Below are positions 1-64,000 of a stretch of DNA of 64,000 nt, one piece after another. The stretch spans positions 1 through 64,000 of the forward strand of contig NZ_AUAC01000009.1 of NCBI RefSeq assembly GCF_000428525.1, read 5' to 3'. Below the pieces are notes generated by a model. The model saw nothing but the letters and a program-made list of their open reading frames with translations. It made no database searches and was not told the DNA's origin. The stretch is from Hellea balneolensis DSM 19091. Its GTDB lineage: Bacteria; Pseudomonadota; Alphaproteobacteria; Caulobacterales; Maricaulaceae. Position 1 is the first letter of the stretch. The number at the start of each line of letters is the position of its first letter. Position numbers and translations under genes: made by a program.

Positions 1-369
1 TTATCTTGCTCTCCTAATCGTTTCTCTCGTTTGCGTGCACATCATCGGTATCTCCTGTGTTTCTCGTAGATGTATCTAATTAATTTGTCAGCTCTTCTTT
101 GAAGATCAGGTGCGCCGTGCTCTCCTGCGCACTTCCCGGCGGCCAAAGCGCTCGTCTTTCGGCGCTGTGTCTCTCCGCAAGGGTGCAATCCGGCTTCGGT
201 TAAATGGGGCAACAGTACAGGCTAAACGTCGTGGTCCATGCCAAGCGGCATGCTCACAAGCAAGATATCGGGCTTCCCATAATTCAAAGTCTACACCATC
301 TCCTCACATCCGCTTTCGCGGTGTCTCACAAAATCATTTAAGTCAGTTGTTTCTTTCAATGCGTCTCCT
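1..369 (-). ncRNA. Long structured 3' flank of the IS110-type element, candidate guide (bridge) RNA region
   Basis: These 369 bases downstream of the transposase stop hold no convincing gene. A forward ORF covering 110-529 overlaps the transposase antisense and has no plausible family. A clean hairpin with a 6-bp stem (CATGCC/GGCATG) and a 4-nt loop lies at 237-252. IS110-family elements are known to encode a guide RNA in a non-coding end; the IS1111 subgroup has it downstream of the transposase. That this flank is such an RNA is inference. The outer end of the element was not found and may lie outside the window. Confidence 0.35.
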
Positions 370-1398
370 TTATGTCACCATCAACGGGTCATCAAAGAAG
401 GTTCCGTCCCGCCACATCGCATGCATGATAACCGCCAGCTTACGCGCCACAGCAACAAGGGCTTTCTTATGCCCGCGTCTTTTTTCAATCGATAAGCCCC
501 AGTTCTTGAGCGCCAAGCGGCCCTTATAACGCGACAGCATGGCGCTTGCCGCCGTATACAGCGCCCTGCGGACATCACTATCGCCTGCCTTTGAGATGCG
601 GCCTTTAATGTCTATTGAACTCCCGGACTGCCAACATTTTGTCGTCAGGCCAAAATAGGCCCCGACATCGCGTGAGCGTTTGAACCGGGCCGGGTCATCC
701 ACCCCCGCCATAAAGGACAAAGCCGTCACAGGCCCGACGCCGGGTATCTCCATAAAACGGCGCGTTAGCTCCGTCTCGCGCGTGATCTTGACCACTTGCG
801 TGTCCAGTTTTTTGAACTGCTCCCAAAGCCCGGCGCGCGCATCCAGCATCGTGCCGATGAGGTCGCGCGTAAAGGGCTCATCATCTGTCAACTCGCGAAT
901 GCGCTTGTCAAAGCCCGCACGGCCTGTCCCCTTTATACGGATGCCAAACGCCTTGAGCGAGTGCCGGATGGCGTTTTCAATATCGAGGAACTTACGTTTG
1001 AGGTTGCGGCGGTGAGTCAAAAGTAGCCGCAGACGGTATGTGCCTTCCGCCTTCATATGCGCCCGTTTAAACCAACCCGTACGCATAATATGGGCCAGAC
1101 CCAAAGCATCCGCCGCATCCGTTTTATTGCGCTGCGCCGACATCGCCGCCCGCGCATGACGCGCCTCAACACAGATCACAGGCAAGCCAAGGGCGAGTAA
1201 TTCGGACTGCAGCCAAGGGGACAAAGCCCCCGCCTCGTGCCCTGCACGGCGCAGCGTTCTGCGGTAAGGTTTAAGACTATTTGCTATCACTTGCGGGTCG
1301 GTCGGCACTTCCGTTTGAAGCAAGACCGTTCCGTCAACATCGACAACACATAATGCCGTGTCTTCAACACCAACATCTAATCCGACAAAATAATCCAT
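370..1398 (-). CDS. IS110-family transposase (DEDD/serine recombinase)
   Basis: A 342-residue transposase of the IS110 family. The N-terminal RuvC-like DEDD domain shows D8 (in GLDVG), E78 (in VEAR), D94 and D97 (in NKTDAADALG). A coiled linker follows. The C-terminal Transposase_20 domain starts near residue 214 with EIPGVGPVTAL and continues through SGSSIDIKGRISKAGDSDVR, where the family's catalytic serine lies. Length is normal and the frame is intact, so the element may be active. The ATG is preceded by a strong Shine-Dalgarno (AAAGGAG, 8 nt away) that can be locked in a hairpin. The element sits beside an orphan RHS cassette, typical of an accessory patch. Confidence 0.93.
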   Translation of the reverse strand: MDYFVGLDVGVEDTALCVVDVDGTVLLQTEVPTDPQVIANSLKPYRRTLRRAGHEAGALSPWLQSELLALGLPVICVEARHARAAMSAQRNKTDAADALGLAHIMRTGWFKRAHMKAEGTYRLRLLLTHRRNLKRKFLDIENAIRHSLKAFGIRIKGTGRAGFDKRIRELTDDEPFTRDLIGTMLDARAGLWEQFKKLDTQVVKITRETELTRRFMEIPGVGPVTALSFMAGVDDPARFKRSRDVGAYFGLTTKCWQSGSSIDIKGRISKAGDSDVRRALYTAASAMLSRYKGRLALKNWGLSIEKRRGHKKALVAVARKLAVIMHAMWRDGTFFDDPLMVT

Positions 1399-1406
1399 TA
1401 CTCACC

Positions 1407-1423
1407 CTCCTTTGAAAAAGGAG
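1407..1423 (-). promoter_or_regulatory. Hairpin sequestering the transposase ribosome binding site
   Basis: Read on the minus strand, CTCCTTT, a 3-nt loop and AAAGGAG form a perfect 7-bp stem. The 3' arm is the Shine-Dalgarno of the transposase, 8 nt before its ATG. Such hairpins commonly keep insertion-sequence transposases silent when transcription enters from outside; the role here is inferred. A second complementary pair (CTCACCC at 1401-1407 and GGGTGAG at 1457-1463) could make an alternative fold. Confidence 0.55.
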
Positions 1424-1527
1424 AATGTGGACTATCAAGGCCGTTTGGTAAAATTGGGGGTGAGGTTTCGGAAGGCAGAGCGATTACTCCGGCTCTACGC
1501 CTAATCTGTCCCTTTTTCTGATTCAAT

Positions 1528-2073
1528 TCAAAGCAAGCAGTTAGGCCCATAAGTATCAATCTTATAATTCCCGTTAAAGAAAACTCTGATATGAACGGCG
1601 CTTGTTGAATCTGAAAAGGTTGGATTCTCATTATTTTTAGAAAAGCATATTTCTCTGTTTTTAATAAACCCGTAAGGGATTTCCAAGTCCAAATAATCTT
1701 TGGTGTCATCAAACTTGAGTCTTTTCCAAGAGGGTTTCATTTTTACTAAATGTAAAATTGGTGAATGAACTTCATCAAAATCTTTTTTGCTAAGAGACAA
1801 AACTCTGTCACCAGAATAGTATACAAAAATTGCATCCAAATGATTAGGCGTGAATGTTTCATTATTAGCCTGAAGTTCCGAGGAAACTTCAATACAAACT
1901 TGATTACTATTTTGATCCTTAGCCAAGCAAATACGGCTACTACTCCAAGGTTGAGATTTGAGATGTCTATTGCTTATAATTATCTCAAAGTCTGGAGAAT
2001 CTTCTGAAAATGCACAAGCACCACTCGCGAGACCTGCTAGTAACACAAAAAATGTTATCTTTAATTTTTTCAT
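1528..2073 (-). CDS. Exported protein, probable immunity partner of the RHS cassette
   Basis: A 181-residue protein I cannot assign to a family. It starts with a lysine-rich n-region and a hydrophobic stretch (residues 6-20) ending in ASGACAFS. This fits signal peptidase I cleavage after ACA, or possibly a weak lipobox around the cysteine. The mature part is polar and beta-rich, with acidic patches. Its start lies 6 bp after the stop of the RHS C-terminal cassette, on the same strand. This is the usual place of an immunity gene, so that role is inferred from position. An export signal would suggest protection in the periplasm. Its AT-rich codon use differs from the nearby housekeeping genes, consistent with transfer. 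Confidence 0.5.
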   Translation of the reverse strand: MKKLKITFFVLLAGLASGACAFSEDSPDFEIIISNRHLKSQPWSSSRICLAKDQNSNQVCIEVSSELQANNETFTPNHLDAIFVYYSGDRVLSLSKKDFDEVHSPILHLVKMKPSWKRLKFDDTKDYLDLEIPYGFIKNREICFSKNNENPTFSDSTSAVHIRVFFNGNYKIDTYGPNCLL

Positions 2074-2079
2074 CGCAAT

Positions 2080-2652
2080 TTACCCTTTAGGTTTCTTAAA
2101 TTGCAGGGTTCCAGCTGGTGCAATTATTGTATACTTTCTTTTCGATTTTGTTCGGTATTTTATTGCCCCCTTTGGAGTGCCAACATATCGCCTAAAGTCT
2201 TTATTGCCAGTGTGCTCCACTAATCCCTCAAAATTTCTGACGTCTCCTTTGCTCAAAGTTTCGTTTTCGGCATCATTAGACTCCTTGTAAGGATTAAGCT
2301 CTGAGTCTGGCGTATGTAAATGTGCGTCCGCAACAGCATTGGAGGCCACCGGGAAATCTACCCTGTCAGTTTCTCCAGTTTCAACGTCATTATACGTATA
2401 ACCCTCACCATCTTCGGTAGGAACAATATCACCCCCTCGCTCAAGCATGGAGTTAGGGCTATCTTCATTCTGAACTTGTTCGGCGGCGAACTTCAATAAA
2501 TCTTCGGCTGCCTCGTCAATAGTATCGAATCTATCTCCGGGTGCCATACCCGTCGGGTCAATGAGGTTTACAGGGTCGTTAAATGCGTAAGCATATCTGT
2601 TGAAGAAGCTAGGTTCTCCCGTGTCCATAAAAGTCACCGGATCGATGCTCAA
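2080..2652 (-). CDS. Orphan RHS C-terminal cassette with DUF4329-like (JAMM-type) toxin domain
   Basis: The first ~35 residues match the end of an RHS repeat core (SIDPV, then FFNRYAYAFNDPVNLIDPTG), which normally sits deep inside a protein of over 1000 residues. Residues 36-190 look like the DUF4329 family of polymorphic-toxin tails. They show H111-x-H113-T followed by S134-x-x-D137, the spacing of a JAMM/MPN metal site, then YVGTPKGAIKYR. In-frame codons continue to about 2690 (GFSGRF) before a stop, so the large N-terminal part is missing. The likely TTG start is internal to the old frame. This is therefore a displaced toxin tip or remnant. The following gene is its likely immunity gene. 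Expression is uncertain because there is no clear Shine-Dalgarno. Confidence 0.6.
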   Translation of the reverse strand: MSIDPVTFMDTGEPSFFNRYAYAFNDPVNLIDPTGMAPGDRFDTIDEAAEDLLKFAAEQVQNEDSPNSMLERGGDIVPTEDGEGYTYNDVETGETDRVDFPVASNAVADAHLHTPDSELNPYKESNDAENETLSKGDVRNFEGLVEHTGNKDFRRYVGTPKGAIKYRTKSKRKYTIIAPAGTLQFKKPKG

Positions 2653-2749
2653 GAACCGTCCGCTAAATCCGAGTTTAGTTATTTCACGCTATTCTCCTTT
2701 TACGTCATATCTTTAGGTTTTCGTCATAGCCTTAAACTTCGCTCACTCT

Positions 2750-3298
2750 CTACCCGCCTGCGTAATTTTCTGAAATTGTTTTTAGGCGCATAAGAGATTG
2801 ATCAAATTGGTCATCAAACCACCCTTGACGTAATCTACTGCGAACACGATCAAGATAGGGAAAGCCGCCCAAGGCAATTTCCGATTTTGTCAGAACGGTT
2901 ACGCCATCTCCATCGGCAAGAGGTAAAATAGCATGTGTGGCCGTTGCTTCTTGGCCTGATAAATTCACTTTGACCTGCACAAATTCACCGGCTTGGCTTT
3001 GAATGATTTCCTGTGAGCCAAAGGGGTAGTTCCCTGCGCTTCCTTGCCAGGCCATAGTCTGCCCTATGCCCACTTCGGCCCCGCCATAAATAATTTGGGC
3101 GTCCGCAATTTGCGCATAAAGTGGTGACCACTGGCTATAGGCTTGCAGGTTATTCAAAAATGGGAAAACATCCTCAGGATAGGCCTCAACTTCTATGGAA
3201 CGTTCAATCGACTGAGTGGCAGGCATAAAGAAGCCTACGCCTATAAGAATCCCGAATATCAAGAAGATGGCAAATATCCCCCGTAATAGCCATTTCAT
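2750..3298 (-). CDS. SRPBCC (polyketide cyclase-like) membrane-anchored protein
   Basis: 182 residues counted from the ATG preceded by GTGGAGGCGGGATC, a good Shine-Dalgarno. A further 9 codons upstream are open but unsupported. A single N-terminal transmembrane segment (about residues 3-24) is followed by a typical SRPBCC ligand-binding fold: SIEVEAYPEDVFPFLNN, then LQAYSQWSPLY, then a central strand pattern with GSQEI and a C-terminal helix with GWFDDQFDQSL. Related proteins are annotated as polyketide cyclase/dehydrase or START-like. The substrate is unknown. It stands alone, with a divergent operon upstream. Confidence 0.75.
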   Translation of the reverse strand: MKWLLRGIFAIFLIFGILIGVGFFMPATQSIERSIEVEAYPEDVFPFLNNLQAYSQWSPLYAQIADAQIIYGGAEVGIGQTMAWQGSAGNYPFGSQEIIQSQAGEFVQVKVNLSGQEATATHAILPLADGDGVTVLTKSEIALGGFPYLDRVRSRLRQGWFDDQFDQSLMRLKTISENYAGG

Positions 3299-3436
3299 GA
3301 TCCCGCCTCCACTGCGTTCTAACATGCAGCTTATGGCGGGTCAGTCACAACACTGTCAATTACAGTCACAGGCCAAGTGCAGTTAAATGTATAATTTATA
3401 ATTGCAACTTATTAGTGCTTTACTCTATAAAGCGTT

Positions 3437-4210
3437 ATGACTCCTGCTCGCTATATGGTTTATCTCATTCTAACGCTCTTCTTTTGCACGTCTTATTTTT
3501 CTGTTGCTCGGACAGCCACAGTCAGCCTCCCCGACACAGAAGCGTCCCAAGCTATCACGGCCAGGGGAATATTAAGAGCGCGGCAACGCGCTGAAATTTC
3601 AGCGCCTGTCTTTGGGACGTTACTCAAAGCACCCTATAAAATGGGACAATATTTTAAAGCCGGAGACGTCTTAGCCGCCTTTGATTGCCGGCATATAGAT
3701 GGAAAATTTAAAATGCTGAGCCAAGCCCATGAGACTCAAAGTCTTAAATATGAAGCGATGGCAGAGCTTCGCAAACACGGAGCGGCAGGTAAATTAGAAG
3801 TATTATTGGCTAAATCTGAAATGGAACGGGCCGCAGCAGAGCTCGACATGACGAAAACAAAACGTGAGGATTGTACTGTTCATGCCCCGTTTAATGGCTT
3901 TGTAATCGCGCGGCACGCCAATGCCTATGAGATGCCTCAGGCAGGGCATATTATATATTCTATAGAGCGCGCCGGAACACCGGAGCTCTCAGTTATCTTG
4001 CCGGCCACTTGGACTCAAAAGATAAAATACGGACAAGTTTTTAGCTTTACCGTAGATGACACAGGCGAAAGCTTTGAAGCCAAAGTCTTGCGCATAAGCA
4101 AACATATCGACCCTGTCAGCCAAACTTTTGAAATCACGGCTCGCCCTCAAATAACGCCTAAAGCCTTAAGCGGAATGAGCGGTATCGCCCGGATTAGAAA
4201 CGCGCCATGA
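3437..4210 (+). CDS. HlyD/MFP-type periplasmic adaptor
   Basis: 257 residues with an N-terminal signal or anchor (residues 5-24), then a barrel-sandwich (lipoyl-like) half-domain with the motif SAPVFGTLLKAP. A short coiled hairpin (about 85-135) follows, then the second half-motif TVHAPFNGFVIARH and a beta-barrel. This is the plan of a membrane fusion protein, but short. It opens a three-gene operon: its stop overlaps the next start by four bases (ATGA). Adaptors of this class bridge an inner-membrane transporter to the outer membrane. No ABC, RND or MFS exporter is in the operon, so its partner is probably the third gene product. Confidence 0.8.
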   Translation: MTPARYMVYLILTLFFCTSYFSVARTATVSLPDTEASQAITARGILRARQRAEISAPVFGTLLKAPYKMGQYFKAGDVLAAFDCRHIDGKFKMLSQAHETQSLKYEAMAELRKHGAAGKLEVLLAKSEMERAAAELDMTKTKREDCTVHAPFNGFVIARHANAYEMPQAGHIIYSIERAGTPELSVILPATWTQKIKYGQVFSFTVDDTGESFEAKVLRISKHIDPVSQTFEITARPQITPKALSGMSGIARIRNAP

Positions 4211-5556
4211 GATCCGCAGCAGCTCATACATTACCCAAAACACATTTAGAGGCCCTGCAAAACTTAATCGCCTTGGAAGGTGAAGCGCTACAAGCGCGTG
4301 ACCTCACACGGTTAAGGCATATCGCAGTCAACCATCCGCGGCAGCTTTTGAGAATGGGACATATCATATGGGTATCGCGGCGCGGCGGTAGCTTCACATT
4401 GAGCGCAATGTCGTCCCAGCTCACCCTAGATAAAACGACGCCTTTTGCGCAATGGATGAAACAAGGCTTACGGCGGCGTATCGTGAAAAAGGCCTCAAGA
4501 GAGATTGAGCAATGGGATTTTGATGACATGTCACAAGAGACATCATTCACTTATCCCTTTCGCTATGCGCTATATGCGCCGTTTTCGCCGGAACCACGAC
4601 TAGGCGGTCTTTTATTTACGCGAGATCACGATTTTACAGAGTCTGAGCTTCAGCTTCTTATGCGGTTGGCGCAAATATTTGGGACCAGTGCTATGGCCTT
4701 AAAACTTACCGCGCGCCCCAAGATAAATCTCAGCAAGCGCGCTTGGCTGTATTCTGCTTTGACTACGCTAATAGCCGCGTCATTTATCCCCGTTTCCATG
4801 ACAAGCTTAGCTCCTGCCGAAATTATTTCAGACAGCCCCTTTTATGTGACTGCGCCTTTTGACGGCGTCATAGAAACGCTTTTAGTGCCGCCCAATACAC
4901 AGATCACAAGAGGTGCGCCCCTTATAAAATTTGTAGATACATCTTATCGGAATGACTTTATTCTGGCCGAACAAGGTCAGTTGAGGGCCGAAGCCGCGCT
5001 TCGTGAAGCCTCTTTGAAATCCTTTATCATAGACGGCACGAAATCGGATATCGCCGCATTAAATGCGGAAAAAGCACTCGCTAAATCCCGTAAAGACTAT
5101 GCACAAAATCAGCTGAACAAAACGGTCCTGCAAGCCCCGAAGGAAGGCCTCGCCATTTATACAAGCAAAGCGGAATGGACGGGCCGCCACGTAAAAACGG
5201 GTGAGGCTATAATTGAAATAGCCGACCCCACGAGCGTAAAGATAAGAATTGAAGCCCCGCTCAATATTGGCGAAAGCCTTAAGACGGGTTCACGCATAAA
5301 GCTATTTTTGGACAGCACCCCACTCACCTCCTTAGAGGCCGAACTTGAATCTGCTGATTATTATGCCAAATCGCTGCCCGGTGGACAGATGGCTTATGAA
5401 GCTTACGCCGTATTTGTCCCTGACCACAAAAACGGTTCGACCCTCCCCCGTATTGGAACGCGCGGCGTTGCGAAAATTTATGGGAGCCCGGCCCCTCTTG
5501 GCTATTGGCTTCTAAGGCGTCCTATCACCATGCTGCGACAGACTTTTGGGGTGTAA
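4207..5556 (+). CDS. HlyD-type adaptor with GAF-like N-terminal domain
   Basis: 449 residues. Residues 10-170 form a soluble region resembling a degenerate GAF domain, ending with LGGLLFTRDHDFTESELQLL and a helix, as in GAF-HlyD fusions. A transmembrane segment follows near 178-195. The periplasmic part has the lipoyl half-motif VTAPFDGVIETLLVPP, a short coiled coil rich in Ala/Lys (about 255-305), the second half-motif VLQAPKEGLAIY and a beta-barrel. It overlaps the gene before by four bases and ends one base before the next ATG, so all three are translationally linked. A cytosolic sensory-like domain joined to an adaptor suggests regulated transport; this is inference. Confidence 0.78.
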   Translation: MRSAAAHTLPKTHLEALQNLIALEGEALQARDLTRLRHIAVNHPRQLLRMGHIIWVSRRGGSFTLSAMSSQLTLDKTTPFAQWMKQGLRRRIVKKASREIEQWDFDDMSQETSFTYPFRYALYAPFSPEPRLGGLLFTRDHDFTESELQLLMRLAQIFGTSAMALKLTARPKINLSKRAWLYSALTTLIAASFIPVSMTSLAPAEIISDSPFYVTAPFDGVIETLLVPPNTQITRGAPLIKFVDTSYRNDFILAEQGQLRAEAALREASLKSFIIDGTKSDIAALNAEKALAKSRKDYAQNQLNKTVLQAPKEGLAIYTSKAEWTGRHVKTGEAIIEIADPTSVKIRIEAPLNIGESLKTGSRIKLFLDSTPLTSLEAELESADYYAKSLPGGQMAYEAYAVFVPDHKNGSTLPRIGTRGVAKIYGSPAPLGYWLLRRPITMLRQTFGV

Positions 5557-5557
5557 C

Positions 5558-7675
5558 ATGACCTCTACATCCGTCCTCTTACCCGAATTACGTAAAGAGC
5601 TAACTTTGCTCCCTGCGCCTAAAGGAGATGATGGGCGGCCACGATGGTTCCTGTTTGATCCGGTTAAGAATGCGTTCCATGTTTTAACACGGCAAGCCGT
5701 AGAGATATTGCGCCAATGGAGAGCGGAAACGCCCAAAGCAGCTCTATTGCGACTACGTCAAAAGCATCCTGACTGGCACATAGATGAGGCGCATTTGAAA
5801 GATATAACGGCTTTTCTCTATCAACAAAACCTGACGGTTACGCCGCCATCGGGTCATGCGGATGTCTTTTCGCGGCAAGATAAAAAAACGCGCAAACCCA
5901 TTTTAGACAGAGTCATGCAATCTTCGCTCTTTTTCCGTATTCCTATCTTTTCGCCGCATAAATTCCTGAGCGCAACCTCACCCTTTACAGCGGTGTTTTT
6001 CAGGACACATAGCTGGCTCTTTATTGCGCTTTTAGGCGTTATCGGGGTTCTGTTTACAGCGCGGCAATGGGATGAGTTTCTGGCGACCTTTATTTATTTT
6101 TTCACGCCAGAAGGCCTTGTTTTTTACGTCCTGGCTCTGACGGTTATTAAAGTTTTACATGAATTAGGACATGCTTACACAGCCCATCATTTTGGGGCCC
6201 GCGTGCCGATAATGGGGGTGGCCTTTCTATTACTATTTCCGGTACTTTACACGGATACCACAGATGCATGGCGGCTACCCTCCCGTAGGGAGCGTGCCCT
6301 AATAGATGCCGGCGGCCTCTTGGCAGAATTTGCTATCGCCTGCGCAGCAATATTTTTGTGGAGTTTTTTACCAGATGGCCCCGCGCGATCAGTCGCTTTC
6401 TTTACGGCGACTACCAGTTGGGGGCTTAGCCTTATCGTCAATTTAAATCCCTGTATGCGTTTTGATGGCTATTACTTACTGTCAGATGTCTGCGGGTTTC
6501 AAAATATGCAAGACAGTGGCTTTGCCCTTGGACGATGGAAAATGCGAAAACTATTATGGGGTTTAGACAGGCCCAATCCACTGGGCATGGCGAGGCGAAA
6601 GACTCGCATCCTGCTCACCTATGCCTATGCGACATGGGTTTACAGATTTTTTCTCTTTATCGCGATTGGCAGTCTGGCCTATAATTTGTTACCCAAACCT
6701 TTTGGACTTGTTTTTTTTGGGTTTGTCATCTCAACCTTCCTCTTCGGTCCCATCTTGCGCGAGTTAAAACATTTGCGCGGAATTGGCCGTGTCTTGTTCG
6801 CCGCCCCCCGCGCCCGCCTTACTCTGATCGTTGGAGGCTTCTCTCTCTTATGGTTCTTCATACCCTGGCAAAACTCAATCACGGCACCTGCGCTAATTCA
6901 ACCTACTGTTCGAACAGATATATACCCTCTCACAGCCGCTTATATCGAACATATCCATGTCAGAAATGGAGAAAAAGTAGGCAAAGGTGATAAGCTTTTT
7001 ACCTTGAGCTCTGAGCGGCTCACATTCAGGCGAGATCAATCACGAGAACGCTTGTCACTGTTAAAAGCACATTTAAACCGGCAAGCCGCCACTCTGAAAA
7101 CCCGGCGAGAAGAGCTTACATTACGCGAGGACTACGCCGCTGAGCTTCTGCGCTTGGGCGCCATTGACACAGACATTGAAAACTTAATGATTTACGCGCA
7201 GCATGACGGAGTTGTCAGCGGTCTAAATGGGGCTCTGCATCCCAAACGTTATATCAAGACGTCAGACAGATTACTGCGCCTATCTTCCGCAAAGGCCGAA
7301 AAGCTTATAGCTCTGCCCAAGGAAGAGCATGTCGGTCGCATCGTTACAGATAGCCGTTTCGTTTTCATTAGCTCAGATGCCTCCGCCCGAAAAATGATGG
7401 GCCGCCTCACAGCCCTAGCCCCGACAAGTGAAAACGTGATTAAAGATAGAATTTTGACCTCTGTAGTGGGCGGAGCTGTAGCTGTGAACACTGATGCCCA
7501 AGGGCAACTTATTCCTCATATACCCGTTTTTCGGCTTCACGGGGAAACTGATAAGGGTCTGTATTTAAATAAGGCACAACGCGGCGTAGTAACCTTAAAA
7601 GCTAAGCCGCAAAGTCCGGCTTCGAAGTTATGGCGCTCCGTCATGCGCGTGCTTATTCGTGAGGCTGACTTTTAG
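5558..7675 (+). CDS. M50-like membrane zinc metalloprotease with PqqD-like N-terminus and HlyD C-terminus
   Basis: 705 residues from the ATG one base after the previous stop; a TTG four codons upstream is less likely. Residues 10-95 (RWFLFDPVKNAFHVL...) have the pattern of a PqqD-like winged-helix peptide-recognition fold; this is tentative. Then come several membrane helices with the zinc motif HELGH (about residues 201-205) and the distal M50-type motif NLNPCMRFDGYYLL. Further helices follow, and from about 450 a HlyD-like periplasmic module. Such proteins are annotated as putative peptide zinc metalloproteases (YydH-like). With the two upstream adaptors it may cleave and export a peptide or repair the envelope. 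No precursor gene was found. Operon end: the stop is followed by 166 non-coding bases. Confidence 0.82.
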   Translation: MTSTSVLLPELRKELTLLPAPKGDDGRPRWFLFDPVKNAFHVLTRQAVEILRQWRAETPKAALLRLRQKHPDWHIDEAHLKDITAFLYQQNLTVTPPSGHADVFSRQDKKTRKPILDRVMQSSLFFRIPIFSPHKFLSATSPFTAVFFRTHSWLFIALLGVIGVLFTARQWDEFLATFIYFFTPEGLVFYVLALTVIKVLHELGHAYTAHHFGARVPIMGVAFLLLFPVLYTDTTDAWRLPSRRERALIDAGGLLAEFAIACAAIFLWSFLPDGPARSVAFFTATTSWGLSLIVNLNPCMRFDGYYLLSDVCGFQNMQDSGFALGRWKMRKLLWGLDRPNPLGMARRKTRILLTYAYATWVYRFFLFIAIGSLAYNLLPKPFGLVFFGFVISTFLFGPILRELKHLRGIGRVLFAAPRARLTLIVGGFSLLWFFIPWQNSITAPALIQPTVRTDIYPLTAAYIEHIHVRNGEKVGKGDKLFTLSSERLTFRRDQSRERLSLLKAHLNRQAATLKTRREELTLREDYAAELLRLGAIDTDIENLMIYAQHDGVVSGLNGALHPKRYIKTSDRLLRLSSAKAEKLIALPKEEHVGRIVTDSRFVFISSDASARKMMGRLTALAPTSENVIKDRILTSVVGGAVAVNTDAQGQLIPHIPVFRLHGETDKGLYLNKAQRGVVTLKAKPQSPASKLWRSVMRVLIREADF

Positions 7676-7841
7676 AGCCTGAGGACAGTATTTGACATTG
7701 CTCACTAACAGGCCTAGGGGCGGCCTGTGCAAGACAAAAATATGTCATTGCCGCTATTGGCTCAATGATGGGCCACGACTCTTGGAGCGCAATTGCTCGC
7801 ATGGGTCCCTTATAAATGACCCTCCGAAAGAGTCCTGATAT

Positions 7842-9566
7842 ATGTCTGATTTTAAATCGCTTAAGCTTGCCGCGCCTATTAACGCGGCGCTTGAAGAGCT
7901 TGGCTACACCACACCCACACCCATTCAAGAACAAGCCATTCCTGACGTTCTGAAAGGACGCGACTTAATGGGGATTGCCCAGACCGGCACGGGAAAAACG
8001 GCCGCCTTCTCGCTCCCGCTTCTCAACCACATTCTTGTCAATGATTTTGAGCCGCCCAAGAAAGGTGCGCGAGCCCTCATTCTTGCGCCAACGCGAGAGC
8101 TGGCCTCGCAAATCGCAGAATCCATTCGCGAATATGGAAAAAATATGGAGTTTCTCTCTGTTACGGTTGTCTTTGGCGGCGTACCCATTCAGCGCCAGAT
8201 TAAGAGGCTTTCTGGCGGGAATGATATTATTGTCGCGACGCCTGGACGCTTGATCGATTTGCTTGACCGCCGCTCTGTAACGCTGAAAGATATTGAGTTT
8301 CTCATTCTCGATGAAGCTGATCAGATGATGGATATGGGCTTTATTCATGCGCTGAAAAAAATCGTGCCGCTTCTACCAAAAGAGCGTCAAACGCTCTTTT
8401 TCTCAGCGACCATGGTACCCGCGATTAAAAAACTCGCCCGTCAATTTACAAATGACCCTGTTACGGTTTCCGTGACTCCTCCCAATTCCACGGCTGAAAA
8501 AGTCGAACAGCGTATTACATTTGTCGATAAGGCCGAAAAGCAAAACCTGCTCGGCCTCTCGCTCTTGGATCCTGATGTGGATCGTGCCCTTGTCTTTACT
8601 CGCACGAAACACGGGGCAGACCGCGTCGTGAAACGTCTCGCCCAAATTGGTATCGACTCCATGGCGATCCATGGCAATAAATCCCAAGCCCAAAGACAGC
8701 GGGCCCTGCTCGCCTTTCGCGAAGATCAAATTAAAGTCCTCGTGGCAACAGATGTTGCCGCGCGAGGTATAGATATTCCGGGCATCACCCATGTCTTTAA
8801 TTTTGAGATTCCGAATGTGCCTGAGCAATATGTTCACAGAATTGGACGGACTGCCCGGGCCAATCGTTCGGGTATCGCCCATGCCTTTGTGGATAAGGAC
8901 GAACGGGCTTATCTGAAAGATATTCAAAAGCTTCTTAAAACCACAATCCCTGTTGTGGACTTGCCGGAGGATTTTGTTCAAAAAGCACGCGCCCTTAAAA
9001 CTCGCAAACCAATTGTGCGGCCCGTTCAGCCCAAGCAAGAGCCTCGAAAAGGACGGGGTAAATCGAGGAAAAAAGCCCGTGTCTCAAAAGACAGAGATAA
9101 GACACCCAGTAGCGGACGCGGCAGTCGAAACCAAAATGACAGATCCCGTAGCGCGCCTCATGAGGCCAGAGGCAAAGCCTCAGAAAAATCACGAAACCCC
9201 TCACGGGAAAAACGAGACCATAAGCCTCACAGCGATAAGCCCAAGGATAATCGTTCGAAAGGTGATAATTCCTCTCATAAAAAAAGCTGGGGAAGTGACG
9301 CCCATGCACCGGAGCGCCGCCGTAAAGCGCCTACACGCGATTCATCAAAAACATCTTCTGATAAAACCTCCGGGAAGAACCCTAACGGGGAGTCCCAGGC
9401 AGAGCGTAAGGCAAAAAATCAACACGCCCACGCCAAGCAACATAGCCGTAAACCCCGGCGTGACGGCAAGTCTGGATCTGACGGACCAAAGTCTCCTCAA
9501 AGGTATGGCAAGCGACCCAATAAAAGTGGAGGCGGAAAACCCGCTCACCGCAAAGGGCCGAAGTAA
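7842..9566 (+). CDS. rhlE: DEAD-box ATP-dependent RNA helicase, RhlE type
   Basis: 574 residues. All helicase motifs are present in order: Q motif (PTPIQEQAIP), motif I AQTGTGKT, Ia PTRELA, GG, TPGR, motif II DEAD, motif III SAT, then RecA2 with VFTRTKHGAD, ATDVAARGID and HRIGRTAR. The core ends near residue 375 and is followed by about 200 residues of very basic, Ser/Lys/Arg-rich disordered tail, as in RhlE and cold-adapted helicases. It likely remodels rRNA or mRNA. It is monocistronic, with a bidirectional terminator just downstream. Long ORFs in other frames of the tail are composition shadows. Confidence 0.93.
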   Translation: MSDFKSLKLAAPINAALEELGYTTPTPIQEQAIPDVLKGRDLMGIAQTGTGKTAAFSLPLLNHILVNDFEPPKKGARALILAPTRELASQIAESIREYGKNMEFLSVTVVFGGVPIQRQIKRLSGGNDIIVATPGRLIDLLDRRSVTLKDIEFLILDEADQMMDMGFIHALKKIVPLLPKERQTLFFSATMVPAIKKLARQFTNDPVTVSVTPPNSTAEKVEQRITFVDKAEKQNLLGLSLLDPDVDRALVFTRTKHGADRVVKRLAQIGIDSMAIHGNKSQAQRQRALLAFREDQIKVLVATDVAARGIDIPGITHVFNFEIPNVPEQYVHRIGRTARANRSGIAHAFVDKDERAYLKDIQKLLKTTIPVVDLPEDFVQKARALKTRKPIVRPVQPKQEPRKGRGKSRKKARVSKDRDKTPSSGRGSRNQNDRSRSAPHEARGKASEKSRNPSREKRDHKPHSDKPKDNRSKGDNSSHKKSWGSDAHAPERRRKAPTRDSSKTSSDKTSGKNPNGESQAERKAKNQHAHAKQHSRKPRRDGKSGSDGPKSPQRYGKRPNKSGGGKPAHRKGPK

Positions 9567-9580
9567 AGCAGCGCGTAAAA

Positions 9581-9615
9581 AAGCCCCGCTATGCGTTTAA
9601 GCATTAGCGAGGCTT
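9581..9615. terminator. Bidirectional intrinsic terminator
   Basis: The stem AAGCC(C)CGCTA pairs with TAGCG(A)GGCTT around a short loop. It is followed by a T-rich run on the plus strand and by six Ts on the minus strand. It lies between the convergent helicase gene and YegP-repeat gene and can end both. Confidence 0.8.
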
Positions 9616-9638
9616 TCTCTTGGATATATTATCCTACG

Positions 9639-12194
9639 CTATTGGCACACATACATGTAATTCCCGCAGCTCTTCATGAAGTGAACATCTGTGCCATTGG
9701 CGGCGCGAAGGCGAAACGCCTCAAGATCACGCGATGAGCTTACATTTAGCTGTGAATAGGCTGTTCCGTGAAACTCGCCATATCCCAGCAAACCTTTCGC
9801 GCCTTGCGCAACTTGATCATTGGAGAAATCAGCCGCTGACATATCGCCAAAGCCGCCTTTATAACCCAATGAACGCGCCAGATAATCCAGATATTGTCTG
9901 TCATATTCACTCGCCGCATGACGCGCGTCCAACTTATTATAAAACTCAGTTGGGGTCAGGCCATGACTGTCTCCGAATTGCGGATAGGTTCCAAGGCGTC
10001 CGACACTGACAGGTGTCGAGAAGGTCGGTACATTGAAAATCGCTGTCCCAGAGGGCCCGCATAGGCGGCTCATATTGTCCGTTACTGCTACGGGCTCTGG
10101 CGTAGGGACTTCCTTGGCTACTGTCTCTGCAGCGACTTTTTCCGCGGTAGCGGCCAAAGCTGCAGCAGCGGCGGCAGCTTTTTCATCAGCCATTTTTTTT
10201 GCAGCTTCAGCCTTTTCAGCCGCTAATTTTTTAGCGGCTGCGGCTTCTTTCGCAGCGGCCACCTTAGCAACCTCAGCCTTTTCAGCGGCAACCTTTTGCG
10301 CCGCCGCAGCTTTAGCCGCTATGTCGGCTTTATTTCCGTTACAGGCTTTAAGCCCGAAGAAGGCTAACAAAAGCAGTAATAATAAGGGTAATAGCCATTT
10401 CAGCCATCCCCATGCAAAGCCGCCGCCTGTCGCAGTAGCGCTTTGCGCCGCAACCACAGCTGCCGCCGGAGCACCTGCTGCAAGGGGTGCAGCGACCGCA
10501 GCCGGAGCGATGGCAGCAAGCGGAACTATTTTACGTAAGCAGGATCGCCCAACTTCCCGGCCGGATTCATCTTTGAGGATGTCCATGAAGTAGCCGTCTT
10601 TTTCAATACGGGTGAAAGTATCAGGATTATTCTTAAGACGAAGAACAGCCGCAAGTTCGGAACTGCGTTTGGAGATTGAGTTAAAACCTTCCGAACGAAT
10701 GAGAACATCGCCATTATCATCATAAACAACGAAATATTCTTTATTGTCAGAATGACTAAAGAAAGCGACATTATTGCGCTCATCCGTCACCTTATGACCA
10801 TGATAAGCTTCGCATTTAAGATAATCATCGTCTTTGTCATAAGGGGCCACGGGCTTGGCCGCTTTGGCCATAGCGGGAATAGCTGAAGCCGTAGCCGCTG
10901 TTGCGGCGACGGCCGCGACTCCTGCCGCTTTAGGCGTAACCTTCGGCTTAGAAATAGGCTTTGGCGTAGATGCTGTTTTAACGGGAGCGGCTTTCGCGGG
11001 GGCCGCTTTAGGGGCAGCGCGTTTACGCGTGCCCATAAGATAAGCCGCGCCAGTGGCCGCAGCGGCTGCAGAACCATACCAAACGGAACGCGCGATTTCT
11101 TTGCCGTTACCCGCTTTCAGGCGGTAATCATATTTTCCGTTCTTAAACGGTCCGCGGTATTCATAGCGCTTTTCTAATTTGATATTCTTCTCAACTGAAG
11201 CCACCCCTGTGTCGCGAGCCGTTGTCGTTGGGTAACCTTCCGAGAGAAGGCGAATTTTACCATTTTCGAAATAGGCAAAATAATAAAGGCCGTCATCGCC
11301 CTTGAAGCTTTCAATACCGGATTTACGGCCCTTAGTGTGCTTATTATAAAATGCCAAAGGACGATAATCATCTTCATCATTAGCCTTTTTAGGTGCCTTT
11401 TCTCCGCGCAATGCCGCAGCACCCGCACGAGCTGCCGCCGCAGAACCGTACCAAATAGACGTGGCAATCTCTTGACCATTGGCCGCATTTAAGTCGAAAT
11501 AATGTTTTCCATTTTTGTGAACATGTGCCTGATAACGTTTTTCATCCGGCATGTTCTTTTTAACAGACGCTATACCGTTATCCCGACCAGCTTTGGAGGT
11601 ATAGCTTTCTGAAATAAGAGCGATAGCCCCATCCTGTTTATAGGTGAAATAATGCGCGTCTCCTTCGGAGAAACTATCAAATCCGTCTTTTACGCTGGAG
11701 CCATGTTTTTGGTAAAATGCGAGAGGATGATAGTTTTCTATCTGCCCATCTGTCTTCGCAGCAGAAGTTTTTGATTTTGCAGAAGCTTTAGTTTGAGGCC
11801 CCGCTTTTGCTTTGGCCGGAGCCACCTTCTTCTTCGCGGAACCGTTCAGGCGTCCTGCTACAGCTTCGGCTTTACTCTGCGCGGCATAATCCGGGCTGAT
11901 TGCAATCTCTTGGCCATTTCCTGCCTTAAGCGCAAATCCAAATTTGCCGCCTGAGCGTTCGTCAAAGACATAGCGCTTTACAAGCTTTGAGTTTTTCCTA
12001 ACTGATTCAATGCCATTGTCACGTCCCGCTTGATTGACATAGGCTTGGCTTAACATGACGATATCTTCGTCCTTAAACAGAGCGAAATAATAAGACCCGT
12101 CTTCTGTAAATTTGGCAAAGCCGTTCTTACGCGCTTTGCTGTGCTTTTTGTAGAACGCCAAAGACTCATATTCGTCTAAATTCTTATCGGCCAT
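9639..12194 (-). CDS. Large membrane protein with four YegP (DUF1508)-like repeats
   Basis: 851 residues. Four repeats of the YegP/DUF1508 type lie at about 8-120, 151-265, 275-390 and 454-560. Each has FYxKH, a strand YYFA/YFT, GRDNGIASVxKN-like and KAGNGxEIAxSxxY motifs; the fourth is divergent. Linkers are Ala/Lys/Pro-rich. A transmembrane helix lies at about 596-617 (WLKWLLPLLLLLLLAFFGL) followed by a cysteine. Then comes an Ala/Lys coiled segment to about 700 and a 135-residue C-terminal domain I do not recognise, with paired cysteines near the end. YegP proteins are normally small single or double repeats, so this is an expanded membrane-anchored version. Function unknown. The start follows GGAGGTTATT. 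Confidence 0.75.
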   Translation of the reverse strand: MADKNLDEYESLAFYKKHSKARKNGFAKFTEDGSYYFALFKDEDIVMLSQAYVNQAGRDNGIESVRKNSKLVKRYVFDERSGGKFGFALKAGNGQEIAISPDYAAQSKAEAVAGRLNGSAKKKVAPAKAKAGPQTKASAKSKTSAAKTDGQIENYHPLAFYQKHGSSVKDGFDSFSEGDAHYFTYKQDGAIALISESYTSKAGRDNGIASVKKNMPDEKRYQAHVHKNGKHYFDLNAANGQEIATSIWYGSAAAARAGAAALRGEKAPKKANDEDDYRPLAFYNKHTKGRKSGIESFKGDDGLYYFAYFENGKIRLLSEGYPTTTARDTGVASVEKNIKLEKRYEYRGPFKNGKYDYRLKAGNGKEIARSVWYGSAAAAATGAAYLMGTRKRAAPKAAPAKAAPVKTASTPKPISKPKVTPKAAGVAAVAATAATASAIPAMAKAAKPVAPYDKDDDYLKCEAYHGHKVTDERNNVAFFSHSDNKEYFVVYDDNGDVLIRSEGFNSISKRSSELAAVLRLKNNPDTFTRIEKDGYFMDILKDESGREVGRSCLRKIVPLAAIAPAAVAAPLAAGAPAAAVVAAQSATATGGGFAWGWLKWLLPLLLLLLLAFFGLKACNGNKADIAAKAAAAQKVAAEKAEVAKVAAAKEAAAAKKLAAEKAEAAKKMADEKAAAAAAALAATAEKVAAETVAKEVPTPEPVAVTDNMSRLCGPSGTAIFNVPTFSTPVSVGRLGTYPQFGDSHGLTPTEFYNKLDARHAASEYDRQYLDYLARSLGYKGGFGDMSAADFSNDQVAQGAKGLLGYGEFHGTAYSQLNVSSSRDLEAFRLRAANGTDVHFMKSCGNYMYVCQ

Positions 12195-12284
12195 AATAAC
12201 CTCCCTAATATGGCTGCCCCTAATGAAGCACCTCTTAGTCTAAACATGCATAAAATGTAAACCGCTTCACGCAGAAGGCGAGTT

Positions 12285-13589
12285 TTAGGTCCCAGCCCCC
12301 TTTCGTAGGGCCTCCCAACGCTCAAGCCGTTCTTTAATAACCGCCTCGCGCCCTCTTCCTTTTGGATCGTAAAACTTTTGGCGGTCCATCTCTTCCGGGA
12401 AATAATTCTGTCCTGAAAAACCGGTATTGGTGTTATGGTCATAAGCATAACCCTCACCATAGCCGATCTCTTTCATCAACTTAGTCGGGGCATTTAATAT
12501 GTGCTTTGGCGGGGAATAAGATCCTGTCTCTTTGGCCGCTTTCATGGCCGCCTTAAAGCCAGCATACACCGCATTTGATTTTGGCGCAGTGGCCATGTGC
12601 ACAACGGCATGTGCGATAGCAAGCTCGCCTTCAGGCGAACCTAAAAACCGATATGTCTTCTCCGCTTCGTTCGCGATCATAAGCGCGGTCGGGTCCGCCA
12701 AGCCTATATCCTCAGAAGCAAAACGCACGACGCGCCGCGCGATATAAAGCGGGTCTTCTCCGCCCGTCAACATGCGGGCGAGCCAGTAAAGCGCCGCATC
12801 CGGATCAGAGCCCCGCATGGATTTATGCAGTGCCGAAATGATATTATAATGCTCATCACGGGACTTGTCATAAGCCGGCGCACGTTTCTGAAGCAGTTTG
12901 GCAACGCCCTTACCATCCAAAGGCTGCTTGGGGTTCACTGCAAATATTTCTTCGGCTAATGTCAGACAATAGCGGCCATCACCATCTGAAAAGCCCATTA
13001 AGGCCTCTCGCCCTTCAGGCGTTAGCGGCAAGGATCGCCCCATTTCTTCTTCAGCGCGCCTAAGCAAGCCAGACAAGGCGACTTCATCCAAGCGTTTTAA
13101 GACAAAGACCTGTGCGCGGGAGAGCAGCGCGCCGTTAAGTTCAAAGCTGGGGTTCTCTGTCGTTGCGCCTATGAGCGTAACAATACCTTCTTCGACATAA
13201 GGCAGAAATCCATCTTGTTGAGCTCGGTTAAAGCGGTGAATCTCGTCTACGAATAAAAGTGTGCCGCGGCCCGTTTCACGGCGGGCTTTCGCAGCCTCAA
13301 AAGCTTTGCGTAAATCTGCAACGCCGGAAAAAACAGCCGAAATTTGAACGAATTCTAAATCCGCATGATCAGCTATTAGCCTCGCTATGGTTGTTTTACC
13401 AACCCCAGGCGGCCCCCATAATATCATTGATGCGATGCGCCCACTTTCCAACATGCGTCCAATTGGGCCATCTTGACCGATAAGGTGATCTTGCCCTTCG
13501 ACATCGGATATGACTTGAGGGCGCAGACGATCAGCCAATGGGCGCGGCGCTGAGGATGAAAGCCCAGCGGTTTGAAAAAGATCAGACAT
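12285..13589 (-). CDS. rarA: Replication-associated recombination ATPase RarA (MgsA)
   Basis: 434 residues from the ATG; eight extra codons from an upstream TTG are open but unsupported. It is an AAA+ ATPase related to clamp-loader subunits and RuvB. Walker A is GPPGVGKTT, Walker B LLFVDEIHRFN, sensor 1 IGATTENPSFE. The C-terminal tetramerisation and MgsA domains carry KSMRGSDPDAALYWLARML and end with the typical YKYPHD-region equivalent near GYGEGYAYDHN. It acts at stalled replication forks. It is a single gene, with a non-coding stretch to the divergent LuxR-type gene. Confidence 0.93.
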   Translation of the reverse strand: MSDLFQTAGLSSSAPRPLADRLRPQVISDVEGQDHLIGQDGPIGRMLESGRIASMILWGPPGVGKTTIARLIADHADLEFVQISAVFSGVADLRKAFEAAKARRETGRGTLLFVDEIHRFNRAQQDGFLPYVEEGIVTLIGATTENPSFELNGALLSRAQVFVLKRLDEVALSGLLRRAEEEMGRSLPLTPEGREALMGFSDGDGRYCLTLAEEIFAVNPKQPLDGKGVAKLLQKRAPAYDKSRDEHYNIISALHKSMRGSDPDAALYWLARMLTGGEDPLYIARRVVRFASEDIGLADPTALMIANEAEKTYRFLGSPEGELAIAHAVVHMATAPKSNAVYAGFKAAMKAAKETGSYSPPKHILNAPTKLMKEIGYGEGYAYDHNTNTGFSGQNYFPEEMDRQKFYDPKGRGREAVIKERLERWEALRKGAGT

Positions 13590-13815
13590 GCCTTGTCCTA
13601 TGGGGCTGCGCAAAACAGAGCAAGTGTCTTTAAAATCAAGATATATGATTAAACCCAGCGGCCCGCGTCAAGCGAAGCTTTATAAGGTGCCCGCATCTTT
13701 CTACCCCACATTAGAAAGACGCGGGCGGGGGCTAGGTGTAATGGGTAAATGGAGACACGCTCCTCCATCTTACCTATCCTCGATCTTAGATTTGAACAGC
13801 GGCCCACTATTGTCA

Positions 13816-13833
13816 ACTTCGGTATTCCGAAGT
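13816..13833. promoter_or_regulatory. Perfect palindrome before the LuxR-type gene, candidate lux-box operator
   Basis: ACTTCGG, a 4-bp spacer and CCGAAGT form an 18-bp perfect dyad ending 11 bp before the LuxR-type start codon. Size and symmetry fit a LuxR-family binding site. Its position over the ribosome-binding region suggests autorepression, which is inference. Confidence 0.5.
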
Positions 13834-13844
13834 ATTGATAAAGC

Positions 13845-14561
13845 ATGAGACCTGACAATTTTCCCAAGATAGAAGACGCCATAAAGAATGCTCGCTCCCT
13901 ACGCGGGGCACTTTTTATTCTAAAAAATCATATCCCGGAATTTATGGGCAATAATATAACTTATGAGTATTTTGTGCGTGAAAACGGGTTTATGAGAGGC
14001 GATGTGATAACCGTGACGACATTGCCTCATTCCGTCACATCCCTTTATGTTCCTAGCGGCGGACAGAATGCTGATCCGGTTATTGAAATTATTTCCAGAC
14101 TTAAAGACAGACGAACAGTTAAACTTGAGACAATCAGAAAAGGACCGCAAGCCAAATATAAAACCAAATTCTTCAAGGCTATGGCAGAGTTAGGCATTCA
14201 AACGATGACTGTTTATAAGTTCCTGCCTGATAATTCTCGAGGTTATGGCGGCTTTACAGTTTTAGAAGAAACTCCTGAAGCCAGTCTCGCTTATCCGCCA
14301 AAGCGTTACGCTCAAATCGCTTTTTATTTTCACCTTCTGGTCATGCATAATGGGCACATCATGCGGCATCTCGGCGTGAATGAAAAAGAACAGCAAGCTT
14401 TGCAGCGTATGGCGGACGGCAAAACCGCACAGGACGTTGCTCAGGAATTGGGCCTCACGCCGCGGACTATAGAAATGCGCCTTAGCGCCGCGCGAAAAAA
14501 GCTGAAATCTAGAACAACAACGGAAGCCGTCTTCAAATCGGTTTGTTACGGTATTCTATAA
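13845..14561 (+). CDS. LuxR-family transcriptional regulator (autoinducer-domain type)
   Basis: 238 residues. The N-terminal ~165 residues resemble the autoinducer-binding domain; the family's Asp-Pro pair is kept at D77-P78 (NADPVIEII), while the aromatic cage residues are not clearly conserved. The C-terminal LuxR helix-turn-helix covers about 172-220 (EKEQQALQRMADGKTAQDVA, LGLTPRTIEMRLSAARKKL). There is no luxI-type synthase nearby, so it is a solo. The start has only a weak Shine-Dalgarno and is preceded by a palindrome. Ligand unknown; it could sense a foreign or non-acyl-homoserine-lactone signal. Confidence 0.85.
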   Translation: MRPDNFPKIEDAIKNARSLRGALFILKNHIPEFMGNNITYEYFVRENGFMRGDVITVTTLPHSVTSLYVPSGGQNADPVIEIISRLKDRRTVKLETIRKGPQAKYKTKFFKAMAELGIQTMTVYKFLPDNSRGYGGFTVLEETPEASLAYPPKRYAQIAFYFHLLVMHNGHIMRHLGVNEKEQQALQRMADGKTAQDVAQELGLTPRTIEMRLSAARKKLKSRTTTEAVFKSVCYGIL

Positions 14562-14566
14562 CCAAA

Positions 14567-14602
14567 AAGGCTTTGTTGCTGGGCTGATAGCAACAAAGCC
14601 TT
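14567..14602 (+). terminator. Strong hairpin terminator of the LuxR-type gene
   Basis: A perfect 14-bp stem (AAGGCTTTGTTGCT with its complement) and an 8-nt loop start 6 bp after the stop codon, followed by TTCTTG. The T run is short, but stem stability is high. Confidence 0.7.
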
Positions 14603-14630
14603 CTTGTGGTTATTCGTAAACAACCACAAG
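14603..14630. repeat. Second inverted repeat directly after the terminator
   Basis: CTTGTGGTT and AACCACAAG form a perfect 9-bp stem around a 10-nt loop, immediately after the terminator hairpin. Role unknown. It could be part of a structured intergenic RNA together with the next inverted repeat. Confidence 0.5.
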
Positions 14631-14647
14631 GGAACGTGGGATATGTC

Positions 14648-14725
14648 GTGTTGATTGACGCTGTTCAAAACCCGGGGGCTGGGGGGCTGTAAGAAAACCG
14701 TGTCCTGTGTCCCGTCAATCAACAC
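14648..14725. repeat. 13-bp perfect inverted repeat with 52-nt G-rich loop
   Basis: GTGTTGATTGACG at 14648-14660 is exactly complementary to CGTCAATCAACAC at 14713-14725. The loop carries runs of five and six G. It lies in a 308-bp gene-free stretch (14562-14869). It could be a small RNA or a DNA-level cruciform. No family is recognised. Confidence 0.5.
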
Positions 14726-14808
14726 TCTCTAAATGCTTTAGCCCCGTGTCCGAAACAAGACGCAAATAAGGCAAAAATAAGGCAGCGTATTACAAAGCGT
14801 AGAGGTGT

Positions 14809-14824
14809 CTTAACGCCTGTTAAG
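14809..14824. promoter_or_regulatory. CTTAAC-N4-GTTAAG palindrome upstream of the DUF2794 gene
   Basis: A perfect 6+6 dyad 45 bp before the start codon. The TTAA half-sites recall CtrA boxes, but the spacing (6 bp between TTAA halves) is one short of the usual TTAA-N7-TTAA. Candidate operator only. Confidence 0.3.
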
Positions 14825-14869
14825 ATATCTCTTGCTTGCGCAAACGACTAATACAGCTAAGGTGTTGAA

Positions 14870-15226
14870 ATGACGTCTAATATTGTCAATTGGCCCAATT
14901 CATCCTCTGCGCGACCTCAGCGGCCACCGTCGCAAGTCGCGTTTCAAAGGCAAGAATTATCTTTAATTTTAAACGTCTATGGACAGATGGTGTCCAATGG
15001 AGAGTGGAAAGATTATGGCATGTCTTTCTTAAAAGATCGCGCCGTTTTTGCCGTTTACCGCAAAGCCTCGGAGCATCCGCTTTACCGCATTGAAAAGACC
15101 CCGGCACTGCGCGGTAAGCAGGGTGAATATAGCGTCATTGCGCCGGGCGGTTTGATCTTAAAACGTGGTCATGACTTGAAGACCGTTTTGCGCGTCTTTG
15201 ATAAGCAGCGCTTTAAGATTAAATAG
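14870..15226 (+). CDS. DUF2794 family protein
   Basis: 118 residues, matching the alphaproteobacterial DUF2794 family. After a Ser/Pro-rich, probably disordered start (1-25) comes the conserved block SNGEWKDYGMSFLKDRAVFA, then PLYRIEKTPAL and GGLILKRGHDLKTVLRV. No biochemical role is known to me. It stands alone between a gene-free stretch and a terminator. The start codon follows AAGGTGTTGAA. The length is normal. Confidence 0.88.
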   Translation: MTSNIVNWPNSSSARPQRPPSQVAFQRQELSLILNVYGQMVSNGEWKDYGMSFLKDRAVFAVYRKASEHPLYRIEKTPALRGKQGEYSVIAPGGLILKRGHDLKTVLRVFDKQRFKIK

Positions 15227-15252
15227 CGCACACACCGCTCCGCCCATCAAAA

Positions 15253-15280
15253 AACCCCGCTCGTTCTCACAAGCGGGGTT
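15253..15280. terminator. Bidirectional terminator
   Basis: AACCCCGCT and AGCGGGGTT pair as a 9-bp stem with a 10-nt loop. An A run precedes it and TTCTTAAT follows. It lies between the convergent DUF2794 and BI-1 genes. Confidence 0.75.
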
Positions 15281-15303
15281 CTTAATCGTGATATTCGTTC
15301 AGA

Positions 15304-16035
15304 CTATTCGCGGCCAAAGAGGCTCATCAAAATCTGGAACATATTAATGAAAGCCAATAAAAGCGACGCTGCGCCAAAGGCTGAAAGCTTTTTCATCATA
15401 GCCGGGTTTCCGACAGAGCCGTAATAAATACGCTTAAGCATCTGTGTTTCCCAAGCCGTAATCACCGCAATGGCTGCCAAGGCGATAACATTGATAACGA
15501 TACCAAATGTGCCGCCTGCTGTGACGCTAAGCGCCGGGATAAACATACCAACAACTGCGATTAGGATATATCCCATAAAGGCCGCTGCCGCATATTTGAT
15601 GATAGAGCTAAGATTAAAGCCCGTCGTGTAACCAAAGAGCGATAAACCCGCAAACATCGCAACCGTCATAAAGAAGATTTTCGCGACAATCATCGGGTTA
15701 TAAAGCGAGGCATAGGCCGACATTAACACACCCATAAAGGCTGCAAAGCCAAAGAGGAATGTCAATACGCCCCCAAGGCTCATTGACGGTAACTTCTTAC
15801 CAACGGCGCCAAAGCCAAACATGATGATACCGATAGAGGCGATCGCAACGATCGGGTTATATATAAAGCCGATAAGGGCTGGATTCGCCAAAATAGCCTG
15901 TCCCACGAGGAAAGCCACAGTTGCGGTCACGCCCATCGCCATGGCCATGTAGCGGTAAGTGCCGAGCATGAAGCTCTTAAGGCCGATATCTGTTTCGGCG
16001 CCTGCGCCTACAGACTGATTATACTGTTCGTTCAT
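15304..16035 (-). CDS. Bax inhibitor-1/YccA family membrane protein
   Basis: 243 residues with seven predicted membrane helices from about residue 27 to 238, and the family sequence GYTTGFNLSSIIKYAAAAF-like in the middle. BI-1/YbhL-type proteins are putative pH-gated cation (calcium) leak channels and substrates of FtsH-type quality control. The N-terminal tail (NQSVGAGAETDIGLKSFMLG) is the usual alphaproteobacterial form. Single gene with its own terminator. Confidence 0.92.
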   Translation of the reverse strand: MNEQYNQSVGAGAETDIGLKSFMLGTYRYMAMAMGVTATVAFLVGQAILANPALIGFIYNPIVAIASIGIIMFGFGAVGKKLPSMSLGGVLTFLFGFAAFMGVLMSAYASLYNPMIVAKIFFMTVAMFAGLSLFGYTTGFNLSSIIKYAAAAFMGYILIAVVGMFIPALSVTAGGTFGIVINVIALAAIAVITAWETQMLKRIYYGSVGNPAMMKKLSAFGAASLLLAFINMFQILMSLFGRE

Positions 16036-16166
16036 TAAAACGCTCCATTACTAAATGTCCTCTTGCGAGGTCGTTACTCTCTATATAGTGCATTTTCACG
16101 CAAATACCAAGACTTACTCGCCATAAGTTCATTAAAAGATTCTTATGGTTTCAATAGGATTAGACT

Positions 16167-17210
16167 ATGGAATTCAGACAGCTCGGCCGCACGGACATTA
16201 AGGTCACCTCTATATGCCTGGGCACAATGACTTGGGGTGAACAAAACACGGAAAAACAGGCCCATGAACAGCTCGACTATGCCATAGAGCGCGGCATCAA
16301 CTTCATAGATACGGCGGAGATGTATCCCGTCCCCGCGAACCCCAAAACTCAGGGCCGCACTGAAAGCTATATCGGCACTTGGATTGCCTCTCGTAAGAAC
16401 CGAGATAAATATATTCTCGCGAGCAAAGTGACGGGCCGCGCCGCTATCCATTGGGCGCGTGATAAGGAAGATCAAACCCGTCACACCCCAGCGCAAATTG
16501 ACGAGGCGGTGGAGAAATCCCTGCGCCGATTGCAAACTGATTATATCGACCTTTATCAGCTCCATTGGCCAGACCGCGATATGCCGGGCTTTGGCTTTCA
16601 CAGCTATCAGGATTACGACGAAAGTGACATGACACCTTTAGAGGACATTCTTGGTGCGCTTAACCGTCATATTGAAAAGGGCAACATCCGTCATCTTGGC
16701 ATTTCCAATGAGACGCCTTGGGGCGCAATGAAATTTATTCAACTTGCCGAGAAAAATAATTGGCCCCGCATGGTATCAAACCAATGCGTTTATAATTTAA
16801 TCGCCCGCCGTTTCGATTATGGCCTCGCCGAAGTCGCCATGCGCGAGCAGATTGGCCTTCTTGCCTATTCGCCGCTTGGCATGGGTGTTCTAACTGGGAA
16901 ATATGACGACGGCGAAAAACCTAAGGGCTCGCGCGGGAGTCTTTTCAGTGATTTTATGGGCGGCTATTGGACCGCAGAAGACGCTTGGCGGGATTGCAAC
17001 AGAACAGCAATAGCACTCGGCCTGACGCCAACACAATTTGCCCTGAAATTTGTCGAGAGCCGCGAATTCTTGACCTCAAATATTATTGGCGCGACCTCAA
17101 TGGCACAGCTCAAAGAGAATATTGACGCTCATCACATCACATGGACGGATGAAATGGAAAAAGAAGCCCACCGCCTTCACAAAACTTACCGTTGTCCTGT
17201 TGGCAGGTGA
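16167..17210 (+). CDS. NADP(H)-dependent aldo-keto reductase, Tas-like
   Basis: 347 residues. It is a TIM-barrel aldo-keto reductase with the catalytic residues in place: D and Y in FIDTAEMYP, K in ILASKVTG and H in LYQLHWPD. The opening LGRTDIKVTSICLGTMTWGE and the insert QGRTESYIGTWI resemble E. coli Tas. C-terminal cofactor residues appear around TSNIIGATSMAQLKENIDA. Natural substrate unknown. It is transcribed alone, divergent from the BI-1 gene. Confidence 0.9.
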   Translation: MEFRQLGRTDIKVTSICLGTMTWGEQNTEKQAHEQLDYAIERGINFIDTAEMYPVPANPKTQGRTESYIGTWIASRKNRDKYILASKVTGRAAIHWARDKEDQTRHTPAQIDEAVEKSLRRLQTDYIDLYQLHWPDRDMPGFGFHSYQDYDESDMTPLEDILGALNRHIEKGNIRHLGISNETPWGAMKFIQLAEKNNWPRMVSNQCVYNLIARRFDYGLAEVAMREQIGLLAYSPLGMGVLTGKYDDGEKPKGSRGSLFSDFMGGYWTAEDAWRDCNRTAIALGLTPTQFALKFVESREFLTSNIIGATSMAQLKENIDAHHITWTDEMEKEAHRLHKTYRCPVGR

Positions 17211-17295
17211 GGATTGCATAATTCTCCAGATACGTTAAAGAGGATCAGAAGAGATCAGCGCCTAAAACGCCAAACCTTTACAGCTCTTTTTTTAC

Positions 17296-17844
17296 ATGAT
17301 CCTTTTTACAGCCTTGCAGCTTCCATCCAGACTTACACAGCAGATTACTGATGTGCAGCGCGGCGTTTCCGGCGCGCGATGGTCGCCTCCCGAAAAACTC
17401 CATATCACAACGGCTTATTACGGCGAAGTTGACGATGATCATGCCGAAGCGCTCGATTTTGAACTCGCACGTCATCCCCTGCCCGGCTTTGAGCTTCAGC
17501 TTGAAGGCGCCGGACATTTCGGTCATATGGAGCCTCATGCCTTGTGGCTCGGCGTTAAAGAGAGTCCCGCCTTACTTAGGCTGCATGAGCATTGCAAACA
17601 CGCTGCGCGGCGCGCGGGGGTAAAAATGGATAAGCGCAAATATCATCCGCATTTGACGCTCGCCTATCTCAAATCCACTACGCCATTAGAGCGTGTCATC
17701 GCTTTCGAAAAAAGGCTCTCACGCTTTAATTGCGCCCCGTTTTTAGTGGATGAAATGATACTTTTCTCTAGCCACCGCAAAGCTAGAGGCGGCAATCTTT
17801 ACCGCGAAGAAGCAAGCTACCCTATGCTCATCACCAGCGGCTGA
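17296..17844 (+). CDS. thpR: RNA 2',3'-cyclic phosphodiesterase (2H family)
   Basis: 182 residues. It has both HxTx motifs of the 2H phosphoesterase fold: HITT at residues 36-39 and HLTL at 119-122, plus LWLGVKESPALLRLHEHC. ThpR/LigT hydrolyses 2',3'-cyclic phosphate RNA ends to 2'-phosphates. Length is normal. It lies immediately before tRNA-Leu, though no functional link is needed. Confidence 0.9.
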   Translation: MILFTALQLPSRLTQQITDVQRGVSGARWSPPEKLHITTAYYGEVDDDHAEALDFELARHPLPGFELQLEGAGHFGHMEPHALWLGVKESPALLRLHEHCKHAARRAGVKMDKRKYHPHLTLAYLKSTTPLERVIAFEKRLSRFNCAPFLVDEMILFSSHRKARGGNLYREEASYPMLITSG

Positions 17845-17904
17845 TAAGTTGGTGTTGACGCCGCTATCACACTCACCTAAATCCACGCACTCACCGCATA
17901 ACGT

Positions 17905-17991
17905 GCCCTGGTGGCGGAATTGGTAGACGCGCTAGCTTCAGGTGCTAGTTTCTGTAAAGAAGTGGAAGTTCGAGTCTTCTCCAGGGCACCA
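17905..17991 (+). tRNA. tRNA-Leu (anticodon CAG), CCA encoded
   Basis: A class II tRNA. The acceptor stem GCCCTGG pairs with CCAGGGC, the D-loop is GGCGGAATTGGTAGACGC, the anticodon stem is CTAGC/GCTAG with loop TTCAGGT giving anticodon CAG, a variable arm is present, and the T-loop is TTCGAGTCT. The 3' CCA is encoded (17989-17991 ends ACCA). Confidence 0.95.
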
Positions 17992-18091
17992 TAGCAATTT
18001 GCGAAGCAAAATTTTGTTCGAAGACATTGAGAGAATAGTTACGCGCTCGAACTAATCCGAGCGCAATTGATTTTATTAAGATGAAGTAAAA

Positions 18092-18763
18092 CTACCTTAC
18101 CATTTCGACTTCAGCTTCAAAGGCGATTTCGCCTTTGGTTTTTGTTGACGCTTCTCTTGGCGGAAGTGTGTGAATGAGGATATTGCCGTCTACAGTGAGT
18201 TCGCTAACCGGAATAAGATTTAACGTGCTGCCCGCTGTGATTCCGATGATGTCGCCATCCTCCGCGCGTTGAAGCGTCGTGATTGTGCCCATAGACGCGC
18301 CGCTTTGAGTGCGAATGGGTGTGCCAAAAGTTAGCAAATCAGCTTTGGTGTAAACCACTTCTGCCTTTTTATTAGTCTTACCCTCACCATGAATATGCAC
18401 ATGGGTGCTATGGCCATGGTGATGATCGTCGTAAAAATGATCATATCCATGGGTATGCGTATGATAGTGATATCCGCCATGCGAGTGATAACCGCCTGAG
18501 CGCGTCGTGCCATATCTTACGGTGGCTGGGCTGCCTGCGCGGACTCTTACGCGTGTCTGCGGTTTCGGGACTTTAGCCTTGGGCGTTCTAACGGTTGCGC
18601 GTGTTCGCGTGGAAATATCCGTAGAGCTGCGCACAGAGCCGTCAATGGTTCCGCCAACAGAACCTGTCAATCCGCCCAATTGCGCACTGGCAGGTGCAGC
18701 GATAGCTAGGCCTGCAATAAGGGTCAGTGTTGAGAGACCCGCTGTATAAATTCGTTTCGACAT
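18092..18763 (-). CDS. Secreted histidine-rich protein
   Basis: 223 residues from the ATG after AAAGGACATGAT. A Sec signal peptide ends at APASAQ (about residue 27). The mature protein has a Ser/Thr/Arg-rich section, then a striking His/Tyr/Gly-rich region (about 90-125, e.g. GGYHSHGGYHYHTHTHGYDH) likely to bind metal ions. The C-terminal ~90 residues look PRC-barrel-like (LLTFGTPIRTQSGASMGTIT, DIIGITAGSTLNLIPVSEL). No known family name comes to mind; a periplasmic metal-buffer role is inference. The gene is alone between tRNA-Leu and groES. Confidence 0.7.
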   Translation of the reverse strand: MSKRIYTAGLSTLTLIAGLAIAAPASAQLGGLTGSVGGTIDGSVRSSTDISTRTRATVRTPKAKVPKPQTRVRVRAGSPATVRYGTTRSGGYHSHGGYHYHTHTHGYDHFYDDHHHGHSTHVHIHGEGKTNKKAEVVYTKADLLTFGTPIRTQSGASMGTITTLQRAEDGDIIGITAGSTLNLIPVSELTVDGNILIHTLPPREASTKTKGEIAFEAEVEMVR

Positions 18764-18913
18764 ATCATGTCCTTTCAAAATTCTAACTCCTCACTAACGC
18801 GGAGCGCAGATGTGAAGTTCCACAGAATTTCGGTGAAATAAGGCATGATTGGGGCCACAGCCTAACAATTTAGACAGGTTGGTTTGATATAAAATTTTTC
18901 TTTACAGACTCCC

Positions 18914-18942
18914 CTTGCGAGTCTGCTCGCTGCCCCCTACAT
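18914..18942 (+). promoter_or_regulatory. Probable RpoH (sigma-32) promoter of groESL
   Basis: CTTGCG and CCCCTACAT stand about 16 bp apart, resembling the alphaproteobacterial heat-shock consensus CTTG-N16-18-CCCCAT-like. It lies just upstream of CIRCE. A vegetative promoter may overlap it. Confidence 0.45.
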
Positions 18943-18951
18943 GACGTCGTG

Positions 18952-18978
18952 TTAGCACTCGCCTTTGGTGAGTGCTAA
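18952..18978 (+). promoter_or_regulatory. CIRCE operator (HrcA binding site)
   Basis: TTAGCACTC, nine bases and GAGTGCTAA match the CIRCE consensus perfectly. It lies 31 bp before the groES start. HrcA repression is expected, relieved when GroEL is titrated; hrcA itself is not in this window. Confidence 0.95.
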
Positions 18979-19009
18979 AGTGTATAAACCTTAAACGTAA
19001 GAGAGATTT

Positions 19010-19297
19010 ATGAAATTTCGTCCTCTACATGACCGCGTTGTTGTTCAGCGCGTCGCAGAAGATACTAAGACAGCCGGCGGGATTATTATTCCGGATACGG
19101 CAACTGAAAAACCCTCCGAAGGCAAAGTTGTTGCCGTAGGCCCCGGCACGCGCGGCGATGACGGCAAATTCACAGCGCTTGACGTCAAAAAAGGCGACCG
19201 TGTCTTATTTGGCAAATGGGGCGGCACAGAGGTGAAAATTGATGGCAAGGATCTGCTGATCATGAAGGAGTCCGATATTATGGGCGTGATAGGCTAA
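19010..19297 (+). CDS. groES: Co-chaperonin GroES
   Basis: 95 residues with the Cpn10 signature [13 protein letters not shown] and the mobile loop [20 protein letters not shown]. It ends [12 protein letters not shown]. It caps GroEL in ATP-driven protein folding. It is under a perfect CIRCE element and likely a heat-shock promoter. The start follows AGAGAG, and groEL follows 139 bp downstream in the same operon. Confidence 0.98.
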
Positions 19298-19415
19298 AGC
19301 CTTACACGACCAAAATTCGGACAACCGGGCGGAGCGAAAAGCGTCTTTTTCGAAGAAAAAACGCGGCTCGAGCACCGGCCAGAACTCACCACTGAAAACT
19401 AAAACTTAAATTTAA

Positions 19416-21083
<1,668 letters not shown>

Positions 21084-21142
21084 GTAAGCGATGATGCGCG
21101 GCTTGCCGCGCTCATTAGGCCGTTAAGCGGCCTCGCGAACTT

Positions 21143-21163
21143 ATCCCCGACTTGATCGGGGAT
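21143..21163. repeat. REP-like palindrome (ATCCCCGA/TCGGGGAT)
   Basis: A perfect 8-bp stem around a 5-nt loop, followed by CCA. The same kind of sequence (CCCCGn stem, GGGGATCC edge) recurs at 22391, 23205 and 23253. It resembles the dispersed short palindromes common in alphaproteobacterial intergenic DNA. Confidence 0.6.
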
Positions 21164-21198
21164 CCACAAACCACCCGACTTCTAGGTCAAAACAGTCA

Positions 21199-21224
21199 AA
21201 GCCGCTCTCTGGAGCGGCTTTTTT
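21199..21224 (+). terminator. groESL terminator
   Basis: AAGCCGCTC and GAGCGGCTT pair, followed by a run of six Ts, about 115 bp after the groEL stop. Confidence 0.85.
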
Positions 21225-21521
21225 CGTATGAAATCTGCGCAAAAAACATGGTTAATAAAACTCTAACACCCATTCAACTTCGGTTCATATAACCTTGCTT
21301 AGAGCCCGCTATAAGGTAATTTTACACGCATTGAATTATCTTCCTGGCCGCCCTTGAAAGCCCCCTTATGGGAGCTCGCAATGGGCGGCTTTTTCATATC
21401 CCTCCATCCAAGGTGAATGTCAGATGAAAGCCGCGTTTACCCCGCATTAAGCTTATTCAACATCCATTCATCTTCCGCGCCTTAATTATGCCACATTGTT
21501 TAAATTACGGGGGAGTTCCCA
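21225..21521 (+). other. Gene-free stretch between groEL and the MscS gene
   Basis: 297 bases without an ORF worth calling. It contains a CtrA-like sequence with one mismatch (TTAA-N7-CTAAC, 21252-21267), possible promoter elements and a terminator-like double hairpin (21347-21394). The downstream end probably carries the MscS promoter. GGGGGAG precedes the MscS start. Confidence 0.5.
21347..21394 (+). terminator. Nested hairpin with T run, orphan terminator or end of a small RNA
   Basis: GCCGCCC pairs with GGGCGGC across 29 bases, which themselves contain a smaller imperfect hairpin (AGCCCCC/GGGAGCT). A TTTTTC tail follows. It is 120 bp beyond the groESL terminator and 127 bp before MscS, so it ends no annotated gene. 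A small RNA starting near 21290 would explain it; this is inference. Confidence 0.5.
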
Positions 21522-22352
21522 ATGGAAGATGTCACTAAATTTTTAAATCCAGAACGGCTGGATGAATATATGAGCACAGGCATAGCTATGGGGACAAAAG
21601 TTCTTATCGCGCTTGTGATATTTATCATTGGCTCTTGGATCGCCAAGAAAGTCAAAAACGGCATTATGAAGCTTGCACAGAAGAGCCCACAGCTTGACGA
21701 AACACTCTTTAACTTCCTCGGTTCTATTGCGCGCTGGGTCATTATGGCCTTCGTCTTTATCGCAATTCTGGGTCAATTTGGCGTTGAAACAACATCCATC
21801 GTTGCTCTACTCGGTGCCGCTGGTCTTGCGGTCGGTCTTGCCCTTCAAGGCGCGATGTCGAATCTTGCGGCTGGCGTGATGCTTATGATCTTCCGCCCTT
21901 ACAAAATCGGTGATTTCGTTGATGCAGGCGGTCACTTTGGTAATGTCGAAGATATCACATTGTTCACAACAGATATGCAGACATTCGATAATCAAAAGAT
22001 CATCATCCCGAATGGTAAAATCTGGGGCGAAAAAATCATCAATCACAGCCATCACCCTGTCCGTGGTGTCGAGATGAAATTCAACATCGCTTATGATGAT
22101 GATATTGAAAAGGCCCGTCAGGTCATCCTGAAAACGCTTGCGGCTCATCCGCATATTGTTTCAGATCCTGCGCCTTTCGTGGAAGTCGAGACCCTCACAG
22201 AGCGCTCTGCTGAAATCCTAGCACGTCCATTTACAAATGGTGAGCATTACTTTGATGTGCGTTACACTGTGCCGCAACAAATTCTTACGGCTCTTGGTAA
22301 AGCCGGCATGACAACACCTTATCCGGCAACACGCGTTGTTATGGAAAAATAA
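21522..22352 (+). CDS. Small-conductance mechanosensitive channel, MscS family
   Basis: 276 residues. Three N-terminal membrane helices lie at about 20-45, 68-90 and 95-125. The pore helix has the Ala/Gly pattern VALLGAAGLAVGLALQGAMS, then SNLAAGVMLMIFRPYKIGDF and a beta/alpha cytoplasmic vestibule. It releases solutes upon hypo-osmotic shock. Length matches E. coli MscS (286). It has its own terminator and a strong Shine-Dalgarno. Confidence 0.95.
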   Translation: MEDVTKFLNPERLDEYMSTGIAMGTKVLIALVIFIIGSWIAKKVKNGIMKLAQKSPQLDETLFNFLGSIARWVIMAFVFIAILGQFGVETTSIVALLGAAGLAVGLALQGAMSNLAAGVMLMIFRPYKIGDFVDAGGHFGNVEDITLFTTDMQTFDNQKIIIPNGKIWGEKIINHSHHPVRGVEMKFNIAYDDDIEKARQVILKTLAAHPHIVSDPAPFVEVETLTERSAEILARPFTNGEHYFDVRYTVPQQILTALGKAGMTTPYPATRVVMEK

Positions 22353-22390
22353 GCAACAGGGAAAGCGCTTTGCGCTGATCCGTTGTTTAT

Positions 22391-22407
22391 CCCCGCCTTG
22401 AGCGGGG
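22391..22407. repeat. REP-like palindrome (CCCCGC/GCGGGG)
   Basis: A 6-bp stem with a 5-nt loop (CTTGA), related to the palindrome at 21143 and sharing the CTTGA loop. Confidence 0.5.
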
Positions 22408-22423
22408 CTCTCCAAAAATTAAA

Positions 22424-22450
22424 AAACCGCCCCATTCGAGGCGGTTTTTC
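22424..22450. terminator. Bidirectional terminator
   Basis: AAAACCGCC and GGCGGTTTT pair with an 8-nt loop, flanked by A and T runs. It ends both the MscS gene and the convergent SpoIIAA-like gene. Confidence 0.85.
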
Positions 22451-22480
22451 TTTGTTTTAAAATTAGGGAATTAACTACGA

Positions 22481-23074
22481 TTAAATCGCGCGGAAATCAC
22501 CCCAAGGGTTTTTGCTCTCACTTGCTTCGCGTTTCGTGCTTGCGGCCTCTATCGTTTTCATTTCCGAAGGACTGACGAGGGTTAGCTCCGTTGGAGCGGG
22601 ACCTGCGGAAGCATGAATGGTCTCAGCCGTTTCGTTTGAAGCTGTCTCGCGTGGGGCCTTATCCTGTGTGAGTGGTTGATCGCGCAACCACTTCTCGGCC
22701 ACATCATCGGCGTCCAGCCCGAATGTGTTCAGCTCTAGCCCCGGAATAACTGCGCCTTCGACCTTGGCCGAATTACGCAAAAACATAGAGTCGGTGAGAA
22801 CGGCACATTTATCCGCGCCCAAATTTTCCTCCAGAGAGGCATGGCGCAGCATCCGCCCAACCTGTTTAAACTCGCCGCTTATCTCGCTTAGATCGGCAAA
22901 GTCATCTTTGGCCATATCCACGCGGATAGAAAAATTATCATTCGCCTCTACAACCTGATCAATCCACTCGAGGCCTGCCTCCAGCGAATCCTTCGCCATC
23001 GCGCCTTTGACAGTGATGTGCGCAACATTGTTATTAAAAGTTAAGTCCAGGTTCTCGGTCTTGAGAGGCGTCAT
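22481..23074 (-). CDS. SpoIIAA-like (STAS-related) protein with disordered tail
   Basis: 197 residues. Residues 1-125 match the SpoIIAA-like/DUF3478 fold: ITVKGAMAKDSLEAGLEWID, a central FSIRVDMAKDDFADLSEI and SMFLRNSAKVEGAVIPGLE. The remainder is Glu/Ala/Thr-rich and probably disordered, with a conserved-looking end (KNPWGDFRAI). Proteins of this type are thought to bind lipids or act as STAS-like scaffolds, but the function is unknown. Single gene between two terminator/repeat regions. Confidence 0.7.
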   Translation of the reverse strand: MTPLKTENLDLTFNNNVAHITVKGAMAKDSLEAGLEWIDQVVEANDNFSIRVDMAKDDFADLSEISGEFKQVGRMLRHASLEENLGADKCAVLTDSMFLRNSAKVEGAVIPGLELNTFGLDADDVAEKWLRDQPLTQDKAPRETASNETAETIHASAGPAPTELTLVSPSEMKTIEAASTKREASESKNPWGDFRAI

Positions 23075-23204
23075 AAATAATTTTCCTTATGGTTGGTGAA
23101 TTAGCAAACGCATAGGGAGGCGGGATAGTTCCGAGAATCTGGGAGCTAAAGGAACGACAACTACCTCCTCGCCGCCACTCTCCCTGACATTCTCTCTTCC
23201 TATC

Positions 23205-23270
23205 ATCCCCGCGAGGGCGGGGATCCAGAAATGAACTAGGCTCTCAACTGGGTCCCCGCTTTCGCGGGGA
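23205..23270. repeat. Paired REP-like palindromes in opposite orientation
   Basis: Two hairpins: ATCCCCGC/GCGGGGAT at 23205-23224 and TCCCCGC/GCGGGGA at 23253-23270. Their outer edges are mirror images (GGGGATCCAG on one side, CTGGGTCCCC on the other). This head-to-head pairing is typical of REP doublets (REPIN/BIME-like). Confidence 0.65.
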
Positions 23271-23288
23271 TGAACGGTGAAGGGGGAG

Positions 23289-23507
23289 TCAAGTCACTCG
23301 GTAATGTCCGCGCCCTAAAAACTCTAATATTCCCGAATCCCTCAAAACCTGCAACTGTTGCCGAATTTTGGGTTTCGCGTGATTATTTTCTGGATGAAGC
23401 TCACTTAAATAATTCTCGAATTTATAAACATCATCTAACGTAAACTCAGCCTGATCAATTTCTTCTACGCAGTTTAGAACATCTAAGACCCATCCTTTTT
23501 TAGACAT
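23289..23507 (-). CDS. Orphan DpnI-C/DRP-type winged-helix domain
   Basis: 72 residues covering only the C-terminal winged helix of the DpnI/Dam-replacing restriction endonuclease family. The family pattern is clear: FTLDDVYKFENYLSELHP, then KPKIRQQLQVLRDSGILEFL and GRGHYRV at the end. In DpnI this domain reads methylated adenine DNA. The N-terminal nuclease domain is absent, no Shine-Dalgarno precedes the ATG, and no methylase is nearby. It is therefore either a remnant of a lost restriction gene or a free-standing methyl reader; I favour a remnant. It lies between REP-like palindromes and the GIY-YIG element. Confidence 0.65.
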   Translation of the reverse strand: MSKKGWVLDVLNCVEEIDQAEFTLDDVYKFENYLSELHPENNHAKPKIRQQLQVLRDSGILEFLGRGHYRVT

Positions 23508-23633
23508 TACAAAGCCGAGGCTGGAGGCGGAGATAACCGCTCGGGAAGAAGCGGCGAAGTCAGACGATGCCGAGATATTGCTCGAAAGCCTGAGAGCAGA
23601 GGTAAAAGCCGCGCGGGGTTAGGCTCCACTATT

Positions 23634-23670
23634 TACCTCATTGCAAGACTTGTTCTTGCAACCCATCTCC
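23634..23670 (-). repeat. Left 37-bp inverted repeat of the GIY-YIG element
   Basis: Read on the minus strand this sequence matches 32 of 37 positions of the repeat at 24007-24043, on the other side of the GIY-YIG gene. All five differences are transitions. It contains a perfect 7-bp hairpin (TTGCAAG/CTTGCAA, 7-nt loop). Weaker similarity continues outward. It ends 14 bp before the GIY-YIG start codon. Confidence 0.75.
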
Positions 23671-23684
23671 TGCAAGTAACGATT

Positions 23685-23978
23685 ATGAGCTACGGTTATG
23701 TTTACTTACTCTGCAACCGCAAAAACGGAACGTTGTATCTGGGCGTAACGGCCGATCTTTATGGGCGGCTACAGCAACATAGATCTCACTTTAATCCTAA
23801 GAGTTTCACAGCTCAGCATAATGCCACCCGTCTTGTTTGGTTTGAGCGGAATGACCTTGTCGCTGAGGCCATTGCTCAAGAAAAAACGATGAAGGACTGG
23901 CCGCGGCAGTGGAAGAAAAACGTGATTGAGCGCGATAATCCACATTGGGATGAACTTGTTTTGGATTATCACGATTAA
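23685..23978 (+). CDS. GIY-YIG nuclease (UPF0213/COG2827-like)
   Basis: 97 residues, a complete single-domain GIY-YIG endonuclease. YGYVYLLCNRKNGTLYLGVT supplies the GIY- and YIG-equivalent strands; R28 (YGRLQQH), H32 and the metal-binding glutamate in AIAQEKTMKDW complete the active site. The tail NPHWDELVLDY is typical of this subfamily, whose role is unsettled (a small genomic nuclease, distinct from UvrC and homing endonucleases with DNA-binding tails). It is enclosed by near-perfect 37-bp inverted repeats, which suggests a link between the nuclease and the spread of these repeats. No clear Shine-Dalgarno, though TGCAAGTAACG precedes it. Confidence 0.88.
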   Translation: MSYGYVYLLCNRKNGTLYLGVTADLYGRLQQHRSHFNPKSFTAQHNATRLVWFERNDLVAEAIAQEKTMKDWPRQWKKNVIERDNPHWDELVLDYHD

Positions 23979-24006
23979 CCGTAACGTTTTACGCGTTATG
24001 AGCACG

Positions 24007-24043
24007 GGAGATGGGTTACAAGGACAAGCCTTGTGATGAGGTA
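24007..24043 (+). repeat. Right 37-bp inverted repeat of the GIY-YIG element
   Basis: Inverted partner of 23634-23670. Its internal hairpin (TTACAAG/CTTGTGA) differs from the left copy by a compensatory change (G-C to A-T) plus one wobble, so the fold is kept while the sequence drifts. It starts 29 bp after the nuclease stop codon. Confidence 0.75.
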
Positions 24044-24066
24044 GAAATTGTAGAGTTGCACCCATA

Positions 24067-24093
24067 AAAAGCCGCCCATAAAGAGCGGCTTTT
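24067..24093. terminator. Terminator between the GIY-YIG element and pnp
   Basis: AAAAGCCGC and GCGGCTTTT pair with a 9-nt loop, flanked by A and T runs. Probably ends pnp on the minus strand and any leftward-facing transcript. Confidence 0.8.
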
Positions 24094-24117
24094 CGTATTT
24101 ATCCTTAGGAGAGCCGT

Positions 24118-26322
24118 CTACTCTTCTTCAGCTTTTTTGCGGTTGCGGCGTTTGCGCTTTGGTTTGTCACCGCCAGATTTTTTGTCGTCCTTATTATCTT
24201 CACGTGGTTCACGCGGGATTTCGAGACCTGTTTCTTGATCCACATATTTCATGGCGAGGCGGACTTTACCGCGGTCGTCAAAGCCCATCAGTTTGACATA
24301 AACTTCTTGGCCTTCTTTCAGATGGTCTGACGGGTGGTTGACACGTTCCGGCAGGATTTGAGAGACATGGACAAGGCCATCTTTCGGACCAAAGAAGTTT
24401 ACGAATGCGCCGAAATCGACAACTTTCACGACTTTACCTTTATAGATAACGCCAACTTCCGGCTCAGCCGTCAGGCCTGTAATCCACTCTTTCGCCGCTT
24501 CGATAGACTTTTTATCTGTGGACGCGATTTTGATGGTGCCGTCATCTTCGACAGAGACGCGGGCGCCTGTTGTATCAACGATTTCGCGGATGACCTTACC
24601 GCCTGTGCCGATGACGTCGCGGATTTTATCAACCGGGATTTTCATCGTTTCAATGCGCGGCGCAAATTCACCAACTTCTTCACGGGAGACTTCGAGGGCC
24701 TTGTTCATTTCACCCAAGATATGTAGACGTCCGGCATTGGCTTGTTCCAAAGCTGTTGTCATGATTTCCTCAGAAATCCCTGCGATTTTGATGTCCATTT
24801 GCAGTGACGTAATTCCTTCGGAAGTACCCGCCACTTTAAAGTCCATATCGCCAAGGTGGTCTTCGTCGCCAAGGATATCAGAGAGAACGGCTGTGTCGTC
24901 GCCTTCTTTGATAAGACCCATAGCGATACCAGAGACAGGGCGCTTAATCGGCACGCCCGCATCCATCATCGCAAGAGAGCAACCGCAAACTGTCGCCATA
25001 GAAGACGACCCGTTAGATTCCATAATTTCAGAGACCAGGCGGATGGTGTAAGGGAAATCTTCCGGTGTGGGGAGAACCGCCTGAAGCGCGCGCCAGGCGA
25101 GCTTACCATGACCGTGTTCGCGGCGCGATGTGCCGCCCATACGTCCGGCTTCACCGACTGAATAAGGCGGGAAGTTATAATGCAAAAGGAACTTGTTTTT
25201 AATCGTGCCTGTAAGCTGATCAACAAATTGCTCATCATCGGACGTCCCAAGCGTTGCGACGCAAAGCGCTTGTGTTTCGCCGCGTGTAAAGAGCGCTGAG
25301 CCATGTGTACGTGGAAGCATTCCGGCTTCGGAAACGATCGGGCGAACCTGATCTAGCTTACGGCCATCAATACGCTTTTTCGTTTTAATAACGGTTGTGC
25401 GGACTGTGGCGGATTCAATGGATTTGAACACGTCAGAGAAAACATTTTCTCTCATGCCGTCTTCATTCTCATCACTACGTCCAAGCGCGTCCCATGCCGC
25501 GCTACGAGTTTCACGAAGCGCGTCTTGACGCTCCATTTTATCTGTCAGCTTATAAGCCGCTTTGATGCCTTTCTCGGCAACTTTCTTCATGGCTTTCTTC
25601 TCTTCAGAGAGATCTGGCGCTGTAAATTCCCAAGCCGGTTTAGCGGCGGATTTTGCAAGTTTCTCAATCGCTTTGATCACGTCTTGGCAAGATTCATGAG
25701 CATACATAACCGCGCCGAGCATTTGCTCTTCGGTTAATTCTTTGGCTTCTGATTCAACCATCATGACCGCGTCAGATGTTCCGGAGACAACGAGGTCGAG
25801 CTCTGAGTCAGCCATTTCGTCAATTGTGGGGTTCAAGACATAGTCACCATCAATAAGACCAATACGGGCCGCCGCGATGGGGCCTTGGAACGGTACGCCT
25901 GAAATTGTCAGAGCGGCAGAGGCGCCGATCATACCAAGGATATCAGGCTCGTTTTCGAGATCATGTTGCAGAACGGTGATGACGACCTGTACTTCGTTTT
26001 TAAAGCCCTTCGGAAAGAGCGGACGTATAGGACGGTCAGTCAGGCGCGCGATAAGTGTTTCGCGCTCTGTTGGACGGCCTTCACGTTTAAAGTATCCGCC
26101 CGGCACTTTGCCGGCGGCGTAAAACTTTTCCATATAATTTACGGTTAGCGGGAAGAAACTCTGTCCCGGCTTTTCAGATTTTGCCGCACAAACTGTGGCA
26201 AGGAGAATAGTTTCCCCATAAGTGACGAGGACGGCCCCATCAGCTTGGCGTGCCATGCCGCCTGTTTCTAATTTGAGAGGACGTCCCGCCCAATCGATTT
26301 CTACTGTGTGTTTATCAAACAT
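24118..26322 (-). CDS. pnp: Polynucleotide phosphorylase
   Basis: 734 residues. Two RNase PH domains (from [19 protein letters not shown] and from [15 protein letters not shown]) are joined by a helical domain. The active-site region includes [23 protein letters not shown] domain follows ([18 protein letters not shown]), then an S1 domain ([20 protein letters not shown]) and a basic tail. It degrades RNA 3' to 5' with phosphate and is part of the degradosome. Last gene of the rpsO-pnp unit. Confidence 0.97.
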
Positions 26323-26518
26323 ATCGTACTTTTTCTTTTCGTATAATTTCAGACGCTCCGAATTGAGTGTCTGTTGTCAGCTATGACCCGATAAACCGAG
26401 CCATAATAAGTTGAGAGAAAACCAATTCATTTTGGTTTCAATTTTGGGGTCAAACGGCACATGAAAACCCGTGGTTTTCACTGTCGCCTTGCCGGTGATT
26501 TGCTGGCGCAAATAACCT

Positions 26519-26788
26519 TTAGTGGCGCAGACCCAGCTTTTCGATAAGTGTCTTATAACGACCCTCATCTTTTTTCTTCAAATAAGCCAAAAGACGACGA
26601 CGTTTCGCGACCATGGCCAAAAGCCCGCGGCGTGAATGGTTGTCTTTCTTATTGGTTTGAAAATGTTCCGTCAGTGTTTTGATGCGGTCCGTGAGGATCG
26701 CGACTTGGACTTCGGGTGAACCTGTATCACCAGGTTTCGTAGCGTATTCATTGATCAGCGCTGATTTGCGCTCTGGTGTGATCGACAT
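26519..26788 (-). CDS. rpsO: Ribosomal protein S15 (uS15)
   Basis: 89 residues, full length. The signature [20 protein letters not shown] and the end [20 protein letters not shown] are intact. It binds 16S rRNA in the small-subunit platform. It lies 18 bp downstream of truB and upstream of pnp. The 196-bp gap to pnp holds two short dyads (around 26417-26436 and 26462-26478) that could be processing sites, as in E. coli rpsO-pnp. Confidence 0.98.
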
Positions 26789-26806
26789 CGTAAGTCTCCG
26801 TTACGG

Positions 26807-27712
26807 TTATAGATTAAACACCTTTTTGGGCCTTAACTGACCGTCCGAGGTGTTACAAAGAGCGACCGCCTTGTCCTCTAACATAGCCAAAATCCATTCA
26901 GATTTTTCGGCTGTGAAAGAAGGGGTAAGGACAATTGCCCGTCCGTGTTTCAGCTCATTCGCCTCTTGTTCTGTAAGGGCTAACACCGGGATGTCGTCCA
27001 GCGCAGTCTCTACAGGCCGCAAGGCTTCTGAAACGCCGCCCATATGGCAGAGATTTTCCAGCGCGTCCAGTGTAAATGCATGCGCCAAAGTGAACGGGCC
27101 GACGCGCGTGCGGCGCAGCATGGTCACATGCCCGCAAGTGCCGAGCGCTGCCGCTAAGTCCCGCGCCAGAGAACGGATATAAGTCCCTTTTCCGCAATCA
27201 ACCTCAAAGGTGGCAGCCTCCTCGTTATATTCAAGTAACTCAAATCTAGTCACGGACACGCGGCGGGGTTTCAGCTCTACCACTTCTCCAGAGCGGGCTA
27301 AATCATAGGAGCGCTTACCCTTAACTTTAATCGCGGAAAAACGCGGTGGTACTTGCTCTATATCGCCAATAAATTGCGGGAGGGCTTTGAGAATATCAGC
27401 CTCAGCAGGACGAACATCAGAGGTTTCCGTCACCTCCCCTTCAGTATCCCACGTATCAGTATTCTCGCCAAAGGTCAGGGTAAATTGATACGCCTTCTTA
27501 GCGTCTACCATAAAAGGCACAGTCTTCGTCGCCTCACCGAGCGCTATTGGTAATATGCCCGTCGCGAGCGGGTCGAGCGTACCCGCATGCCCTGCCTTTT
27601 GCGCGGTAAACAGCCAGCGCACCTTGCCCACAGCCGAGGTTGAGCCAAGCGCATAAGGCTTATCCAATACGACCCATCCATGAACGGGATTACCTTTGCG
27701 TTTACGAGCCAG
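26807..27712 (-). CDS. truB: tRNA pseudouridine(55) synthase TruB, probable CTG start
   Basis: TruB makes pseudouridine 55 in tRNA T-loops. The catalytic block is GHAGTLDPLATGILPIALGE with its Asp, followed by YIRSLARDLAAALGTCGHV. The first standard start (TTG at 27667) would lose the conserved opening GWVVLDKP and has no Shine-Dalgarno. In frame upstream lie 15 codons giving ARKRKGNPVHGWVV after a CTG at 27712, which is preceded by AGGAGG with 5-nt spacing. An in-frame stop bars any earlier start. I therefore extend the gene to the CTG. About 301 residues, the usual length. Confidence 0.85.
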   Translation of the reverse strand: MARKRKGNPVHGWVVLDKPYALGSTSAVGKVRWLFTAQKAGHAGTLDPLATGILPIALGEATKTVPFMVDAKKAYQFTLTFGENTDTWDTEGEVTETSDVRPAEADILKALPQFIGDIEQVPPRFSAIKVKGKRSYDLARSGEVVELKPRRVSVTRFELLEYNEEAATFEVDCGKGTYIRSLARDLAAALGTCGHVTMLRRTRVGPFTLAHAFTLDALENLCHMGGVSEALRPVETALDDIPVLALTEQEANELKHGRAIVLTPSFTAEKSEWILAMLEDKAVALCNTSDGQLRPKKVFNL

Positions 27713-27833
27713 ACTCGCCTCCTGTAAATTTCATGTGCCATGCCTGTTTTAGGCATAAATATCAATTAACTCTTGAAAACATAAGCACTACCTTTAAGGG
27801 TGCTATTACTATGAAACTAAAGAGAGAAAATTC

Positions 27834-28253
27834 ATGAACTTCAAACTACTTTTGGCAGCCGCAGCCGCAATATCACTAAGCGCATGCTCGACTATTATAA
27901 ACGGCTCTAATCAACTTGTTGCCGTCAATACAGGTGATGTAACCGGCGCAGACTGCACCGCAACGGGCGGTTCTGAATTTGCTGTTAATGAGAGCTTTGT
28001 GACTCCCGCAGAAGTCAAGTTTCCGCGCAGTAAAAAAGCATTGAAATTTGAATGCAATAAAGCTGGATATCAAACTGCGACGAAAACTGTAACCGGTAAA
28101 GTCGAAGGCTCTACGGCTGGTAACATCATCGCGGGTGGCGGTATAGGTGTCGGTGTAGATGCTCTAACAGGCGCAATATACAAATATCCCGGAACAGTTA
28201 TGATTCCAATGACACCTAATGGAATGGCGGCTGAAGAGCCAATGGCTAAGTAG
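27834..28253 (+). CDS. Small outer-membrane or periplasmic lipoprotein
   Basis: 139 residues with a lipoprotein signal: hydrophobic AAAAAISLSAC, cleavage before C18. The mature part has STIINGSNQLVAVNTGDVTG, two more cysteines (ADCTATGG and LKFECNKAGYQ) in a PEGA-like beta pattern, then a Gly-rich stretch (GNIIAGGGIGVGVDALTG) and IYKYPGTVMIPM. Similar small lipoproteins occur in Proteobacteria without known function. It lies opposite to the surrounding operon, between truB and rbfA, with its own terminator. Confidence 0.8.
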   Translation: MNFKLLLAAAAAISLSACSTIINGSNQLVAVNTGDVTGADCTATGGSEFAVNESFVTPAEVKFPRSKKALKFECNKAGYQTATKTVTGKVEGSTAGNIIAGGGIGVGVDALTGAIYKYPGTVMIPMTPNGMAAEEPMAK

Positions 28254-28280
28254 TCATCTACTATTTCATATTTGATCGAG

Positions 28281-28308
28281 AAGCCGCCATTTAAGGCGGC
28301 TTTTTTTA
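28281..28308. terminator. Terminator after the lipoprotein gene
   Basis: AAGCCGCC and GGCGGCTT pair with a 5-nt loop, followed by eight Ts. It faces the rbfA gene and separates it from truB. Confidence 0.88.
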
Positions 28309-28312
28309 TGCG

Positions 28313-28690
28313 CTAATCTAAATCTTGCTTCACTTGCGGCTGGTCCAACAATTTCGCCATATCTTCTGCGGTATCAAAACTTCTATCGGCCACAAACTTC
28401 AAACGAGGCGTGGATTTCATTTCCATTTCCTTTCCCAATCGCCCGCGAAGAAAAGAGCTACAGCGCTGCAATCCCGCAATCACCTTATCCATATCCCCCC
28501 CGCCCAGAGGCGCCGCATAAACAAGCGCATGTTTGAGATCAGGCGAGGCCCGAACTTCGGAAATTGTCACAGAGACACCTTGCAGATCGGCATCACGAAT
28601 ATTTTCTTTCGCCAAAATATCTGCCAAGGCGCGGCGGATAAGCTCGCCCGCTTTTAATTGCCGCTGTGATGGGGGTCTGTTTTTTGTCAT
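28313..28690 (-). CDS. rbfA: Ribosome-binding factor A
   Basis: 125 residues from the ATG that overlaps the previous stop (TAATG); an upstream TTG would add 11 residues. Family features: SQRQLKAGELIRRALADIL, then LQGVSVTISEVRASPDLKHA and LRGRLGKEMEMKSTPRLKFV. It matures the 16S rRNA 5' end in the 30S subunit. It is normally directly after infB; here a pair of small genes and a convergent gene intervene, so its expression depends on the small genes' promoter. Confidence 0.93.
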   Translation of the reverse strand: MTKNRPPSQRQLKAGELIRRALADILAKENIRDADLQGVSVTISEVRASPDLKHALVYAAPLGGGDMDKVIAGLQRCSSFLRGRLGKEMEMKSTPRLKFVADRSFDTAEDMAKLLDQPQVKQDLD

Positions 28691-28902
28691 TATGGTCGAA
28701 ATCCGTTTAGCCAGGCTTTCCAATAGACCATGTCGATTACAGCTTCAATATAAGCTTCTCCACTAGGCAAGCCTATCCTCTCCGCTTGCATAACGGCAAA
28801 TTCCCATTGAGCTTCTTCGAGTTCAATTTCACTATCGATTCTTTTCTGCTCCCCAGGAAGGCTACTTTCCCATACAGATCGAACGAATAATTCAGTATTC
28901 AT
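28690..28902 (-). CDS. Small acidic protein of unknown function
   Basis: 70 residues, acidic (ESSLPGEQKRIDSEIELEEA), with aromatic residues at the C-terminus (DMVYWKAWLNGF). No family recognised. Its start overlaps the stop of the gene upstream by four bases, and its stop overlaps the rbfA start by one base. The three are therefore translationally linked, which argues that it is a real gene. Confidence 0.55.
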   Translation of the reverse strand: MNTELFVRSVWESSLPGEQKRIDSEIELEEAQWEFAVMQAERIGLPSGEAYIEAVIDMVYWKAWLNGFRP

Positions 28903-29267
28903 GAGAATTTGTTTCTAAACAGAAATGCACCTACGCCTATGGCAGCGCTACCGATAATCAGATGCCGCAAACGTAATTTCGGTTTAGCTACAAGTAACTC
29001 AGTTATAAAGTCTACACAGTCATATTTTACGATTGAATACTTGCGATATTTGCTAATGCGTTTCGCTCTTTCAATTATTTGCGCTTTCGATTGACTAACG
29101 CCCAGACGTCTAACCCATATAATTTGACCGCGTTCTTGAATACTAAGCAATGGCTCAATTTTTATCCCGTCATTGCCCGTCAGGTGTATAATTTCAGTAT
29201 CATCCAAACGTAAAATCTCATGCCTTTTAAAATCAACCCACACTATTCCCACATTGTACCAGAGCAT
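28899..29267 (-). CDS. LRAT/NC-domain-like (permuted papain fold) membrane-anchored protein
   Basis: 122 residues. The order of features matches the NC/LRAT-like branch of the NlpC/P60 superfamily: an opening GIVWVD strand, EIIHLTGNDG, a segment IIERAKRISKYRKYSI and then KYDCVDFITELL with the probable nucleophile C84. The usual first histidine before the GI(Y/V) strand is an Asn here (YNVGI), so activity is uncertain. A C-terminal membrane helix covers about 100-118. The function is unknown; relatives act as acyltransferases or peptidases. Divergent from a HTH gene, and upstream of the small acidic gene and rbfA. Confidence 0.5.
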   Translation of the reverse strand: MLWYNVGIVWVDFKRHEILRLDDTEIIHLTGNDGIKIEPLLSIQERGQIIWVRRLGVSQSKAQIIERAKRISKYRKYSIVKYDCVDFITELLVAKPKLRLRHLIIGSAAIGVGAFLFRNKFS

Positions 29268-29362
29268 AATTATAACTTTCGTGTTAGCTTGCCTTAACTC
29301 GAATCAATAAAGGAATGCTAATTTTTGTCAATAAAATACAATAATTGCATAATTATTCATTT

Positions 29363-29749
29363 ATGACTAAATCTGAAAATACTCCAGCCGCTACATTCTC
29401 AATGATTGTTGCACATGTAATTACTGAAAAATGGAAATTATCGGGACAGTCCATGATGATTTTCTATAACTCAACAGGCATTAGTCAGCCTTCATGGTCG
29501 AGACTAGCAAGAGGTCAGACTCGTTTTGATATTGAAGACCTCCGCATCATCGAAAAGCAAGCAAATATCGGCGTAATGGATGTTTTAAATGAAGCCTTTC
29601 AAGTCGAACAAAAAGCTAAGCTCGAAGGCATAAAAATCATTGAACCTTACACGACGCAAAATAAAGCTGACCTTCAAAAAGCAGGCGTTGCGATTGTTGC
29701 GGGTGCCGTTCTTGCATTTCTTGCAGTGCAAGCCATTAAGGCAAAATAA
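29363..29749 (+). CDS. HTH (XRE-like) protein with C-terminal membrane helix
   Basis: 128 residues from the ATG; a TTG would add 6. Residues about 12-65 form a Cro/CI-like helix-turn-helix (SGQSMMIFYNSTGISQPSWS, then RLARGQTRFDIEDLRIIEKQ). A polar linker follows, then a membrane helix (VAIVAGAVLAFLAVQAI) at the end. A tail-anchored HTH protein is unusual. It is divergent to the LRAT-like gene with a 95-bp shared promoter region, so it may control that gene. Confidence 0.65.
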   Translation: MTKSENTPAATFSMIVAHVITEKWKLSGQSMMIFYNSTGISQPSWSRLARGQTRFDIEDLRIIEKQANIGVMDVLNEAFQVEQKAKLEGIKIIEPYTTQNKADLQKAGVAIVAGAVLAFLAVQAIKAK

Positions 29750-29772
29750 AAGCCCTCAAAGCGGAGGGCTTT
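29749..29772. terminator. Bidirectional terminator between infB and the HTH gene
   Basis: AAAGCCCTC and GAGGGCTTT pair with a 6-nt loop, T-rich on both sides. It overlaps the HTH stop codon and lies 24 bp after the infB stop, so infB transcription probably ends here instead of reading into rbfA. Confidence 0.8.
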
Positions 29773-29795
29773 CACTTTCAAATTTAGCGTAGTAA

Positions 29796-32312
29796 CTAAT
29801 CTAATTTACGATCTAGCATCTCAACTGTGAAACACTCAATCTGATCACCCTTACGCAGGTCATGATAATTGAGGAAGCCCATACCACATTCCATACCGGC
29901 TTGGACTTTCGGGACTTCGTCCTTAAAGCGCTTCAACGTTGAGAGCTCGCCCTCATGAATGACGACATCATCGCGAAGTAAGCGCACGCCAGACCCACGC
30001 TCAACGCGGCCTTCGGTGACTTTCGCACCCGCGACCTTACCCAATTTGGAAATATCAAAGACTTCGAGCACTTCGGCGTAACCGATAAATGTTTCTTTGC
30101 GCTCAGGTTCTAACATACCTTCAAGCGCGCCTTTGATCTCATCAATTAGGCCATAAATAATGGAGTAATACCGAATTTCAACGCCTTCTTTTTCTGCCAG
30201 CTCTTTAGCTTGGCGGTTAGCGCGAACGTTAAAGGCGATGATCGGCGCGTTTGATGACGCCGCGAGCTGAACATCAGACTCAGAGATACCCCCTGCAGCC
30301 GAATAGACGACACGCGCTTTAACTTCATCATTGCCTAGCTCTTCAAGTGATGTCTTGATAGCCTGAGCAGAGCCTTCAACATCCGCCTTAACCAAAAGCG
30401 TCATCTCGGAAGATGTCTTATTGGCCAGTTTGGCCATCATCTGTTCCATATTAGCCATGCCGGACGCAGCTATGCTCTGATTTTCTTTGCGCTTACGAAT
30501 ACGGTATTCTGTCAACTCGCGCGCGCGCTGTTCTGTTTCCACAACAGCAAATGGCTCGCCCGGTGCAGGCGCACCGTCTAGCCCCATAACTTCGACTGGA
30601 GTCGAAGGTCCAGCTTTCTTAAGCTGAGCATTACGCTCATCCATCATAGCTTTAACCTTACCCCAATATTCGCCAGCCACAACAATTTGCCCACGCTCAA
30701 GGGTGCCGCGCTTGACAAGCAAGGTTGCAACAGCGCCGCGACCTTTTTCGATTTTGGATTCGATAACAAGCCCATCAGCATTGCGCGTTGGGTTTGCTTT
30801 AAGCTCCATCAACTCCGCTTGGTTAGCAATAGCTTCAGCTAAGTCATCAAGACCTGTCTTCTCTTTGGCTGAAACAGGGATCGCCTGTACATCGCCCGAC
30901 ATAGATTCGGTTATAACATTATGCTGCAAAAGGTCAGTTTCAACCTTTTGCGGGTTCGCATCATAGCTATCCATTTTATTGATTGCGATAATAAGAGGCG
31001 TCTCTGCTTCTTGCGCATATTTAATGGACTCAATCGTTTGCGGCATGACGCCATCATCTGCGGCCACAACCAAAACTACAATATCAACCGCCTGTGCACC
31101 GCGTGTTCTCATTTCAGAAAAAGCCGCGTGACCCGGCGTATCAAGAACGGTTATTTGCTCGCCTGATTTTAGTTTAAGCTGATAGGCACCAATATGTTGC
31201 GTGATACCGCCGGCTTCGCCTGACGCCACATCTGTGGTCCGCAATGCGTCAAGCAATGACGTTTTACCATGATCAACATGGCCCATCACCGCAATAACAG
31301 GAGAGCGTGGCTTTCGATCTTTTTCATCAGACGGTGTATCATCGATGATGAAATTCTCTTCAACATCTGACTCCGAAACCCGCTTAACAGTATGCCCAAA
31401 GTCTTCAACAATAAGCTGAGCTGTATCGGCATCAAGCACGTCGTTCATTGTTGCCATTGTGCCTTGCTGCATTAGATATTTTACGACGTCACGCGCGCGT
31501 TCAGCCATACGGTTTGACAGCTCAGAAACTGTAATAGCTTCAGGTATAACGACTTCTCGCTGAACCTTCTCACGATCACCACTTCCGCCGCGCTGGCGTT
31601 GCTTTTCGCGCTCACGGGCCCGTTTAACAGACGCCAATGAACGTTGGCGCTCATCATTACCAGCCAATGCCGATACAATTGTAAGCTTACCACGTCGGCG
31701 CTTTGTTTCACCTTTAGAACGCGTCGGAGGCGGTGCAGCACGTTTTTTCTTAACGCGGCCACCTGCCTTTTCGATTTCAGACCGTGTATCTTCTTCTTTC
31801 TTCAAAGCCGCAGCCGCTCCAACGGGCTTACGCGCAGCGAGCTTTTCAGCCTCTTCTTTTTGCCGCTTTTCTTCTTCAGCCTCAAGACGCCGAAGCTCTG
31901 CAGCCTCTTCTTCTTTTTTCTTGGCTTCCAAAGCCGCTTTTTCCTCGGCCATGCGCTTTTCACGCTCGGCCTGTTCCGCAGCTTTTTTCGCCTCGCGCTC
32001 GTCAGCTTGTGCCTGAGCGGTGCTGAGAGCGGCTTGGCGCTTTTCATATTCGGCTTTTGAAAGACCCAGTTTTTTCGCGGCCAAGGCGACTTCATCAACC
32101 TTTGGCTTCGCCGCCGGAACAGTAATCTTTGGCGCAACCTTGACCTTTGGCGCTGCCCCCGATCCCGGACGTATAATAACTTTTTTCTTCTTCTCGACCA
32201 CGACCGCCTTTGAACGGCCGCCCGAGAGAGATTGGCGTACGGAGCCCTTACCTGAAGTACTCAAGGAGAGTGGCTTACGAGCGCCGGGTTTTTTATCTGT
32301 CTTATCAGTCAT
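29796..32312 (-). CDS. infB: Translation initiation factor IF-2
   Basis: 838 residues from the second of two in-frame ATGs (32318 or 32312), chosen because GAAAG is then properly spaced. N-terminal 300 residues are highly charged (Lys/Glu/Ala coiled region), then IF2_N ([20 protein letters not shown]). The G domain has [23 protein letters not shown], and NKMD. Domains II-IV follow to the C-terminus. It brings initiator tRNA to the 30S subunit. Long ORFs in other frames over the charged part are composition artefacts. Confidence 0.97.
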
Positions 32313-32428
32313 TTTCATCTTTCAGATAGCAGGGTCATAAGTCCTGCTGATCAACGCTATTTATTCATTCTCGCGCTTGGCCGCGTAACCTAACGACCTT
32401 ACGCCCATATTCAACAGGGAAAAACGCT

Positions 32429-33127
32429 TTATTTTTCCCGTATTTCATGTGCCCTGTCAGGCCAATTCATCGGGACAAGATCCCGAAAACCCGACAACCG
32501 CCGCACATCGATTTTCATCGACTTTGCAAGCTTACCTGGCCTTATCGCCGCATGCACAATCGACTCTCGCCCCAAAGCGCAGCCAATATCGTCTGCCGTA
32601 AAACAGCCAACAACAATTGGATCCGGCAGCTCTTGCTCGCGGTTCATGGCCTTGGCCAAAGTCCGTATTTTACTACGCCCGTCCTTAGACCCGTCAGAGG
32701 CCTCAATACGAAGAGCGATTGCCGCCTCACGGGCCATTGACTGCACTTGGTCAAACCCCATGGCAATCACACTAGCTTTGCGGGCCATTGTGATAAGCCC
32801 CAAAACGCGCCGGGACAGAAGCCTCTCCGTTAAAGCGGCCAAGTCACCCTCAATCTTTGCCGCCCCCTTAAAGCCGCGGTTAAAGCCTTTTTGCGCGATC
32901 ACTTTTTCGAGCGATTGTCTATCGCTGCTGACCCAAGCGCCCCGGCCCGGCAGTTTGCCTTGAATATCAGGTGTCACCACACCCTCAGGGTTCAGCACAA
33001 AACGCACCATATCGACAGGGTCACGGCTCTCACCGCTCGCCAGGCAGCGCCGTTCAAGAGGCTTATGACCTCGGCGGTCAGGGCCAAACTCGGCCTCATC
33101 AGGCGATATGGTGGGGGCGATCGTCAA
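32429..33127 (-). CDS. YlxR (DUF448) plus L7Ae-like RNA-binding protein
   Basis: 232 residues, fusing two domains that are separate in Firmicutes. YlxR (about 20-95) is seen in ERRCLASGESRDPVDMVRFV and GRGAWVSSDRQSLEKVI. An L7Ae/YlxQ-like domain (about 105-200) is seen in LLGL-type helix RVLGLITMARKASVIAMGFD. YlxR has been linked to RNase P and nucleoid or transcription control. It sits in its usual place between nusA and infB. Confidence 0.9.
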   Translation of the reverse strand: MTIAPTISPDEAEFGPDRRGHKPLERRCLASGESRDPVDMVRFVLNPEGVVTPDIQGKLPGRGAWVSSDRQSLEKVIAQKGFNRGFKGAAKIEGDLAALTERLLSRRVLGLITMARKASVIAMGFDQVQSMAREAAIALRIEASDGSKDGRSKIRTLAKAMNREQELPDPIVVGCFTADDIGCALGRESIVHAAIRPGKLAKSMKIDVRRLSGFRDLVPMNWPDRAHEIREK

Positions 33128-33137
33128 TTAAAAGAGC

Positions 33138-34784
33138 CTATCCGAAAACATCTTCAGCTGTTGGCGCGGCATCAGCATCGACTTCAGCCGCCTCAGCTTC
33201 CTCTTCTTCAACAATGAGAGCGCTTTCATCAATCCAGCCCGCTTTGACGCGGGCTTGCATAATCAGCATGGTCGCGGCCTCTTCCGTGAGTTTGAAGCCT
33301 TCAAGCATGCCCTCTTCGTGAACCTTTTCGCCGTTCTTGATTTCCGTGTAACCGCGAAGGTCATCCGGCACGAGGCCGGCAACGTCTTCGACAGAGAGCA
33401 CTTCATTTTTACCAAACTCAACGGCCATAGGCAGAGTGACGCCTTCGATGTCAAGAACGTCATCATGAACACCGGCAGCTTTACGCGTTTCGTCTTGCTC
33501 CTGGGCAAGCTTCTCAAGATACTCACGCGCACGTGTTTGCAGCTCTTCCGCTGTTTCCTCATCGAAACCTTCAATAGATGTCAGGTCGTCAATCGCGACA
33601 TAGCCGACTTCTTCCATAGTCTGGAAGCCTTCAGAAACGAGCAACTGCGCAATCATTTCATCAACATCAAGACCTGTCATAAATAGCTCAGAGCGCTCTT
33701 TAAACTCGATTTGACGACGTTCGGATTCCTGCTCTTCAGTCAGGATATCAATCGCCCAACCGGAGAGCTGTGACGCAAGGCGCACATTTTGGCCGCGGCG
33801 GCCAATGGCGAGGGAGAGTTGCTCGTCCGGGACAACAACTTCGATACGGTCATTGGCTTCGTCGATAACAACTTTGGCCACTTCGGCAGGCTGCAGCGCA
33901 TTAACAATAAATGTCGCAGCATCTTCAGTAAATGGAATGATATCAATGCGTTCACCTTGAAGCTCATTGACAACAGCCTGAACACGAGAGCCGCGCATAC
34001 CGACACAGGCGCCTACAGGGTCAATAGAGCCATCATTGGAATAAACAGCGATCTTAGCACGTGACCCCGGATCACGGGCAACAGCGACGATTTGGATGAT
34101 ACCTTCATAAACTTCTGGGACTTCTTGCGCAAAGAGTTGCGCCATGAATTGCGGATGTGCACGTGAGAGGAAAATTTGCGAACCTCGCGGCTCTTCACGA
34201 ACATCCATAATATAGGCACGAATGCGGTCACCACCTTTTACATTTTCACGTGGCAAGGCTTGGTCGCGGCGAATAACACCTTCGGCGCGGCCCAGATCAA
34301 CGATGATGTGACCATATTCAACGCGCTTAACAATACCATTGATGATCTCGCCGACACGGTCTTTATATTCTTCATATTGACGGGCGCGCTCGGCGTCGCG
34401 AATTTTGCCCATAATGATTTGCTTGGACATTTGTGCCTGAACACGGCCAAATTCCAAAGGCGGGAGCGTCGTTGAGATTTCATAACCAATTTCAGCTTCA
34501 GGGTGATCTAACTTTGCCGTCGCTAAATTTGTCTGGGTCGCGTCGTTTTCAATTTCTTCGTCTTCCATGACGGTCACAACCCGGCGCAATGACTGCTCAC
34601 CCGTCATAGGGTCAAGCTTAGCCCGAATATCCAGCTCAGCGCCATAACGCATGCGCGCGGCTTTTTGAATGGCCTCTTCAATAGCCTCCAAAACAATCTC
34701 TTTATCAATCGACTTTTCATCCGCCACAGCTTTGGCAATTTGCAAAAGCTCTAATTTATTGGCGCTAATTCCGGCAGTGGACAT
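33138..34784 (-). CDS. nusA: Transcription termination/antitermination protein NusA
   Basis: 548 residues. N-terminal RNA-polymerase-binding domain (NKLELLQIAKAVADEKSIDK), S1 (GEIINGIVKRVEYGHIIVDL), two KH domains (GACVGMRGSRVQAVVNELQG and LAIGRRGQNVRLASQLSGW), and C-terminal helical repeats with a helix-hairpin-helix (LTSIEGFDEETAEELQTRA). The acidic tail is typical. It modulates pausing and rho-dependent termination. Ten bases separate it from rimP, in the same operon. Confidence 0.97.
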   Translation of the reverse strand: MSTAGISANKLELLQIAKAVADEKSIDKEIVLEAIEEAIQKAARMRYGAELDIRAKLDPMTGEQSLRRVVTVMEDEEIENDATQTNLATAKLDHPEAEIGYEISTTLPPLEFGRVQAQMSKQIIMGKIRDAERARQYEEYKDRVGEIINGIVKRVEYGHIIVDLGRAEGVIRRDQALPRENVKGGDRIRAYIMDVREEPRGSQIFLSRAHPQFMAQLFAQEVPEVYEGIIQIVAVARDPGSRAKIAVYSNDGSIDPVGACVGMRGSRVQAVVNELQGERIDIIPFTEDAATFIVNALQPAEVAKVVIDEANDRIEVVVPDEQLSLAIGRRGQNVRLASQLSGWAIDILTEEQESERRQIEFKERSELFMTGLDVDEMIAQLLVSEGFQTMEEVGYVAIDDLTSIEGFDEETAEELQTRAREYLEKLAQEQDETRKAAGVHDDVLDIEGVTLPMAVEFGKNEVLSVEDVAGLVPDDLRGYTEIKNGEKVHEEGMLEGFKLTEEAATMLIMQARVKAGWIDESALIVEEEEAEAAEVDADAAPTAEDVFG

Positions 34785-34793
34785 AAGGGTCTC

Positions 34794-35351
34794 CTATTCT
34801 TTTTCCGGTGTATCTTGGGTCAAATTTTCTTGGGCCTGATAGGCTGCGTCTTTGGCAGCTTGACCCGCCTTTATCAGCTCATCCGTGAGGCGCAACTTCG
34901 CCTCTGAAATCCAATCAAACGGGATTTGAGCCGTTTCTTTTTCGCCTTCCAGGTCAATATCGATATTGGTGCCGTCAATCCCCACAAGGGTTCCGCGAAA
35001 GCGTTTGCGACCTTCAACCATGCGGTCAAGATCAACACGCGCTTCATAGCCGGCATAATGTTTAAAATCCTCAAGCGAGGTCAAAGGGCGCTCCAATCCC
35101 GGAGACGAGACTTCGAGAATAAACGGATCATGTATCGGGTCCTCGACATCCAGTGTCGCTGTCAATTCCCGCGAGAGAGCCTCGCATTCCGTAATGCCGA
35201 GCAATCCATCAGATATACGCTCAGCCATGATCTGAACCGTTTTACGCCGGCCGGATTGCACACGTACACGCACGATATTTAGCCCCATATCTTTCGCAAT
35301 AGGTTCAGCGATAGCCAATATACGCTCATCGGTATGTGTTTTCGTTTTCAT
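34794..35351 (-). CDS. rimP: Ribosome maturation factor RimP
   Basis: 185 residues. The N-terminal domain has ILEVSSPGLERPLTSLEDF and CEALSREL, and the C-terminal SH3-like domain has RFRGTLVGIDGTNIDIDLEG. It assists 30S assembly. First gene of the rimP-nusA-ylxR-infB unit. A promoter and a terminator-like hairpin in the leader suggest attenuation. Confidence 0.93.
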   Translation of the reverse strand: MKTKTHTDERILAIAEPIAKDMGLNIVRVRVQSGRRKTVQIMAERISDGLLGITECEALSRELTATLDVEDPIHDPFILEVSSPGLERPLTSLEDFKHYAGYEARVDLDRMVEGRKRFRGTLVGIDGTNIDIDLEGEKETAQIPFDWISEAKLRLTDELIKAGQAAKDAAYQAQENLTQDTPEKE

Positions 35352-35409
35352 ATAGACGTCTTCATTCCAATCTTTAAACCTCTGCCCCAGAAAGATGAGG
35401 ACTAGCCAA

Positions 35410-35457
35410 TAAAAAAGGCGACCCCGGCGGGGTCACCCTACTGGCATCCTGTGCCAG
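35410..35457 (-). promoter_or_regulatory. Probable rimP leader with attenuator hairpin
   Basis: On the minus strand, after the promoter, come a hairpin CTGGCA/TGCCAG (35441-35457) and a strong GACCCC/GGGGTC terminator stem followed by TTTTTTATT (35410-35437). It sits 59 bp before rimP. A rimP leader element with a terminator-like hairpin is known in Alphaproteobacteria. The match here is by position and shape, not by search. Confidence 0.6.
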
Positions 35458-35475
35458 AGGTGTATGTCTGAGAGC

Positions 35476-35504
35476 GATATAGGCGCGGATTCACGCTTTG
35501 GCAA
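35476..35504 (-). promoter_or_regulatory. Sigma-70-type promoter of the rimP operon
   Basis: On the minus strand TTGCCA and TATATC are separated by exactly 17 bp. It lies upstream of the leader hairpins, so initiation would produce a leader of about 120 nt. Confidence 0.6.
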
Positions 35505-35543
35505 GTCTTGTTTTAAGTTTCCGCAGAATCCAAAACTTTGCTT

Positions 35544-36227
35544 CTAACGTGTCACAAACTCAAAGAAATGCCCGTGGCGGCCCTCGCGCAGGGCTTTCTC
35601 GAGATAGCGGGTGGATGGCCAATCATCCGGTCGGATGCGCCAATTTTCCTGCCCCGTAACAGGCCAGTCAAATCCACCGTGACGCTTAATGCGCGTTAGC
35701 GTCCAGTCCACATAATCAATGATGTCACTGCCAAAGCGGAAACGTCCACCCGGCACAATCACGCGATGAAGGACCTCAAGAAAGTCTTCATTGATAATGC
35801 GGCGCTTGTTGTGACGCGCCTTGTGCCAAGGGTCGGGGAAGAGGACAAAAACACAAGATACACTATTATCTGGTAGAAGAGCCAAAACATCACGCGCATC
35901 CCCACGGTGAAGCCTTATATTTGAAAGGCCTTTATCAGAGACGCCGCGCACGGCTTTGGCCACGCCATTTAAAAATGGCTCTACCCCTAAAAGCGTAACA
36001 TTCGGATTGTGTTCAGCTTGCCAGAGTAAATGCTCCGCGCCGCCAAAGCCAATCTCAAGCCAGATGTCCCCTTTTATATCAGCAATAGGGTTTTTTCCCG
36101 CTTTTATATACGGCACTATATCAAGGCGGGGAAACTCATTTTCCATCAATGCCTTTTGTGCTGGACTCAAGGGTTTACCCTTAGCCCTACCAAATGTGCG
36201 GAATGAATTTGTCTCGCGGTTAAACAT
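35544..36227 (-). CDS. trmB: tRNA (guanine-N7-)-methyltransferase
   Basis: 227 residues. SAM-binding motif LEIGFGGAEHLLWQAE, then GDARDVLALLP and the catalytic VLFPDPWHKARHNKRRI; the end PSTRYLEKALREGR is typical. It methylates G46 of tRNA. It is in its usual place before the rimP operon, with metK absent from the expected neighbourhood. Confidence 0.95.
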   Translation of the reverse strand: MFNRETNSFRTFGRAKGKPLSPAQKALMENEFPRLDIVPYIKAGKNPIADIKGDIWLEIGFGGAEHLLWQAEHNPNVTLLGVEPFLNGVAKAVRGVSDKGLSNIRLHRGDARDVLALLPDNSVSCVFVLFPDPWHKARHNKRRIINEDFLEVLHRVIVPGGRFRFGSDIIDYVDWTLTRIKRHGGFDWPVTGQENWRIRPDDWPSTRYLEKALREGRHGHFFEFVTR

Positions 36228-36304
36228 AGGCCGCCTTTAAAAAGCTCTGCCGCAATTTTCCAGTCTTAAATGCTTAATGCGCCGCCGCGCGAGCGGCTGC
36301 TACG

Positions 36305-36724
36305 CTAGCTTTCGTCAGAAGAATCTTTTGCCAAAGAGCGTGCAAGCTCAAGAATTTGGCGGCGAACAGCCTTATTCTTAATCTGAGACACGGCTTTAGC
36401 CAGATTTACACCATCCGTACTGTTGATAAAGTCATAGACGATGGGAAGCTGATCATCTTCTGCAAATTCAGTCACCGCACCAACTTCTCCAAGACCATCA
36501 AAAAAGAAACCCACAGGCACATCCATAACTTGTGACATTTTCCAAAGACGGCTGGCCCCGACACGATTGGCGCCGCGCTCATATTTTTGCACTTGTTGGA
36601 ATGTGACGCCTAATTGGTCACCTAATTTTTCTTGGCTCATTTTCATAACTTGCCGGCGCAAGCGTACTCGCGTGCCAACATGTACATCTATCGGGTTTGG
36701 TGACCGCGGTGCGTGTTTACTCAT
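36305..36724 (-). CDS. XRE-family transcriptional regulator (Cro/CI type)
   Basis: 139 residues from an ATG preceded by AGGAAAATATT. The HTH (about 20-75) is the alphaproteobacterial form TRVRLRRQVMKMSQEKLGDQ then VTFQQVQKYERGANRVGASR. A C-terminal helical part (ICQIKNKAVRRQILELARSL-like) follows. This gene is conserved between lnt and trmB/metK in Alphaproteobacteria; the regulon is not known to me. Confidence 0.88.
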   Translation of the reverse strand: MSKHAPRSPNPIDVHVGTRVRLRRQVMKMSQEKLGDQLGVTFQQVQKYERGANRVGASRLWKMSQVMDVPVGFFFDGLGEVGAVTEFAEDDQLPIVYDFINSTDGVNLAKAVSQIKNKAVRRQILELARSLAKDSSDES

Positions 36725-36770
36725 AATATTTTCCTGTGTGTTCAGTACCAGTGGTGCCCCCACTAAAGTA

Positions 36771-38399
36771 TCAGGTCGAACTATTTATCCTAAACGGCAG
36801 CTTTCGCATACCATATACTGTCGTACACCATAAAGCTGTTAATAAATTTATCAAGAGCAGAAGCAAATTTACCCACCTTGAAAAAAATGTCGATTTTAAT
36901 GGTTCCGGTAACTTCGCATCGATAATGCCTGAGGTTTTAGGGCTCAGCTTTTCTTCATAAACACCATAAGGATTTATAATACCGGTTATCCCGTTTGACG
37001 CGGCTCTTATAATGGGCAGCCCTTCCTCAATCGCGCGGTATGTTGCCATATTTGAATGCTGCAACGGGCCAAAACTGTCTCCATACCAGGCATCATTGGA
37101 CTGATTTAATATCCATTCAGGGGGTGTTTCATTTTCAGGACGCGGGGTAAAACCGGAAAAGATAATCTCATAACAAATTTGCGGGCTTAGGCGGGGTAAG
37201 CCCGGAAACTGCGCATTATATTTTTCCGGGGCTGCAGAAATAGACAATAATGATGTTGAGATAACCGGCACATTCTTCATTTCCATCCACTTACCGCCCG
37301 GAATAAATTCACCAAAAGGCACAAGATGTTTTTTGTCATTATAAGCGGCAATGGCAGGAACACCGTCCGCATTAAAGGTGACAGCCGCCGAGGTATTGAA
37401 ATAGTCGTCAATAACTTGGCCGGTTTTGGGATGCGGGCGGCTTTCATGTCTTAAAGAATTCAATAGCCAAACTGGAGGCGTTTCGGTCTCTAGGGCCAGC
37501 TCACGCCCCATTGCATTGAGCAGAGCTTCACTTTCAATAGCCAAGCCATTTATCGCGCCTTCCGGCCAGATAATATGGGTCACGTCATCAACACCCGGCG
37601 AGACGGAGGCTGTCAAAAACTGATTGACGATATCAATCGATTTATCCGGATCAAATTTATCTTTCTGCGAGAACCTGACTTGAACGAGGCGAAGTTTTAC
37701 AGCCTCGGCATAGGTAACATCCGCATGTTTAATCCGCAAAGTGCCGTAACTAAACACGCCCCCAATTGCGATGATCAAAACTAAAAGAGGCTCAAGACGT
37801 TTTTCAGAAAAAAGAATGAGATAAAGTAATGACGCGAGGATAAACACATAAAGCGTCAATCCATAAACCCCGGCAATAGAGGCAGCCTGCGACATGGCTT
37901 TACCGCCCTCAAAAATATAGCCTGGCAGATTCCAAGGGAAACCACCAAATAAATGCCCCCGCGCGAATTCAGCCAAAAAGAAAAATGAGATAAAGGCCAA
38001 GAGTGAAGTGACTCCTTTCACCCGAAGCGCCGAGAATGCCGCCCCCGCTACGCCCCAAAAAAACGCCAATACACATCCGAGGGCTAATATCATAGGCGGC
38101 ATAATCGGAATAAATTCTGGTCCGCGCGCAATAAAAGCAGAGCCAATCCAGTAGGTTCCCGCCATAAAGTAACCAAAGCCAAACCAAAACCCCGCGCTGA
38201 AGCCTGCGCGAATCCGCTTTTCTGCTCCGGCGGCCCATTTCAAACGTGCCAATAAAACAGACAGGCAGATAAGCGTTATTGGCCAGAAGTGCAGAGGTGC
38301 TTGTCCCGTCACCGCGAGAGCACCTAATAATAATCCAATTGCACGGCCGCCCCAGCCTGTTGTTTTCAAAAGGCGTGTCGGAGGAGACGCAGGGCTCAT
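36771..38399 (-). CDS. lnt: Apolipoprotein N-acyltransferase
   Basis: 542 residues. N-terminal membrane helices (about 15-215) precede the nitrilase-like periplasmic domain with the catalytic triad in order: Glu in IIWPEGAINGL, Lys in DKKHLVPFGEF, and Cys in SPQICYEIIFSG. A final membrane helix ends the protein. It adds the third acyl chain to lipoproteins. Its start overlaps the corC stop by one base. Confidence 0.95.
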   Translation of the reverse strand: MSPASPPTRLLKTTGWGGRAIGLLLGALAVTGQAPLHFWPITLICLSVLLARLKWAAGAEKRIRAGFSAGFWFGFGYFMAGTYWIGSAFIARGPEFIPIMPPMILALGCVLAFFWGVAGAAFSALRVKGVTSLLAFISFFFLAEFARGHLFGGFPWNLPGYIFEGGKAMSQAASIAGVYGLTLYVFILASLLYLILFSEKRLEPLLVLIIAIGGVFSYGTLRIKHADVTYAEAVKLRLVQVRFSQKDKFDPDKSIDIVNQFLTASVSPGVDDVTHIIWPEGAINGLAIESEALLNAMGRELALETETPPVWLLNSLRHESRPHPKTGQVIDDYFNTSAAVTFNADGVPAIAAYNDKKHLVPFGEFIPGGKWMEMKNVPVISTSLLSISAAPEKYNAQFPGLPRLSPQICYEIIFSGFTPRPENETPPEWILNQSNDAWYGDSFGPLQHSNMATYRAIEEGLPIIRAASNGITGIINPYGVYEEKLSPKTSGIIDAKLPEPLKSTFFSRWVNLLLLLINLLTALWCTTVYGMRKLPFRINSST

Positions 38400-39277
38400 T
38401 AAGACGCAGGGGTGTTACGTTTTAGCGTATCATTGATACGCAAACGCTTTAAGCGGCGCGGGTCTGCATCAATCACTTCAAATTCGATACCGTCGGGATG
38501 GCGGATGATTTCACCGCGTTCAGGCACGCGGCCCGCCAATGTGAAAACAAGGCCGCCCAGCGTATCAACGTCTTCTTCTTCATCAGGCGTTGCAAAATCC
38601 CGCCCCAAAGCTTTTTCAAAATCATCAATATCGGTGCGAGCATCAGCCTCCCAAACTGTGCGCCCATTTGTACTGGTCACAATTTGAATTTCCGGATCAA
38701 TATCATCATGTTCATCGTCAATTTCGCCGACAATCTCTTCAATGAGATCCTCAATCGTCACAATACCATCTGTCCCGCCATATTCATCGACCACAATAGC
38801 CATATGGGAGCGCCTAGCTTGCATACGTTTTAATAAATCTTGCGCTAGCATTGAGGGCGGCACGAAGAGCACGGGACGGCGAATATATTGAATGACTTTT
38901 TTATTCGGATAAGTTTTTCCGTTACGGCCTTTGGCGTCGAACATAAGATATGGCAGCACATCTTTAATATGCACCATACCAACGGGCTCATCTAACGTCT
39001 CTTTATAAACTGGCAGCCGAGAATGGCCCGCTTCTTTAAACGTCGAGGAGAGTTCGGTTAGTGTTGCCGAACTGTCCACCGCCACAATATCGGCACGCGG
39101 TACCATGACATCTTCAACGGTTATGAGATGAAAACGCTCAGCCGCATCCACCATTTCTTCTTTGGAAAGCTCATTATCCTTGTCGGAGGCTTTTGTGCCG
39201 TCCTCTTGTGAAGCATTTTCTGCGCCTCGGCCAAATAATTTACCCAGCAGTCCCGGCGAATTGTCATCTGTACTCAT
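38399..39277 (-). CDS. CBS-domain protein, CorC/HlyC family
   Basis: 292 residues. Two CBS domains (TVEDVMVPRADIVAVDSSAT and MAIVVDEYGGTDGIVTIEDL) are followed by the CorC_HlyC transporter-associated domain with GGLVFTLAGRVPERGE. It lacks the DUF21 membrane domain. It is linked to Mg/Co homeostasis in enterobacteria. It sits between ybeY and lnt, the classical order. Confidence 0.92.
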   Translation of the reverse strand: MSTDDNSPGLLGKLFGRGAENASQEDGTKASDKDNELSKEEMVDAAERFHLITVEDVMVPRADIVAVDSSATLTELSSTFKEAGHSRLPVYKETLDEPVGMVHIKDVLPYLMFDAKGRNGKTYPNKKVIQYIRRPVLFVPPSMLAQDLLKRMQARRSHMAIVVDEYGGTDGIVTIEDLIEEIVGEIDDEHDDIDPEIQIVTSTNGRTVWEADARTDIDDFEKALGRDFATPDEEEDVDTLGGLVFTLAGRVPERGEIIRHPDGIEFEVIDADPRRLKRLRINDTLKRNTPAS

Positions 39278-39302
39278 GATGATTTATCAGTCCTGAATTT
39301 CA

Positions 39303-39758
39303 CTAAGGATTGTCAATATTCAAAGACGCGAGGGCTGTTATTTCCAAGGCTTCCATTTCTGCAGCATCCGCCTCAGTTTCATGGTCATAGCCCTGTAAGT
39401 GTAAGAAACCGTGAATCAATAAATGCGCAATATGATGCTCTAACGAGATGGATTTTTCATCTGCCTCACGCGTAACCGTTTCAAAGGCTAAAACAATATC
39501 GCCCAGCAGTGGCGCAGGGCCCTCATCTGGAAAGGAGAGCACATTGGTTGGCGTGTCCTTATGACGATAATCACGGTTCAAGACATGAATCTTTGCATCG
39601 CTAACGAATGCCAAGCTCAGCTCTCCCAATTTTGGAGTCTCTAGAATTTCAAGAATTTGCGCAATGGCGGTTTCAGCCACGCTTTTAATATCCGTGAGGC
39701 TTTCCGCCCAGCTCTCAAACTGAACGCCTATATCCATATCAAAAGGTAAGTTTTTCAT
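39303..39758 (-). CDS. ybeY: Endoribonuclease YbeY
   Basis: 151 residues. The zinc site HGFLHLQGYDHE is complete. Upstream lies LNRDYRHKDTPTNVLSFPDE. It matures 16S rRNA and takes part in ribosome quality control. It follows phoH after a short gap that holds a large palindrome. An alternative start is M8 (MDIGVQF). Confidence 0.95.
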   Translation of the reverse strand: MKNLPFDMDIGVQFESWAESLTDIKSVAETAIAQILEILETPKLGELSLAFVSDAKIHVLNRDYRHKDTPTNVLSFPDEGPAPLLGDIVLAFETVTREADEKSISLEHHIAHLLIHGFLHLQGYDHETEADAAEMEALEITALASLNIDNP

Positions 39759-39802
39759 AATCTAATTCTGCAACCGAAACCTTGCGGTTTAGGCGCTCCG
39801 CT

Positions 39803-39827
39803 ATATTCGGTCCACTGGACCGAATAT
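39803..39827. repeat. Perfect 25-bp palindrome at the phoH 3' end
   Basis: ATATTCGGTCCA, one base, TGGACCGAATAT: a 12-bp perfect stem. It overlaps the phoH stop and lies 45 bp before ybeY. No T run follows on the minus strand, so it is not a standard terminator. It could be a processing site, an mRNA stability element or a protein-binding site. Confidence 0.6.
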
Positions 39828-40780
39828 CAGAGACGCTTCGCGTCCTTCTCATAAGCATTGACGATACGGCCGACGAGTGGATGACGCACGACATCGGAGG
39901 CTTCAAAGACAATTTGCTCAATACCGCGAATGCCTTTGAGAATTTTAAGCGCATGGGCCAGGCCGGAGGTCACGCTATGGGGCAAATCGGATTGGCTCGG
40001 ATCGCCTGTGACCGCATATTTCGCGCGTTCACCCAAGCGCGTCAGCACCATCTTCATTTGCGGAATAGTCGCGTTTTGCGCCTCGTCAATAACAACAAAA
40101 GCATCCGAGAGAGTCCGTCCGCGCATAAAGGCGAGCGGGGCGACTTCGATATCACCAGCCGCGCGGCGACGATCCACCTCATCACGGCCGAGCACCATAT
40201 GAAGCGCGTCCCAAATAGGCTGCATGTAAGGGTCAACTTTCTCGTTCAAATCACCTGGGAGAAAGCCCAAACGCTCTCCTGCTTCCACCGCAGGGCGGCA
40301 AGCGATGAAACGAGCGACTTCGCCGCGTGCCAATAGTGACGCCCCATAAGCCGTGGCAAGGAATGTCTTACCCGTCCCCGCAGGGCCAACGCCAAAACAA
40401 ATCGTTTCGTCGCGCATAGCGTGAATAAATTTTTCTTGGCGCGGAGTTTTCGGCACGATGGGCGAACGGCGCGGAAACGGAATAATCGCGTCCACAGCGG
40501 CGGCTTTAACCTTACCTTTGCCCATGGCCTTAATCAGCGCGCGAATATCAGAAATCCCGCAAGGCCAGCCACGCTCAAGCCGCTGATAAATCTCTTTAAT
40601 CAATTCCCCCGCCCGCGCACGGCTCGGCGTATCGCCATTAATATGGACGGCATTTCCTGGTGCTTCGATGTAAACACCAAAAGCATCTTCAATAAGGGCA
40701 AGGTTGGCATGATTAGGGCCGCAAAGCTTTCGCACCAAATCAGCATCGGCGAATTCAAAAATTTCTGTTTGTTTAGACAT
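39827..40780 (-). CDS. PhoH-like ATPase (YbeZ/PhoL type)
   Basis: 317 residues from the ATG (an upstream start would add 26 unlikely residues). Walker A is FGVGPAGTGKTFLATA, then GFLPGDLNEKVDPYMQPIWD and the Walker B-like AFVVIDEAQNAT. A short KH-like N-terminal part. YbeZ acts with YbeY in ribosome and RNA quality control. Neighbours ybeY, corC and lnt confirm the type. Confidence 0.94.
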   Translation of the reverse strand: MSKQTEIFEFADADLVRKLCGPNHANLALIEDAFGVYIEAPGNAVHINGDTPSRARAGELIKEIYQRLERGWPCGISDIRALIKAMGKGKVKAAAVDAIIPFPRRSPIVPKTPRQEKFIHAMRDETICFGVGPAGTGKTFLATAYGASLLARGEVARFIACRPAVEAGERLGFLPGDLNEKVDPYMQPIWDALHMVLGRDEVDRRRAAGDIEVAPLAFMRGRTLSDAFVVIDEAQNATIPQMKMVLTRLGERAKYAVTGDPSQSDLPHSVTSGLAHALKILKGIRGIEQIVFEASDVVRHPLVGRIVNAYEKDAKRL

Positions 40781-40851
40781 AGACCCGTAAATAGTGACTA
40801 ATCTTCTGAAAAGCGAGGGGTAATACGGCACTATTTTAAGCATTGAAATAT

Positions 40852-40865
40852 ACATCAAATGATGT
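40852..40865 (+). promoter_or_regulatory. Palindromic operator candidate of the vapBC pair
   Basis: ACATCA, AA, TGATGT is a perfect 14-bp dyad flanked by ATAT on both sides, 12 bp before the antitoxin ATG. RHH antitoxins bind such sites to repress their own operon. Confidence 0.55.
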
Positions 40866-40877
40866 CATATATGGTGC

Positions 40878-41069
40878 ATGAGAACAACTGTGACATTAGA
40901 TGAAAAACGCTTAGCCCGCGCTGTGAAATTAACAGGCATTAAAAGCCGAACCGAACTTTTAAACGCCGCGCTCGATTCCCTTATCGCGCGGGAAGCCTCT
41001 AAACGGCTTGCGCTTTTAGGCGGGAGCGAGCCTAAAGCCAAAGCCGCGCCGCGCCGTCGACCTGCATGA
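40878..41069 (+). CDS. VapB-type antitoxin (RHH)
   Basis: 63 residues. Opening RTTVTLDEKRLARAVKLTGI is the VapB/MazE-like ribbon-helix-helix pattern and is followed by SRTELLNAALDSLIARE. The basic C-terminus (KAKAAPRRRPA) probably wraps the toxin. Its stop overlaps the toxin start. It should repress its operon together with the toxin. Confidence 0.85.
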   Translation: MRTTVTLDEKRLARAVKLTGIKSRTELLNAALDSLIAREASKRLALLGGSEPKAKAAPRRRPA

Positions 41070-41425
41070 TATTAGCAGATACATCCATTTGGATAGATCA
41101 TCTACGCAAAGCCGACCCTGATTTCGCTGATCAATTAAACGCAGGTCAGATCGTCATGCACCCCGCCATTATGGGTGAAATTCTCTTAGGCTCGCTATCT
41201 AACCGCACCATCATCGAAACCGCCCTCAGCGAAATGCCTCAAGCTCTAGTGGCCAGCGATAAAGAAGTGATGTTCTTTATTAATACGGCCAAAGTCTATG
41301 GACGCGGCATAGGCTGGGTCGATACACATCTGCTCGTCTCGGCGAGATTGACGGGCGCGAGATTGGTGACGCGGGATAAGAGGTTGGCGGAAGTGGCTAA
41401 GGAACTGGGGTTAGTAGAAGAATAA
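41066..41425 (+). CDS. VapC-type PIN-domain ribonuclease toxin
   Basis: 119 residues. PIN catalytic acids: D5 in ILADTSIWIDHL, Glu in PAIMGEILLGSL and Asp in GWVDTHLLVSARL, with the last acid in TRDKRLA. VapC toxins cleave tRNA or rRNA. Four-base overlap with the antitoxin gene. Confidence 0.9.
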   Translation: MILADTSIWIDHLRKADPDFADQLNAGQIVMHPAIMGEILLGSLSNRTIIETALSEMPQALVASDKEVMFFINTAKVYGRGIGWVDTHLLVSARLTGARLVTRDKRLAEVAKELGLVEE

Positions 41426-41428
41426 ATC

Positions 41429-41605
41429 TTAATACTTATCCGACTTGCTGAGAGTTTGCTTCTTGATCTGCGATTCAAGTTTCAACCGCTTCTTCTCCCT
41501 AAGTAACTCAACATCATAGTCATTCTCATCAATCATGTCTCTTATCTGTTTAACAGACTTGCCACCAAACACTCCTTTCACTGTCCCATGCCGACTCTTA
41601 CTCAT
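41429..41605 (-). CDS. 58-residue basic protein overlapping the end of miaB
   Basis: Starts [20 protein letters not shown], ends [10 protein letters not shown]; 58 residues in total. Its ATG overlaps the miaB stop as ATGA, so translation is probably coupled. Composition is Lys-rich and helical ([18 protein letters not shown]). It ends 4 bp from the convergent vapC stop. No family recognised. Codon use looks coding, without rare runs, but the gene is short. Confidence 0.6.
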
Positions 41606-43074
41606 TTCGCGAACTCACCCGTAAGTGAGTTCCGGCCTGCGCCTGTAATCAGCACTGGCACGTTTTGTCCAACCAAATCCTCTGGCCCGTCAAAATGTGT
41701 GCCTTGCAAATAAGGACTTCTCCCAAACAACTGTCCGTCATCACGGCCGCCATTTTCGACGAGCACATCTAATGTCCGCCCAATGAGGGATTTGTTGAAG
41801 GCTAATTGCTGCGTGTAGAGCAAATCTTGTAAGCGTTTCAGGCGCTCGGATTTTACGTCTTCCGGCACTTGGCGCGGCAGGCTTGCCCCAGGTGTTCCGG
41901 GGCGGATGGAATATTTGAAACTAAAGCTTGAGGCATAGCCAATCTCTTCAACGCATTTCATCGTCTGCTCGAAATCAGCCTCTGTCTCACCGGGGAATCC
42001 GACAATGAAGTCGCCAGATAATGCAATATCAGGACGCGCGGCGCGGATTTTCGCGATGAGCGTTTTATAGTCATCATAAGTGTGACCCCGATTCATCGCA
42101 TGGAGCACTTTGTTGCTGCCCGCCTGAATGGGCAGATGCAGATAGGGCATGAGCTTTTTCTCACGGCCCAAAACCGCAATGAGCTCATCATCCATATCGC
42201 GCGGGTGAGAGGTGGTGAAACGCAAACGGTCAATCCCGCCGATTAGCGCGACGTGTTCGATGAGTTCTCCTAACCCCCACTCAGATCCATCTGGTCCGTC
42301 AGCGTGATAAGCATCCACATTCTGTCCAATCAGCGTAATCTCTCTTACGCCTTGAGACGCCAATGAACGGGCCTCAGCCACAATCTGGCTGACGGGGCGG
42401 GAGACTTCTGCGCCGCGCGTATAAGGCACGACACAAAATGTGCAGAATTTATCGCAGCCCTCTTGGATAGTGAGGAAAGATGAGAAGCCTTTCGCTTGTC
42501 GCGTCTCGGGCAGTTGATCGAATTTTTCTAGCGTATCAAATTCGGTCTCAAGAACATCACCCGTCCCGCGATGCACTTTGGCAATCATTTCAGGGAGCTT
42601 GTGATAAGTCTGCGGGCCGAGCACCATATCGACGACAGGCGCACGGCGCATAATCTCTTCGCCTTCGGCTTGCGCGACACAGCCCGCCACGGCGACTTTC
42701 ATCTCAGGTTTGTTTTTTTCTTTATGCTGGCGAATACGGCCGAGCTCTGAATAGACTTTCTCGGCCGCTTTTTCGCGGATATGGCAGGTATTGAGAATAA
42801 CGAGGTCGGCTTCATCCGGCGCATCGACAGGGGCATAGCCTATGGGCGAAAGCACATCGGCCATGCGCTCACTATCATAAACATTCATCTGGCAACCATA
42901 GGTCTTGATGAAGACCTTTTTGGTATTTTGGCCAGATGCAGGAGAAGACGCAATATGCGCTTCATCAATGTTGCGGGGCTTTTGCGTAACAGTGTCGCCT
43001 GTGACGGCTTTCGCCGCTTTGGAGGCCTCACTGTTACGGGACGCGTTTTCATCGCGCGGTAACAGGACGGTCAT
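41602..43074 (-). CDS. miaB: tRNA-2-methylthio-N6-dimethylallyladenosine synthase
   Basis: 490 residues from the ATG with GAGAG before it; an upstream start adds 33 unlikely residues. N-terminal UPF0004 domain with [12 protein letters not shown], the radical SAM cluster [20 protein letters not shown], and a TRAM domain at the end. It methylthiolates i6A37 in tRNAs. N-terminal 45 residues are extra and polar. Divergent from a ParD/ParE pair. Confidence 0.95.
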
Positions 43075-43154
43075 AGTGATACTCTCTGTTTTTGTAAGGC
43101 GGCCTATAAAACCCCTTCGCCCCCCGCGCAATATAGAATTGCGCTTTGTTTGAA

Positions 43155-43186
43155 TTTGTGTTAGCTTGTACACATGTCAACACAAA
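43155..43186 (+). promoter_or_regulatory. Inverted repeat over the ParD-like start, candidate operator
   Basis: TTTGTGTT at 43155-43162 and AACACAAA at 43179-43186 are complementary around 16 bases, and the antitoxin ATG (43174) lies between them. Fits autoregulation by an RHH antitoxin. Confidence 0.4.
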
Positions 43187-43443
43187 GCACTACATTATCT
43201 ATTCGTATTCCCGTTTCTGTCAAAGAAGATTTAGCGGAATTGTCTCAATTAACGGGCCGCTCGCAATCTGCCCTAGCCGCTCATGCGATTGAACTCTATG
43301 TTAATCGCGAGCTTGATATATGCCGTAAGCTCCAAGAAGGCCTTGATGATATAAAGGCCGGACGCACCGTTCCCCATGAAGAGGTTATGGCCAAAGCCAA
43401 AGCCATTATAGATAGTAAATATGCGACGCGTAAAATGGGCTGA
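43174..43443 (+). CDS. RHH antitoxin (ParD/CopG-like)
   Basis: 89 residues. N-terminal [20 protein letters not shown] and [18 protein letters not shown] form a ribbon-helix-helix. The C-terminal helix ([20 protein letters not shown]) is the toxin-binding part common to RelB/ParD-type partners of ParE. It overlaps the toxin gene by 23 bases. Confidence 0.88.
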
Positions 43444-43717
43444 AAAAGCCGAGGCCGAATTCCTTGAGGCTATTGATTATATTTCAGATGACAATCCGAA
43501 TGCAGCAGAAGCCGTAAGGCAACGGATAATAGAGACCGCAAATCTATTGGGACGCCGCCCCATCGGGCGCCCCGGACGCATGCTGAATGTCTATGAGAAA
43601 ACAGTTCTTAAAACATCCTATATTTTGGCCTATGAAGTCACGGATGAAGAGATAAACATAATCCGCGTCATCCACAGCGCCCAAAATTGGACGCCGCAGA
43701 ATTGGCCAAAGGATTAA
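43421..43717 (+). CDS. RelE/ParE-superfamily toxin
   Basis: 98 residues with the ParE-like pattern [20 protein letters not shown], then GRRPIGRPGRMLNVYEKTVL, and the end IIRVIHSAQNWTPQNWP. ParE poisons DNA gyrase, RelE cleaves mRNA; the sequence (RxHSxQNWP) suits ParE. Convergent with the gene at 43721, 3 bp apart. Confidence 0.88.
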   Translation: MRRVKWAEKAEAEFLEAIDYISDDNPNAAEAVRQRIIETANLLGRRPIGRPGRMLNVYEKTVLKTSYILAYEVTDEEINIIRVIHSAQNWTPQNWPKD

Positions 43718-43720
43718 AAC

Positions 43721-44167
43721 CTAGTGACGCCCACCGCTGAGTGATGACGGACTTGCGAGCGCCATCATGGAAAGCATCACGCCCGCGACCAATAACAAAA
43801 GCATGGCGGGAAAAGAGGTTTTATTATCCATCCAACCTGCCGCTTTCACGCCAGGTATATTATTTGGATCAACTTTTTGCTTGATTATTTTGCCAATAGG
43901 CTTGGCCTCACTTTGGAGGTCACTGACTTTACCCTTGATATCCACGCGATCCCACGCATCACTGGCCAAGACAACTTTATCGTCAATCCACTCGCCCGAT
44001 GCGTCCAATGCCAGATCAGACTTATCAAGCGTGGTTTCAATGACTTTATCTGTTGTAACAGCTGTCATTTCAGCGCGCTCCGGCGACTGATTTATCCAGC
44101 TATATCCGCCCCATAAAACAAGGCCAAGCACGCCCATTTTCAGGACTGTTTTCTTAAGTTGAGACAT
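43721..44167 (-). CDS. Hypothetical protein with two membrane helices
   Basis: 148 residues. An N-terminal helix (VLKMGVLGLVLWGGYSWI) and a C-terminal helix (PAMLLLLVAGVMLSMMALAS) bracket a ~90-residue polar region with DASGEWIDDKVVLASDAWDR. No family recognised. The topology suggests both ends in the membrane. It is divergent from the metallophosphatase, and the Shine-Dalgarno is strong (GGAGG before the ATG). Confidence 0.6.
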   Translation of the reverse strand: MSQLKKTVLKMGVLGLVLWGGYSWINQSPERAEMTAVTTDKVIETTLDKSDLALDASGEWIDDKVVLASDAWDRVDIKGKVSDLQSEAKPIGKIIKQKVDPNNIPGVKAAGWMDNKTSFPAMLLLLVAGVMLSMMALASPSSLSGGRH

Positions 44168-44312
44168 TGTCCATCCCTCCTGGTTAATAGGAGGTTAGCG
44201 ATGCAAGACGGATGCCACATTAGCGCGAGAGGGGAAAATCCAGCGATAGCTTCCCCAAACTTTGTCACAAAGCGTAAGACGTTTCGTCATAGCCCTGTCA
44301 CAAAATCCCCCT

Positions 44313-45143
44313 ATGCGTCAGATTATGAGACATCGCCCGACCCCGAAATATCGCGCTATTTTCATCTCTGATGTACATTTGGGCTCCAAAGGCTGTCAAG
44401 CCGAGGCACTTTGCGGGTTTCTCAAAGTTAATACATGCGAGACGCTTTATCTGGTCGGGGATATTATCGATGGCTGGCGACTGAAAAAGAAATGGTATTG
44501 GCCCCAAGCCCATACCAATGTGATACGCCGCATACTCACCGCGTCTAAACGCGGCACGGATGTCCATTATATTGCTGGCAATCATGACGAGTTTATTCGC
44601 GGGTTTTTGCGCTTTAAGGTCAATTTCGGCGAAGTGAAGCTTTGTAATCGCGCTGTGCATCTTGGCAAGGACGGTAAGCGCTATCTGGTCGTGCATGGCG
44701 ATATGTTTGACGGCTTAATGCGCCCCGACCGCAAATGGATTATGCATCTTGGCGATAATGCCTATAATCTGCTGCTCTGGATCAATACGAAGCTGAATTT
44801 TATACGGCGTAAACTCGGCTTACCCTATTGGTCGCTCTCTAAATCGCTCAAGAAACGTACCAAGCGTGCCATGAATTTCATTCATAGTTTTGAAGAACAG
44901 GTGGCAGATTACTGCAAACGCAAAGGCTATGACGGCGCGATATGCGGCCATATCCATGTCGCCGAAATGCGTGAGATTAACGGCGTTACCTATATGAATG
45001 ACGGCGATTGGGTGGAGAGCTGCACCGCGCTGGTCGAGCATCATGACGGGCGGTGGGAGATTGTGCACACGCAGCCGCATGGGGTGCATGAGATAGCAGA
45101 AGATGCAGAGCTTAAGATTCCGAGTTTGGTACCTGCTGAATAG
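44313..45143 (+). CDS. UDP-2,3-diacylglucosamine pyrophosphatase-like metallophosphatase
   Basis: 276 residues from the ATG at 44313; an upstream TTG (44262) or the ATG at 44325 is also possible. Metallophosphatase motifs: SDVHLG, GDIIDGW, GNHDE, VVHGDMFDG and CGHIHVAEM. LpxH-like proteins of this COG2908 branch are proposed to make lipid X for lipid A. Neighbours are not LPS genes. Function by similarity only. Confidence 0.85.
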   Translation: MRQIMRHRPTPKYRAIFISDVHLGSKGCQAEALCGFLKVNTCETLYLVGDIIDGWRLKKKWYWPQAHTNVIRRILTASKRGTDVHYIAGNHDEFIRGFLRFKVNFGEVKLCNRAVHLGKDGKRYLVVHGDMFDGLMRPDRKWIMHLGDNAYNLLLWINTKLNFIRRKLGLPYWSLSKSLKKRTKRAMNFIHSFEEQVADYCKRKGYDGAICGHIHVAEMREINGVTYMNDGDWVESCTALVEHHDGRWEIVHTQPHGVHEIAEDAELKIPSLVPAE

Positions 45144-45155
45144 AATTAGAAGTTA

Positions 45156-45443
45156 CTATTCCTTTTTAAAATAAGTATCGAAGTTTTTGATATAGTCATC
45201 CAGATTTTCAATAAGCATTTTTTTGTATTGCTCACAGAAATACTCGATTGTTTCATCTTTAGCGGACGACATATCCTGACCATTTTCAAAACCAGTAGCA
45301 CTCACCCACGCATTAAATCGGGCGACACTATACATAAATGATGCACTAACCTTTCCTCGGGTTATGCCCTCATTGATTTGCTTATTGGACAGATTAATAT
45401 GAGCATCCGCTCGGTCATAAAACTGATCATCTAAATCAGACAT
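45156..45443 (-). CDS. DUF3144 family protein
   Basis: 95 residues, matching the DUF3144 family: FYDRADAHINLSNKQI, then VSASFMYSVARFNAWVSATG and YKKMLIENLDDYIKNFD. No function known to me. Two bases separate it from the fur gene upstream, so the two form an operon. Confidence 0.82.
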   Translation of the reverse strand: MSDLDDQFYDRADAHINLSNKQINEGITRGKVSASFMYSVARFNAWVSATGFENGQDMSSAKDETIEYFCEQYKKMLIENLDDYIKNFDTYFKKE

Positions 45444-45445
45444 GC

Positions 45446-45856
45446 CTATTTTTTTATCTTCTTCCCATAAAGTTCAAGCCGGTGATCCACTAACTCATAG
45501 CCGAGCTTTTTGGCTATCTTATGCTGTAGCTCTTCAATCTCTTCATCGACGAATTCAATGACGTCGCCTGTGGTGACGTCAATGAGGTGATCGTGGTGGT
45601 CGTCATCAGCTGTCTCATAACGCGCACGGCCATCGCGGAAGTCATGGGTTTCGATAATGCCCGCTTCGGAAAAAAGTCTTACCGTCCGGTACACTGTGGC
45701 GAGAGAAATTTTCGGATCCATGGCAGAGGCGCGCGCATAAAGCTCTTCGGCATCGGGATGGTCATCCGCATCCGATAAGACCTTCGCAATCACCTTGCGT
45801 TGATCTGTCATTCTGAGGCCGCGTTCGGCGCATTTTTTAGCAATCCAACTTCCCAT
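45446..45856 (-). CDS. fur: Fur-family transcriptional regulator
   Basis: 136 residues. Winged helix RMTDQRKVIAKVLSDADDHP and ATVYRTVRLFSEAGIIETHD. The metal-binding region DDDHHDHLIDVTTGDVIEFV has the histidines but lacks the CxxC pair, typical of alphaproteobacterial Fur/Mur proteins. It may respond to iron or manganese. It sits in the conserved nifU-tsaB-rimI-fur order. Confidence 0.92.
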   Translation of the reverse strand: MGSWIAKKCAERGLRMTDQRKVIAKVLSDADDHPDAEELYARASAMDPKISLATVYRTVRLFSEAGIIETHDFRDGRARYETADDDHHDHLIDVTTGDVIEFVDEEIEELQHKIAKKLGYELVDHRLELYGKKIKK

Positions 45857-45865
45857 AGACTTTAC

Positions 45866-46312
45866 CTAGCCGAGTCGGTCATTGGCGGCAAGACGTTTGC
45901 GATAAGTAATCGCGGCGACCCGGCCCATTTCCCGTTTATAATATCCGAGGCGGCGGCCGATCGGTTCAAATCCCATCCCATTATAAAATGATATGGCCGC
46001 CTTATTATCCTCTGCAACTTCTAAAAAGAGCGTATCGACACCATTCTCAGCCAATTCTGTTTCACTAATTTCAAGCAACGCCCGCGCGATACCCCGCCGC
46101 CGTTCTGACGGATCAGTCGCAACGGTCAAAATTTCAGCTTGATCGGCAGCGGACTTGATAATGATAAATCCGTCAAGCGGACGCCCAAATCCAAAGCAAA
46201 GATCCTTGTGAATATGCGCCCACATATCAGCCTCGTCCCAGCCCTTGAAAAAGCATCCTGCATGAATCTCTGCCATACGTTCGGCGTCTTTTGCATTTAA
46301 GGCGCGTATCAT
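45866..46312 (-). CDS. rimI: GNAT acetyltransferase RimI-like
   Basis: 148 residues. GNAT motif A: AEILTVATDPSERRRGIARA, and motif B FLEVAEDNKAAISFYNGMGF. RimI acetylates the N-terminus of ribosomal protein S18 in E. coli; the target here is inferred. It overlaps tsaB by four bases and is in the standard order. Confidence 0.9.
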   Translation of the reverse strand: MIRALNAKDAERMAEIHAGCFFKGWDEADMWAHIHKDLCFGFGRPLDGFIIIKSAADQAEILTVATDPSERRRGIARALLEISETELAENGVDTLFLEVAEDNKAAISFYNGMGFEPIGRRLGYYKREMGRVAAITYRKRLAANDRLG

Positions 46313-46914
46313 AAATTTGGTTCGAGGCCGCCCGGCAGCTTGGCATCCGGCCCACGCGAATAAAGCGGCGTGGCAGGATAATCGGCGGCGGAGAGATCAG
46401 CGGCAAGCCAGGCGAGCTTTCGCGTATCGACAATTTCGTCCTCAAGAATAAGGTCGGGCTTTAATGTGGCGATTGTTGCGCGCGCCGCTTCCGCTTTTTG
46501 CGTGACACACCCTTCGAAGGCCTGGCCATGAAAGATAGCGCTCCAACATAATTCCCCTCGACGTACATCCGCGATAGAGATCACTTTTTTTTGGCCCATA
46601 GGGTCAGCTTGCGCCGCCCAGACTGCCAATGATGATAAGCCCACAACTGGCAATTTTCGCGGCAAGGCAAAACCTTTTGCAAAGGCGAGGGCCACACGCA
46701 GACCCGTAAAACTCCCCGGCCCTGTACAGACGGCGAGCTTATCAACATCTATGGCGCTCAGGCCCGCATCAGCCAGAACCTCGGCCACCATTGGCGCCAG
46801 ACGCTCTGCATGACCACGACCAATTTTTTCGGATTTATAGGCCAGCACTTTAGCCGTATCGACCGAAGCCACAGAGCAATTAGGCCCCGTTGTATCCAAG
46901 CCTAAAATTATCAT
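46309..46914 (-). CDS. tsaB: tRNA threonylcarbamoyladenosine biosynthesis protein TsaB
   Basis: 201 residues. ASKHA fold: LGLDTTGPNCSVASVD at the start and the signature LAVCTGPGSFTGLRVALAFA. It forms the TsaB-TsaD-TsaE complex for t6A37. Slightly shorter than E. coli (231) but complete in motifs. It abuts the NifU-like gene. Confidence 0.93.
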   Translation of the reverse strand: MIILGLDTTGPNCSVASVDTAKVLAYKSEKIGRGHAERLAPMVAEVLADAGLSAIDVDKLAVCTGPGSFTGLRVALAFAKGFALPRKLPVVGLSSLAVWAAQADPMGQKKVISIADVRRGELCWSAIFHGQAFEGCVTQKAEAARATIATLKPDLILEDEIVDTRKLAWLAADLSAADYPATPLYSRGPDAKLPGGLEPNL

Positions 46915-47492
46915 TAGTGAGCGTATTGTTCCACGCGGGTAACTTCGGGGACATAATGTTTGAGTAGGTTTTCAATGCCTGATTTCAGCGTCATGGTCGA
47001 ACTTGGACAGCCCGCACAGGCGCCGCGCATTTCAAGGTAAACCGACCCGTCTTCATCATCAAAATGCTTAAAGACAATATCGCCGCCATCCTGGGCCACG
47101 GCGGGACGTACGCGCAGTTCAATCAATTCTTTAATTTGCTCTACAATCTCTAAAGTCTCGCCTTCATAGACGCGTTCCTCAACATCCCCCGCTTGCAATT
47201 GATCAATTAGGGGCTGACCACCCGCGACATAGAAATCCATTATCGCGCCAAGCACAGCGGGTTTAAGGTGCTTCCACTGCGCGTCGTCACCTTTGGTCAC
47301 AGAGATATAATCCGCGCCAAAAAAGACGCGCGTAACATCCGGAATCATAAATAACATTTCAGCCAGGGGCGCGCCGCTCACATCACCGCCGCGCGCGATT
47401 TCAACAGGCGGTTGTCCCTCACCTGTTACATCTTTGCCGGGCAGAAATTTCAGCGTAGCGGGATTTGGGGTGTCTTCTGTCTGGATAAACAT
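46914..47492 (-). CDS. NifU-family iron-sulfur carrier (NfuA-like)
   Basis: 192 residues. N-terminal Nfu domain: FIQTEDTPNPATLKFLPGKD. C-terminal NifU domain with the CxxC cluster motif: EMRGACAGCPSSTMTLKSGI. It carries a 4Fe-4S cluster to apoproteins. One-base overlap with tsaB. Divergent from the M48-like pair. Confidence 0.93.
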   Translation of the reverse strand: MFIQTEDTPNPATLKFLPGKDVTGEGQPPVEIARGGDVSGAPLAEMLFMIPDVTRVFFGADYISVTKGDDAQWKHLKPAVLGAIMDFYVAGGQPLIDQLQAGDVEERVYEGETLEIVEQIKELIELRVRPAVAQDGGDIVFKHFDDEDGSVYLEMRGACAGCPSSTMTLKSGIENLLKHYVPEVTRVEQYAH

Positions 47493-47585
47493 ATCTGTCT
47501 CCTATTGCCTCGCCCATATGGGCTTTCACGGCTCTGTGTGCAAGAGGTGCATTGACGTGCGGCACCATGATTTGCATCATGCCGT

Positions 47586-48548
47586 ATGAGAATTATATTA
47601 TCAGCATTGGTTTTAGGAGGATGCGCCAGTGTCTCCACCCAGCTGCCTGATATTACCGCGCCTCAATTATCCGATGAACAGGCCCGCCAGGAAGTTTTGG
47701 CCTTTGAGGATCTTGGCCAGCAACAACACCGCCTGATGCAGGTCGCCTTGCCTGTTCTCAAAGCTAATACAGAACTCTGTCCCAAGACACGCGAGGACAT
47801 AGGTGTGGTCATGCATAATTTAAAAACCTATCCCAAGGATCTGCGGCCCGCCGCTATGAGGGAACTGGGCGCAAAGGAGGAACCCTCGGTAAGATTGGTT
47901 GTGACGGGTTCACCTGCGGAAATGGCAGGCCTGAAAGCTGGAGATCAATTTTTAACGGCTAAAGACAAAATTACGACACCCACAGCAAAAGTCATTCAAG
48001 ACAGCTTGAAGGCTGGTGAGGATATTCAAATTAGACGCGGCGGTAAAAAGATGGACTTTTCCATAAAATCTGAAACGATTTGCGGTTATACCGTTAGGCT
48101 TTCTCAGACCTCGACTATCAATGCTTATGCCGATGGCCGAAACATCACCATGACAACAGGGATGATGAATTTTGTCAAAAATGATGATGAGCTCGCCCTG
48201 ATTGTCGGGCATGAACTCGGCCATAACACGATGGGTCATATCCGCAAAGTCGTAAGTAACATCATCCTTTCACTGGGCGGGACTCGCTATACGCGGCCTT
48301 TTGAATCTGAATCTGATTATGTCGGTCTCTATTATATGGTGCGGGCGGGTTATAACCCTGACGGCGTTGAAGAGTTTTGGCGCAGATTAGCCGTGACAAA
48401 CCCCAAACACGTGGCGCGGGCGAAAACCCATCCGACTTATCCTAATAGATACCTCTCCATCGCGGCAGCACGAGAAGAGATTAAAGCCAAGCAAGCGGCA
48501 GGTAAGCCGCTGATTCCCAACTTTAAAACAAAAGATAAAAAGTCATGA
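47586..48548 (+). CDS. PDZ-M48 type metallopeptidase lipoprotein, copy 1
   Basis: 320 residues. Lipobox LGGC near residue 12. A PDZ-like domain (GSPAEMAGLKAGDQFLTAKD) precedes the M48 catalytic helix IVGHELGHNTMGHI, and the third ligand Glu is in FESESDYVGLYY. Two cysteines (ELCPKTRED and TICGYTVRL) are conserved with the next gene and may form a disulfide. PDZ before the protease is the reverse of the BepA/HtpX order. It is probably an envelope quality-control protease. Four-base overlap with copy 2. Confidence 0.82.
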   Translation: MRIILSALVLGGCASVSTQLPDITAPQLSDEQARQEVLAFEDLGQQQHRLMQVALPVLKANTELCPKTREDIGVVMHNLKTYPKDLRPAAMRELGAKEEPSVRLVVTGSPAEMAGLKAGDQFLTAKDKITTPTAKVIQDSLKAGEDIQIRRGGKKMDFSIKSETICGYTVRLSQTSTINAYADGRNITMTTGMMNFVKNDDELALIVGHELGHNTMGHIRKVVSNIILSLGGTRYTRPFESESDYVGLYYMVRAGYNPDGVEEFWRRLAVTNPKHVARAKTHPTYPNRYLSIAAAREEIKAKQAAGKPLIPNFKTKDKKS

Positions 48549-49450
48549 GACGCGCGGTCTTTGCCCTCGCGGCTTTAATGTTGAGCGCTCCCGTCATGGC
48601 CGCGGATTACAGTCCGCGCACTAAGAATGAGCTGGCCTTTGCCGCTATCTTGGAAGAGCACCAAAACTATAACACACGGCTTAAAAATGTCGCTGCGCCC
48701 ATTCTGAAAACCAATGTAGCGCTCTGCCCGAAAACCAAGCGAGATATCGGCATAAGTGTTCATACGCTCTCTGATTATCAGCCTAATTTACAGCCCTTTG
48801 CTGAAGTTTTACTCGGGGCCTCAGACCGTCTGTCTGTTCGGACAGTGCGAAACGGCTCACCCGCATATAAAAGCGGGGTGCAGCAAGGCGATATGATTGT
48901 CGGTATAGAGGGTGCCTATATGCCAGGCGGATTTACGGTCCAACGTTTCTTTAAGGCCGCGACGCAAAATGCCTTTAAGCGCGAAAAAGTCGCCCTTAAT
49001 ATAAAGCGCGGGGAAAAGCGTCTGACGGTTGAGGTTAAACCAGAAACGGTTTGTGATTATCCGGCAAATGTTTTCTTTAATCAGAGAGCTAATGGCCATA
49101 CGGATGGCCAACAAATTATTATCACCTCAGAGCTGATGAAAACCGTGCCCGATGATGTGAACCTTGCCCTTATAATCGCGCATGAAATGGCCCACGCAAT
49201 CGAAGGTCATCAGCGCAAAAGTAAAACTCTCGAATTAAAAGCTGACCGCATGGCACTCGTCCTCATGACACGAGCGGGTTTTGATATTGATCGTGCTATC
49301 ACCTATTGGAAAGACGCCGCCCATCCCCACACCGAATTTCAAAAAAGCTCAAAAACGCATCCGAGCATAGCCGAGCGTTATGAAAATTTCAGGCAGGAAC
49401 AAGCGCGTATTAAAAAACTGATAGCGGCAAAGAAGCCTCTGACGTTTTAA
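48545..49450 (+). CDS. PDZ-M48 type metallopeptidase, copy 2 (tandem paralogue)
   Basis: 301 residues, paralogous to the gene before. A cleavable signal peptide (MLSAPVMAADY) replaces the lipobox. PDZ: GSPAYKSGVQQGDMIVGIEG. Zinc helix IIAHEMAHAIEGHQ, third ligand Glu in LELKADRMALV. The same cysteine pair is kept (ALCPKTKRD, TVCDYPANV). So one copy is probably anchored in a membrane and the other is soluble in the periplasm. Convergent with the copper-chaperone gene; ends overlap by four bases. Confidence 0.8.
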   Translation: MRRAVFALAALMLSAPVMAADYSPRTKNELAFAAILEEHQNYNTRLKNVAAPILKTNVALCPKTKRDIGISVHTLSDYQPNLQPFAEVLLGASDRLSVRTVRNGSPAYKSGVQQGDMIVGIEGAYMPGGFTVQRFFKAATQNAFKREKVALNIKRGEKRLTVEVKPETVCDYPANVFFNQRANGHTDGQQIIITSELMKTVPDDVNLALIIAHEMAHAIEGHQRKSKTLELKADRMALVLMTRAGFDIDRAITYWKDAAHPHTEFQKSSKTHPSIAERYENFRQEQARIKKLIAAKKPLTF

Positions 49451-49947
49451 TGTCCTGAATGGTCATCCATTTTCGAACTCTCTCCGCGACCCTCGACGGG
49501 AACAATCATTGTCACTGAAGCAGCATTTTCATAATTTAGCGTCAGGGACACATCTTCTTGTCCATCAGGCAGATTGGCTTTGAACATCATCAGGTGATAA
49601 CTCCCAGGTTTAAGCTCCACAGTTTCGCCGGCTTTAAGCTCAATGCCTTGGACTTGGCGCATTTTCATGACGCCATTTTCTTCGATATGATTATGAATCT
49701 CAACAGCGCCGCTTATCGGACTTGTGACAGAGAGAAGTTTATCGTCAACATCACTGTTATTAGTAATAGACATATATCCCGCCGCAGTGTCCCGGCCCGG
49801 AAAGGGAGGAAGAACACGCGCAGAAGAAATTACAATGCCCTCATCCATCTGGTGAGCCGCATGGGACATGCCGCTTTCGCCGTGCTTCATTTCGCCTGAA
49901 CAAGCCGCTACAGTGAGCGCCCCAAGGCTAATCATAATTTTCTTCAT
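49447..49947 (-). CDS. Copper chaperone PCu(A)C, periplasmic lipoprotein
   Basis: 166 residues from the ATG after GGAGCTTAAG. Lipoprotein signal (LTVAAC). PCu(A)C ligands: H in VEIHNHIEENGVMKMRQV and the M/H pair in GSYHLMMFKANLP. His/Met-rich ends (HGESGMSHAAHQM and DDHSGH) may bind extra copper. It delivers Cu(I) to cytochrome oxidase CuA. The start lies within the end of trpS, so it is co-transcribed. Confidence 0.88.
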   Translation of the reverse strand: MKKIMISLGALTVAACSGEMKHGESGMSHAAHQMDEGIVISSARVLPPFPGRDTAAGYMSITNNSDVDDKLLSVTSPISGAVEIHNHIEENGVMKMRQVQGIELKAGETVELKPGSYHLMMFKANLPDGQEDVSLTLNYENAASVTMIVPVEGRGESSKMDDHSGH

Positions 49948-49948
49948 C

Positions 49949-50977
49949 TTAAGCTCCACAAAATCCGATAATTTTACGCACATCACTGACAATAGGATCA
50001 GCTATTTCAGCCGCTTTATCCGCAGCTTTAGCCAAAATACGGTTCAGCTCTTCAGGGTCTGACAAGTAACGGTTCATAAGGTCCGTAATTGGGCTCATTT
50101 TCTCAACAGTAAGGTCCGCTAAAGCTGGCTTAAAGACACCAAAGCCTTGACCAGAATACTGCGTCAAAACTTGCTCATCCGTCATGCCGGACAAAGCCGC
50201 ATAAATACTCACAAGATTCGCGACCTCTGGGCGCTCTTCAAGCTCTTTGAGACTTTCAGGAATAACACCCGCATCCGTTTTGGCCTTGCGAATTTTCTTT
50301 GCAATTTTATCCGCATCATCGGTCAGGTTAATTCGTGAATTATCTGACGGATCAGATTTTGACATCTTTGCTGTGCCGTCACGTAGAGACATGACTCGCG
50401 CGCCCGGGCCTTTAATCATGGGTTCAGGAGATGGGAAAAAATGGGGCACATTAAAGTCATGATTAAACTTGGCTGCAATATCACGCGAGAGCTCTAGATG
50501 TTGTTTCTGATCTTCTCCCACGGGAACATGGGTCGCTTTAAAGGCCAGAATATCGGCCGCTTGCAGGACAGGGTAATCATAAAGGCCAACCGACATTTTC
50601 TCGGAATTTTTACCGGCTTTATCTTTGAACTGCGTCATGCGATTTAACCATCCCACTCGCGCGACACAATTAAAATACCACGCCAGCTCCGTATGGGCAC
50701 GCACAGCCGATTGGTTATACACTATGGCCTTTGACGGATCGACACCTGAGGCCAGATAGGCCGCAGCGATATGACGTGTTTGCTCGGGCAGTAACTTTGG
50801 GTCCTGCCAAACTGTGATCGCATGTAGATCTACAATACAATAAAGACATTCATTGTCTTCTTGCAGGTCAACGAATTTTTTAATCGCGCCGAGATAATTT
50901 CCCAGATGCATGTCGCCAGAAGGCTGAATACCTGAAAAAACCCGCTTGGGACCTTCATATTTTGTTTGGTCTGACAC
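49949..50977 (-). CDS. trpS: Tryptophanyl-tRNA synthetase
   Basis: 342 residues. Class I signatures: [15 protein letters not shown] (HIGH equivalent) and [14 protein letters not shown] (KMSKS). [18 protein letters not shown] is typical. Charges tRNA-Trp. Conserved order with murJ, glnD and mutS. Confidence 0.97.
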
Positions 50978-50983
50978 TATTAC

Positions 50984-52552
50984 CTAGCTCCGTTTTAGGG
51001 CATCGCGAATATCACTCATGTTAAAGGCCCGCAAGAGGGCGGCGGCTGCGGCATAGATGACAAAGCCCGCGCCGCAAGCTATGCCTAGAACGAGGAAATC
51101 TTTTCCAAAATGACCTGTCAGATATTTCGTCATGACTGGCACTATCGCGGCTAACGTTGCCGCCATGACACCACTTGCCAAAGCAATGCGCGGCACACGG
51201 GAGTGAAGCCTAGCATCAGGCACAAATCTTTTATCTCGTAATAACAGCCACCCCAAACAGATAACATTGACCCAAGCCGCAACAGAAGTCGCAAGGGCGA
51301 GGCCATAAAACCCGATTGAGAAGAAAAGATAAACTCCCAGAGTCACATTGATAAAAGCGGAAACAGCCGCAAATATCATTGGCGTTTTTGTGTCTTCGCG
51401 GGCGAAAAAAGCAGGGGTAAGAATTTTAAGCAGCACAAAGGCGGGTAAGCCATAAGCAAACATACGCAGCGCCAAAGCAACTTGCGCGGTTGTCTGCGCT
51501 GTAAAGGCGCCCCGTTCAAATAAGCCGCTGATTAAAAACTGAGGAATAACAGCTAACGCAAAAGCGGCTGGCAGGGTGAGGAAAGCGGCTATCTCTATCG
51601 CACGGTTCAATGTGGTTTTTGCTCCGGTCTGATCGCCGGCTCTTAAGCGACGAGATAATGCTGGGAGTAAAGCCACGCCCATAGCAATTCCAATCATACC
51701 TAAAGGCAATTGATAAAGCCTGTCTGCATAAGTCAGCCAAGATGCCGCGCCCTTTTGCATGGTCGCAATTGAATGGCTTACGAGCAGATTGATTTGCGTA
51801 ATACCCGCCGAGAGCAATCCTGGAACGCCAAGAACGACGAGACGTTTCACCCCGGGAGTCAAACGCGGGCGTTTAAACCCTACCTTCACACCCGCTTTGC
51901 GGCATCCCCATATCACAAGGCCCATTTGCACGATGCCTGACAAGGTAATAGCGAGCGCCAGAAAATATCCGATAAGCTTTTGGCTCCACTCAGCCAGTCC
52001 GGCGGCAAAGAGCGCTGAAATCATAAAGATATTTAAGACGATCGGAACCGCCGCCGCTAAAGCAAAATGATTGCGCGTATTTAAAACGCCCGAAAACAAA
52101 GCCGTCATCGACATAAAAATTAGATATGGCATTGTGATCTGCGCATAGACGACCGCAAGGTAATAAGGGCTGATCCCCGTCTGGGTATCTACGGCCCTAT
52201 CCAAACCATAGCCGATAATTGAAAGCGACCACGGCATGGTTAGCTCAAATAAAATAACAATCCCGGCCACCAAAACAAAAAGCGCGGCCATAGCTTCTTT
52301 GGCAAATTCATCCGCCGCCGCCTCACCCTCTTCTTCAATACGGCGGGCGTAAAGCGGCACAAAGGCGGCATTGAAAGCGCCTTCGGCAAACATACGGCGA
52401 AAGACATTAGGCAGCTTAAAGGCGGTGAAGAAAGCGTCAGAGACCAAACCTGCCCCTAAAAACCTTGCGATTAAAACATCACGCACAAGCCCTAATATCC
52501 GGCTCAATAAAGTCAATGAGCCGATAATTGCCGTTGATTTTAAAAGTCTCAT
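50984..52552 (-). CDS. murJ: Lipid II flippase MurJ
   Basis: 522 residues with about 14 membrane helices and the start LLKSTAIIGSLTLLSRILGL, then RDVLIARFLGAGLVSDAFFT and AFKLPNVFRRMFAEGAFNAA. It moves lipid II across the inner membrane for peptidoglycan synthesis. Normal length. Six bases before trpS; one base after glnD. Confidence 0.97.
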   Translation of the reverse strand: MRLLKSTAIIGSLTLLSRILGLVRDVLIARFLGAGLVSDAFFTAFKLPNVFRRMFAEGAFNAAFVPLYARRIEEEGEAAADEFAKEAMAALFVLVAGIVILFELTMPWSLSIIGYGLDRAVDTQTGISPYYLAVVYAQITMPYLIFMSMTALFSGVLNTRNHFALAAAVPIVLNIFMISALFAAGLAEWSQKLIGYFLALAITLSGIVQMGLVIWGCRKAGVKVGFKRPRLTPGVKRLVVLGVPGLLSAGITQINLLVSHSIATMQKGAASWLTYADRLYQLPLGMIGIAMGVALLPALSRRLRAGDQTGAKTTLNRAIEIAAFLTLPAAFALAVIPQFLISGLFERGAFTAQTTAQVALALRMFAYGLPAFVLLKILTPAFFAREDTKTPMIFAAVSAFINVTLGVYLFFSIGFYGLALATSVAAWVNVICLGWLLLRDKRFVPDARLHSRVPRIALASGVMAATLAAIVPVMTKYLTGHFGKDFLVLGIACGAGFVIYAAAAALLRAFNMSDIRDALKRS

Positions 52553-52553
52553 T

Positions 52554-55358
52554 TTAAGCTGCTTTTTTCTCTGAACGTCTTTTATCTAACACGTTGAGAA
52601 GAACTTTACGCAAGGCTTTGCGGCGCTTTTCAGGCAAATTTCCGTCGCTTCCGCGGCATCTCACATAAAATGTATCAATAGCTTCTATGCCGACCACTTC
52701 GATATGAGCCGAAAGGACATCCAAATTCTCATCTCGCAAAGTCTCTGCGAGATTATAGAGAAGACCGGGACGGTCGCGTCCTGACATCTCTATTATAATT
52801 GTGTCCCCCGAGGCAGAGTCGAGATATTTTATTCTCGCCTTTATCGGAATTGCCCCCGCACGGCGGGATTTAATCGGCGTAGGAATTTTCAATCCTTCGA
52901 CGTCACCTTCAACAGCTTTCCGGGCGCGACGACGCAGGGTCTCAAGAGCGTGATCGCTTTGACGGCCAAAGGCATGACCATCAGGATTTTGTAAATAGAA
53001 TACATTCATCACCCGGCGATTATGACCCGTATGCAGACGCGCCCCGATAATGGAAGCTCCGGATGCCGAAATTGCGCGCGTAATATCCGCAAATAGCTGC
53101 GCGCGGTCGCGTGTCATGACCCAAAGTTCTGTGATGTCCCGTGTTCTATCGCGGCGCGTTTGAACCGCCGTGTCATGACCCGCCGCCAGACTCTGGTCAA
53201 AGAAACGCGCATGTCGCACAAGGTCGGCCATATCAAAATTCAGCCAATAATTTGTGTCCAGATCAGCCGTAATCTGTGTGATGCGTTCCGCCATTTCGGG
53301 AGACAGCTTTTCGCGCAATTGTTCTTGGGCGGCTTTGGCCCGCGACATGGGGGCAAGCTCTGCATGGCCGTCCAAATAGGCCGATGTGGATTGATAAAGG
53401 TTACGTAGTAAAACACCTTTCCAGTCATTCCATATACCTGGCCCCACGGCGCGAATATCAACCGTAGTCAAGACCGTCAGCATATCCAAACGATCCTGAG
53501 AGCCGACCAATTCAGCAAATTCTTTTATGGTTTCCGGATCAGATATATCGCGGCGTTGCGCCGTTTCGCTCATGTCCAAATGCCGGCGAATAAGCCAAGC
53601 CACTGTGTCAGTCACATTTTGGTTTACACCTAAGCGGCGGCACGCCCGGCGGCCTAGTTGCGCCCCTTCAATACATTGGTCACCCTGCCCCTTCCCCGTA
53701 TCATGAAGAAGACAAGCCAAATAAAGGATGAGCTTTTGTTCAGTTGTAAACCCCTTCACAATCCCAGTGGAAATTGGATGTTCTTTTTCCATGTCTCCGC
53801 TGAGAATATTATGAAAATTATCCACAAGCCTTAATGTATGCTCATCAACCGTATAGGCATGGTGCATATTAAATTGTGTGCGCGCAACGATGCCGCCAAA
53901 CTCAATGAGATACCGCCCCAAGACGCCGGCCTCATTCATGGCTTTCAATGTCGCATAAGGGGCCCGGGCCCCAAGCAGTATTTTTTGGAAAATGGCCGAG
54001 TTCTCTGCGCTCCGCCGAAAATCATTATCCATGAGATTGCGGCGGAAATCTATGGCGCTAAACGCATTAGGATGAATATCGAGATTTCGCCGTCCCGCTG
54101 TTTCAAAAAGCTGTAAGATCATAGACGGTTTTTCTTTAATCTTTAGCGGGTCGGAAAACATAAGACGCCCATGATCCAAGAAAAAATCCGTATTCTTAAT
54201 ATTTCGCCGGGAATTAGGAAGAAAGACATCCAATCCTTTGGGAAGTAAAATAGCTTTTTCAGCTTCCAATTTAGCACAAGCGATACGGGTCAGCGCCCCA
54301 ACCTCTTTAGCATTAGTGAAATATTCCCGCATGAATTTTTCAACAGCGACTTCTATCGCGCCTGAGGCATATCCCATTTTCCGCGCCAAAACAGTTTGTT
54401 TGTCAAAACTGAGGCTTTCTGTGGGACGGGACGAGACATAATGGAGCCAGATACGCGTCCGCCAAAGGAAGTCCGCCGCACGGACAAATCGTGTGGCCGC
54501 AGCTTTATCAAAAAGCCCCATTTCCACATAACTTTGCGGCTGTTGTGCATCATTAATTTTTCCATCCTTATCCAGAAAACGAGCAATCCAATAAAGCGCA
54601 TGCAGATCCCGAAGGCCACCTTTACCCTCTTTCACATTGGGTTCAATGACGTATCGGGAGTTCCCCTCACGTTCATGCCGGGCATCCCGTTCCGCCAATT
54701 TTGCTGCAATATAGGCTCGCCCTTTTCCCTTTGTGATATCTTTGCGGAACCTCGTATAAAGATCATTTGCAAGAGATTTATCACCGCACAAATAACGCAG
54801 GTCGAGCAATGACGTCAGGATTGTCTGATCCTCTTTTGCCAGCTTAATCGATTGTTCAGAAGTTCTGACAGAATGACCAACTTTCAAGCCAAGGTCCCAG
54901 AGCATATAAAGCATATATTCCGTAACCTGCTCGACAAAGGGTGAGCCTTTTTTATCCGCGGTTAAAAAGAGCAAATCCACATCTGACTGAGGCGCCATTT
55001 CGCCGCGTCCATATCCGCCTACAGCACATAAGGATATGCGTTCAGATTTTGTCGGATTTGAAGAGCGAACAATATGGGTAGTTGTGAAGTCAAAAAGGCC
55101 AACAATAATATCATCATGAATGGAGGCGATCAGCCGCGCCGTTTCAAGACCGCCCAGCCGCCCGGCCTCAAAATGATCTTGAGCCGATTGTTTCGCGGCC
55201 TCTAAGGTTGATTTTAGGATGTCCAGAATAGCGGGCCGAATATCTTTGGCACTTTCAGCCGCGTTCGTTAATTTCGCCTTTAATGACTGACCATCAATTT
55301 TACTGTCCGGTGATTGCCGGCGGGCTGGTATCTCTATAACTTTGGATCTACGGGCCAT
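52554..55358 (-). CDS. glnD: Bifunctional uridylyltransferase/uridylyl-removing enzyme GlnD
   Basis: 934 residues. Nucleotidyltransferase domain with GGYGRGEMAPQSDVDLLFLT, HD domain with LACLLHDTGKGQGDQ, and two C-terminal ACT domains (from WVMTRDRAQLFADITRAISA and EMSGRDRPGLLYNLAETLRD). It senses glutamine and modifies PII. One base from mutS. Confidence 0.97.
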   Translation of the reverse strand: MARRSKVIEIPARRQSPDSKIDGQSLKAKLTNAAESAKDIRPAILDILKSTLEAAKQSAQDHFEAGRLGGLETARLIASIHDDIIVGLFDFTTTHIVRSSNPTKSERISLCAVGGYGRGEMAPQSDVDLLFLTADKKGSPFVEQVTEYMLYMLWDLGLKVGHSVRTSEQSIKLAKEDQTILTSLLDLRYLCGDKSLANDLYTRFRKDITKGKGRAYIAAKLAERDARHEREGNSRYVIEPNVKEGKGGLRDLHALYWIARFLDKDGKINDAQQPQSYVEMGLFDKAAATRFVRAADFLWRTRIWLHYVSSRPTESLSFDKQTVLARKMGYASGAIEVAVEKFMREYFTNAKEVGALTRIACAKLEAEKAILLPKGLDVFLPNSRRNIKNTDFFLDHGRLMFSDPLKIKEKPSMILQLFETAGRRNLDIHPNAFSAIDFRRNLMDNDFRRSAENSAIFQKILLGARAPYATLKAMNEAGVLGRYLIEFGGIVARTQFNMHHAYTVDEHTLRLVDNFHNILSGDMEKEHPISTGIVKGFTTEQKLILYLACLLHDTGKGQGDQCIEGAQLGRRACRRLGVNQNVTDTVAWLIRRHLDMSETAQRRDISDPETIKEFAELVGSQDRLDMLTVLTTVDIRAVGPGIWNDWKGVLLRNLYQSTSAYLDGHAELAPMSRAKAAQEQLREKLSPEMAERITQITADLDTNYWLNFDMADLVRHARFFDQSLAAGHDTAVQTRRDRTRDITELWVMTRDRAQLFADITRAISASGASIIGARLHTGHNRRVMNVFYLQNPDGHAFGRQSDHALETLRRRARKAVEGDVEGLKIPTPIKSRRAGAIPIKARIKYLDSASGDTIIIEMSGRDRPGLLYNLAETLRDENLDVLSAHIEVVGIEAIDTFYVRCRGSDGNLPEKRRKALRKVLLNVLDKRRSEKKAA

Positions 55359-58046
55359 CTAGGTCAGCTTTGCTTTTAGATCGTAAATAAGGTCAAGCGC
55401 CGCACGCGGGGAAAGCTCATCGGCATTAAGCGCTTTAATCGCTAATTCCACCTCTGAAGGCTTGGCTTTACTAGGCGCAGAAGCCGCTGTGAATAAAGGC
55501 AAGGCGCCCAAGCTGTCTTTCTGGCCATCATGGTCGGCTTCTAATTTATTAAGCACCTCACGCGCTCGCGCCACAGCGGCGGGAGGTAGTCCCGCAAGCT
55601 TGGCAACTTGAACGCCATAAGATTTATCGGCAGCGCCAGGCCGCACATCATGCAAGAAGACTAAATCCCCGTCCCATTCTTTTGCCCGTAGACTGGCGTT
55701 ACTTGCCCCATCAAGGTTTTCGATCAAATCCGTAAGCTCATGATAATGCGTTGCGAAAAGCGCGCGTGATTTATTGACCGCATGTAGATGCTCAGCCGCG
55801 GCCCAGGCAATTGACAAACCGTCAAAGGTTGCTGTGCCGCGTCCGATCTCATCCAGAATGACAAATGTGCGCTCTGTCGCTTGGTTCAATATGGCCGCGG
55901 TTTCGATCATTTCTATCATAAAGGTTGAACGGCCTTGGGACAGATCATCAGACGCTCCGACCCGCGAGAAGAGACTATCAGCCGCGCCTATGTGCGCAGA
56001 CTCCGCAGGTACAAAACTACCCGCTTGAGCCAAAATAAACATCAGCGCATTTTGGCGAAGATAGGTTGATTTACCCGCCATGTTCGGGCCAGTGATTAAG
56101 GTCAAACGCGGCGCGGATTTAAGGCTCGCATCCAAGCTACAATCATTTGCCGTAAATCCGGCATCGCCCGCTTTTTTAAGCGCCGCTTCCACAACAGGAT
56201 GACGTCCGCCTTTAATATCAAAGGCCAGACTATCATCGACAAGAGGCCTTACGGCTTGATACTGCGCAGCCCATTCCCCTAGCCCCGTTTGCACATCTAA
56301 TTGGGCCAAAGCGCTCGCCGCCGCGCGAATGGCTTCTGAAAAAGCGCTCGCACGGACAGCAAATTCGGCAAATATCTCTAGCTCCAGAGCGAGCGCCTTA
56401 TCACCCGCCCCCGAAATTTTAGCGTCCAACTCCGCAAGCTCAGTGGTGGTAAACCTAACGCAGCTACCCAATGTTTGGCGGTGAATGAATTGGCTTTCAG
56501 CCCCCTGACTTAAAACAGTATCAGCATGTTTAGGCGTCACTTCGACAAAATAACCGAGCACATTATTATGTTTTATTTTCAGTGTCGGAACATCAGCGGC
56601 TTTCGAATATTCGGCTTGGAGGCCTGCCACTATGCGGCGGCTATCATCACGTAGCTTTTTTAGTTCGTCCAAATCTGCTCGCCAGCCCGCCGCAATAAAA
56701 TTACCATCACGCGCCATCATTGGGACGTCCGGCAGAAAGGCTTTGGAAATATCAGATGCAAAGCTTGCAAGATCACCTTTATCCGAAAGGCTGAGCTGCT
56801 TTAAAGCTAGGCTCACATTGCGCGGGATATCCAAATCAGGAGAACGGGCAAAAACAGCACAAAGCTGTTCCCCTTGTTTTAATCCACGGCCCAATGTTGA
56901 TAGATCTCTTGGTCCGCCGCGTCCTAGCGCAATGCGGCTTATGGCCCGGGCCATATCACCAATTTCTTTAAGGTGCCGCCTTAATTGTGAGCGCAGTTCA
57001 GTCTCGGTTTCAAAAAAGCTGACAGCCTCAAGCCGTCGGTTTATCTCAATTACGTCAACAAGAGGACGGGCCAGACGGTCTGAAAGTAGCCTTGCGCCAG
57101 GACCTGTTACAGTTTTATCGATCACAGAGAGCAGCGATCCCGCCTTTTTACCTTTTTGCGTGCGGTCAATTTCGAGGCTCATCCGCGTTGCAGGGTCAAT
57201 CGCCATGAAACCACTTGCCACGCGGCGCTGCGGCGGGGAGAGCTGAACAGGGTTACCCGCTTGGGTGAGCTCCAGATAATCAAGCAGTGCGCCCGCTGCA
57301 GAAATCTCGGCTTTTGAAAAATGGCCAAACCCGTCCAGGCTTTTGACATCAAAACGGTCTTTCAAACGGCGCTCACCGGAACGCACATCAAATTTAGTTG
57401 ATGGCTGCGGCGTCAAAGCGGTGCCTGATAAGGGCAATCCCGCCATAAACTCCGGCAATTGATAGAGGCTTTCAGGCAAGACAATCTCGCGCGGAGATAG
57501 GGCTGACACCTCACTGGCGAGACGAGTCTCGGGGACATCGCAAACATGAAATAGTCCATCAGAGATATCAGCCCAAGCGAGCGCATAATCTCCGGCCAGT
57601 GTTTTGGATATCGCAAGAATAAGGTTTCGGCCTCTGGCATCCAGCAATGTATCCTCAGTCAGAGTTCCGGGCGTAACGACTCGGACAATGGCGCGGTTGA
57701 CGACAGATTTGTAACCCCGCTTTTTCGCTTCGGCAGGGCTTTCTGTTTGCTCGCACACCGCGACGCGAAACCCTTTTTTGATCAACCGTTGTAAATAAGT
57801 TTCTGAGGAATGGACGGGAACGCCGCACATCGCGATATCCTCGCCCTTATGTTTGCCGCGTTTGGTGAGCGCAATATCAAGCGCCTCAGCCGCCTTTACG
57901 GCATCCTCAAAGAACAGCTCATAGAAATCGCCCATGCGGTAAAACAACAAGACATCAGGCCCAGCTTCGGCCTTAATTCCCAAAAACTGCGCCATCATCG
58001 GCGTCACCTTATGGGCCTTTTTATCGGTATTAACAGGGGCGTTCAT
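55359..58046 (-). CDS. mutS: DNA mismatch repair protein MutS
   Basis: 895 residues. Mismatch-binding N-terminus with FYRMGDFYELFFEDA (FYE motif), connector, lever and clamp domains, and ATPase with LITGPNMAGKSTYLRQNALM, then EIGRGTATFDGLSIAWA. It begins mismatch repair; mutL is not in the window. First gene of the mutS-glnD-murJ-trpS series. Confidence 0.97.
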   Translation of the reverse strand: MNAPVNTDKKAHKVTPMMAQFLGIKAEAGPDVLLFYRMGDFYELFFEDAVKAAEALDIALTKRGKHKGEDIAMCGVPVHSSETYLQRLIKKGFRVAVCEQTESPAEAKKRGYKSVVNRAIVRVVTPGTLTEDTLLDARGRNLILAISKTLAGDYALAWADISDGLFHVCDVPETRLASEVSALSPREIVLPESLYQLPEFMAGLPLSGTALTPQPSTKFDVRSGERRLKDRFDVKSLDGFGHFSKAEISAAGALLDYLELTQAGNPVQLSPPQRRVASGFMAIDPATRMSLEIDRTQKGKKAGSLLSVIDKTVTGPGARLLSDRLARPLVDVIEINRRLEAVSFFETETELRSQLRRHLKEIGDMARAISRIALGRGGPRDLSTLGRGLKQGEQLCAVFARSPDLDIPRNVSLALKQLSLSDKGDLASFASDISKAFLPDVPMMARDGNFIAAGWRADLDELKKLRDDSRRIVAGLQAEYSKAADVPTLKIKHNNVLGYFVEVTPKHADTVLSQGAESQFIHRQTLGSCVRFTTTELAELDAKISGAGDKALALELEIFAEFAVRASAFSEAIRAAASALAQLDVQTGLGEWAAQYQAVRPLVDDSLAFDIKGGRHPVVEAALKKAGDAGFTANDCSLDASLKSAPRLTLITGPNMAGKSTYLRQNALMFILAQAGSFVPAESAHIGAADSLFSRVGASDDLSQGRSTFMIEMIETAAILNQATERTFVILDEIGRGTATFDGLSIAWAAAEHLHAVNKSRALFATHYHELTDLIENLDGASNASLRAKEWDGDLVFLHDVRPGAADKSYGVQVAKLAGLPPAAVARAREVLNKLEADHDGQKDSLGALPLFTAASAPSKAKPSEVELAIKALNADELSPRAALDLIYDLKAKLT

Positions 58047-58102
58047 CAGGGACGCAAATTGGCGAAAAAGGTAGCGAGTCGCAAGCTTTAACTACTTTAA
58101 TC

Positions 58103-59593
58103 CTATATGGTTTTAGTTTTTCCTCTTTCGAGCAATTTTATCTTCCAACTGACAATCACTGCCAAAAGGGGCGGAATACCAAAAAGAGCCGTGACGATAA
58201 AGAAGTTTTGATAATCAATCATGTCAGCTAAAACACCGGAAAACCCTGCAATGGATTTCCCTGAAAACGCAACGATTGAAGAAAATAATGCGTATTGGGT
58301 TGCTGTAAACGCCTTGTTCACCAGTAGCGACATAAACGCGATGATTGCGGTGCCCGCAAACCCTGCCGCCAAATTATCCGCACCAATGGTTACAAATAAA
58401 TATTGAGCCAAAGGCGCCTCGACTTGAGCGAGCCAAGCAAAAGCCATATTTGTAATAATCGTCAATATTGCGCCTACGATAAGTGTCTTGGGAAGACCAA
58501 ATTTAAGTGCAGACCATCCGCCCGCGAAAGAGCCAACTAATAGCATGGTCACTCCAAAAGCGCCTTTGACGAGTCCTATCGTGCCCTTACTATATCCTAA
58601 ATCAATATAAAGCGGCATAGCCATAACGCCCATTGTATAATCACTAAATCGATAGGTCATAACGATAAGGAGGAGCAGCAATGAAAGCCATCCAAAGCGG
58701 CGGACAATATCTGCAAAATCACCGACAATAGGAATATCATAAATGGCATGCCCCTGTAACGTCTCGCGGCCCAAGGTTAGTAGCCCGAGGGCAAATAAAT
58801 AGGGGAGAGATAAAATAAATAAAATAATATAGAACAGCTCACCGACACCCCCATATTTTTTAAACCCCACAACAAGAGCGATAATGGGCACGATAAACAT
58901 AAATCGCGACCACTTTATTTCCGAGACCGGCTTGGGTTTTGCCTCAACAGGACGGCTTGCCCAAAATGGCGTGATGGCGCCCAAAAAGGCAATAAAGGCA
59001 ACAGTCCAATAAGCAATTGGCCATGAACTTAATTCAGCCACCCAAAGAACACCTGAAATCGCGATGATCATCCCGAAGCGATAGCCTAGCTGATAAACGG
59101 CCGCCATCATGGCTTGTTCTTTATCGTCAGATGCATCAATGCGCCATGCATCAACACAAATATCAAGTGTAGCTGAGAAAAAACCAATCATGACAGCGCA
59201 GATGGCAACATTACGCAGGTTTTCTGCAGGGTCTTGGAAACCCATCGCAATCATTGCACCTGTGACCCCTATAATAGCCAGAAATGTCCAAGCCAAGCGA
59301 TTGCCGATTTTATTCGCTAGCACCGGAATTTTTATGCGGTCTGTAAGTGGCGCCCAAAGAAACTTCAGGGAATAAGCAAAACTTGCCCAAATAAAGAAAC
59401 CAATTGTGGCGCGATCTACACCGACCTCACGAAGCCATGCCGAAAGCGTTGTGTAGACCAACATGATAGGCAGACCCGCGCTAAACCCCAAGGCCAGCAT
59501 CGCTGCCATTTTGCGGCTCGCAAAAATTTCTGAAATCAAAAAAGCATCATCCAGTTTTTGGATAAGTGTCTTTTCTGTTTTGATATCGCTCAT
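58103..59593 (-). CDS. AmpG/PAT-family MFS transporter
   Basis: 496 residues with 12 or more membrane helices. Opening MLALGFSAGLPIMLVYTTLS, then EVGVDRATIGFFIWASFAYS and CVDAWRIDASDDKEQAMMAA are AmpG/PAT-family features. AmpG imports muropeptides for cell-wall recycling; a different substrate is possible. Single gene. Confidence 0.85.
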   Translation of the reverse strand: MSDIKTEKTLIQKLDDAFLISEIFASRKMAAMLALGFSAGLPIMLVYTTLSAWLREVGVDRATIGFFIWASFAYSLKFLWAPLTDRIKIPVLANKIGNRLAWTFLAIIGVTGAMIAMGFQDPAENLRNVAICAVMIGFFSATLDICVDAWRIDASDDKEQAMMAAVYQLGYRFGMIIAISGVLWVAELSSWPIAYWTVAFIAFLGAITPFWASRPVEAKPKPVSEIKWSRFMFIVPIIALVVGFKKYGGVGELFYIILFILSLPYLFALGLLTLGRETLQGHAIYDIPIVGDFADIVRRFGWLSLLLLLIVMTYRFSDYTMGVMAMPLYIDLGYSKGTIGLVKGAFGVTMLLVGSFAGGWSALKFGLPKTLIVGAILTIITNMAFAWLAQVEAPLAQYLFVTIGADNLAAGFAGTAIIAFMSLLVNKAFTATQYALFSSIVAFSGKSIAGFSGVLADMIDYQNFFIVTALFGIPPLLAVIVSWKIKLLERGKTKTI

Positions 59594-59679
59594 ATGAAAA
59601 CACCGTGCGCTGATTTGGGGCCCTGTGTAAATATATAGGGCAAATCTTTCAGTGCTTTTTCATGGCAAAAGCAAGGTCT

Positions 59680-60972
59680 TTATGCGGCGTCGCGCTGAGC
59701 CTTATTTTTTGTCCAGGTCCGTACCATCTCAGAGAGTTCTTCCGCCGAGACTGGCTTAGTCATGAAGTCATTCATGCCACTATCAAAACAGGCATTACGA
59801 TCATCATCAAAAGCATTTGCCGTGAGCGCAATAATGGGCAGACCCTTGGACACATTACCCATAGCACGTATTTTACGCGTGGCTTCGAGGCCGTCCATAT
59901 TCGGCATTCTCATATCCATAAAGATCAAATCATATGAAGATGACTTCATAGCCTCTACAGCTAACGCCCCGTCTTCGACAGTTTCAACAGTATGGCCTTC
60001 CGCTTCTAAAAGCGTGCGAGTCAATAAAGCGTTGATGGCATTATCTTCTGCAAGTAAAATTCTTATCGGCCCATCGCCTGAAACTTGATTTTCTACGGAC
60101 GGTTCAACAGTTTCAACCTGTGGAGCTTCTTCTTCGACTTCTGCTCCGACGGCTTTCGCTATAACCGCATCCCGCCAATTATTTCCTAGAACAGCATTTT
60201 CATTTTCTAGCGGTAAAGCGCGGCGTTCATACTCGCGCTCTTGAGGCTCAGCCGCTTGTACGGCGGGCGGCGCTTCATGTGTTAAGGCGGGTTCAGGCTC
60301 TGATGCGGGCGGCTCTTGATCGTCAGCCGGCTGCACGCCTGTTAGGTTATCATAAGAGGACGATTCAAATGCCGGATCTGTTGCCACATCTGCAATGATA
60401 GACTCTGCGGCTTGATGACTTTCGGAAACATAAGACTCAACATTTGCCGTCTCAGCAGCCTGCTCTTGGGACGGTTGTTGTTGATAACTCGGTGGCGCGG
60501 CGAGCGGAGCCGCAGGAGCTACTTCTGTATTTTGAGCAAAGGCCGGAAGCGGAGCGTCTCCCGCCTGACTTTGCGTCGTGGGCATGAAGCTGTTCTCATG
60601 GCTCTCGGCCGGCGCAGTATGAGTTTCAGCTGGTTGCTGCATGGTCCCAGGATCCGGGTCAGGCGTTTGGGTAAGATAGGTCACGTTTCTCGCCATGGCA
60701 AAGGCATTGCCGTCAGCCATTGTATATTCCATCCAATCAAAGACTTGTTCTCCATCATCTGAAGGCAAACGCGTCTCAAACCGATAAGGTAAACCTGGAG
60801 GCTGCGGAGCGGGCCAACCTGTAACGGCATTTCCGCGCCAATCATCAACTTGTCCGCCATACATTTGAAGGAAAGCCGCATTGACAAAAAGCACGCGACC
60901 CATAGGGTCACGCTTGAGCGCGGGATCTGGCCATGGCCATATCTGTGCCGCAAAAATGTCGTCAGGTGACAT
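59680..60972 (-). CDS. PAS and receiver-domain protein without kinase core
   Basis: 430 residues from the ATG after GAGGGGATATGC. Residues 1-105 look like a PAS domain (RVLFVNAAFLQMYGGQVDDW and FDWMEYTMADGNAFAMARN). About 200 acidic, Pro/Ala/Glu-rich disordered residues follow. The C-terminal receiver has acidic pair LLAEDNAIN, phospho-acceptor in LIFMDMRMPNMDG, Thr in IIALTANAF and Lys in FMTKPVS. No HisKA or HATPase_c lies between, so it resembles a hybrid kinase stripped of its kinase part. Partner unknown. Confidence 0.8.
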   Translation of the reverse strand: MSPDDIFAAQIWPWPDPALKRDPMGRVLFVNAAFLQMYGGQVDDWRGNAVTGWPAPQPPGLPYRFETRLPSDDGEQVFDWMEYTMADGNAFAMARNVTYLTQTPDPDPGTMQQPAETHTAPAESHENSFMPTTQSQAGDAPLPAFAQNTEVAPAAPLAAPPSYQQQPSQEQAAETANVESYVSESHQAAESIIADVATDPAFESSSYDNLTGVQPADDQEPPASEPEPALTHEAPPAVQAAEPQEREYERRALPLENENAVLGNNWRDAVIAKAVGAEVEEEAPQVETVEPSVENQVSGDGPIRILLAEDNAINALLTRTLLEAEGHTVETVEDGALAVEAMKSSSYDLIFMDMRMPNMDGLEATRKIRAMGNVSKGLPIIALTANAFDDDRNACFDSGMNDFMTKPVSAEELSEMVRTWTKNKAQRDAA

Positions 60973-61131
60973 GCATATCCCCTCAAATCCCGCAATCGGG
61001 TGAATCTTAACCTTGTTTGTGAACACTTAATCTAAAAAATGTCTTACCAAAACGGCAAAAATCTGAGTTTATTAGATTTATTTTTTAAAAACTTCGCGCT
61101 TAAGCTTTATCTGTTAAGCCTAATATAAGGG

Positions 61132-62679
61132 CTAATATTGACGTTGCCGGGGTGAAGCGTGCAGCTTTTTATGTTGCGCGATTCCCTTACGTGCACGGCG
61201 ATGGGATAAACTTTCCGCAATATGTAATCTGTGTATGCTATCGGATCCGGCTAAATCAGCCAGTGTTCGCGCTACTTTCAGAACGCGGTGATACCCCCGC
61301 GCTGTTAAGCCCAAAGTTTCAGCGGCCTGTATTAACAGTTTTTGGCCGTCCTTATCGGGCGCGGCAACATGATCAAGCATATCTTGCGAGAGCTCGGCAT
61401 TCGTGCGTCCGCCATTGCGCTCTAGCTGCAAAGCCCTGGCACGCGCGACTCTTGCAGCAACGTCTGCTGTGCCTTCTTTGCTAGGCGGTAGCGCAAGATC
61501 AGCGGGCGTTACCGCCGGGACATCAATTTGGATATCCAGCCTGTCCATAAATGGTCCTGAAACACGAGCTTGATAATCCGCAGCGCAGCGCTCACCACGG
61601 CGGCAGGCTATTCCATCTGCTCCTCCGCTTCCGCAGCGGCAAGGATTCATGGCGGCAATAAGCTGGAAACGCGCCGGATAGGTGACATGAGCATTAACAC
61701 GGGCAACGGCAATTTCCCCGGTCTCTAGGGGTTGGCGCAGGCTATCCAGCACTTGCGGCGTAAATTCGGGCAGTTCATCTAGGAATAACACGCCGCGATG
61801 CGCCAGTGACGCTTCGCCGGGTTTGGCCTTCGTGCCTCCGCCCACCATAGCCGCCATTGAAGCCGAATGATGGGGCGCTCGAAAGGGGCGCACGCGCGAG
61901 AGTTGTCCGCGCTCAAGCAGCCCTGCAACAGAATGAACCATAGATACGTCAAGCAATTCTTTAGCCGTCAGCGGAGGTAGTAATCCCGCCATTCGTGCCG
62001 CGAGCATGGATTTACCCGACCCCGGCGGCCCGACCATTAGCAGATTATGTCCTCCGGCCGCAGCTACCTCCAAGGCCCGTTTAGCCGTTTCCTGTCCCCG
62101 AACATCCCGCAAATCGATTGAACTCTTATCCTCAATCATCTGGCCAGGTTCAGGACGCGCTAATATTTGACTGCCTTTAAAGTGGTTCATCAACTGAATA
62201 AGGTTTTGCGGTGCAAGCAAGGGTAAATCCCCTGCCCAAGCGGCCTCAGCGCCATTAGGCTGCGGACAGATCAGGCCCAACCCTTCTGAATTTGCCAAGA
62301 CTGCGGCCGGTAAAGCTCCTGGAACCGCAGAGATTGTGCCGTCCAATGATAATTCCCCGATCGCCGCAAAGCTCTCAATTGCATCAACGGGAATAACGCC
62401 GATCGCAGCCATAAGCCCAAGCGCAATGGGCAGATCATAATGCGCTCCTTCTTTGGGTAAATCCGCAGGGGCAAGATTGATAATGATACGCTTTCCCGGC
62501 AAAGCAATCCCCAGTGAAGCAAAAGCAGCCCGAACCCGCTCGCGCGATTCGGCTACGGCTTTATCGGCAAGTCCCACTATGTTGAAAATATTCTTACCAG
62601 ATGACGTGACCTGGACCTGCACATCAACACGGCGCGCTTCTGCGCCTTCAAATGCAACCGTGTAAATACGCGCAACCAT
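61132..62679 (-). CDS. comM: YifB/ComM family Mg-chelatase-like ATPase
   Basis: 515 residues from the ATG after GGAGGGTATT. N-terminal Lon-like ChlI domain (YTVAFEGAEARRVDVQVQV), AAA+ Walker A in LLMVGPPGSGKSMLAARMAG, Walker B LFLDELPEF, a zinc-like Cys cluster (CRCGSGGADGIACRRGERC) and the C-terminal Mg_chelatase_C domain. ComM is a hexameric helicase that promotes branch migration in natural transformation. Single gene. Confidence 0.9.
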   Translation of the reverse strand: MVARIYTVAFEGAEARRVDVQVQVTSSGKNIFNIVGLADKAVAESRERVRAAFASLGIALPGKRIIINLAPADLPKEGAHYDLPIALGLMAAIGVIPVDAIESFAAIGELSLDGTISAVPGALPAAVLANSEGLGLICPQPNGAEAAWAGDLPLLAPQNLIQLMNHFKGSQILARPEPGQMIEDKSSIDLRDVRGQETAKRALEVAAAGGHNLLMVGPPGSGKSMLAARMAGLLPPLTAKELLDVSMVHSVAGLLERGQLSRVRPFRAPHHSASMAAMVGGGTKAKPGEASLAHRGVLFLDELPEFTPQVLDSLRQPLETGEIAVARVNAHVTYPARFQLIAAMNPCRCGSGGADGIACRRGERCAADYQARVSGPFMDRLDIQIDVPAVTPADLALPPSKEGTADVAARVARARALQLERNGGRTNAELSQDMLDHVAAPDKDGQKLLIQAAETLGLTARGYHRVLKVARTLADLAGSDSIHRLHIAESLSHRRARKGIAQHKKLHASPRQRQY

Positions 62680-62739
62680 AATACCCTCCAAGATAAATTT
62701 ATCTATCACGAAGAATTAGAACAAATCAAGAACTTAAAT

Positions 62740-63360
62740 TTAGTCGTTCAGACCGATACATCTCACAGCTCTGAAAGACTCGCTGCTGCGCGGGAAAATG
62801 AGCGGGCTTTTTGATGGCCTTAGAGGATCGCGCATATGGTATCCCCTTGCATCATGTTTTACGATCATAGCCCAATGGGAACGCCCGTTTTTAAGATAGA
62901 ACTGCACAAGCGGATATTGTCCGTCCAACATACAGCTATCAATGATCTCTTCTGAAACTTTATCATGGTATATAGCTTGAGCGCGGCCTTCGGTAACTTT
63001 GCGAATACCGTCCCATATAAGCCATCCCCGCGGCGTGAAACTTTGCGTCGATGTAAGCCTTGCATTTAAATCTGACGGATCTGTTGCAAATCCGAGATTT
63101 GCGAGCGCCATAGCCGCCGCAGTCACAAGGCAGCCATCACTGGCCATTGAATCAGATGTATTTCCAAGGCGTTGTTGACCCCAACGGGGATCTTTTTGCA
63201 AAAAGGCCGCTCTGTCCGGCAATGCAAGACTACCTTTGGGAATAGGCGTCATTTGCGGAAGGCTTGAAGCCGCTCTCTCTGCGCCGGGCGGCAGGGGTGT
63301 TGAACCGCAAGCAGACACCCCAATAATTAGAAATACAGTAATGGCCGCCCGTAAAAACAT
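62740..63360 (-). CDS. C39-like papain-fold lipoprotein
   Basis: 206 residues. Lipobox GVSAC with C18. The peptidase C39-like domain has LQKDPRWGQQRLG, then SDGCLVTAAAMALANLGFAT with the nucleophile C77, and the His in GRSHWAMIVKHDARGYHMRDP. It resembles C39_2-type proteins, thought to process peptides or cell-wall components. Substrate unknown. Divergent from the DUF885 gene. Confidence 0.82.
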   Translation of the reverse strand: MFLRAAITVFLIIGVSACGSTPLPPGAERAASSLPQMTPIPKGSLALPDRAAFLQKDPRWGQQRLGNTSDSMASDGCLVTAAAMALANLGFATDPSDLNARLTSTQSFTPRGWLIWDGIRKVTEGRAQAIYHDKVSEEIIDSCMLDGQYPLVQFYLKNGRSHWAMIVKHDARGYHMRDPLRPSKSPLIFPRSSESFRAVRCIGLND

Positions 63361-63503
63361 GACTTCGCCCTAACCTATAAGTCCTAAGAGAGCGTTGCGC
63401 CTTTTGTGAACTCTTCGTAACGCTTAGAGGCCTTTGCGAATTAAGCTTGTTGTTATCGCTTTCGAGGACTAAAGCACACAGCATTGCGTATTTAGGTGAA
63501 AAA

Positions 63504-64000
63504 ATGACAATGATCTCCCGCTTAGCCATTTTGGCAATTTCCACAGCTTTGCCGATATCGGCCATGGCACAAGTCACCAGTAACGCCTCAACACCCCCGG
63601 CAAGTCAGCCTGCAGAATTTTGCAAAGGCGGAACTGTCATTATTGTCGATGGTCTCAGAGAATGTCGCATTAATGACAGTCTTGAGACACTAATCGCTGA
63701 CTTTGAAAAAATGGAAATCACCGGTAACCCCATAGCCGCAGGGCAAGAGGGAGACCGTGAGGCCTTGCGCAAACTTCCCGATGTCAGTCCCGAAGCTGCC
63801 GAAAATTACAAACGCATCACGACAGAGTTTATTAAGCGCCATGCCGCTCTCTCAGTTCGGCCAATGTCACAGGAAAAACGCCTTAATTACGACTTGCTTG
63901 GCTTTGTTTTGGAACAGCGTCAACGCCTGATACCCTTTGATCAAGCGCGTATTCCTTTCACGAATGATAGCGGATTTTTCAACCAAATGAGCTATATATC
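63504..64000 (+). CDS. DUF885 family protein, N-terminal part (runs off the window)
   Basis: The first 165 residues are present; the frame stays open to the window end. A signal peptide (LAISTALPISAMAQ) precedes a mature region with KGGTVIIVDGLRECRINDSL. From about residue 62 the DUF885 pattern begins: ETLIADFEKMEI, LRKLPDVSPEAAENYKRITT, RLNYDLLGFVLEQRQRLIPF and RIPFTNDSGFFNQMSY. DUF885 proteins are predicted periplasmic hydrolases of unknown substrate. AGGTG precedes the start. Confidence 0.8.
   Translation, partial: MTMISRLAILAISTALPISAMAQVTSNASTPPASQPAEFCKGGTVIIVDGLRECRINDSLETLIADFEKMEITGNPIAAGQEGDREALRKLPDVSPEAAENYKRITTEFIKRHAALSVRPMSQEKRLNYDLLGFVLEQRQRLIPFDQARIPFTNDSGFFNQMSYI

Follow-up and report, generated by a model that had tools for sequence, protein, structure and literature searches.

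A GIY-YIG nuclease gene framed by CGTC-class REP hairpins in Hellea balneolensis, a candidate autonomous REP element

The REP-flanked unit behind pnp

The window is the 64,000-nucleotide stretch of Hellea balneolensis DSM 19091 analysed here (contig NZ_AUAC01000009.1, positions 1 to 64,000). It contains a unit of about 410 bp, which consists of two REP hairpins of the CGTC class and one small gene. The left REP (23634-23670, plus strand) points its tag outward and its CCA tail toward the gene, with weaker similarity starting at 23624. The right REP (24007-24043, minus strand) also has an outward tag, and weaker similarity reaches 24053. Between the two lies a GIY-YIG nuclease gene of 97 aa (23685-23978, plus strand), the sole ORF filling the unit according to the ORF list and a PF01541 search. 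No recognised transposase was found in the unit, in contrast to a classical insertion sequence. The unit is located directly behind a hairpin which is likely the pnp terminator (24070-24089). A separate observation is that this hairpin matches positions 23751-23770 inside the GIY-YIG gene in inverted orientation at 19 of 20 bases. A search of 22400-25000 gave no Rfam match at the gathering threshold.

The inverted repeat as a whole (23624-23670 and 24007-24053) covers 47 nt with 81% identity, and its 37-nt core agrees in 32 positions. The first-pass annotation had described a GIY-YIG nuclease gene framed by such repeats, with all five core differences being transitions and weaker similarity extending outward past both copies, and the sequence bears this out. 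The proposed hairpin, a 7-bp stem with a 7-nt loop, has to be corrected: both copies combine a CCTC tag and a CCA tail with an 8-bp stem and a 5-nt CTTGT loop, the closing A-T pair having been overlooked. The outermost A, which is paired in many members of the CGTC class, stands opposite a C in the window REP, and other copies of the window repeat family carry a CGTC tag instead of CCTC. Between the left and the right copy, two stem pairs differ by two-sided changes (G-C to A-T and A-T to G-C) and one T-A pair is broken to C.A. The G-C to A-T replacement noted earlier is thus real, and the conservation of structure claimed with it holds mostly, not fully.

These hairpins are recognised by R1, a covariance model of the 5-nt-loop REP type only, which matches the left REP at 23636-23665 with 41.9 bits (the left copy itself is among its training sequences) and the right REP at 24012-24041 with 34.7 bits. 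The repeat search and R1 also point to an inverted REP doublet without a gene, from another family, at 23201-23276 (TCATCCCCGCG..GGGGATCCAG and its inverse). It had been reported as a REP-like doublet 360 bp away with a different sequence, which is correct, yet it weakly matches the same model (23201-23227, plus strand, E 2e-4; 23249-23276, minus strand, E 5e-3). Because of this weak match and the different sequence, the doublet looks like another family of the CGTC superfamily. A degenerate lone REP that has lost its tag (TTATCCCCGACTTGATCGGGGATCCA; 21141-21166, plus strand) follows groEL, with a partial R1 match at 21144-21162 (model positions 7-25). The 72-aa ORF at 23292-23507 (minus strand) resembles the HTH at the C-terminus of a DpnI-like, methyl-directed restriction enzyme and covers positions 185-254 of 256 in the PADLOC model; it looks like a remnant, because the DpnI-like nuclease part is absent from the ORF.

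The nuclease protein

The ORF matches PF01541 with an E value of 6e-13 and 49.3 bits, against a cut-off of 22.6. The protein contains Y7, Y18, R28, H32, E66 and N85, which we take to be catalytic-type residues; each of them is kept in 146-158 of 162 relatives. Its predicted structure has a pLDDT of 93.8, and the top fold neighbour is the UPF0213 protein 1zg2 (E 3e-4). The only PDB entries related in sequence, with an E value cut-off of 0.01, are the UPF0213 proteins 1zg2 and 1ywl. These stand-alone GIY-YIG proteins resemble the window protein in size and fold, and the PDB tables give them neither a function nor a repeat association. The weak Foldseek neighbours are Slx1 (E from 0.03), UvrC-N (from 0.2) and I-TevI (1.1). 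Slx1, which acts on branched DNA according to PDB entry titles, and the UvrC N-domain have the GIY-YIG fold in common with the window protein, which contains none of their partner domains. The nuclease has no PADLOC match and a weak PHROG match to a homing endonuclease.

Repeats and paralogues in the same genome

The window repeat family is dispersed in the manner of the CGTC class. It recurs without a GIY-YIG gene at five further places of the genome, three of which are inverted pairs (C2:482353-482502, C6:12068-12199 and C2:238321), the last two with one altered arm. The others are lone hairpins tagged on either end (C2:558800 and C1:458087). Such solo repeats, in a genome that holds this GIY-YIG subfamily, were predicted by the earlier annotation. 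Counting all REP types, R1 finds at least 23 matches in this genome.

The nuclease has paralogues as well. Of nine PF01541 matches in the genome, eight are small genes (L001-L008); the ninth, L009, sits within a 696-aa frame and was kept out of the small-gene set. A further small gene, L165, is detected by the A1 profile, so that nine small GIY-YIG genes are known. Five of the nine (L002, L003, L004, L006 and L007) are surrounded by an inverted repeat with a score of at least 15, and the five hairpins are all different. Weaker repeats surround L005 (score 12) and L008 (14), and L001 and L165 have no flanking inverted repeat. The reading frame of L003 enters the downstream REP, which codes for its final residues. 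The RAYT-type transposase domain Y1_Tnp (PF01797) has no match in this genome, and four of the 31 searched genomes have any. Among the relatives, the copy number of the GIY-YIG family ranges from 0 to 9, with no copy in three congeners.

Recurrence of the gene within inverted repeats

The pairing is not peculiar to the window. A GTDB genome scan confirmed at least 571 relatives, from which the best 80 were kept, and additional protein matches from the genomes of 30 relatives were added. In the merged family set, 90 of 162 genes are flanked by an inverted repeat scoring at least 15, and the window gene scores 22. The proportion is 75/123 and 34/74 in two smaller, overlapping sets. The first of them excludes L009 and the duplicates from the own genome, as well as one of 124 genes because of short flanks; for the second, two of 76 genes were dropped. 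A strong inverted repeat is missing at the remaining 72 of the 162 genes, and the group of L165, L166, L164, L170 and their kin has none.

Controls show how rarely such an arrangement arises otherwise. Scores of 15 or more occurred at one of 439 random positions of the same span in the same loci, and in 23 of 615 cross-locus pairings. When intergenic gaps of at least 50 nt on both sides were demanded, a repeat of this score surrounded 11 of 28 GIY-YIG genes versus 0 of 185 other ORFs; only 28 genes of L028-L107 were eligible for this comparison because of the simple ORF calling. Hairpins fitting a strict REP definition are concentrated at the genes, with 206 in the 121 kb around 123 genes (none on the reversed sequence) and 66 in 1,182 kb farther off (seven on the reversed sequence). 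They lie close to the nuclease domain, at median distances of 33 and 29 nt from its ends. Strict REPs lie on either side of 54 genes; in 30 of these both tags point outward, in 13 both point inward, and in 11 the orientation is mixed. Most loci are alphaproteobacterial. Strong inverted repeats were likewise seen in contigs whose titles name Nitrospirae, Flavobacteriia, Parcubacteria, Saccharibacteria and Planctomycetaceae, five titles for which binning errors are possible because all these contigs are metagenome-assembled.

Correspondence between protein and repeat type

The loop type of the hairpin follows the phylogeny of the nuclease. On the protein tree, which has few columns and many unresolved forks, the loop type changes nine times versus a mean of 21.7 after shuffling, and none of 200 shuffles is as low. 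Loop labels were assigned by regular expressions to 62 of the 162 genes, leaving 100 out, and the label of L112 is doubtful. The Mantel correlation between protein and repeat similarity is weak (rho 0.157; 3/999 permutations as high). A divergent group of nine proteins, including L008 and L169, is mostly accompanied by another repeat, CCTCATCCTGAGG..TCTCGAAGGATG. A cruder tag classifier, applied to 101 genes with an inverted repeat score of at least 13, gave 52 GTCA, 8 GCTCA, 7 of the CCTCATCCTGAGG type and 34 none; its CCTC tag put the window copy in the last class.

The window gene belongs to a supported protein group of four together with L155, L114 and L113. The expectation that the window repeat surrounds another GIY-YIG gene is confirmed in L155, from a congener, where the same repeat family accompanies a protein 52% alike. 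It fails for L114, the closest relative of the window protein (62%), yet with a different stem. Stems therefore change faster than proteins. L113 lacks a strong inverted repeat.

Co-occurrence of REPs and nuclease across genomes

R1 was run on the genomes given the protein profile, and its counts are minimum values, with 150 or 38 candidates per genome having been scored. Among 31 genomes, the own genome and its relatives, REPs are present in 21 of 26 with a protein match and in one of five without. In a set of 192 genomes at the class level, 46 of the 57 with a strong nuclease match (E up to 1e-20) contain REPs versus 18 of the 135 without (odds ratio 27, p 3e-19, with kinship among the genomes ignored). 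The association holds without G000 and G020 (44/55 vs 18/135) and when any nuclease match at E 1e-3 is accepted (53/84 vs 11/108). The corresponding link of REPs to Y1_Tnp is weak (20/44 vs 44/148, odds ratio 2.0, p 0.07), and the link to the nuclease persists in Y1-negative genomes (31/39 vs 13/109). The first-pass suggestion that the unit resembles RAYT transposases and their REP sequences in its logic is well supported by this association and by the inverted repeats around 90 of the 162 genes.

The correspondence has exceptions on both sides. No R1 match was found in 11 of the 57 strong-nuclease genomes, R1 representing the 5-nt-loop type alone. REP matches occur without a detectable gene in G107 (at least 38), G118 (at least 37) and G207 (at least 26), where no nuclease gene was found even with a wider profile and E up to 10; these genomes may have lost the gene or may use another engine. 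In G057, the top nuclease match is a short fragment with in-frame stops.

Dispersal of units and hairpin pairs

Alignments were read base by base for one of eight same-genome pairs and, from 15 cross-genome pairs, for one pair and one trio. G024 holds two units which are 81% alike in unrelated DNA, the similarity starting with the left tag and exceeding the right one by a few bases. For L008 and L169, whose two genomes belong to a single genus, the common stretch measures about 400 bp, with edges at the CCTC/GAGG tags and unrelated flanks. The trio L120, L123 and L145 has little in common beyond the gene region, and its edges are not clearly on the tags.

Hairpin pairs are dispersed as well. 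In the relative G013, 17 REP pairs from different places resemble each other over the whole stretch between their tags and have flanks unrelated by eye, so that the inverted pair appears as the dispersed unit, as in REPINs. Inspection by eye of the 17 copies gave no target duplication or motif. These pairs (L253-L269) often combine two arm types, GGCCCG and CCCCCGG, and have a variable middle of near-constant length.

The empty sites anticipated by the earlier annotation have a counterpart on Sphingobium plasmids. The gap between fnrL and fixJ contains the unit in seven records, four of which were aligned; one aligned unit has a one-base gap in the gene and one has a shortened right arm. Two records hold instead a single double-tagged hairpin of the same sequence type as the unit, and three have no REP. 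The exact junctions are unreadable because the REP-free alleles hold unrelated short sequence. The double-tagged hairpin may have arisen from the unit by deletion or may instead have preceded it; a deletion between the two stems is tentatively favoured. At the window locus itself no empty site could be read: pnp has a strong match in 26 of 30 relatives, and the DNA behind it, inspected in eight, shows by eye no recognisable relation to that of the window. In plasmids of the R. tumorigenes group, the gene is present in all four aligned records, two of which have one extra REP pair. The flank search for Rhizobium CIAT894 gave no other record spanning most of the flank.

Relation to known repeat systems and nucleases

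The CGTC REPs form one of two great REP superfamilies, abundant in Alphaproteobacteria and present in Neisseria. In the 2013 work that defines them, dRS3 corresponds to CGTC-1, and the consulted sections report no association with transposase genes, so that a dedicated transposase is apparently missing (Di Nocera et al., PMC3733652). The characters given there agree with the window REP: a CGTC, TGTC or CCTC tag, a CCA tail, an 8-9-bp stem starting with A-T and a 4-5-nt loop (8 bp and 5 nt in the window), with mostly alphaproteobacterial and mostly dimeric occurrence. The difference is that the window REPs are paired with a GIY-YIG gene.

The closest working analogue of the window system is provided by REPINs, inverted REP pairs which are the proposed mobile unit (Bertels and Rainey 2011, PMC3116915). 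As far as the excerpts of that paper go, the REPIN-RAYT system, to which Nunvar 2010 (PMC2817692) reportedly also relates, is alike in having the enzyme gene beside its own REP type and several types per genome. It differs in that the window enzyme is a GIY-YIG nuclease, the tag is another one and Y1_Tnp is absent from the own genome. The GIY-YIG enzymes of the Caulobacter COG2827 genes are likewise small, stand-alone and several per alphaproteobacterial genome; in the searched text of that report, they are discussed as possible repair genes and repeats are not mentioned (PMC1839093). Within the open-licence PMC literature, represented mostly by titles and beginnings of abstracts, no link of GIY-YIG proteins to REPs or dRS3 was found, and a term search in the available text of the 2025 paper on RepRanger and of one on Bradyrhizobium REPs returned neither GIY nor nuclease. 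The novelty of the link is provisional, because the search covered open-licence PMC, outside of which lie subscription journals and preprints.

Interpretation and alternative explanations

The window unit is probably an autonomous REP element, in which REP hairpins with outward tags surround their own GIY-YIG nuclease gene, and the gene-less pairs of the same hairpins are, as part of the same reading, probably its non-autonomous relatives. For these widespread palindromic repeats of bacteria, whose partner has been missing, the nuclease is a strong candidate, and we infer that it cuts and spreads the REPs. On a wider scale, CGTC REPs including the neisserial dRS3 may well be mobilised by cognate stand-alone GIY-YIG nucleases, in a transposition-like process that combines a hydrolytic enzyme with hairpin recognition.

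In such a process, the nuclease would recognise its cognate hairpin when this is single-stranded or extruded, and would cut at the hairpin foot, in the tag or the tail. The cut would release or open the hairpin pair, with or without the gene, and host repair, replication or ligase would copy or join the pair at a new place. DNA hydrolysis by GIY-YIG enzymes involves no lasting bond between protein and DNA, so rejoining would have to rely on the host, in which the proposed chemistry differs from that of RAYTs.

Alternatively, movement of the REPs is due to a different enzyme, or to replication slippage on its own, and the nuclease gene travels as cargo within REP pairs. This is unlikely, even though G107, G118 and G207 contain abundant REPs with no detectable gene and 72 of 162 genes lack a strong inverted repeat. 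Against it stand the loop type, which tracks the protein clade, and the one genome whose five paralogues have five hairpins; none of 185 other ORFs is framed likewise, and the link to RAYT-type enzymes, with Y1_Tnp as the one alternative compared, is weak.

A homing-like process, in which the nuclease cuts gene-less REP pairs as its target and repair copies in the gene alone, is rather improbable. The position of the gene within REP pairs, the weak PHROG match, the weak fold similarity to I-TevI and the two Sphingobium alleles with one hairpin where others hold the unit are in line with it. Against it stand the three Sphingobium alleles with no REP at the site, unless it was lost, and the units of G024 and of L008/L169, which share gene and REPs jointly between unrelated flanks; the spread of gene-less pairs would also be left unexplained.

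It is very unlikely that the nuclease acts in host repair or in the response to phages, with the nearby REPs serving as its regulatory or target sites, given a copy number from 0 to 9 in relatives (0 in three congeners), the missing PADLOC match and the presence of units at unrelated sites with edges at or near the REP tags in G024 and L008/L169. Putative relatives in Caulobacter may speak for such roles: three COG2827 genes were noted without an assigned role, one of which has an SOS box (PMC1839093), and two GIY-YIG genes are under XRE factors and a phage regulator, with a defence role suggested for them in the accessible part of that study, where repeats are not mentioned either (PMC10688885). 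Ordinary transcription terminators or chance hairpins are hardly credible; the short distances from the domain ends would suit them, but the unpaired tag and tail, the near-identical arms, the copies elsewhere and the controls (0/185 ORFs, 1/439 random positions) speak strongly against them.

The interpretation as an autonomous REP element bears on a question that Di Nocera et al. (2013) left open, namely what mobilises CGTC REPs, for which the nuclease is a specific candidate with cognate pairs in many genomes. If it is true, an enzyme that is not a transposase joins the possible engines of miniature mobile DNA, and a common family usually annotated just as GIY-YIG nuclease obtains a functional hypothesis.

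Further loci in relatives

Two loci show other arrangements of gene and hairpins. Rhizobium bangladeshense (L059 2332-3266) has two tandem GIY-YIG genes, 94% alike at the protein level, near REPs of one type. In a Neisseria gonorrhoeae record (L241 2270-3610), a window-gene relative is found amid eleven dRS3-like hairpins, and the tags of the nearest hairpins point toward the gene on both sides.
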